Shown here piece by piece: positions 1 to 42,574 of a DNA stretch of 42,574 nucleotides. The translations under genes were made by a program, and so were the position numbers. The stretch is from contig CASESV010000004.1 of the NCBI GenBank assembly GCA_949290735.1, forward strand, positions 1 through 42,574, in the 5' to 3' direction. The DNA comes from an uncultured Mycoplasmataceae bacterium (GTDB lineage: Bacteria > Bacillota_I > Bacilli_A > Mycoplasmatales > Mycoplasmoidaceae). Within the stretch, counting starts at the first letter, position 1; each line of letters opens with the position of its first letter. The notes beneath the pieces are model-generated. The model was not told where the DNA came from and made no database searches. It saw nothing but the letters and a program-made list of their open reading frames with translations.

Positions 1-37
1 TTTGAATATCTATTTGTTCATTATTATCTTTTTTCAT
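1..37 (-). CDS. 5' end of a gene running off the window (partial)
   Basis: An ATG at 35-37 on the minus strand begins MKKDNNEQIDIQ and runs off the left edge, so only 12 codons are visible. A strong Shine-Dalgarno (AGAAGGAG at 43-50) sits just upstream, which supports a real start. The start overlaps the end of the upstream surface-protein pseudogene by 14 bases, so it looks like the next member of the ABC-transporter operon. The charged N-terminus gives no family clue. Confidence 0.6.
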   Translation of the reverse strand, partial: MKKDNNEQIDIQ

Positions 38-3000
38 AAAAACTCCTTCTTAATTTTAAATTGTTAAAGAAGAGTTTCTCCAAAATTCAATACATTACCA
101 AAAATTTATTAATGTTAGTTTTATATGAACTAAATTTATCAAATTTATACAAATCAGTTTTAAGAATTATTTTTGTTTCTACATTAAATTTAGAATAGAA
201 TAAGTCCTTTAAAGTTTCTAAATAATCATCATTTGTTGTGTTATCTTCATTTGGATCAACTATAACATAATTGTCCAATGTATTTTCACTTAAACCACTT
301 GTTGTTGTTCATGATTTTCCTGGAAGTTTATATATAGGAATTGAATCACCATTAATAGGGAAATTATCACTATTTAAAATTGGTTGCATTGCAATCTTTA
401 CAGGTTTTATTTTTTCTACAACATTATCAATATTTCTCTGAATAGAAAGATTTTTATCAAATGTATAACCATTAGCAAATGTAAAGACATTTTCAATTAT
501 ATATTTTTTATCTTTATTTATTACATTCTTATAAATATCATCTATTAAATCATAATCATCATCATTTAAAACACCTATTTTATTAAATCCTTTTTTAACT
601 GAATAAACTTGATTAGATAAACCTTCAAAAGAATGTTTAATCGAAATACCTGAGTTACTATATAAAAATCTTCCATTTAAAATATCATCTAGTTGTTGGC
701 GTTTTAATGTTTGTAAATCAAAATAAATTTTTCCGTTGTAGTAGTATCCATTCTCTATTTTCTTTTTTGTTACCTCTATTGGATTATTTATCTTCATATC
801 ATTTATATTTGAATGAGATATTTTAACAATTCCAAATAACATTTCTGTTTCATTACCGCCATCTCAAATATATTTAGTTCCTTCACTTTCAAAAACATAA
901 GAAAATTTTGTGTTTTTTGGTGTAAATAAATCAAGTACTATACTAGCCACTTGTACATATGGTATAAATTTAAATACTTGCTTGAAAGGACCTAATATTT
1001 TTTTGATAGCTTCCTCAGTCTTTCCTAAACCTTCTAAGATTTCTTTACTTTTAGAAAGTAAACTAGATACTTTATTAGAAAAAGTAGTTGTAGCTTTAAA
1101 AATATTTTCTCATTTTGCATTTATTTCAATAGATGATGATAACAGATTAAATAAAAAACTAATACCTGATCAATCTGGAGCAATTGTTGTTAAAATCTTA
1201 TTAATATCTAATGTAATCTTTGTTGATAATAGTTCGCCTAATTTAAAAATTGAAATTTCATTGTATTTAAAAGGTTTGAATGAACTAATTGTGTAAGGAT
1301 TTGATAATTTAGCAATAATTTTTAATAATGAAAAAATTTTATAATCAATTGAATTATTATTGTATTTATATAATTCAATTATTGAATTAATAAATTTATT
1401 ACTTAAACCACTAAAGAATCCAAGTTCTATATCTACTCCTGGCACTCAATTGATAATATTATGAATGCTATCCTTAATATTTTTCTCAATATTTTTACAC
1501 AATAATTCTTTTGTGAAACATATTTGTGAAATAAGATAAGATAAAGTTTCATTATCAATTTCAATACCAACATTCTCATTGTATGTTTTTTTGATAAATT
1601 GTTCTACAAAATCAATATCATTAGTAGAAAAGACAATTCATAGTTCTTCAAAATATTTTTGGAATTTATTAAAATTGAAATTATACTTAGGGTTTACGTA
1701 TTTAACAAAAGTTTTGTTATATTGAAAAAGATTTGGGAAGTATGAACCAAAATATATTGGAGCTGATATAAAATTTAAAAATTCTATAAAATTAGGATAT
1801 TCATCAATAATTATATCCACAAAACTTTCAATATCTGTGTTTAAATCGAATGTTTTACTATCTATCATAAATAGATCAACAAACAAGAATTTTTTATATT
1901 TAGATATAGTTTTTGGTTCTAAAAATATGCTTGGTACAATAGAATATAATTTTTTATCATAATTTTCTGCCACCAATTTATAATATGATCTTGTCATTTC
2001 AATTGCATCTTGTTTAGCATTAACATAAATAAGTTCTTCAATTGTTTTTATAAATAAAACAGGTAACTTATAAAATGAGCTATATCTTTTTCCATTTTTC
2101 ATTGTATTGAATAATGAAATTATCGAATTATACACACTATTATATTTTTCTTCTAAAAAACTAAAATATTTTTCAGTTTCTTTTTCAATATCTTTGATGC
2201 TAAATGGAAATTTAGAGTGATCATCCTCAAAGATAATTAAATCAACAAATGAAGATAACAAGTCAGCTGTTACTTGATTATCATTAAAATTTCAACTTGT
2301 ACCTTAAACTCTAGTTCAAGAGTCTGGGTTAATGATGTTCTTTAAAGCAGATGTTCCCTCAGTATAATATGGACCATATAAATTAGCTGAATCATCAATG
2401 TTAAGATCTACAATATAGTTTGATTTACCTCTGTTTGAATTAATATTAATAAAACTTGGATTATCAAAATAAGCTAAAATATTGCCAACATTATTTTTAA
2501 TATCATGTGCATCATAATATGTATAATCATAATTTCCTAATGAATTAGTAGATTCTATTTCTAAGTATTTTTTTGAATATAAATTAATAAATGATGAAAA
2601 TTTTTCAATTTCATATTCATTGTTATCTACAAATTTATCATAATTTATTGGTTGCGAATAGTTTCCTTCTGGTGAAACAATAACAATATTTTTGTCAGTA
2701 GAATCATTTATAGAGTCATAATTTAATTCTAAATAAGATCTTAATTCTTCTTTTGTTCTAAAGAAAATATTATCAAATAAGTATGCTTCATGAATTTATA
2801 AATAAGAGTTTTTTGCTGATATTTCATTTGTAAAATATGTATCATTATTACCTTTATATAAAGTAATGGTCTCACTATTATTTGAATCTAAGTTAAGATC
2901 AAAAATATCACTATCATCAATGCTGCCATCGTAATTAACGTTCAAATCACTAGATGTTGAAGCTGTATGTTTAATTATTTTATTATCTAAAAATTCAAAA

Positions 3001-3275
3001 ACATCATTGACATTTGAAAAATATTTTGTCTCGTTGTTATAATTGATTGATCACTTTTCTCTATCTATAATTTTGTATTGATTTTCAGTTACTATTGATT
3101 TAGCATAATTTATTAATTCATTTTTACTATTAAATTTTTTATTATCAAAATAATATCTTTCATTTTTATAATTTTGCTTAAGATGGTTATTTATGGTAAT
3201 TGCTGTAACCGGAATAACTGTTCCAGTCGTAATAACCCCTAATAAAGAAAATGTTATAATTTTTTTTAATTTCAT
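24..3275 (-). pseudogene. Large surface/membrane protein gene with two in-frame TAA stops
   Basis: One reading frame of 1084 codons runs from ATG 3275 to TAA at 24-26. It is interrupted by TAA at 2796-2798 and TAA at 2304-2306; several TGA codons are read as Trp. The N-terminus (MKLKKIITFSLLGVITTGTV) is a signal anchor, so the product would be exported. Residues about 112-123 (NVNYDGSIDDSD) match an EF-hand/dockerin-like Ca2+ loop. A hydrophobic stretch lies near the C-terminal half (about 970-910). The frame stays open on both sides of each stop and composition is unchanged, so these look like recent point nonsense mutations. Neither downstream piece has a convincing start or Shine-Dalgarno at its beginning. 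It follows the ABC permease by 9 bases. I do not recognise the family. Alternatives are sequencing error, or a short secreted form of about 159 aa. Confidence 0.7.
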
Positions 3276-3284
3276 ACAAATTAT

Positions 3285-5087
3285 TTATATCACATTATAT
3301 CTATTCTTTTTATTAAAATAAAATAATAAATATATTAATGGTATTGAACTTATTACATATAAAACAATAACTATATTTGAAAACCAAATAAATTCAGAAG
3401 GGATTAATTTTAATACATAGGAATAATTATCTAAACTAACATAATTATTAGAAAGTTTAAAATCGATAATATTTGATGCCTTATTAAATAAATTAATTAT
3501 AAAATTATTAACATCCTCATATTGCAAAGACATTTTCTGGATATACATTTTCCATTCTTCATAATTATTAATGTTAATTGAAGTCATAAAATTTTTAAAT
3601 TCATTTGATGTTTCATATTTTCCAAATTTATTAAGATAATATGGAATATTATCAACATACCTTATCAAATCATTTAAAATAAATTCATAATCTTTTTTAA
3701 TGATTGGTTTTGATGAATCTATAATTTTAATTTCAGGGTATAAATCATTAATGGAAAGACCTGTATCCATAATATTTGAACTACTAAATATGTTGTATTG
3801 TGTAACTTCTGATGTTATTAAGAACTCCATCAAAGTATAAAATTCATTACTATATTTACTTTTTAAAGAGTCTAAAAATAAATGTATTTTGTCACTTAAT
3901 TCATATGAATACTTTATCATATAAAACATCTGATTAAACTTTGTATCTATACCAGTTAACATCCTTATTGTTTTTAATTGTTTATCACTCATTGTTGAAT
4001 TATTTCATGATAAATTTGATTTTATATTATTTATAAGATTTTGAACTTCTAAATTATCATTTATATCTATAGTATTTGAATTTTTAAAAATTGTTTCTAT
4101 ATTATCTAATATCATTTCTACATATGAATAATTATCCAAAGAGAATGGGTTTATATCTTGACCTCTTAAAATAGGAGATGATTTATTTATTGATGATTTT
4201 TCTATAGAATTAATCTCCTTAAATTTAGCATTAACTAATGAATATTCACTATTTGTCCCACTATCATTAACATTAATATTTTTGCAAAATAGATTATTAT
4301 ATAAACTAAGAGTTCACTCTGATGGTATTAAATAATTAATAACATTAGGATTATTTATGTAATTTATTGGATTGATATCATATAAATTTGAATCTATTAT
4401 ATTTGCTATATAATAATTTCCTGTTTCATCAATAATTTTGGAAAAAGATATTTGATTATTATTATATGAAATGGAGACATTATTGTTTTTGACTATGTCT
4501 CTAGTAATAAATGATGGTATAAAAAATAGAAAACACAAAATTGAAGATAAAACAATTGATGTTATATGCCTAAACTTTATTGATATAATTGAAAAAATAG
4601 TTAGAAATAAAAATGAAATAAATATGTTAATAAACATTGATATAGAATAAACTATCGCATAATCATTCATTTTTAGTGACAAAAAGAAAATTAAATCATA
4701 AATAAATCAAAAGAAAATTATCACAAAAACTATAAATGATATCAGTAAAAATTTTGTAACTAATAATTGTTTTCTTGATATTGAATTATTTATCAATATC
4801 GAATCAACATAATTCGTTTTTACTTCATTAAAAAATTTAAACGATAGAAAAATAAGTAAAATTGATAGACATAAAAGTGGGAGTAAGATTGTAATTAATG
4901 AATAAGATAAAAAGGATTTTTCAATAAATTTTAATAATGTAACTGTTAATGGATTTGAAATAAGTGAAATTACTCCAAATATAATGAATAATATGCTATG
5001 TATTATTTGGTTGAATAAAAATTTAGCTGTATCCTTCATTGCAGAGAAATCAACATTTTTCATAGAAAGAATTTTATTTATTTTCAC
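3285..5087 (-). CDS. ABC-2-type transporter permease with large extracytoplasmic domain
   Basis: This is a 600-aa membrane protein and the permease partner of the ATPase directly upstream. Five hydrophobic segments fill roughly the first 190 residues. A hydrophilic region of about 340 residues follows, and a last membrane segment (about 570-595) ends in a short basic tail. That layout fits ABC-2-type permeases with a big external loop. A short conserved-looking stretch, NNSISRKQLLVTKF, resembles SKPISRNQVLLSRF in the second permease (6751-8025), so the two are probably paralogous halves. The start is taken as GTG 5087 because TAGGAG lies about 8 bases upstream; it overlaps the ATPase stop by 14 bases, which suggests translational coupling. 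Several TGA codons are read as Trp. The substrate cannot be told from the sequence. Confidence 0.8.
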
Positions 5088-5799
5088 AAATTGATTCTCC
5101 TAAATAATGATAATTATAAATCTTATTTATTTCATCACCTGAAACTTCTCCTGATCAAATAAAATTACCCTTTTTAATAAATGTAGCTGAATTAGCAAAG
5201 TTTTTAATCTCATCTAAAATATGAGAAGAAATTAATATTGTTGTCCCTTGCTCTGTTAAATACTTTAATGTTTTAAATAAATGTGTTCTTGATGTAGGAT
5301 CAAGATTAGCAGCTGGTTCATCTAATACAATAAATTGGGAATGTTCTATGATTGCTCTAATCAAAAATATTTTTTTCTTTTGACCAGCTGATAATTTATT
5401 AGGGTTTCTTTTTAAAACTTCTGTTATGTCTAAATATTTTGCTCAATCATCAATTTCTTTTTCTATATTATGCTTATCTTTTCTTTTAAGTAATGCACAA
5501 CTCTTTAAATATTGTCTTGCATTAAGCCCATATGGGAAAATAGCTTTATCAGGTATATATGAAACATATTTTCTAGCAAAATTATTTTCTTTTACATTCT
5601 TACCATCAATTATAATGTTTCCTTCATATTGTTCAATTAAACCTACTATCATGTTCATTATAGTAGATTTACCTGCACCATTCTCACCAATAAATGCATG
5701 AAATGATCCTTTTTTAACAGAAAAAGAAACATTATTAATATTTAAATGTTTTTTTGTATATCCAAAGCATATATTTTCTAATTCTAAAATGAAATCCAT
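5074..5799 (-). CDS. ABC transporter ATP-binding protein
   Basis: This 241-aa protein is a single nucleotide-binding domain that would power the neighbouring permeases from the cytoplasmic face. Walker A is GENGAGKST (about residues 38-46), the signature is LSAGQKKK, Walker B is FIVLDEP followed by AANLDP, and the switch histidine is in ISSH. One internal TGA (Trp) separates the two halves, and the true stop is TAA 5074-5076. It is closely related to the larger ATPase upstream (5846-6751), sharing the unusual SxGQKKK signature and AANLDP, so the pair may form a heterodimer. No strong ribosome-binding site precedes ATG 5799; the 46-base gap from the previous gene holds no terminator. LSAGQ instead of LSGGQ is typical of ABC-2 exporters' ATPases. 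Confidence 0.9.
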
Positions 5800-5845
5800 G
5801 CTTAAATTCTAACATAAACTAATAATGGTATATTAAATTTAAAAT

Positions 5846-6751
5846 CTATTTTATACCTGTATCAACTGAACCTAATTTTACATATTTTTTATACAATTGA
5901 CTTAAATCTATATTTTTATCTATAGAGCCATCATATACTATTGAACCACCATCTAAGATTGTTACATATGTAGCATATTTGCCAATTTCATCTAAAATGT
6001 GAGATGATAAAAAAATAGCTTTTCCTTCTTTTTGTAAATTAATTAAATTTTCAAATAATTCATCTCTTGCCAATGGATCAAGATTAGCTGCCGGTTCATC
6101 CATAATTAAGACTTTAGGATCATGAATAAGTGCTTGAGCCAATAAGATTTTTTTCTTTTGTCCTGATGAAAAGCTGTCTGGACATTTGTTGGCAAGATTG
6201 GTTAGACCTAAATTAGTTAAAATTGTGTTCACTTTTTGTTTAGCATCTTTACTAGATAACCCTGAAAGACATGCCATATTAATTAAATAATTTTTAGTAG
6301 ACATTTTTTTGGGAAATTTAGCTTCTTCTGGAATGTAACCTAAAACGCTTTTCCCATTGGCTGTAAAATTAAGGCGCCCATTAATTTTTATCTCACCTTT
6401 ATATTTTTTATTTGAGTAAGCACTAATAATAGATTTAATTGTAGTAGTTTTACCAGCTCCGTTCGCACCAATAAATGCATGGAATTGGCCTGGATAAATA
6501 TTAAAAGAAATATTATTAATTGCAGGGTTAGTTCTACCTTTATAATGTTTTGTTAAATTTTCAATACTTACTATAGGTTCACCAGATATTTTTACATCAT
6601 GTCTTTTTATACTAGTTTTTCTAGTATCATTTTCTTTTTCAGAATTAAGCATTTGTATAATTTGTGACTTAAAATCTTTTTTTGAAATTTCATTGTTTGA
6701 TAATTGAGATATTAATTCATCAAGTATTTTATCAATATTAGTGTTTTTCAT
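5846..6751 (-). CDS. ABC transporter ATP-binding protein with N-terminal extension
   Basis: This 301-aa protein has an N-terminal helical, charged extension of about 55 residues (containing NNEISKKDFKSQII) before the nucleotide-binding domain. Walker A is GANGAGKTT, the signature SSGQKKK, Walker B VLIMDEP with AANLDP, and the H-loop SSH. It overlaps the upstream permease stop by one base (TAATG), so the two are translationally coupled. With the shorter ATPase and two permeases it makes a four-subunit ABC-2-type set. The N-terminal extension is not part of the usual domain; it might regulate or dock the complex, but nothing in the sequence shows its job. Confidence 0.9.
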   Translation of the reverse strand: MKNTNIDKILDELISQLSNNEISKKDFKSQIIQMLNSEKENDTRKTSIKRHDVKISGEPIVSIENLTKHYKGRTNPAINNISFNIYPGQFHAFIGANGAGKTTTIKSIISAYSNKKYKGEIKINGRLNFTANGKSVLGYIPEEAKFPKKMSTKNYLINMACLSGLSSKDAKQKVNTILTNLGLTNLANKCPDSFSSGQKKKILLAQALIHDPKVLIMDEPAANLDPLARDELFENLINLQKEGKAIFLSSHILDEIGKYATYVTILDGGSIVYDGSIDKNIDLSQLYKKYVKLGSVDTGIK

Positions 6752-8025
6752 TATCTAAAATCCTTTCTATTGTAGCTTATGATATTAACTGTAGAAAGCG
6801 CAATTATTATTGATAATCAAATAAGAGAAACACCTCATGATGGATCAGCTTGTGATGTTGTAAATGTTCACACATTATTGTATGTCTCACTATACCCGTT
6901 GCTATTTATTGTTATTGGAGAAGATGGTTTCATATTTGACAAACTAAAATTATAAGAAATATCATTCATTCCCATTGTTAGGTTTGATGAACCTGATGTA
7001 CCACCAGCTATTGATGTGAATGCTGATATTGGATTAATATAATTTATTGCCACTAATCCACTTGCTGATAAATTAGCAGAAGCAACAAATGTTTTAACTT
7101 CATTTAATATTTGAGCAGATAATTGAGCATTATCACCTGTTTCATCTGATATATTGATACTTTGATATCAATCAAGCCCTTCACATTTTACTGATAAAGA
7201 TGCATATTTACTCAATACAATATAATCATTTCCTTCATATTTAATTAATTCAAATAAATTTTCATATGAGTCATATACAAATGATTTTATTTTATATTTT
7301 TGACCATCATAATCAGTATACTCATACGAAACTTCATTGTTTGCTATTTTTTTATTTATTTTCTCAACTATTTGATTACTTAGATTTCTTAATTGAGTTG
7401 GAGCAATAAGAGTTGCCATCGAACTAAATACAATAGATATAATAGAACTAAAACTTAATATCACAATTGGAAGTATGCTACTCATTCTACCAAAATTAAA
7501 GATCGCAATAGTTGTAGCAATTAATGCCATTACTAAAAATGAAATAATGCTAGAGCCAAATGTTCCAAAAATAATTAATAGAACATTTGAATATGCATTA
7601 AATCCAACTATAGCCATAGCAATAATTGTAAGTATTACATTAGTAATTGCTATTAATAATGAAAAGCATATTAAAAATATAAACCTTGATAATAAAACTT
7701 GATTTCTTGATATAGGTTTTGATACTAAAATTATTTCAACCCCTTGTTTTTGAGAATCTTTAAAAATATTTAATCCACGAAGTACACCTTGTATACCTGA
7801 TGCTAAAGCAATACCTATTGAACCATAAATAATAGTAGATGATACTGCCTGATATGCTGGCATACCAATTGATAAAAATTTAGGCATTAAACATAAAAGA
7901 AGAACCATTACACTAAAGACAGCAAACACTATTCATGTTGAGGGTTTTTTAAAAATAATGTTTGATGTAAACTTCAGCATTGATCCTACTGGTTGTCAAA
8001 AACTTGTTTTATAATTCTCTTGCAT
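6751..8025 (-). CDS. ABC-2-type transporter permease
   Basis: This 424-aa polytopic protein has about six membrane segments in the first 260 residues. A hydrophilic external region follows, rich in Asn, Ser and Gly, and a final segment (SLIWLSIIIALSTVNII) lies at the C-terminus. The stretch SKPISRNQVLLSRF after the second segment has a counterpart in the other permease (3285-5087). The start is chosen at ATG 8025; the adjacent ATG 8028 is possible but sits only 4 bases from the AAGGA ribosome-binding site. That site overlaps the metK stop codon, and no terminator separates the two genes, so read-through from metK is likely. Tryptophan TGA codons occur throughout. Confidence 0.8.
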
Positions 8026-8035
8026 CATTTCATCC

Positions 8036-9157
8036 TTATTTTAATAATTTTAATTTATCTTTGTAATCTAATTGTTCCCATGTATATTCTATTATATTTT
8101 TACCAAAATGCCCATAAACTGATGTTTTAGAATAAATTGGTTTTTTAAGTTGTAGCTTATTGACAATATCAGCCACTGTTCAATCAAAATGCTTTTTAAC
8201 AAGATTATAAATGATATCCATATCAACTTTATTAGTACCAAAAGTTTCAATAAAGAAGGCAACTGGGCGATTCATTCCTATAGCAAAAGCAAATTGAATC
8301 TCACATTTATCAGCTAATCCTGCTGCTACAATGTTTTTAGCCACATATCTTGCAAAATATGCGCCAGATCGATCAACCTTTGTGTAATCCTTACCACTAA
8401 AAGCCCCACCACCATGACGTGCTATGCCACCATAAGTATCAACAATTATTTTTCTACCAGTTAATCCAGTATCACCAATTGGCCCACCAATAACAAATTT
8501 TCCTGATGGGTTAATTAATTTTTTAAAATTTGTATTTAATTTATATTTATTAGCAACATCAATCATTAATTTTGATATGACATTATCAATTTCCTTTTTA
8601 GAAACTTTTTCATCATGTTGAACTGAAATAAGCATTGTATCTATTTGTAAATTCTTAGGATTTGAATAATCAATAGTTACTTGACTTTTCATATCTGATT
8701 TAATTCATGGATATTTTTTGCTTACTCTTAATTTTTCTAATTTTTCAACTAGTTCATTTGCTAAAACAATTGTTAAAGGTAAATATTGATTTGTTTCATT
8801 TGTAGCATATCCAAAAACTATGCCTTGATCTCCAGCTGCAATTTCTTTTTTATTAACTGCTTGGCTAATATCACTACTTTGTTTATTAACATTTGAAATT
8901 ATTGTAAAATCATTTTCATTATACCCAAGAGGAATTAATACATCTCAAGCACATTTAACTACGTCCACATATGCCTTTGTAGTGATTTCTCCTCCTATAA
9001 CTATTAATCTATTACTTGCAAAAACTTCACATGCTACTCTAGCATCTTTGTCTTGTTTTAAACACTCGTCTAATACTAAATCTGATATTTGATCGCATAT
9101 TTTATCTGGATGTCCTTTACCTACAGATTCACTTGTTATCAATAATTTATTTTTCAT
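8036..9157 (-). CDS. metK: S-adenosylmethionine synthetase
   Basis: This enzyme makes S-adenosylmethionine from ATP and methionine in the cytosol and supplies the methyl donor for rRNA/tRNA and DNA methylation. The 373-aa protein shows [12 protein letters not shown] near the N-terminus, AAGDQG, the P-loop-like GGGAFSGKD and the RSGAYFARY stretch, all MetK hallmarks. It is slightly shorter than the usual 380-395 residues. The start is ATG 9157, preceded by AAGGGG; a longer in-frame start at 9190 lacks a ribosome-binding site. No SAM riboswitch is visible: only about 48 bases separate the start from the upstream terminator. The ABC transporter genes follow within 10 bases. Confidence 0.97.
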
Positions 9158-9205
9158 ATTACCCCTTATACAACATATAAAGTATATCAATAAATTAATG
9201 TAGGG

Positions 9206-9241
9206 AATAAAAAATACTGCAGATGTGCAGTATTTTTTATT
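9206..9241 (-). terminator. Rho-independent terminator of the 72-aa membrane-protein gene
   Basis: A perfect 15-bp inverted repeat (arms 9206-9220 and 9227-9241) has a 6-base loop. The GC part is GCAGT/ACTGC, and the outer arms are A/T runs, so on the minus strand the hairpin ends in a U-rich tract. It lies between the small membrane gene and metK and should isolate metK from it. Its A/T symmetry would let it act in both directions. Confidence 0.85.
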
Positions 9242-9260
9242 GATATATTTAAAGAATTGA

Positions 9261-9479
9261 TTAGTCTAAGTTAATTACACTAAATGCATCTAATCATAGG
9301 AAGATTGCAGCTAACAACCCAAAAGGAATAGTTAGGATAGCAATAATTAATTTTAAAATACTACCTTTTAATGCACCACAGAATACGATGTAGATTACTA
9401 AACCGATAATTGATACAAATGGGATTAACATTAAAATTAAAGCAATTAATTCCATCCCTTTAACGTTTAAATTTGCCAT
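9261..9479 (-). CDS. Small two-helix membrane protein
   Basis: This 72-aa protein ([17 protein letters not shown]...) is mostly hydrophobic, with two predicted membrane helices (about 9-32 and 38-61). One TGA (Trp) lies near its end. The ribosome-binding site AAAGGAC is well placed before ATG 9479, an extended -10 promoter lies 33 bases upstream, and a strong terminator follows, so it is its own transcription unit. I do not recognise the family. Confidence 0.75.
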
Positions 9480-9511
9480 AATTGTCCTTTCTATTAATTA
9501 ATATATAGATA

Positions 9512-9522
9512 AGTATACCATA
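9512..9522 (-). promoter_or_regulatory. Extended -10 promoter (TATGGTATACT)
   Basis: On the minus strand TATGGTATACT reads as an extended -10 (TGG + TATACT). A start site about 7 bases downstream would leave a leader of about 25 bases before the ribosome-binding site and ATG 9479. The same TATGGTA core precedes tRNA-Lys and the CBS-protein gene. Confidence 0.6.
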
Positions 9523-9542
9523 TAATTAATTTTTAAAAATAA

Positions 9543-9932
9543 TTATTTAAAATATCTATAATAGTCAATAATACAGCCTTGTTGAAAATTTAAATTATGG
9601 TCATTTAAAAATAAAATAGTTTCTTCATTTGCTGAATTTGGTTGGATTAAAATTAGACCAAAATTACATAATTTCGTTTTTTGTAATATTGAATTAAGTT
9701 TATTTGGATTCATGCAAAAAATAGTTAATTCAAAATCCATTGGAGTTGAATTAATACTTTCATACTCTTTATCTACACAATAAACATTACTGAAACCATG
9801 ATCATTTAAAAGCATTTTTATTTCATACGCTTTTTTTGTTTGATCTATTGTATTACCCAACAATAAAATATTAATATTCTTATTGTCAAGAATATGAGTT
9901 AATAAATAAGTTGTCTTTTCTGAATTTAGCAT
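9543..9932 (-). CDS. CoA-binding (YccU-like) Rossmann-fold protein
   Basis: This 129-aa protein is about the length of a lone CoA_binding_2 domain. The strand-loop NINILLLGNT near the N-terminus aligns with the family's AVVGLS nucleotide-binding start. The second half, with LILIQPNSANEE and a late GCIIDYY, aligns with the family pattern WLQPGVVNEEA...VMDRC. The final Cys is displaced and followed by IIDYY. The biochemical role of this family is poorly known; binding of CoA is the usual inference. It is the last gene of the lysS operon, 14 bases after the AsnA-like gene, with a good GGAG site before ATG 9932. Confidence 0.7.
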   Translation of the reverse strand: MLNSEKTTYLLTHILDNKNINILLLGNTIDQTKKAYEIKMLLNDHGFSNVYCVDKEYESINSTPMDFELTIFCMNPNKLNSILQKTKLCNFGLILIQPNSANEETILFLNDHNLNFQQGCIIDYYRYFK

Positions 9933-9946
9933 TTTATGTCTCCTTT

Positions 9947-10887
9947 TTATTTATTTTGTTCTTTATTTCATTCTAAATTTTCTGGACATGAAATAACTTC
10001 TTCTACAGAATATTTTTCAAGCACATATGTTAAATAGTTAGTAAGATTAAATTCTATTCCTATTTGATCACTACTTTCAGGGATATTAGTAATTAAATTT
10101 TCAAAACTATCTAATTTATAATTTGCTGATTTAATTTTTTCAATGACTTCATTTTTATTTGCAATCGAATAAATTGTAAAAAGATTTAATACCGAATTAC
10201 TTATTTTATTGTAAATGTAATAGCTACATACATTTTCTCCATAAACACCAATTTTGTTTTCTAAATAACTTATTTGATGTTTATTATTTCCGGCTGTTTG
10301 AAAAATTAAGCAATTGCCTAATTTATTACAAACTTCATTGATTAATAATTTCTTATCAATAAGTGGATATTGCTTATATAGTTTGTTTATTGTTGTTATA
10401 TTTATTTTTTTAGGAATTTTTATCCCATATTGTTGAATAGTTTTTAACTCATTTAATTTTTTAATTAGAAGTGCAGCTAAATTATTTATTTTTGTTTCAT
10501 TTATCTCAGCTAATAGATATTTAATTTGCAATGTATAACTAAAACTGTATGAAGCGATATTAGGATTAACTTGAATGTCTCTATTTAAATTACTATGATA
10601 GCAAATAACGCCCATTCCAGGTTCTAATTCGAAATCCTTAACTAATTTAATTAAATAATTATTAATATATGGGGTTAATTCAATAATTCTGTTGGTTATA
10701 TTGTTATCAAAAGTAATGATTCTTTTATCTGAAAAATACTCATTAATATTACATGTAATTGGAGCATCAACATCTATCAGCTTAAACATATCATTAAACA
10801 TTTGATATATTTCTTTTTTGATATTTGAAATAATTTTTAATGTTTGTTGTCTATTATATTTAGCTATATAATCAGAATAAACCTTCA

Positions 10888-10888
<1 letters not shown>
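9947..10888 (-). CDS. AsnA-like protein (divergent aspartate-ammonia ligase fold, probably inactive)
   Basis: The 313-aa protein aligns along its length with ammonia-dependent asparagine synthetase, a class II aminoacyl-tRNA-synthetase relative. The N-terminus YIAKYNRQQT matches AsnA YIAKQRQ, VDAPI matches VQAPI, and residues about 174-195 (YPLID...INEVCNKLG) match [20 protein letters not shown]. The catalytic core is eroded. The motif-3 stretch GGGIGQSR appears as IGIEFNLT (276-283), losing its arginine, and the HSLAKWKR region is NYLIKLVK. I infer an inactive or repurposed paralogue. Its start overlaps the lysS stop by one base (TAATG), so it is made together with lysyl-tRNA synthetase. It ends after an in-frame TGA (Trp) at TAA 9947-9949. 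Confidence 0.7.
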
Positions 10889-12366
<1,478 letters not shown>

Positions 12367-12411
12367 AATAGGTCCTTTTATATAATCATAATAACTTATA
12401 TATTATATAAA

Positions 12412-12435
12412 AAAATCCTATTATTATAGGATTTT
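12412..12435 (-). terminator. Rho-independent terminator after the 138-aa gene
   Basis: A perfect 10-bp inverted repeat (AAAATCCTAT / ATAGGATTTT) has a 4-base loop and is followed on the minus strand by a T-run. It overlaps the stop codon of the 138-aa gene and separates that gene from lysS. Confidence 0.85.
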
Positions 12436-12850
12436 AAATTGTTGGGAATAGTTGATATGAAATTACTTCATTATCATTAACAATTTGTTTGTTAATAGAA
12501 ACATGAAAATTATTAATTGATAAGAACTCATCAAATGTTCTTTTAACATCTTGTGCTGCACAATAAATTTCATCTACAATTTTAAGCACTCTCATTGATT
12601 TTAAATCATGAAGAATATAATTAAACATATTATAATAAATTTCAAGTGATCCTGGAGGTAATTTACCTTCTAAAGGAACATCTTTAGTTAATGAAAGATA
12701 TGTTTTATTATACAAATGTTTTGAAATTGGATCTAAATAAGATTTTCAATTTTTAGAAAATTCATCTGAGTTAATAAAATCTAATTCAAAAATTTTATTA
12801 AAAATCTTAATCTTATCAATTAATTCATCTTTCTTCAATAAAGTTTCCAT
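12434..12850 (-). CDS. Hypothetical protein, 138 aa
   Basis: This soluble, helix-rich protein begins METLLKKDELIDKI; the ATG at 12850 is preceded by AAAGG. One TGA (Trp) lies in FSKNWKSYL. It has no signal peptide, membrane segment or motif I recognise; conserved-looking stretches are LPPGSLEIYYN and EIYCAAQDVKRTFDEF. It lies between tRNA-Lys and lysS and ends in its own terminator, so it may be cotranscribed with the tRNA. A link to tRNA or translation is only a guess from position. Confidence 0.75.
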
Positions 12851-12877
12851 AATCCAACCTTTCTAATAGTTTTAATA

Positions 12878-12953
12878 TGGTGCACCATACAGGATTCAAA
12901 CCTGTGACCCATTGATTAAGAGTCAATTGCTCTACCAGCTGAGCTAATGGTGC
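12878..12953 (-). tRNA. tRNA-Lys (anticodon CTT)
   Basis: A full cloverleaf is visible on the minus strand. The 7-bp acceptor GCACCAT/ATGGTGC carries discriminator A and an encoded CCA. The D-arm is GCTC...GAGC, the anticodon stem ATTGA/TCAAT holds loop CTCTTAA (anticodon CTT, codon AAG), and the T-arm ACAGG/CCTGT holds TTTGAAT. The 76 bases include CCA. It lies just upstream of the 138-aa gene and lysS. Confidence 0.97.
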
Positions 12954-12967
12954 ATTATAACTATATA

Positions 12968-12978
12968 ATTTTACCATA
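12968..12978 (-). promoter_or_regulatory. Extended -10 promoter of tRNA-Lys (TATGGTAAAAT)
   Basis: TATGGTAAAAT on the minus strand lies 15 bases upstream of the mature tRNA 5' end, so transcription would start about 8 bases before the tRNA. It shares the TATGGTA core with the promoters at 9512 and 42425. Confidence 0.6.
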
Positions 12979-13035
12979 CTAAAAAAATAATATTATAAAT
13001 TGAATTTTTGAAAATTATGGAGAGGTAATAGAAAA

Positions 13036-13057
13036 TAATAAGGCACTAGCCTTATTA
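13036..13057 (-). terminator. Rho-independent terminator after the 128-aa membrane-protein gene
   Basis: A perfect 9-bp stem (TAATAAGGC / GCCTTATTA, loop ACTA) is followed by TTTTC on the minus strand, 35 bases past the stop codon of the gene at 13092-13478. Confidence 0.85.
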
Positions 13058-13091
13058 TCAAAATAAATCTGTAATTTAATTTTATTGTTGG

Positions 13092-13478
13092 CTACTTGCT
13101 AGAACCTAGAGTTTTTGTTGCCTTGATTCCAAAAATTAATGAGCCAATTGGACCAAGAATTAATAAAGTTAATATACCTCATAATGTTTTATCATTTTTT
13201 AATGATTCATCTTTTCAATCAGTTGCAAGAATTCTAATTGCATTAACTAAAGTCATTATTCCTGATACAAGTGCTGCAATAACTATTAATACTACTCCAA
13301 TTATTAATTGAGCTATATTAAGTGATGCTTCTTGATAATCACCAAAATAAGGATCATAATATTCTGTAACACCAACTGATGTAACAGCAACTACAACCCC
13401 TATAATGATTAATATCACCATTAAAATTGCGACAATAGATGTAATCTTAATACTCTTTGCTTTTTTAGCTAAATCCAT
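13092..13478 (-). CDS. Small polytopic membrane protein under a poly-A promoter
   Basis: This 128-aa protein has three to four hydrophobic helices: IVAILMVILIIIGVVVAVTS, then LIIGVVLIVIAALVSGIMTL, and a C-terminal pair around LTLLILGPIGSLIFGI. A short acidic/Tyr-rich external loop (EYYDPYFGDYQ) lies between the first two. One TGA (Trp) joins the C-terminal third; the stop is TAG 13092-13094. The site AAAGGGA precedes ATG 13478. Its promoter carries 17 consecutive A residues directly upstream of the -10, and a terminator follows, so expression is independent and possibly phase-variable. I do not know the family; similar small membrane proteins with a DPYFG-type loop are common in mycoplasmas. 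Confidence 0.75.
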
Positions 13479-13502
13479 TTTTTACCATTCCCTTTCAATT
13501 TC

Positions 13503-13535
13503 ATTATATCTTTTTTTTTTTTTTTTTGAAAGTAA
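13503..13535 (-). promoter_or_regulatory. Promoter with 17-A homopolymer spacer
   Basis: On the minus strand a consensus -10 TATAAT (13503-13508) is preceded by GA and an uninterrupted run of 17 A (13511-13527). Upstream lies a TTACTTTC-type stretch that could act as the -35. The start codon is 25 bases downstream of the -10. Slippage in the tract would change the -35/-10 spacing, as known for the vlp genes of Mycoplasma hyorhinis. Confidence 0.6.
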
Positions 13536-13612
13536 AGTAAATTAAACATATCCCCTAATATAAGACAAAATATTTTTGTTAAACTATGAATATTTATTTA
13601 ATATTTTTTAGA

Positions 13613-16600
13613 TTAAACTGATTCCTTGTAATTTTCTAATAAATCTTCACCATATAAATCATTTAATCTTCTATCATATGTATAGAATTTAGGTTGATCT
13701 TTATCAGTATTTGAATTTGCTGTAGTTTTATATGATGTGTTTGCAAAATATCAATTCATTGCTGCAATAAAGAAAGCATCAGCACTAGTTCCTAAAAAAT
13801 TATCACTTGCTACTGTTGTTCAATTGATACCAACATCATTATCATCTAATATACTATCACCATTTGTATCAAATAATTTAATAACATCATATTGATTAAA
13901 TTGAGTGAAGACAACTTGAGATAATACTGCTCCAGGTGTATCAACATCACCAAAGTACATTGAACTTGAATTAAATAATGATGAATCTGTTGCTAAAATT
14001 GATCCAACATTTCTTTCAAATAATGTATCAGGAATTTTAGTTTGATTATCTCTAACAATTTTTATTAAATCTTCTCTTGCGTTTGATAATTTATCTTGTC
14101 TAACATCATTAGTATTAATATCAAAAGAATCATTTAGTCATTTTTGAGTTTTAATAACAGCATCTCATGTATAAATACCATTTTCCATTTCTTTAATTAA
14201 ATTCTCTCTAGACCCAATATTGTACATTGAACCTTTATTAGTTGGTTCAGCACTTTCATCATCCGTTCTATTGTAGACATAAAGATCAGATGAAAACATT
14301 TTAGTTAAAGCATCAGATGGAATATCAGTGCTTGTTGATGACTCAAACACCATTCCTTGGAATCCAACATAGTTTTGTGATCCTTTTGTAACTGGAGCAG
14401 TTGTATAGTATGACGTATTATCATTAAAAGTAAAATCAGTTTTAAAATAATCTCCGTCTTTATAATTAGTTAAGACACCATTTAAACCTTGATAAATATA
14501 CCCATGAATATCTGTAGATTGAGCATTATATTTTTTAAGTGAAAATTTTTGATCTGTAGTTAAATCACTATATCCTTTAATCAAATCATTTCTTTCTTCA
14601 TTAACTCATACAAAGGCTGCTTTTTTATTATTATCTGTTTGTTGAATTAAATAATTTTTAAATTTAGTAAATTCATATTGATTAGTTTCAGGATTATAAT
14701 CAAATGCATATTTTAAACCAATAACTTCTTGAATAAAGTCAAGAGCATTTGTGCTATATGGATCTTTCAAAATTGTTTTAATTCAATTTAATCTAGCTAA
14801 TTGATATAATCCATCTATATCTAATGCTTCAGTTCCTTGATATTGAGCTAATTCAGCTGTTGCTAAACTTAACTTTTTAATAGTATCATATGATTTTTGT
14901 AAATAATAGTTAACAAAATCAGTACTATTTTCTTGTGATGTAGGTATAGCAGGAGTAGCTTTCATTTCTGTTAAAGATTGATATGAATTTGTTAATGCAA
15001 AGTTATTGGCATCAAAAACTGATTGAGTTGTTGCTTTAGCATCAGAACTATGTGATCTTGTGCTTTCAATTTCTTGATAATTTATTTCAGCTAAACTTCT
15101 TTGAAGTTGAACTATACTTTTAACTGTTTCTAGATTACCAGTTACTCAATTATTTAATGTTTGATTTAATATTTCATAATCATCAGCATAATACATTGAT
15201 GATGTTGGGTTTTGTGAACCAACTAAAACATATTGGTTATATTTAGCAGAAGAATATGTAAGTTTTTTTAAAATTAAGTTTGATGCAAAATTAGTTGTAT
15301 ATAAAGTATTAACACTTTCTGACACAGCATCTAATTTCTCTTTTAATCCTGAATTTGTAAATTTAGTTGATCCATCTAAATTTTCAAATAATGATAATGA
15401 ATTATACATCCCATATGTTTCATCTACATATGCTTCATTTTTTCAAGTAACAGATGAGCTGTTTTTTGTATCATCCCTTTTATATGGTTGCATCGCCCCA
15501 ATTCCATTTGAAACAACAGAATTACCATAATTTTTATTAACTAAAGTATTAGTGTTTTGGAGTTCAAGAATTTTAGTTTTAACGGTTGATGAATGATCTA
15601 TTTGATTTTTATAATCTACATAGGCAATGAATTTATTAATGTAATCATTATAAATACTTGTACTTAATGACAATGTAGTTGGAATAGAAGTGAAATTGCT
15701 ACTAAAAATATATTCTTCAGGTTTTGGTTTATTTTGTTCATTAGCACTTTCAGCATTACATATATATTTAAAAAGTAATTTATCTCTATTATTTGTATAA
15801 TAATTTTTAATTTCAGTTTCTAAGTCTAATGATGTAAATCCATTGTTTAAATAATTAGAATCATTCATTCCAGCTTTAACAAGGATGTATCTTCATAATA
15901 ACGTGTTTGCAATTTCGTTAATTTTACCTTCATAACTACTAGCTGCTTTTATTTTTTCATAACGATCTATACCAATAATATGAACCCCAGATTCATTTCT
16001 AGTAAGAATAAAAGGGGTATTTTGAATATTAACTGTGTCAGTAACAGCTTTTACACCATTATAAAAACCTTTAAAATTAAATTGAGCATCATCATTAATT
16101 CCAGCTTGGATAGCTGCAGGAAGTGTTACATATCCTGTAGTTGCAGAAGTACTCATAAAATTTGACATAATTTCAGTTCCAGATAAACCGTTTAGCCCTG
16201 TTTTTAATGCTGTTGCAACTGGAACATTACTATCACTAATTCCTAATAATTCATTAAATTTGTATGTTGCTCCTGCTGCATATTGTGTATATGATGTGTT
16301 GAAAACTGAATTAGACCCACCTGATAATTTAATAAAATACAATGTAGCAGAATCATCAGTATATTTAACTGGAATATTTATTCCTCCAGTATTACCTAAA
16401 ATAAATTCATTTTTATAATTATTATTAAATGACTTAGCAAATGAGTTATACTTATCTGTTGCATTAATAGTAACATTACCATCAGGTGAAGATGTTATAG
16501 ACGATTTAACAGGAAATGCTTGTCAATCATATGATGCAGTAATGGATACACCACTTGAACTACCTGAATCACCACTATCAGAAGAACCATCGCTTGATGA

Positions 16601-17581
16601 ATCTCCTGAAGAATCACTTGAAGACGAATCATCTCTAGTTTGGATTGAACGTGTAGATAAATTAGAATATGTACCACTATAGATTTGATTTATTTTTTCA
16701 GTATTAAAAAATGAGTAACCATTATATGAGACAGTTGATGGATCAACATGTTTTCATAATGTCATTGAGGTAATTAATGGTAATTCAGCTTTAACTCATT
16801 CCATAAAAACAAATTCTTGAAATTTAGCTTTAGCTAAAGATGTAGCATCTAATTCTATTTGTGTTTTTGATGGCTGAAAAACTATATTATTTCTTGTTCC
16901 ATCTCCATCTTTACCATTAACTAATTGCTCAGATATAAGATATTCTTGAATAGATGGTGTTAATGTAGAGAAAGATGTAATAACATCTGAGCCATCTTTT
17001 CTCATAGCATTAATATAGTAATTTGAAAACATAAAATCATCAAATGCAGTATTAACATTTGCAATCAATTTATTTCGTTTTCAATCTGATTCATTCCCAC
17101 CTACAGGATCCAAAACTTGTAATTGGAAATAATACTCTCAATTACTACCGTATTGTTTTTTATAGTTTGAAACTTCTGTATCTCATTGCTCATTAATGCT
17201 ATCAATTCACTCATCATATCTTTCTTCATAAGCTGCAGAATTTTTATAATTTTTTCAAAATTCAATAATGTAATTGCTAACAAGTCCAGAAATAACTTTG
17301 TTAAATCCCGTTTCAGAATTTAATGCTTTTTTTGAAAAATCTTCAATACTTTGCATTTTTTGAGAATACGGTAAATCAGCTAAATCTGTTAATTCTTGAT
17401 TAAGTTCATATTTTTGAAAATTACCATTTCCTTCACTTGGTTTTACTTGTTTAGTAACCAAACTATCAAGTGATTGTCTAGATAATAATGGAGGAATAAA
17501 AACACCAAGTAGTGCCCCTGCAACTGTTGCTAGCACTACACCTGTTACTACTCCTAAAGCAATTTTTCTTGACTTTTTCAT
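13613..17581 (-). CDS. Large membrane-anchored surface protein, 1322 aa
   Basis: One frame joined by many TGA (Trp) codons runs from ATG 17581 to TAA 13613-13615. ATG 17581 is chosen over TTG 17587 because AAGG lies 8 bases upstream. The N-terminus MKKSRKIALGVVTGVVLATV is a signal anchor without a lipobox Cys, so the rest should face outward. A Ser/Asp/Gly-rich linker occupies about 317-345. Residues 1238-1249 (DTNGDSILDDND) match an EF-hand-like Ca2+ loop. The middle part is helical, and LTRNESGVHIIGIDRYE faintly recalls the end of parvulin-type foldase domains, which is too weak to name it. It is transcribed alone, divergently from sufC. Possible roles are adhesin, surface chaperone or nuclease-type protein; none is shown by the sequence. 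Confidence 0.85.
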
Positions 17582-17587
17582 TATCAA

Positions 17588-17667
17588 ACCTTAATATATT
17601 AATCTATAATTATATTAATTATATCATTTTTAGAAAGATTTAAAAAAAAAGTGGGTCTTTGTTATTT
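17588..17667. promoter_or_regulatory. Bidirectional promoter region between surface protein and sufC
   Basis: This 80-base gap holds TATAAT on the plus strand (17605-17610) and on the minus strand (17609-17614 and 17618-17623). The divergent promoters therefore overlap. No operator-like dyad stands out, and a run of 9 A precedes sufC (17642-17650). Confidence 0.45.
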
Positions 17668-18459
17668 ATGTTAAAAATATCTAATTTATTAGTAAAAAGT
17701 AGTAATAATATCATACTCAATGATATCAATTTAGATATTAATGAAGGTGATGTGGTTTGTATATTAGGACAAAATGGTCAAGGAAAATCTACATTACTTA
17801 AATCTTTAATGGGATTTAGTAATTTATTTGAGATAACAGGATCAATTCAAATTAATGGACAAGAAATAATAAATAAATCAATTGATTATCGTTCAAATAT
17901 CGGATTATTTCTTTCATATCAAGACCCAATTGAGATCTCTGGAATTAAAATGATTGATTATTATAGAACCATATTCCAAAAAAAATATAATACTAATAAT
18001 ATTCTAAAAATGTATAGTATTTTCGAAAATATTCTTAAAGTAGTAGAACTTAATCAAGATTTTTTATCAAGATCTATTAATGATGGTTTTAGTGGTGGAG
18101 AAAAAAAGAAAAATGAAATTGCACAAATGTTATTATTAAACCCTAATATTATCATGCTTGATGAGATTGATAGTGGATTAGATTTTGATACAACTAATTT
18201 AATTATTAATATTTTAAAACATGAAATAAACAAGAAAAAAACTATTATCTTTATTTCTCATAATTTATCAACAATTAAAGAATTAAATCCAAATAAAGTT
18301 GTTTTATTGGCTAACAAAAAGATTGTTGCTCTAGGAGATATTAATCTTGCAATAAAGGTATTTCAAAAAGGATACAAGAAAACTCTTTTGGAATATGGTG
18401 TAAAAGAAGAAGCTAAAGTTGTCAACGAATGTATCGGAGGACATTTTAATGCAAAATAA
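17668..18459 (+). CDS. sufC: Fe-S cluster assembly ATPase SufC
   Basis: SufC is the ABC-type ATPase of the SufBCD scaffold that builds iron-sulfur clusters in the cytosol. The 263-aa protein has Walker A GQNGQGKST (34-42), signature FSGGEKKKNE and Walker B IIMLDEIDSGLD; the ending EIDSGLD is a SufC hallmark. The H-loop is ISH. ATG 17668 is preferred to an in-frame TTG at 17659. The C-terminus overlaps the sufD start, and a strong GGAGG for sufD lies inside this gene. It is the first gene of sufC-D-S-U-B. Confidence 0.95.
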   Translation: MLKISNLLVKSSNNIILNDINLDINEGDVVCILGQNGQGKSTLLKSLMGFSNLFEITGSIQINGQEIINKSIDYRSNIGLFLSYQDPIEISGIKMIDYYRTIFQKKYNTNNILKMYSIFENILKVVELNQDFLSRSINDGFSGGEKKKNEIAQMLLLNPNIIMLDEIDSGLDFDTTNLIINILKHEINKKKTIIFISHNLSTIKELNPNKVVLLANKKIVALGDINLAIKVFQKGYKKTLLEYGVKEEAKVVNECIGGHFNAK

Positions 18460-19033
18460 TTTCTATGAAGTTAATGGTGATACAAATATTGATATTAATA
18501 ATAATCAAAATCTTAACATAATTTTTTTTGTTAATGATACAACAAAAAATACTATCAATATTAATTTACAAAATAATGTTAATTTAAATAGTTTTATTAC
18601 AATAATTAATAATAAAATGCAAAAATCTATTGATATAAATGTTAATTGTTTAGGTTCTAACATAGTAGCTAATGTTAGAGCAACATCATTAAATTTGAAT
18701 GAAAGTTCTACACAATTAAATATTAATGGCATCGCTAATAAATCTATTAATTCAGAAATAAATATTTTTATTGATGGAATAATTGATAGTGATGATGCTA
18801 AGTTTATTGGTTGTCCTAAATTTATTTTAAATACAAATGAAGTTAAAGCAACTCATGGTTTAGTTATCGGTAAAGTTAATGAAAATGAAATGAATTATTT
18901 AATGTGTCATGGGTTGAATCAATTTGAATCAAAATTAATGATTATTTCAAATAAAATATTTAATTGTTTAAATAATTTAGATGAATACAAAAAAAATTAT
19001 TACAAGCAAAAAATAATAGATATGTGAGGTTAA
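18449..19033 (+). CDS. Short SufD-like Fe-S scaffold subunit
   Basis: SufD normally pairs with SufB in the SufBC2D scaffold. This protein has only 194 residues against about 420 in typical SufD. It keeps the repetitive beta-helix pattern (Asn-rich strands) and the C-terminal segment: EVKATHGLVIGKVNENEMNY followed by LMCHGLNQ corresponds to the SufB/SufD ATHG...G.....LFYLMSRG motif that contacts SufC. The N-terminal helical domain and half of the beta-helix are absent. The upstream boundary is firm: ATG 18449 follows CGGAGG and overlaps sufC. A TGA (Trp) lies two codons before the stop. It could be a minimal SufD, or a partner that lets SufB act largely as a homodimer. Confidence 0.75.
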
Positions 19034-19034
19034 T

Positions 19035-20243
19035 ATGTTGAATATAAAAAAAGATTTTAAATGATTTAAACAAAATCCTGATATTGTTTATGCTGATTCT
19101 GGAGCTACAACATTAAAACCTGATATAGTAATTGACTATGTCAACAAATATTTAATTGAACAATCAACTAATCCACATAATAATGATTCTATTTTTAGTT
19201 ATAAAGCGCATAAAGTTATTGATGATTGTAGAAAATTAAATGCTCAATTTATTAATGCAGATGTGCAAGAAATTATTTTTACAAGTGGTGCAACTGAATC
19301 ATTAAATTTATTTGCTATAGGTTTGGAAGATTTTGTAAAAGAAGGTGATGAAATATTATTAACTCATTATGAACATGCATCTAATTTATTACCTTGATTT
19401 AATTTAGCTGAAAAAAAGAAATTAAAAATTAACTATGTTGAAGCTAATGAATACGGTTTAACAGCTAAAGATTTTGAAAAGAAATTAACTAAAAAAACTA
19501 AAATAGTAAGTTTTACAGGAATGTCTAATGTGCTAGGAAACACACTTCCAATTGAATCTATTGTTGATACTATTAAATCGTATAATAAAGATATATTTAT
19601 TTGTGTTGATGCTGCACAATACATTGCTCATAAACAAGTTGATGTGAAAAAATGAGGAATTGATTTTCTAGCTTATAGTGGTCATAAAATGTTTTCATCT
19701 CCAGGTATTGGGGTTGCTTTCATGAAGACAAAATGAATGAATCAATTTAAACCTCTTAAATATGGTGGGGGAATGAGTGGAGAAATTCATTTAGATAAAT
19801 TTACATTTATGAATAAGTATGAAAAATTTGAAGGTGGAACTCCAAACGTTAGTGGAATATATAGTTTGTATGGGGCATTACAATACTTCATGAATATAGG
19901 ATATGAAAAAATTGAACAGCACGAAAAAGAAATCTATGAATTGTTAAAAAAAGAATTATCTTCAGTTAAAGATTTAGTAGTTCATAATTGAAAATCTGAA
20001 TCATCTGTTTTAGCATTTAATTTTAAGGGTATACATAGCCAAGATCTTGCAAATTATTTAGGTAAAAAAAATATTATTGTAAGATCAGGATTAAGTTGTG
20101 CAAAATTATTAAATCATGTTTTATGCCAACCAGCTGTTGTTAGAGCTAGTTTCTATTTGTATAATGATAAATCTGATATATTAAAATTTATAGAAGAGAT
20201 AAAAAAATTAAATAAGGAGGATATATTAAATGAGCTTTTATAA
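19035..20243 (+). CDS. sufS: Cysteine desulfurase SufS
   Basis: SufS is a PLP enzyme that takes sulfur from cysteine and hands it to SufU. The 402-aa protein shows SGATESLNLFA near the PLP-phosphate site, a His in HYEHASN, Asp/Gln in VDAAQ, the Schiff-base lysine in SGHKMF (K218) and the catalytic cysteine in RSGLSCAK (C355). This matches group II desulfurases. ATG 19035 follows GAGG, one base after the sufD stop, and the gene overlaps sufU by 14 bases. Its last codons carry the sufU ribosome-binding site (AAGGAGG). TGA codons are read as Trp at several places. Confidence 0.96.
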
Positions 20244-20667
20244 TGATAAAGATATATTAAGACAAATTATTGTTTCTCATTATGATAATCCTATTCACAA
20301 AATAAGTGAAGATACCAAACTTGATGGTTATATTAAGTTTCATAATAAATCAGCATCATGTATTGATGATTTTACAGTTTATATAAAATTAAATAATGAT
20401 CTTATTACAGATGCAAAGTTTAGTGGCATTGGATGTGCTATTTCAACAGCTTCTACTGATATTTTTTGTGATTTATTAATTAATAAAAATATAAATGATG
20501 TAGATAATATTTTTAATAACTATAAAGCAATGATAAATAATGAACAATATGATGAAAGTTTACTGGGTGAATTAATTGCATTCAGTGAAATATATAAACA
20601 ACCAAATAGAATAAAATGCTCATTAATAGGATGTGATGCTTTTATAAATGTTTTTAAAGGAAAATAA
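20230..20667 (+). CDS. sufU: Sulfur-transfer/scaffold protein SufU
   Basis: This 145-aa SufU receives sulfur from SufS through a Zn-bound cysteine site. Expected ligands are present: C44 and D46 in SCID, C69 in GIGCAISTAS, and C130 in RIKCSLIG. The GCAISTAST stretch is typical of the family. The strong AAGGAGG sits 9 bases upstream of ATG 20230, inside sufS. sufB begins one base after its stop, so the last three genes are coupled. Confidence 0.95.
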   Translation: MSFYNDKDILRQIIVSHYDNPIHKISEDTKLDGYIKFHNKSASCIDDFTVYIKLNNDLITDAKFSGIGCAISTASTDIFCDLLINKNINDVDNIFNNYKAMINNEQYDESLLGELIAFSEIYKQPNRIKCSLIGCDAFINVFKGK

Positions 20668-20668
20668 C

Positions 20669-21997
20669 ATGATAAATAATGAATTTGAAAAAGGATTAGA
20701 TAAGCAAGTTATAGAAAAAATATCATCACATAAAAATGAAATGAATGATATGTTAAATATTAGATTAAAAGCATATGAATCATTTTTAGAGCAAAAAAAT
20801 CCAAAATGAAGTAATGATCTTAATGAAATAGATTTTAATGAATTCATATACTATTCAGATTTATTGGGAAAAAAATCTAAATCATGAGATGATATTCCAC
20901 AAAAAATAAAAGATACATTTAATAAACTTGGTATCATAGAAGCTGAAGCAAAATTCCTAAACGGAATATCAACACAATTAGATTCTGAAGTTATATATCA
21001 TAAACATAAAAAAGAATTAGATGATTTAGGAGTTATCTATTGTGATACTGACACAGCTTATAAACAACATCATGAATTATTTATGAAGTATTTCAATAAA
21101 TTAGTTCCTTATACTGATAATAAATATGCTGCACTAAACACCAGTGTTTGAAGTGGTGGAACTTTTATTTATGTACCACCAAATACAAAAATAGAAAAAC
21201 CTTTACAATCATATTTTAGAATCAATTCTCAATCATTAGGGCAATTTGAAAGAACATTAATTATTGTTGATAAAAATTCTAGCTTACATTATATTGAGGG
21301 ATGTACTGCTCCCATTTATTCAAGTAATAATTTACACGCTGCTGTAGTTGAAATATATGTGGAAGAAAATGCTCAAATGAAATATACAACAATACAAAAT
21401 TGATCAGATAATGTTTTAAATTACGTTACAAAAAGAGCAATTGTTAAAGACAATGCAACTATGACATGAGTTGATGGAAATATTGGATCAAAACACAATA
21501 TAAAATTCCCATCATGTATTCTTGCTGGAGAAAATGCATGTGGTAATTGTATTTCTGTTGCTATCGCAAATCAAAATGTTATTCAGGATACTGGTGCCAA
21601 AATGATTCATTTAAATAAAAATACTAAATCTAATATCATTAGTAAATCTATTGGATATAAAAATTCAAAATCTATTTTTAGAGGTTATGTTGACATTAGA
21701 AAAAATGCATCAAATTCTAAAGCAAAAATTCAATGTGACACTTTGTTGTTAGATAATGAATTAATATCTGAAACTATTCCATATGAAAAAAATGAAAATA
21801 ATAATTCAATTATAGAACATGAAGCTAGTATAAGTAAAATATCTGATATGCAATTAAATTATTTAATGTCAAGAGGCATTAGTGAAGCAGATGCCAAACA
21901 TTTAATTGTCTTAGGTTTTATTGATGAATTTGCAAAAGAACTTCCAATGGAGTATGCTGTTGAATTAAATAGATTAATAAAATTAGAAATTAATTAA
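20669..21997 (+). CDS. sufB: Fe-S cluster scaffold protein SufB
   Basis: SufB is the main scaffold on which Fe-S clusters are assembled. The 442-aa protein is near the usual 465-470. Recognisable parts are [24 protein letters not shown] with a conserved Cys, the beta-helix core, [11 protein letters not shown] and the C-terminal [17 protein letters not shown] that interacts with SufC. Several TGA (Trp) codons lie in the first half. It is the last gene of the suf operon, and its end overlaps the convergent gene at 21990 by 8 bases with no obvious terminator between. Confidence 0.95.
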
Positions 21998-23180
21998 TTG
22001 TATTAATGTTTCTAAATCTATAATTATTTTTATTTATTAAATTTACTAAACCAATATATATAAACATAACAAAGATAAATAACAATCCAAATCCTATTAT
22101 GGCAAAAACATATAATGGGTTACCATTTTTTACTAATTCATTATTATCTCATATGTATCCATATGGATTTAAATTTGTAAAAGCTCCATATACTGACTCT
22201 CTTACTAAAAAAGGAATAGAATAAGCATATGACATATATCATAGTGGATATAACAACACAATTCCTGAACGTTTTCAATAATTCCCTCTTTGTAAAGTTA
22301 AACTTATACCAGAGCTATTTAGTACAAAAGAAATAAATAAAATAGGAGTAAAAGCATGAAGTCATATACCTTCAACTATAGATAATGCAGAAGCTTCACC
22401 TGATACTCATGAACCAGCAGATGTTGGGAATAATACACATCAATAAATTAAAGCTACTACAGTTATATATGAACACATATTAATGGCTAATCTGTTAGAA
22501 AAATATAATTTTTTATTTTGAAAGAAAACAAATCCAATCAAAAATAAGAAACAAGCCATGTTAGTTAAATTAGTAAAATACACACTTATGTTGTATGAGA
22601 ATGTATTGTTTATTGTTTTGAAATTTCCATCTAAATCAGGAATTAAGATAAATACAAATCCAATAAAGAAAAATAAAAATGTAGCTGAATAAAGTATTGT
22701 GTTTATAGCTATTTTATTGAATCTTATGTCACCTTTGATGCAAGAATATAAATTATAAAATGAAACTTGAATGATGTTTGATTCATGAAATTTATGGTTG
22801 TGGATAAATCTTTCAAACAATCTAAAATGATGTGATTGCTTAATAAATTTATATAAAAATAATCAATTAAAAATACCTAGTGATAATAAGAACCAGTTGT
22901 TAAGACCTGATCTTATGGTTGCATATATATTATAAATAGCTAAAACTAATATTATTGATGTAAACAATAACATTCATAATCTTATAACTTCATCCCCTAC
23001 TGATAAGCTTGAATTGATTTGATTAATCCCTCAACCAGCTTCTAAAAAAGTTTTGTGTGTAAATCCAACTAAAAAACATCATATGAATAAACAAAAAGGC
23101 ATTAGTATATTTGTAATAATAAATTTTGAATTTCATGCATGTTCTTTATTAGATTTTGATAAATCATAAAAATAAAACAT
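21990..23180 (-). CDS. Polytopic membrane protein (possibly DUF1600-like)
   Basis: This 396-aa protein has about eight hydrophobic segments and many Trp residues encoded by TGA. It begins MFYFYDLSKSNKEH with a short cytosolic N-terminus. Motifs include LFPTSAGSWVSGEAS and LHAFTPILFI; the second contains a membrane His. Architecture and mycoplasma-only context fit the DUF1600 type of membrane protein, but that assignment is tentative and the function is unknown. It starts 14 bases after the rbgA stop, so it belongs to the ffh-rbgA transcription unit. A role in membrane biogenesis alongside Ffh would be a guess. Confidence 0.75.
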
Positions 23181-23194
23181 AATTAAATTATATA

Positions 23195-24013
23195 TTATTT
23201 GTAGTGAAATTTACATATTTTACTTTGAGAAAATAAATTAAACAAATATTCAAATAATCTATTTTCATCTATTTTATTACCATCATTAATAAATTTCTTT
23301 GAATTAGATAAAGATAATTTAAAAGATTCATATGTATCAAAGTTGATAGATTGATCATTAAAATAATTAATTAATTGTTCGAAATAATTATCTTTCAAAA
23401 AGTTAAAGTGAAATTCTAATACCTTATTGAAAGGAATAACTTTTTTTGCAATACAATTTAAAATTGAAAGTTTGTACCCATCAATATCAGACTCTATATT
23501 TTTAACTAATACTCCAGGAGTATCAATTAGATAGTAATTATCATTTATTTTTTTAGTAACTTGTTTTTTAGTTACTCCAGCTCTATTTTCAGTCATTAAA
23601 TTTTTCTTTGGAGCTAAAAAATTGATCAATGACGATTTACCAATATTTGGAATACCTATTACCATACCGATAAAATTCGGTTTAACTAAACCTTTTAGTT
23701 CTAATTTTTTTATTTTTTCTTCAAAAAATTTATTTAAATTATTAATTACTACATTTTTAAAACCACAATCTTTTATTGATCCTATAATAACATTATCATT
23801 TACATTATAAATATCTGATAAATCTTTTTTTAATGCTATTCTGATTAATGGTTTATTTTTTACTAAATTTAAAATTTCTTTATTTGAGGTTAGATTAATA
23901 TCTCTTGCATCTAATACTTCAATAACAAAATCAACTTCATTAATTTTTTTAATGATGTTGTCTGTAGCTTTTTTCATATGACCTGGATATCAATTTATTT
24001 TATTGTTTTGCAT
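23195..24013 (-). CDS. rbgA: Ribosome-biogenesis GTPase RbgA (YlqF)
   Basis: RbgA is a circularly permuted GTPase that helps late assembly of the 50S subunit. The 272-aa protein starts MQNNKINWYPGHMKKA, with the WYPGHM motif of the family. The G4-like LKKD comes first, then G1 GIPNIGKSS and G3 DTPGV. The WYPGHM Trp is TGA, so the real start is ATG 24013, which overlaps the ffh stop by one base. The C-terminal RNA-binding tail is somewhat short. Confidence 0.95.
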
Positions 24014-25359
24014 TATTTTGGTAATTTAGCATTGGCAAATGGGTTAATTCCGCTTTTAATTTTTGAACCTATTTCAAGCATTTTTTTATTACCATCTTCC
24101 CATTGCTTTAAAAGTCTATTTAATTCTTCAGGTTTACGTCCAGATCCTTTAATAACTCTAACTTTACGATTTGGTTCTTTTTTAAATAATTTTGGATTTC
24201 TTCTTTCTTTGATTGTCATTGAATTTAACAATACTCTTGTTACTTTTAATTTTTCTTCTATTTCATGTTCTTTATCTGGAGTGATTTTATCTTGTAAACC
24301 TGGAATCATACCAGCAATACCAGAAATAGAACCCATTTTAGATATTTGCCCCATTTGATTATATAGATCTTCTAGATCCATTTTACCTGATAGCATTCTC
24401 TCTAATTGGCCTCTAGCTTTCTTCTCATCTATGACATCTGCAGCTTTTTCAGCTAATGTAACAATATCACCTAAACCAAGAATTCTATCTGCCATTCTCT
24501 CTGGATAAAATAAATCTAAACTACCAACCTTTTCACCAGTACCTGTAAATTTGATTGGAACATTTAAAATTGAAGTAAGTGATAATGCTGCCCCAGCTCT
24601 AGCATCTGAATCTAATTTAGTAATAACAATACCAGTAATTTTTAAAACTCTATCAAATTCTTGAGCAACATTAATAATATCCTGACCAGACATTGCATCA
24701 ATAATTAATAAAATTTCATCTGGTGAAAATGTTTTTTTGATATTAACAAGTTCATCCATTAACTCTTGATTTGTTTGTAATCTACCAGCAGTATCAATAA
24801 TAACAACATCATTCTTATTTTCATCCATTATCTTTAATGCTTCTTTAGTTGTTTGGATTGGATTTTGTGTTCCTTTTTCATAAAAATCAAATTTATTTTC
24901 ATTTGCTAATGTTTTAAGTTGATCAATTGCTGCAGGACGATAAATATCACAAGCCACTAATAATGGTTTCTTTTTATAATTTGCTCTAGCGTATTGAGCA
25001 ATTTTAGCACAAGTAGTAGTTTTTCCTGAACCCTGTAATCCAACCATCATTATCTTATTTATTTTTTTATTGAAATTAACTTCATCTTTCTTTTTACCTA
25101 AAACTTCAATTAACTCATCTTTAATAATTGATAACAAAAAGTCTGATGGTGAAAGTTTTTTATCTATAACTTGACCAATAGATTTTGCTTTAACATTATT
25201 AATAAAATTCTTTACAACTGTAAAATTAACATCAGCATCCAATAAAGTAATTCTTATTTCTCTTAATACATCTTTAATATCATCTTCTTGAATGGTGGAG
25301 TTTTTTAGTTTTTTTGCCATATTTTTGGTTACAATTGAACCAATCATTGACTTTAACAT
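24013..25359 (-). CDS. ffh: Signal recognition particle protein Ffh
   Basis: Ffh binds signal peptides and 4.5S RNA and delivers ribosomes to the membrane via FtsY. The 448-aa protein has the N domain (1-85), G domain with GLQGSGKTTT, IDTAGR and TKLD, and the Met-rich M domain with QMGQISKMGSISG and the RNA-binding region around 370-400 (SMTIKERRNP, GSGRKPEE). ATG 25359 follows a strong AAAGGAGGT. No TGA interrupts it except at the last visible QW position in the tail, where TGG is used. It heads an operon with rbgA and the 396-aa membrane protein. Confidence 0.97.
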   Translation of the reverse strand: MLKSMIGSIVTKNMAKKLKNSTIQEDDIKDVLREIRITLLDADVNFTVVKNFINNVKAKSIGQVIDKKLSPSDFLLSIIKDELIEVLGKKKDEVNFNKKINKIMMVGLQGSGKTTTCAKIAQYARANYKKKPLLVACDIYRPAAIDQLKTLANENKFDFYEKGTQNPIQTTKEALKIMDENKNDVVIIDTAGRLQTNQELMDELVNIKKTFSPDEILLIIDAMSGQDIINVAQEFDRVLKITGIVITKLDSDARAGAALSLTSILNVPIKFTGTGEKVGSLDLFYPERMADRILGLGDIVTLAEKAADVIDEKKARGQLERMLSGKMDLEDLYNQMGQISKMGSISGIAGMIPGLQDKITPDKEHEIEEKLKVTRVLLNSMTIKERRNPKLFKKEPNRKVRVIKGSGRKPEELNRLLKQWEDGNKKMLEIGSKIKSGINPFANAKLPK

Positions 25360-25375
25360 ATGTACCTCCTTTTAT

Positions 25376-25449
25376 TTTTGTGAATTATTTATGTTAAATA
25401 TATTATATAATATATATGATACTAATTATCAAATAAGAATAGGTGAATT
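25376..25449. promoter_or_regulatory. Divergent promoter region between ffh and the dnaA unit
   Basis: This 90-base gap is almost purely A/T with TATAAT at 25406-25411 and TATGATACTAA at 25415-25425 on the plus strand. TATAAT-like sequences also read on the minus strand. It should drive ffh leftward and the membrane protein-dnaA pair rightward. I see no consensus DnaA box in it. Confidence 0.45.
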
Positions 25450-25932
25450 ATGTATAAAAGTAAATTAAAATTTGTGTCATTTATAATTTTTGGAATTATT
25501 TGTGTAATTCTAGCTGTTTTTGCAACTTTACTATATGTAGAAACAACTAATCATGTATCTATTTTTAATATAGCAGCTGATCAAGAAACATTATGAAAAG
25601 GTGTTAGTGTTATATTGTTTGCAGCAACTGCTGTTTTCTTTGTTATTGCTGTAATTTTATTTATTTTCTATTTACTTGCAGTAAGTCACAATAATGCAAT
25701 TATTTTAAAGGTGAAAAAAATTAAAGAGTCTTTTGCAAATGCTAAAAATCTTTCTATTGAAACTGTTGATGAAGAATTAATAAAATTAAAAACTGAAATC
25801 GATGAAGCTAAAAAGAATGGTATTGAACTTAAAAATCCATACTTAACAGGTGAAGCTAATAATCAAACAATAACTATTACCCAAACTGGACCAAATGGAA
25901 CAACAGTTTCAACAGCTAAAATAAACAATTAA
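25450..25932 (+). CDS. Two-helix membrane protein cotranscribed with dnaA
   Basis: This 160-aa protein has two membrane helices (about 7-30 and 52-77), a charged helical stretch (about 83-125, KVKKIKESFANAK... and LIKLKTEIDEAKK) and a Thr/Asn-rich tail. One TGA (Trp) is in ETLWKG. ATG 25450 follows AGGTG. dnaA begins one base after its stop and lacks its own ribosome-binding site, so DnaA synthesis probably depends on translation of this gene. I do not recognise the family. Confidence 0.75.
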
Positions 25933-25933
25933 C

Positions 25934-27295
25934 ATGAACATATCAAATATAGAACAAATTTGATTTAAGTTGATTGAATCGTTAGAATCTAGTTTCACAA
26001 ATAAATCAATATTTAATAATTGTATTAAACCATCTAAAATAGTTAAATTTGATAATGTAAACATATATGTACAAGTTCCTTCTATTTTTGCTAAAAGTAT
26101 TTTTTCCAATGAATATAAAACAATTATTGCTAATTTTTTCAAAGATTATTTCAATAAAGAATTTAATATATTTTTTATCTTAAGAGAAGAGAAATCTATT
26201 TCTAATATTGATAATAATATTATTAATGATGCAAAAAACAATTTAAATGATGATTCCAATGTAAACCCTGAATTTACATTGGAGAATTTTATTGTTGGAG
26301 AATTTAATAAAAGTGCTTATAATGCAATTTGTGCAATAGCGAAAAATTTAGGAAATATGTATAACCCTTTATTTATTTATGGATCAACTGGATTAGGTAA
26401 AACTCATTTAATAAATGGTCTTGGTAACCTTTATATTAAACAATTCCAAAATAAAAAAGTGAAATATATTGATTCAAATGAATTTACACGAGATGTTTTC
26501 ATGGCTTTATCTAAAGGTGGTAGTTTTGTAGAAGATCTAAAAATTCAATATTCATCATATGACTTACTATTAATTGATGATATTCAATATTTAGCAGGTA
26601 AAGAAAAAACCAATGAAATATTTTTCAACATCTTTAATAATTTAGTTAATGCCAATAAACAAATCGTTATCACATCAGATAAAGATCCAGAATTATTAGA
26701 CTCTTTAGAGGAGAGAATGGTATCGCGTTTTAGTAGTGGGTTAACTATAAAAATTCAAAAACCTGAATCTGATGCTCTTAAAAGAATAATTATGCAAAAA
26801 ATCAAACAACAAGAATCTGCTTTTGTTTTCCAAGATGAAGCAATAAGTGAAATCATAAAATATTACAATAATGATTTAAGAAAATTAATAGGTTTCTTAA
26901 ATAAAGTCAGCTTCTTTGCTATCCAAAATTTATCTGCTAATGAAATTATAACAAAAGATTTTATAGCTTCTTTTATTAGTGAGAATCAAACTAAAATGCT
27001 AATAAATAATGATGAATTTAATCCTGAATTAATTATTTCAACAATATGTAGATGATATGGTGTAAAGGAAGATTTAGTAAAGGGGAAATCAAGATTAAAG
27101 GAACTTTCAAATGTTAGACACATATGCATGTATATTTTAAGACATAAATACAATATGTCATTAGCTGATATTGGATCTTATTTTTCAAATAGAGATCACA
27201 CAACTGTTATGAGCGCAATTGAAAAAGTATCTAAACTAATTGAAAAAGATAGTGATCTAAAAGATTATATAGAAAAAAGTATTAATAAAATTTAA
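25934..27295 (+). CDS. dnaA: Chromosomal replication initiator DnaA
   Basis: DnaA binds DnaA boxes at the origin and melts DNA for helicase loading. The 453-aa protein has domain I (1-75, starting MNISNIEQIWFK), a short linker, the AAA+ domain with Walker A GSTGLGKTH and Walker B LLLIDDIQ, the sensor region SRFSSGL, and a C-terminal helix-turn-helix with NRDHTTVMSA. ATG 25934 is upstream of the standard-code ORF because a TGA (Trp) occurs at codon 11. Unlike the common dnaA-dnaN order, the next gene is the convergent mnmE, 4 bases away. No origin-like cluster of DnaA boxes is visible beside it. Confidence 0.97.
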
Positions 27296-27299
27296 AATA

Positions 27300-28616
27300 T
27301 TATTTTCCAAGACAAAAATTTTTAAATAATTCATCTAATTTATCATATTGAAAATTAATACCTAAAATATTATTAAAATAATCAACAATTTTTTCAAGGT
27401 TAATTATAAGTAAATCTAATGATTGATTATCTTCTAATCCTTTTTGTAATTCATCTATTTCAAATAATATATTGCTCAATAAATCTATTTGTCTTGTTGA
27501 TTGTAATATCAATTCATCTTGCTGTTTAATATTGTTATAGTTATTTAAAATTTCATCAAATTTATTTAATAATTGCTTAATATCTTTATTTTTAACTGAT
27601 ATATTAATTTTATTTTTCACTTTTTTAATATCAGATTTGTTGTAAACTTCAATATAATTTTTTGACTTAATGCTTTCTTTAATAATTTTATTTTTTGTAT
27701 TGTTACTAGCATCTAATAATCAAATTATTAAATCAGCTTTATCTATCATTTTTAGTGATTTTTCTATACCCAATTTCTCAATTTTATTTTTAGAGTTTCT
27801 AATCCCAGCTGTATCTAATAGTTTAACATTAATTCCATTTATTATTATGTTTGACTCTACAACATCTCTAGTTGTTCCTTTTATTGTTGATACAATTGAT
27901 TTTTCATCATTTGATAAAAGATTTAATAGAGATGATTTACCAACATTTGGTTCTCCAATAATTGCAATTTTGTAACCATCAAAAATTGGTAATATTCGTT
28001 TTGAATTTTCATAAATACTTATGATTTCTTTTTTTAATGGGATTAGCATATTAACAATATCTCTATGATTAAGCTCTGGAACATCATCATATTCAGGATA
28101 ATCTATATTAACTTCAATATTTCCGATTATATGAAAAAACTTATCCCTTATTTCTTTTAATTTGTTTAGATCATTACCAAGTAATGAATTCACTGATAGT
28201 CTTGAAGCTATCTCATTCTGTGAATTAATAAGATTATTCATTGCTTCAATTTGATAATAATTCATCTTATTATTTAGCATAGCCTGCATACTAAATTCTC
28301 CTGGTTGAGCTTGATAAGCTCCATTTTTTATTAAAAGATTAATTATTTTTTTTGTTATCAAAACACTACCATGACAATTTATCTCAACTGTATCTTCTCC
28401 AGTAAAAGATTTTGGGGATAAGTAAACACATAAAATAACATCATCAATTATTTGGTTATTTTCTATTATTTTATTATGTTGAATACTATAAGCTTGTTGT
28501 TTAATTTTTTTTTCTAAAATTTTATCCATTATTTTAAATGTGTCAGGTCCAGACACTCTTATAATATGAATAGCCGAATTAATTAATGGTGTAGCATTTG
28601 CAACTATAGTCTTCAC
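27300..28616 (-). CDS. mnmE: tRNA modification GTPase MnmE (TrmE)
   Basis: MnmE works with MnmG to modify wobble uridine 34 of certain tRNAs. The 438-aa protein has an N-terminal tetrahydrofolate-binding domain (1-115), a helical domain, and an inserted G domain with GEPNVGKSS, TTRDVVES, DTAGI and NKSD. The C-terminus ends in CLGK, the family's CxGK motif. The start is GTG 28616, supported by AGAGG upstream; it begins 2 bases from the holB stop. One TGA (Trp) in the G domain splits it under the standard code. Confidence 0.96.
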
Positions 28617-28617
28617 T

Positions 28618-29439
28618 CTAATTACCTCTCAAGTGATTTGAAATTAAAATGCATGTATTTTTCATATTTAAATTTAATGATAAATTCTTATATATATCAA
28701 TTAAAAAAAGCTTTTTACTGATGTCAACATAATAACATAAACATTTTAATAAAATTTTAAATTCGTCTTTTTTTAATTTAATAGCATAATATATAAAATC
28801 AATTTCATCCTTTTCATTTTTAATAGAACTAAATCTTTTTGCATTTTCAATAATATCATATAAATTATATTCATTAATAAATTGCTTGTAATATTTATAA
28901 TCATCAAATGCAAAATTTATTAAATCTGAATAACTACCATCAATTTCCAAGCTTAAATTAATAGCTTTATCATCAATTCTAATCGTGTTACATCTTGATA
29001 CAATTGTAGGAATTATTTTATTAATGTTTTTTGTGAAAAAAAGTGCATAAGTATCGGAATGATTTTGTTCAATAAATTTTAATAAGGAATTTGATGTTTG
29101 TTTATTACATTCCTCAATCCCTTTAATTACATAAATTTTTTTACCATATTTTTCAATTGATGACGATGAGAATTGTTTTTGAATATTTAATATATCTTGT
29201 TTGCTAATTTTTTCATTATCATTATTTAAATATATGAGATCACAATAATTATTTTTATTAATTCAATTACAATCATTACAACTATTACAATAAGGTTTTA
29301 AATTATGACATATTAATGTTTTAATAAATTCATTAATTAAAAATTCATAATCACAACAATTACTTGTTTCTACTATTATTGCGTGAGATATATTATTCGA
29401 ATTTGTTTTAACTTGCTTTAAATATTCATAAAATAACAT
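28618..29439 (-). CDS. holB: DNA polymerase III delta-prime subunit (HolB-like)
   Basis: This 273-aa clamp-loader subunit is recognised by its N-terminal AAA+ remnant without a P-loop, the zinc-binding cysteines in CHNLKPYCNSCNDCNW, the QTSNSLLKFIEQ stretch and SRC in TIVSRCNTI (the SRC motif supplying a catalytic arginine). ATG 29439 overlaps the tmk stop by one base. Order tmk-holB-mnmE is as in Mycoplasma genitalium. A TGA in CNWINK is Trp. Confidence 0.9.
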
Positions 29440-30077
29440 TATTTACCTTTGTATTTATTAAATTTTTCAATAACTTCATTTAACACTTCTTCTTTTGATT
29501 TAGTCCCATCTATAATAATATAATTTGATTTGATTTTTTTCATAACATTTAAATATCCATCATAAATTTTTTTGTGCTGTTCATGAGATTCTTTATCTAG
29601 TCTATTCATATCTCTATTTCCATCAGTTATTCTTTTTAACCCCATCTCATAAGGTACATTAATAAAAAAAACTATATCTGGCATTAAATTGTCAGTAGCA
29701 TATTTATTTAATTTATAAACTTCTTTGATACCCAAATTTCTTCCTCAACCTTGATATGCTAATGATGAGTGAATATATCTATCACATATAATATAATATC
29801 CCTTTTCTAAATATGGTCTTATTAATTCATCAACATGTTGGGATCTGCTAGCTGCAAATAGCAACATCTCAGTTTTAGGTGTGATATTTTTATTTTCAGA
29901 ATTTAGTACAATATTTCTAATTTCTTCACTTATCTTAATTTGATTACCACCTGGTTCTCTTGTTCAAATAGCTTGGGTGTTATTATTAATTAGATATTCA
30001 TAAAATAATTTAGATATGGTAGATTTACCAGAGCCATCAGGACCTTCAAAAGTAATGAATAAAGGTTTTAAGGACAT
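29439..30077 (-). CDS. tmk: Thymidylate kinase
   Basis: Tmk phosphorylates dTMP to dTDP for DNA synthesis. The 212-aa protein has the P-loop [10 protein letters not shown] (about 10-19), REPGG, the [12 protein letters not shown] substrate motif and the lid region around GNRDMNRLD. Trp codons in TREP and YQGWGRN regions are TGA, so the true start is ATG 30077. It overlaps the preceding 90-aa gene stop by one base. Confidence 0.96.
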
Positions 30078-30349
30078 TATATTCCCCTAAAACTTTTTAA
30101 ATCAATAGTTTGAACTTCTGGATGGTCTTTATCAATTTGAGCAACCATCCCATTATGAAGACCTCAAAATAATAACTGTCTAAAATCTTGATCTTTTCTT
30201 AATTGCGGTAAAATCACTTGTTCAAATAAAGAACGATCAACTTTATAGAATGCTCTCTCAGATTGTCTGAAATATTCAATAAATATGATGCTTGTGATTT
30301 CATCATAAAATACATATTTAAAAATATTATTCTTTGGATAAAACAACAT
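30077..30349 (-). CDS. Hypothetical protein, 90 aa
   Basis: This small soluble protein starts MLFYPKNNIFKYVFYDEITS and includes FFRQSER-like YFRQSERAFY and LRKDQDFRQLLFWGLHNGM, with one TGA (Trp). It is the first gene of a unit that continues into tmk, holB and mnmE, with TAATG coupling to tmk. No motif is recognised. In Gram-positive bacteria small proteins (YaaQ/PII-like) also lie beside tmk, but this one does not match them convincingly. Confidence 0.7.
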
Positions 30350-30375
30350 AATTAAAATACCTTTTCAATACACAT

Positions 30376-30403
30376 ATTATAACAAATAACAATATAACTA
30401 CAA
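30376..30403 (-). promoter_or_regulatory. Promoter of the 90-aa gene-tmk-holB-mnmE unit
   Basis: On the minus strand TTGTAG (30398-30403) and TGT-TATAAT (-10 at 30376-30381) are 16 bases apart. This gives a start site about 20 bases before the ATG at 30349. It is the only non-coding gap in front of this operon. Confidence 0.55.
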
Positions 30404-30411
30404 AGACAATT

Positions 30412-31383
30412 TTATATAATTTTTCATAAAGCTTCAATAAAGTTTTTTGGTTCAATCTTTGTATCAATTAATTTATACAATAAATTAAATAAAATGTAAT
30501 CATTATTATTTTTAATATTTGGATAAATAGCTTTAATAATTTCAATGCCTTCTAAGGTTAAATTCATTTTTGATAATGCTTTCTTAAACCCATATTTAGC
30601 TATTTGTTGCCCTAATTTAAAGTTTCTTGATTGATCACTTGAGCATGTTAAATATATATCACCAATACTACAATATTGAATAGTTGTATTAAAATCACCA
30701 CCTTGAGAGTGACAGTAATTTGCAATTTCTGAAACCCCTTTAGTTATAATAGCGGAAATAGTATTAATAGGGTATTTAAGCTCATGTAACATTCCACAAC
30801 AAACTGCAAGCCCATTTTTTAGAGCACTAGCTAAACTTGCTCCAATTTCATCACTTATTGGTTTAACTTTAAAATATTTCGTCTCAAACATTTTAGATAT
30901 TTTTTGAGCAGTTCTTATATCTTTACTAACTGCATTAACAACTGTATAGTTCTTATCAAATAATTCTTTTGCGAATGAAGGGCCAACTAATGAGCAAATT
31001 TTATTTCTTGGAAAAATTTTTCTAATTAACTCAAAATAATTTAATCTTGATATTGGATCAATTCCCTTAGATGAATTTACTAATATTGTAGAAGTTTTAA
31101 TATATTTTTTGTGAGCCTTTAAAGTATCTTGAATATATTTTGATGGGATAGCAATAATCATTACATCAACACCTTTAGATGCTTCAGCAAAATCAGTTGT
31201 AATTAAATTTGGTTTTTTGAATAATTTTTTATTGCCAAAAAATTCTTTATTATAACCTTTTTTAAGATCATCTAATTGTGTATCATTAATACCATACATA
31301 TTAACAACATGATTATTTTGTAAAAGAACATTTGCTAATGCTGTACCAAATGCTCCAGTTCCTATTACTAAAATTTTACTCAT
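30412..31383 (-). CDS. gpsA: Glycerol-3-phosphate dehydrogenase [NAD(P)+]
   Basis: GpsA reduces dihydroxyacetone phosphate to sn-glycerol-3-phosphate, the backbone for membrane lipids. The 323-aa protein has the NAD-binding GTGAFGTALANV at the N-terminus, GPSFAKEL, the catalytic lysine in ASALKNG and the SIGDIYLTC signature. One TGA (Trp) lies three codons before the end; the stop is TAA 30412-30414. Its start overlaps the der stop by 8 bases, and der-gpsA is also the order in Bacillus subtilis. Confidence 0.96.
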
Positions 31384-32710
31384 CTAATTTCACCCCTCTT
31401 GTTCTTGCATTTTTATCTTTTCAATAAAGAGTAATTGGAACTTTAGTTAGTCCAAATGCTTCTCTGATTCTATTTTCAATATATCTAGCGTAAGCAAAAT
31501 GCAAACATTTCACATTGCTACAAAAAATAACAAAAGTTGGTATTTGAGAATCCACTTGTGTGCAATATGATATATTAATTCTACCACCTTTAAATAATGG
31601 CGCCTGCTGAATCATTTGAGCTTGCAATACTATTTCATTTAATAATGATGTAGAAATTTTCTTGCTTGCTTGTTCATTAATATCATTTATTACTTCAAAA
31701 ATATTATTTATTTTTTTAGATTCTAATGCACTAGTAAAAATTATAGGTGCTCATGATAAATGTTTAAATTTTGATCTAATAGTTTTAGTAATATGATTGA
31801 GATCTTTGTCAGTTCTTTTAATTAAATCAATTTTGTTAACAATAATTATTGTAGGAATATTTGCATCATAACATAATCCACCAATAACTTCATCCTGCTC
31901 AGTAAATGGTTCAGAGCCATCCAGAACCAATAAAATAACCTTACTTTTTGATATAGCTCTTTCTGCTCTTAAAACAGAATATTTTTCAACTCCTTGTTGA
32001 ATTTTTCCTTTTCTTCTTATCCCTGCAGTATCAATTAGAGTGTATATTTTATTATTAAATTTAAAGTCAACATCAATGCTGTCTCTTGTTGTCCCAGCTA
32101 CATCACTTACAATAACTCTATCTTTTCTTAGAATTGCATTTGTTAAACTTGACTTACCAACATTTGGTCTTCCAATAATACAAAAAGTAAGGCTTGATTG
32201 AATTGGGTTTTTGGGTGTTTTAAGTAGTTTAACAATACTATCTAATAAATCTCCTGTACCTATACCATGCTCTGCACTAATCATTAATGGGCTTCCAAAA
32301 CCTAATGTATAAAATTGATTTAAATCATCACCTGGCTTAAAATTTTCTGCCATATTAGCAGCTAATATAACGTTTTTATTCTTTGCTTTCTTTTTTAATT
32401 GTTTTGATATATAGATATCATCATTATCTATACCTTTTTTATAGCTAACTAAAAAAATTATTATATCTGATTCATCAATTGCAAATTCAACTTGTTGATT
32501 AATATTTTCTTGAAAAGTAGAATTTTTTAAACTTAATCCACCAGTATCAATTATTTCAAACTCTCTAGTCAATCAATTGGCATATGAATAAATACGATCT
32601 CTTGTAACTCCAGACTCATCTGAAACAATAGATTTTTTATTGCCTATAATTCTATTAAAAAGTGTTGATTTTCCAACATTTGGTTTACCAACTATTGCTA
32701 CTGTATTCAT
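31376..32710 (-). CDS. der: Ribosome-biogenesis GTPase Der (EngA)
   Basis: Der is a two-domain GTPase needed for 50S subunit assembly. The 444-aa protein has the first G domain with GKPNVGKST and IIDTGGL, the second with [25 protein letters not shown] and NKID, and a C-terminal KH-like domain ending RTRGVKLDE. Trp TGA codons (in YANWLTR and LYWKDK) split it under the standard code. The promoter is not obvious: only 22 bases separate it from the P-type ATPase gene end, so it may be read through from that unit. Confidence 0.96.
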
Positions 32711-32732
32711 AATAAAAAATTATAATTTATAA

Positions 32733-35579
32733 TTATTTATTATTCACAGATAATTTTATTTGACTTGGATGTAAATATCAAATAGCTTTATATGCTTGAA
32801 CAAATGGAATCATTAGCAAACCAAAACCTAGGGCTATTCACATACCATAATTATTAAAAACCCTATCATTCATTGCTAAATTTAAATCTGAAACGTTATT
32901 TTGTGAAAATACTATATCAAAGTCAAGTTTAAAGAAAATATTATAAATTGGTTCAATATAATAAATTAAACATATTAATGATATACCTAGAAGGATTGAT
33001 CCAAATAAAAACCAATTATCATAAAATTCTTTCTTAAATATAGATGGTTTATCATCCTTACAATTAAACCCATGGAAGAATCTACAGAAACTTAATGTTA
33101 AAAATGCTATACCTGAAGCATTTTCAAATTTAATCGAATTAATTATATTGCTACTTAAATCTGTTGGTATATTTGTAAAAAAGAAACTCAATGCAAAAGC
33201 AGCTAAAACAATAACTGTCATAATTAATGCTTCATAAAATATTTTTAAAACAAATTGCTTATTTAAGAAAAATTCATTTGCCAATCTAGGTTTCTCATAA
33301 ATAACATTGTTTCTGTATTTTTCTAAACCTAATGAAATTGCTGGTCAAGAGTCAGTTAGTAAATTTAAAAATAATAATTGTATAGCAGTAAAAGGAGTAA
33401 TAATTAAATTCATTGCTAATGATATTATTGTTAAAATGATCGAAATAAAAACAGTTGCTAAATTACCAGTTAATAAAAATCTTATAGCGCTTTTTATATT
33501 GTTATAAACGCTTCTACCAAATTTAATTGCAGATATAATAGTAGCAAAATTATCATCAGTTAAAATAATTGATGCTGCATCTTTACTAACTTCAGTTCCT
33601 GTAATACCCATGGCAACACCAATATTTGCTTGCTTTAATGCAGGAGCATCATTAACTCCATCACCAGTCATTGATACAATCATATTTTGTGATTGTCAAG
33701 CTCTTACTATTTTGATCTTATCTTCTGGAGATACTCTTGCATAAACAGAATACTTAACTACTGTTTCACATAACTTTTCTTGATTTATATCACTTAATTC
33801 CCTACCAGACATTGATCAATCATTTTGTTTATAAATACCAATTTGTTTAGCAATGGCAACTGCAGTATTTTGATGATCTCCTGTAATCATTACTACTCTA
33901 ATTCCAGAAATATCACATTCTTTAACAGCTTGAATAACTTCAGGTCTTGGCGGATCAATCATTGCTATTAATCCTAAAAAAACAAAATCACATTCATCTG
34001 ATTTATTAATTGTTGATTTGTTTATATTTTTATAACAAAAACATAAAACCCTTTTCCCTTGGTTTGATCAACTAGTATTAATATTTTTTATTTGCTCAAT
34101 ATCTTTATTAGTTATCTTTCTAACTTGATTATTGATATCGATGTGAGTTACTTTATCTAGTAATTTATCTATAGCGCCTTTTGTAATCATTAAATTATTT
34201 TTATTTGATTTAATTAAACATGACATCATCATTCTTTCAGAATCAAAAGGAATTTCAGATATTCTTTGATGTTTTTTCTCTAAATCAGATTGTTTTATTT
34301 TTTGTTTAATTAAAAAATCTACTAATGCTATTTCAGTTGGATCTCCAATTGATTCTTTACCATCTACTTTAGCATCTGAAGATAATACTGAATAATTTAT
34401 AAGATTTAAATGATAATTATTATTAACATTCAATTTAGATTCTTCTAAATTTTCTTGATTTACATAAAAGTCTGTAACAGTCATTTTATTTTGTGTTAAT
34501 GTACCTGTTTTATCACTACATACAACTGAAACAGAACCTAACCCTTCAACTGATTTTAAATCTTTAACAATTGCATTTCTCTTTGCCATTTTATTAGTAG
34601 AAATAGAAAGTACAATGGTAACAATAGAACTTAGTGCTTCTGGAATTACTGCAACAGCTAGTGCAATAGAAAAGTTTAATGAATCTGAAAATAAAGGTAA
34701 AACTGTATTTGAATTAATTTCATTTAAAAATGCTATTTTAGATAAATTAACTGCCAATAATACAAAACAAATAACTAATACAACATACATTAATATTTTT
34801 GCTAATTTGTCCAAATTAACTTGTAATGGAGTTTTTTGTTCCTTTGTTTCATTTAATAACTTGTTAATTTTACCAATTTCTGTATCAATTCCAACAGATG
34901 TAACAATTGCTTTTGCTCTTCCATATGCAACTAAACATCCTGAATAGACACAATTTAATCTATCACCTATAGTTAATTTATCATCTTTTAAGACATTAGT
35001 ATTTTTAAGTATTGTTTCTGATTCACCAGTCAAGCTTGATTCATTAACTTTTAGTGATGCTGATTCAATTAATCTAGCATCTGCTGGAATCAAATCACCT
35101 GCTTCTAATAAGATAATATCACCAACAACTATTTCTGATGTATCTATGATTAAATTTTTACCTGACCTTATGACCTTTGATTTTGGCTGGGAAAGACTTT
35201 TTAAACTATTCAATGATTTTTGTGATTTTAAAATTTGAACTGTTCCTAAAATTGCATTAATAATAGTTACTGAAACAATTAAAATAAAATTTTCTCATGC
35301 TCCAATGTGTTTTAATGATTCACCTCATCCATAATCATTAGTTGGAAAAATCTCAACTATTAATGAAATTATTGCAGAACATAATAGAAGAATCATTAGT
35401 ATATCTTTGTATTGTTCAAAAAAGATTTGAAATCATTTTTTTTGTTTCTTAATTTGGAATTCGTTTTTACCATATTTATTTCTATTTGCAATAACTAAAG
35501 CATCATCCAAACCAATATTTAAATTAGTTTTGGTTTGCTTAGCTATATCGTTAATATCTAATGTATGAACATTTTGCAT
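32733..35579 (-). CDS. P-type (Ca2+-type) cation-transporting ATPase
   Basis: This 948-aa membrane pump couples ATP hydrolysis to cation export, most likely Ca2+. Visible motifs are TGES (actuator), the phosphorylation site [32 protein letters not shown], and about ten membrane segments. TM4 has VAVIPEAL (the Glu ligand), TM6 has NLLTDSWP (Asn and Asp ligands), while TM5 has [10 protein letters not shown] with Thr where SERCA has its site-I Glu. This suggests one Ca2+ per cycle, as in plasma-membrane-type pumps. The start overlaps the zinc-ribbon gene stop by one base. TGA (Trp) codons recur. Confidence 0.93.
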
Positions 35580-36025
35580 TAATTAATTATAACCTCAAAA
35601 TCTGCATAAATATTTTTAGTTGGTTTGTCTCTTACTAAGACATTATATTTATTTCAGTCTATATTATTATAGATTATTTCTCATTTCTTTTTGATTGTTT
35701 CAGCATTAGATTGCACAATTTTAACAGTTTCTTCTAATGTATAATCACTTATCATGCAAATTAATATTTTTAATCATTTATCATTATTGAACCTTACTTT
35801 TTGATAAAGAGAATTTGTTCTTGGACTAAATGAATATTTACATTCTTTACATTTGTATATAGAAGATTCATTATCAATTAAGTCAATTAATGATGAATTA
35901 CATTTAACGCACTTATTTGAATAATGTGATACATCATAAATATCTTGAAAAATTTTGTTTGCAATAACATCTATATTCAAACTTTCATCTTTTATATAAT
36001 TTTGAACTTGATTATTCTTTTTCAT
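35579..36025 (-). CDS. Zinc-ribbon/HTH protein resembling the N-terminus of IS1595-type transposases
   Basis: This 148-aa protein has CVKC...CKEC (two CxxC knuckles about 17 residues apart, residues about 39-62), then YSFSPRTNSLYQKVRF and a helical part WLKILICMISDYTLEETVKI with AETIKKKW. The arrangement copies the zinc-ribbon plus helix-turn-helix at the start of IS1595/ISXO2-type transposases. There is no DDE catalytic domain and no inverted repeat nearby, so it is probably a domesticated DNA- or RNA-binding protein. It lies between the EIIB-like gene and the P-type ATPase and is coupled to both. A regulator of the pump is one possibility. Confidence 0.7.
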
Positions 36026-36026
36026 A

Positions 36027-36635
36027 TTAATTAACTACTTTAATCATTGCTTCCTTTATAGCATTTGCATTATCACCAAATATTATTGATACTTTTTGAG
36101 CTGAAATCATCAAACCTTTTGCACCAAGACTTTTAATAAGATCTTGATTAATTAATTCTTTGTTATCAATTGTTACTTTTAAAGAACTTAATGAAGCGTC
36201 TACTGATTTTATATTCTTCATACCACCTAAACCATCAATTAGCTTATTAATATCAAATCCTAATTTATTTGAAACCTTAAAATTTGAAGTTGGTTGATTA
36301 TTAGAAATATTTTTTTCTTGATTATTATAAGTTTTTGTTGTCTTAGGTGTTTCTTTATTTTTTAATGGGGTTGTTGACTTAACCTTTGTTGTCTTTTGTG
36401 TATTCTTAGATTTAGATTTTTTTGGTTCTAATGTTTGCTCATTATTTACTTTATTTATTTCACTTTGTTTTTTAACTTCTTCATTTTTTTTCTTTGCTTT
36501 TTTAACTTTATTTTTTACATAAAAATAAAAAATAGAAAAAGTAATGATACATAAAAAAATAAATATGAATTTAGTTTTAGTATCTAGATTAGCAAGTAAT
36601 GAGTTATTATTTTTTTGTTTTTCTTTTTTTTTCAT
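36027..36635 (-). CDS. Membrane-anchored PTS EIIB-like protein lacking the active-site cysteine
   Basis: This 202-aa protein has a basic N-terminus, one membrane helix (about 22-41), a long Lys/Thr/Asn-rich linker (42-125) and a C-terminal domain (about 128-200). That domain matches the glucose-type EIIB fold: LIDGLGGMKNIKSVDAS... and IKSLGAKGLM...KVSIIFG. In active EIIB the motif is VDACITRLRV with a phosphorylated Cys; here it reads VDASLSSLKV, with Ser148 in place of Cys. It cannot carry phosphate in the usual way. It begins 2 bases after the pgk stop. A sugar- or PTS-sensing scaffold is possible but unproven. Confidence 0.75.
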   Translation of the reverse strand: MKKKEKQKNNNSLLANLDTKTKFIFIFLCIITFSIFYFYVKNKVKKAKKKNEEVKKQSEINKVNNEQTLEPKKSKSKNTQKTTKVKSTTPLKNKETPKTTKTYNNQEKNISNNQPTSNFKVSNKLGFDINKLIDGLGGMKNIKSVDASLSSLKVTIDNKELINQDLIKSLGAKGLMISAQKVSIIFGDNANAIKEAMIKVVN

Positions 36636-36637
36636 AA

Positions 36638-37828
36638 TTAATTTTTGCTTTTTAATTCAATAGATTCAATTCCAGGTAATTTATCACCTTGTAATAAACA
36701 TAATGAAGCACCACCACCTGTTGAAATATGAGAAAATGATTTTTCTAAACCTAAATTAATAATAGCTGCTGCACTATCGCCACCACCTATTACTGTATAT
36801 GCATCTTTTAATTGAGCAATTGCTTTTGCAATTTCATATGTACCTTTTTGGTAGTTACTAAATTCACAAACACCTAATGGACCGTTTCATACAACTGTTT
36901 TTGCGCCTTTAATAGCATCTTTAAATATTTCAATAGTTTTAGGACCAATATCAAGACCAGTATAACCATTAGGAATATCACCAACAAATGTATGTGGTGG
37001 AACATCTTTATACTCAGTTGCTGTATTAGTGTCAACTGGTAAAATTATTTTTTTAGAATATTTTTTTAATAATTCTTTTGCTGTTTCTAATTGATCATTT
37101 TCAACTATTGAATCACCAATATTTTGACCCATAGCTTTTTTAAATGTATAAGACATTCCTCCACCAATAAGTACTTTATCATAGATAGATGCTAAACGAT
37201 CAATAACCTTGATTTTATCTGAAACTTTAGCACCACCAATTATTGCAACACTTGGTCTTTGTGGTTTTTCAATCACTTTGCTTAAAGCTTTTAATTCTTT
37301 TTCAACTAAAAATCCTATTGCTGATTCTTGAATATTATTTGTAATCCCAACATTAGATGCATGACTTCTATGAGAAGTACCAAAAGCATCATTAATATAA
37401 ACCTCAGCTAAACTTGCTCAAAATTTTGCTAATCATTCTGCATTTTTAGATTCTGCCTTATCATTTAAATCTTCAAATCTTGTATTTTCTAATACTAAAA
37501 CACCACCTGGTTCCAGCATATTAACAGATTGAATTACAACATCTCCACTTGATACATTACAAAAATTAATTGGTTTATTTAAATAGTTACATAATCTTTG
37601 TGCAACTGGTAATAATGATTTTTTAATTTTATCATCTTGTGTTTTAACTCTACCTAAATGAGAAAGTAAAATAACTTTTGCTCCTTGATTAATTGCATAA
37701 TTAATAGTTGGTAAAGCTTCAATAATTCTTTTATCAGAAGTGATAATTCCATCTTTCATTGGAACATTAAAATCAACTCTAATTAAAACTCTTTTTCCTC
37801 TTAAATCTAATTGATTAATGGTCTTCAT
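36638..37828 (-). CDS. pgk: Phosphoglycerate kinase
   Basis: Pgk transfers phosphate from 1,3-bisphosphoglycerate to ADP in glycolysis. The 396-aa protein starts [27 protein letters not shown], whose RVDFNVP motif is diagnostic. SHLGRVK, the NAE...[10 protein letters not shown] type region (around 150-170) and GGAKVSDKI follow, with GGGDSAAA near the end. TGA (Trp) codons interrupt it twice. AGGAG precedes ATG 37828. It heads a unit with the EIIB-like, zinc-ribbon and P-ATPase genes; A/T-rich TATAAT-like sequences lie in the 71-base gap upstream. Confidence 0.97.
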
Positions 37829-37899
37829 AAATTCTCCTAAAAAATAAATAACAATATAATTATTATAATATTAAAATTCACATTATATTAATTATTTAA

Positions 37900-39630
37900 T
37901 TAATAGGTATAAGGTATTCAATTTGTGCCATCAGAATAATAATAATTTCCTTGTGTATCTAAATATCATCATGTACCATTTTCATCTTGTCATTGTTGAC
38001 TTCCATCTTCGTTTACAATATAGTTATTAGATGTTGTTTGTTGAATATTATCTTCTTCAGTAGAATTATGTTGATTATTTGTTTCATTTATACTTGTATT
38101 ATTTAAACCATTTTCTTGTTGTTTATTTTTGTTAGCTTTTTTTTCTAGTTTTTTTCTTTCTTTATCAGATAAATTCATATCAGTAGCTTCAGCTAATGAT
38201 GAAAGTTCCCAAGATCCATTAACAAGTTTATAATACGATTCTCCATCAAAATAAAACGAATCACCTTTACTGTTTTTGAAACTATCACCTGCTTGGTGAT
38301 TAGATTTAATATGAGTTTCAGTTAGCTTAGATTTTGCATAAACATTTGATTTTGTAGTTTCTGTTCAATTACCAGATTCATCTGCTAAAAAATATCTACC
38401 TTCACCATCATGATATGCATATTGATTGTATTCAGTTAAAAATGGTTCATTTGCAGGATGTGTTTCTGCAATTTCAATTTCAACCGGTTTGATCTTAGCC
38501 TTTAATTCTTCAGCTGTTTGTTTTGAAGTGTTTTCATAATCTTCTTTTAATTTTTTAAGGTTTTCTTTCTTTTCTTTTTCAAGTTGTTTTCTTCTTTGTT
38601 TTGATTGTTCAAGTTCAGCTATTAAATCTTGACCATTAACAACATCTTTTAAATGTTGCTTACGACGCTTTCTTGCTTCAATTAATTTTAATTCTAAATC
38701 ATCAAGTAATGGTCTTTTTGCTTCATCATAATATGGCTTAATTTCATCTTTAGTGATTGGTACTCATTCATTATTTTCATTTGCAATAAAAAGATTAAAT
38801 TTATTGTCATAATAAAATCAATTACTATAAAGCTGAAATGGTTCATTAACTATATATTCATCTACATTAAATTCTTTTCTTTCTAATTCTTTAATTTGTT
38901 CAATAATTGCTAAACATTCATTCTCTTCACTTTGAAGTTCTCTTAATTTTTGTTTTTCTTCTTTTACTTTTTCTTGAATTTCTCTATCTTCTTCTAAATC
39001 ATCAGCAATAACATCAAACTTAAGAGTAACCATATGTTTTTCAAGTTTCTCTTTATTTTCTTTTTCAATTTTTTTAGCTTCATCAAATTCTTTTTTTTGC
39101 TTTTCAAGTTGAGATATTATTTCTTGATCTTCTTTTTCATCTTCTAATCTCTTCTTTTCTATTTTTTTCAAAATAGCAGCATTTTGTTTTTCTTGTTCTA
39201 ATAATCTATTTTTTTCATCTTGTTCTAATTTAGCTTTTATTTTGTTTTCTTTTTCTTCTAATTTTTTCTTTGCATCACTAATTGCTTTTTCTCTATTAGC
39301 AATAGCTTGTAAAGCCCATTCTTTTTCTTTAATTTTTTGTTTTTCATATTTTTCTGGATCATATAATCTAATTTGTTTTTTAAGTTCTTTTTCAAGAATC
39401 TCAAATGAGTTGTCTAAATTATAAGAATTTGACAATACATCTAACTGTTCACCAGGATTTTTTGTATCTATTTGTAAATTTATTAAATGTCTAGAATTTG
39501 CTTGTCTTGATATTAAAAATGAAAATTTTTCAAATTGTTTTGTATCTTGATATTTTTTAGCAAGATCTATTAATTTGTCATTAAAATATTTTTCTCCATC
39601 AAGATTATCTCATTTAATTTCTACTTGCAT
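37900..39630 (-). CDS. Coiled-coil protein with four aromatic/glycine-rich modules (EAGR-like)
   Basis: The 576-aa protein is cytosolic by appearance (no signal or membrane segment). Residues about 85-255 and 300-385 are highly charged Glu/Lys-rich heptads forming long coiled coils. Four modules rich in Trp, Tyr, Gly and Asp lie at about 262-294 (NWFYYDN...NEWVPIT), 395-430 (YAYHDGEGRYF...GNW), 448-482 (SFYFDGESYY...GSW) and 537-576 (QDENGTWWYLDTQGNYYYSD). They resemble the EAGR boxes of mycoplasma attachment-organelle proteins and are spaced by coiled coil. It stands alone, with its own extended -10 promoter. I infer a cytoskeletal or organelle scaffold; the family is not certain. Confidence 0.75.
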
Positions 39631-39655
39631 AAACTATATATATTAATATAAATAT

Positions 39656-39666
39656 ATTTTATCATA
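39656..39666 (-). promoter_or_regulatory. Extended -10 promoter of the coiled-coil gene (TATGATAAAAT)
   Basis: TATGATAAAAT on the minus strand, 26 bases before ATG 39630, gives an extended -10 with TGA + TAAAAT. The whole gap to gapN is only 45 bases, so the -35 region would lie in the gapN 3' end. Confidence 0.5.
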
Positions 39667-39675
39667 CAAATAATT

Positions 39676-41097
39676 TTATTTATTTACAACTAACCCTTTA
39701 AGTTTATTCATAGATAAAATTGCATCAGTAATACCTTGAATTCCAAAACCAGAATCTTTAACTCCAAAAAATGGAAGTATATCTGGCCCTCTACTTGAAG
39801 ATTTATTAATGTTTATAGTACCAGCTTCAATATCCAAATGCATTTTAATTGCTAAATCTAAATTTTTTGTGAATATCGAACATTGTAATCCATAATCTGA
39901 ATCATTTGCTAATTCTATGGCTTCTGAAAGAGTTTCAAAAGTTATAATTGGTAAAATTGGACCAAATGGTTCTTCCTTTCAAATTCTCATATCGGTTGTA
40001 ACATTACTAACTAATACTGGTCATAATAGATTGCCTTCATATTTTATTTCTTGATTTAAAATTGCATTTTTTTGCTTTGCATCTTCTAATAACGAAAGAT
40101 TGTAATCAAGTGATTTTTTATTTATTAATGGTGTAATAAAAACATTATCATCAAATGGATATCCTACATTTAAATTTTCAATTCTATTATTTAATTTTTC
40201 AACAAGTAAATCTGCAATATTTTTTTGTACAATTACTCTTTTAATTGCAGTACATCTTTGCCCACTAAAAGAAAATGCACCACTAATGATTTCATTTACT
40301 GTTAAATCTAAATCGGCATCATCTAAAACAATAGCTGGGTCTTTGCCACCATTTTCTAAAACCAAAGGAATCATTGCAGTATTTTTACATATGTTTTTAG
40401 CAACATTTGTACTACCTGTAAATGAAATCATTTTTACATACTTATTAGTTACAATATAATCACCAATTTCTCTTCCAGCTCCTGAAACTAAATTAATAAT
40501 TCCATCTGGAATATTTTGCTCATGAATTAATTCAATAAATCTAGCAGTAACAAGTGAACCACTACTTGCTGCTTTTATAACCATTGTGTTTCCTGATATG
40601 ATTGCAGGAGCAATTTTTGCAACTAACAAATTAATTGGATAATTAAATGGAGTAATAGCTAAAACAACACCTAATGGCTCTAAGTGATAAATCGCTTTTT
40701 TCTTATTTGTTTTTAATTCCTCTTCACCATAAACTCTAGGATTATTTATTATTTTTTGGTATTCTTTAATTGTTTCAGTAATAATATCAACACTTCTAAT
40801 AACTTCGGTTTTTGAATCCTTAATTGGTTTTGCAACCTCTTTAGAAATTAATTCAGCAAGTTCATCTGTATTTTCTAAAAGAACTTTTGATATTTTTTCT
40901 AATATTTCAGATCTAAAACTTATCTTGCTTTTTTTGAAGTTTTTAAATGCATTATTTGCAGCTTCAAAAGCCATATCCACATCATCTTTAGAACAAGAGG
41001 GAACACTCCCTAATAATTCATCATTTGATGGATTAAAAATCTCTATTTCTCTTCCATTAGTAAATTTTTTACCATTTATAAAAGCAGTTAATTTCAT
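39676..41097 (-). CDS. gapN: Non-phosphorylating NADP-dependent glyceraldehyde-3-phosphate dehydrogenase
   Basis: GapN oxidises glyceraldehyde-3-phosphate directly to 3-phosphoglycerate and yields NADPH, by-passing the ATP step of Pgk. The 473-aa aldehyde-dehydrogenase-family protein matches GapN in length. It has ITPFNYPINLLVAKIAPA, SFTGSTNVA, the general base in LENGGKDP and the catalytic cysteine in SFSGQRCTAIKR; the C-terminal FGVKDSGFGIQG is typical of GapN. TGA (Trp) codons lie in the last third. AGAGG precedes ATG 41097. A classical NADP-aldehyde dehydrogenase is the alternative. Confidence 0.88.
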
Positions 41098-41140
41098 AAA
41101 ACACCTCTTAACTTTTAATATTTAATTATATATCAAAAAA

Positions 41141-42415
41141 TTAGTAAGATATCTTTTTCTTTTCAATAATAAAAAATGCCTTATTTTTATATTTTCTAAT
41201 AATTATTTTTATGCCGTCTTTTTCTATTTCCTTTCCATCTAACATTTTTTTGATTTTATATGCTTGCTTAAGCCATTGATAAATTGTTAAATTAGAATTA
41301 ATTTCATCTTTTAACTTCAAATATTTTTCATTAAATTTTTGTGCATTGTAGCTACCAATAACTTTTCATGTAAAACTATTAATTTCAGTTACATCTTTTA
41401 CAGTATCACTTTCATCATATATTTCACCAACTAAATTCTCTAATAAATTTTCCATCGTTACTATCCCAACAATAACTGATGAATTTTGATTTTTTTTAAC
41501 AACTGCCATATGACTTTGATTAACCTGCATTTCTTGCAAAACCTTGTCAAGAGTATCATATTGACAAACAGAAATAATTGGATCTATTAAATCTTTAATT
41601 GGTTTTTTTGAATCTGTATTTTGATATAAAAATACTTTTTTCATATTAATTAATCCAATAATTTTTTTATTTTTAATAACAGGAATTCTAGAATATGAAG
41701 AATTTTTGAATTTATCAATTATTGTTGCCATCCTTGCATTATATTTAATGGTCACAACATTTTTAATTTTTGTCATAACTGATTGGATTCTAGTTTCATC
41801 AAATTTTAATGCATTTGATACTAAAGAAGCTTCATGAGACTCAATAACTCCTTCATGAGTTACGATATCAATTAATGTGTCAAGCTCTTGTTCTGTTGCT
41901 GATGTATTATCATTTACCTTTGCTAACTTTGATAAAACTCAATTTATAGGAAAAAATAAAATGTATAAACAATATATAAAAGGACCTAATATTCTCATAA
42001 AATTGATTGCATGTTTTCTAGCTAGTGCTTTAGGAATAAATTCTCCAAACAGTAATATTAAAAATGTAATAACACCTGTTGCAAGACCTGTTGCCAAACT
42101 TACAGCATCATTCACATTAGCTAAAGTTAAAATATTTGTAAAGAAAACTGTAGAAATAGTTGAAGCAGCAACATTTACAAGCGTATTAGACACAAGTATA
42201 GTTGAAAGTGTCATTGAATAATTATTTAATAATTTTTTGTTACATCTAAAAACCCAGTTTTTTTTCTTCTTTTTGTAATAAGTATCAAATTTATATTTTG
42301 TTACTGACGTAAATGCTGTTTCACTTGATGAAAAGATTGCACTTAGCACAATTAACAATATTAATAATATACCTAATATTATTGTAATAACAATGAGATT
42401 GGAGTCCTGTTCCAT
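41141..42415 (-). CDS. CNNM/CorC-family membrane protein with CBS domains
   Basis: This 424-aa protein has a DUF21 membrane domain (about 1-190, with AIFSSSETAFTS and GEFIPKALARKHA), a CBS pair (about 210-345, with YSRIPVIKNKKIIGLIN and SHMAVVKKN) and a C-terminal CorC/HlyC domain (about 350-424, ending KNKAFFIIEKKKISY). Homologues are annotated as hemolysins but many act in Mg2+ or other divalent-metal export. The start is ATG 42415. There is no ribosome-binding site: the extended -10 lies only 10 bases upstream, so the mRNA is probably leaderless. Confidence 0.88.
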
Positions 42416-42424
42416 ATTGGTATA

Positions 42425-42435
42425 ATTGTACCATA
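42425..42435 (-). promoter_or_regulatory. Extended -10 promoter of the CBS-protein gene (TATGGTACAAT)
   Basis: TATGGTACAAT on the minus strand ends 10 bases before ATG 42415. Transcription should begin within about 3 bases of the start codon. It is embedded in a GGTA-N6-TACC dyad. Confidence 0.6.
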
Positions 42436-42465
42436 CTTAATCTTTAATTAGAATAAAAATAGTAA

Positions 42466-42531
42466 TTAAAAAAATATGATAATTTGCAGCGAAAATGAGC
42501 CTAAATTTAAAAATGTGAAAATATTGTGCAT
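42466..42531 (-). CDS. Possible 21-aa hydrophobic small protein or leader peptide
   Basis: ATG 42531 on the minus strand opens a 21-codon frame (MHNIFTFLNLGSFSLQIIIF plus a final F) ending TAA. AAGGAAG lies 5 bases upstream and TATAAT another 10 bases up, so transcription and translation signals are in place. It precedes the CBS-protein gene. Such a short frame can arise by chance in A/T-rich DNA, so confidence is low. It fills most of an otherwise gene-free 143-base end of the window. Confidence 0.25.
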   Translation of the reverse strand: MHNIFTFLNLGSFSLQIIIFF

Positions 42532-42574
42532 TTTCTTCCTTGCCTTATTATATCCTAAAGATATATAATATGTT

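Follow-up and report, generated by a model that had tools for sequence, protein, structure and literature searches.

A run of 17 adenines (A17) abutting the -10 box of a gene for a 128-aa membrane protein, in the genome of an uncultured member of the Mycoplasmataceae, is best read as a slippage-variable promoter like those of the Mycoplasma hyorhinis vlp genes, a reading to which we give a probability of about 0.6. The tract probably belongs with a few other slippage switches in this genome, a type familiar from mycoplasmas. It lies in a stretch of 42,574 nt (hereafter the window) from a source genome of 1.06 Mb in 61 contigs, estimated to be 95.6% complete, whose contigs are cited below as G000:C18, C48 and so on; the features discussed are collected in Table 1.

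Table 1. Features of the A17 locus and of the tracts compared with it. Unless another contig or genome is named, positions are those of the window; the C26, C27, C33 and C45 tracts are given as read on the coding strand.
Feature	Position	Strand	Details
tRNA-Lys, downstream of the 128-aa gene	12878..12953	-	
Terminator-like hairpin after the 128-aa gene	13034..13059	-	11 pairs, 3 G-C
128-aa polytopic membrane protein gene	13092..13478	-	Translation table 4, TGA=Trp
-10 hexamer TATAAT, exact consensus	13503..13508	-	2 nt past tract (intervening GA)
A17 homopolymer	13511..13527	-	T17 on + strand; exact count, 17 uninterrupted
TTCAAA, best-spaced -35 candidate, weak	13525..13530	-	4/6, spacer 16, overlaps tract
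TTTACT, alternative -35-like	13531..13536	-	4/6, spacer 22 at A17; hand count
IS3-family right-end remnant	13538..13578	-	10 bp upstream of tract
DUF3713 protein gene (PF12506), upstream	13613..17581	-	
C26 tract	G000:C26		T16-GCTTTGTGT-TATATT, in front of one member of a tandem pair of small membrane proteins
C27 tract	G000:C27		TTGC-T19-GA-TATATT (coding strand), upstream of UDP-sugar dehydrogenase-like ORF
C33 tract	G000:C33, about 10179-10202		A14-G10 just before ATG of large exported-looking protein
C45, first tract	G000:C45		TTGACT-TGC-T16-ACAATA (= TTGACT-TGC-T15-TACAAT), upstream of 96-aa ORF
C45, second tract	G000:C45		TTG-T16-GAAA-TAGAAT (TTGTTT-17-TAGAAT), upstream of helicase-like protein
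(TA) repeats	G000:C48, 1743-1759 and 2349-2365		Promoters of small membrane proteins
Lipoprotein array	G006:C1, 953000-1013900		A9-A20 before conserved -10 region

The anatomy of the promoter is clear on its downstream side. The first-pass annotation had described a TATAAT preceded by an uninterrupted A17, and both elements are present exactly, letter for letter, on the minus strand. Read along that strand the order is ...TTTACTTTACTTTC-A17-GA-TATAAT-GAAATTGAAAGGGAATGGTAAAAA-ATG, with 24 nt between the -10 hexamer and the ATG of the 128-aa gene, a span that includes a probable Shine-Dalgarno (SD) motif, AAAGGG. The same annotation had set the tract between a -10 and a -35, which holds for the -10 side but is weak on the other. 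The upstream edge of the tract lies 19 nt from the -10 box, and no good -35 is found at normal spacing: TTCAAA is the sole normally spaced hexamer and overlaps the tract, while TTTACT would come to a spacer of 17 only at A12. A promoter scan of the region returned 10 promoter-like sites, against 10.1 expected from shuffled sequence. The lack of a clear -35 at normal spacing counts against a slippage switch and lends support to its main rival. On that view the tract belongs to the fixed structure of the promoter, as a stiff or bent A-tract or one that melts easily beside the -10 box, expression is constant and any drift in length is of no consequence; nor does the sequence offer a good -35 at a distance that a changing tract could adjust. 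We nevertheless consider a constant structural element unlikely, for most genes in the source genome do without any such tract, and the length distribution of long runs, together with paralogous promoters in a relative (both described below), speaks against it.

The A17 tract is not a product of chance. Pattern searches over the contigs found exactly six A/T runs of at least 11 nt in the whole genome, with lengths of 14, 16, 16, 16, 17 and 19, and since the six places are the same whether the search threshold is set at 11, 13 or 14 nt, there are no runs of 11-13. Every other A/T run in the window is of 9 nt or fewer. Extrapolating the decay of short runs to 1.06 Mb leads one to expect about 0.02-1.2 runs of at least 14 and fewer than 0.1 of at least 17, and the other five genomes of its genus contain 0 or 1 run of at least 13 each. 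Nothing points more strongly than the gap at 11-13 to the long tracts being a separate, maintained class. A structural element whose length drifts without consequence does not sit easily with six runs of 14-19 and none of 11-13. The gap also bears on the possibility that the count of 17 is partly an artefact of sequencing or assembly and that the true tract is shorter or mixed: homopolymers are error-prone and the assembly is in 61 contigs, but such errors would neither favour promoters for long runs nor leave lengths of 11-13 empty, and two genomes assembled as single contigs (G006, G029) contain comparable tracts. We therefore regard an artefact as very improbable.

Five of the six long tracts, sorted after the data had been seen, adjoin a -10-like hexamer facing a gene. 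By way of background, an exact TATAAT lies at most 5 nt downstream of 16 of the 1134 ordinary A/T runs of at least 5 nt in the window (about 1.4%); for hexamers matching at five of six positions the background is about 11%, so that any single tract besides A17 is weak evidence when taken alone. The two tandem small membrane proteins on C26 begin MGFWGKTAKIAS... and MSFWGKTAKIAS..., and the promoter of the second copy carries no tract. Repeats of another type point the same way: (TA) units repeated at least seven times occur at only two places in the genome, both on the 3.3-kb contig C48, in near-identical cassettes of the form TTGACA..(AT)n..CTTATTAATGG (more fully TTGACA..(AT)n..CTTATTAATGGTCTTA..CCATT..AAGGAG) whose spacing differs by 2 nt. 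Behind one of the two C48 genes lies an 85-aa paralogue of the 128-aa window protein, 53% identical to it in alignment, and the other C48 protein has a YDPYxGxY stretch in common with the window protein. From their arrangement, these (TA) promoters are candidates for switches like that of M. mycoides vmm.

Tracts of guanine were also seen in this low-GC genome, where there are only four G runs of at least 7 nt. The UDP-sugar dehydrogenase-like ORF on C27 (G000:C27 692-806) has a G8 within its first codons in addition to its upstream T19, an arrangement in which a double switch, of transcription and of frame, is possible. A G10 (following the A14 on C33) and a G7 (C15, about 17948) each end about 8-9 nt before an ATG, at SD distance, and the genes behind both encode exported-looking proteins; these two runs are possible translational switches. 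A G9 run lies between two ORFs on C28 (G000:C28, about 9524). That the six A/T tracts, the two TA repeats and possibly the G tracts that lie at ribosome-binding-site distance are independent slippage switches, and that homopolymer switches are a general and repeatedly evolved form of surface-gene control in the family, is a proposal we make tentatively and at somewhat less than even odds.

Such tracts would be expected to vary in a cell that cannot repair slippage. No match to the MutS_V domain was found in the 95.6%-complete source genome, with controls positive in 11 of 14 genomes. To our knowledge mollicutes in general are without MutS repair, so the missing match is permissive for tract instability rather than specific to it. 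Length variation of the same architecture is present among paralogous promoters in relatives. In a tandem array of lipoprotein genes in one single-contig genome of the family (G006), 16 promoters have a conserved flank in common, GCCCTT (mostly GCCCTTGGCTAAAAT), while their A-tracts measure 9, 14-18 or 20 nt, with a mode of 17; paralogous promoters that keep identical flanks and differ in tract length count against a fixed structural element. One of the array lipoproteins was compared with Pfam and gave no match. In a second relative (G022, contigs C1 and C3), TTGC(G)-T16-20-(G)GTTA(T/A)AAT precedes paralogous exported proteins. The window resembles both in having an A- or T-tract, mostly of 14-20 nt, directly before the -10, and differs in that its gene stands alone at the locus, whereas the relatives have multi-gene lipoprotein or exported families.

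In a search of 95 family genomes, T runs of at least 13 with TATAAT 0-8 nt downstream gave 84 raw matches and the reversed pattern 30; the equivalent A-tract search gave 28, and its control 19, overlapping offsets inflating pattern and control alike in both. The enrichment for T-tracts is clear. That for A-tracts is slight and counts against a slippage switch. Among fetched loci, with the window gene counted in, membrane or export proteins make up 11 of 18 tract-linked genes as against 33 of 127 other TATAAT-led genes (p=0.004). A search for a second strain yielded one chance gammaproteobacterium match in genome contigs and none in viral contigs.

The gene behind the tract is, as first described, that of a small membrane protein: the 128-aa ORF has several hydrophobic segments. 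A terminator of its own had also been claimed, and the hairpin that follows the gene is the one terminator-like site in the 1.2 kb scanned, where 0.2 were expected. Three genomes (G003, G004, G016) have homologues of 30-53% identity in tandem, and a fourth (G001) has them at two places; all share the conserved segment TDWKxxxLxxDKxLWGILTLxxLGPIxSLIF. No tract was found upstream of these homologues in the other genomes, which counts against a slippage switch. The protein has no secure Pfam family: LiaI-LiaF-TM_PspC (PF22571) scores a marginal 28.1 bits against a cut-off of 27 and matches only 2 of 12 homologues. The M. penetrans paralogue family 26 (MpPF26, PF07666) was rejected, at 16.1 bits over residues 58-119 against a curated cut-off of 37.2, so that any likeness, judged from these scores, is at most a distant resemblance. 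Membership of the Vlp surface lipoproteins is ruled out, since the protein is polytopic and, having no Cys, can have no lipobox. It may be exposed at the cell surface and could have a role in interaction with the host.

The ground upstream of the promoter has been disturbed. The IS3 remnant beside the tract, which the first-pass annotation did not mention, retains the last codons (QKYFVLY-stop) and the terminal inverted repeat of the right end, and is 93% identical to a copy at G000:C18 (about 14825-16133), of which the window keeps the right end only. That parent, the only near-intact IS3 copy found, has rve (49.7 bits) and HTH_21 (44 bits) domains, inverted ends, and best matches among IS3 family transposases. 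In two relatives (G001, G005) the DUF3713 gene is followed by two tRNA genes (by eye tRNA-Ile and tRNA-Ala) rather than by the 128-aa gene, which implies that the gene moved in or that the locus was rearranged. Neither a terminator-like site nor unusual folding was found between the DUF3713 and 128-aa genes; read-through is therefore possible and could blunt any switch. These circumstances allow another account, in which the A-run grew neutrally at a decayed IS3 scar, 10 bp from the remnant and at a rearranged site, and most transcription of the gene comes from polymerase reading through from DUF3713. Neutral growth should, however, have produced some tracts of 11-13 nt and others lying outside promoters, neither of which was found, and an incidental run would hardly lie 2 nt from an exact TATAAT with a normal leader and SD motif. 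We judge this account improbable; like the assembly artefact, it is less likely than a constant structural element.

Comparison with characterised systems offers both precedent and caution. The accounts of Citti and Wise (1995) summarised in PMC10502178 and PMC2268961 describe a poly-A promoter tract in M. hyorhinis vlp, and the vlp, maa2 and vmm genes provide known cases of promoter spacers made of poly-A or of dinucleotide repeats (PMC10502178; PMC2268961). The analogy with vlp drawn in the annotation stands as regards a homopolymeric A tract beside the -10 of a membrane-protein promoter and the slippage proposed for it. It fails for the product, which is a polytopic membrane protein and not a Vlp-like lipoprotein, and for the setting: a single gene with no vlp cassette, no lipobox and no clear -35. 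In M. mycoides vmm a dinucleotide repeat forms the promoter spacer (PMC10502178); the two C48 promoters are of this type, while the A17 tract resembles it in role but is mononucleotide. In Ca. Mycoplasma girerdii, repeat-length variation at the level of a natural population has been read from metagenomic data (PMC5476646); those tracts are mostly dinucleotide repeats with frameshifts predicted within ORFs, unlike that of the window, and only two of the length-variable ones are homopolymers. One must also consider M. agalactiae vpma, in which a T-tract just upstream of the -10 of a surface-protein promoter, placed like the A17 homopolymer, was shown not to switch, expression varying instead through Xer1 inversion (PMC2268961). 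Here a tract placed just as A17 is provides a direct counter-example, favouring a structural element, and it is a warning against reading switching from anatomy. The annotation's suggestion of phase-variable expression thus draws strength from the outlying tract, the promoter positions of the long runs, the missing MutS match and the variable lipoprotein arrays of the family, and loses some to the lack of a clear -35, the tract-free homologues and the vpma precedent.

If the preferred reading, a slippage-variable promoter, is correct, A17 would serve a sigma-A-type promoter as a spacer prone to slippage. Replication slippage by the polymerase would alter the number of adenines and go uncorrected in a genome that appears to be without MutS, and the number of adenines would in turn determine how far the -10 lies from upstream contacts, and in what helical phase, so that transcription of the 128-aa protein gene may go up or down in individual lineages. 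Both the variation in length at A17 and its effect on transcription are inferences. The tract would then be one member of a repeat-controlled promoter set, comprising A/T, TA and perhaps G tracts, that may serve membrane, exported and some other genes; the G006 array would be well suited to examining how it works.

Promoter inversion (mpl) and GAA-repeat (vlhA) systems are known in the M. penetrans family, and homopolymer switches, if they are as general as tentatively proposed here, would stand beside them. For uncultured mollicutes, where sequence may be all there is, long homopolymers next to -10 boxes single out a short, testable list of genes that are candidates for phase variation. Were these candidates confirmed by variation among reads, the vlp-type mechanism would reach a family in which inversion of promoters and control by GAA repeats are the best-known systems, and its targets would include small polytopic membrane proteins as well as lipoproteins.
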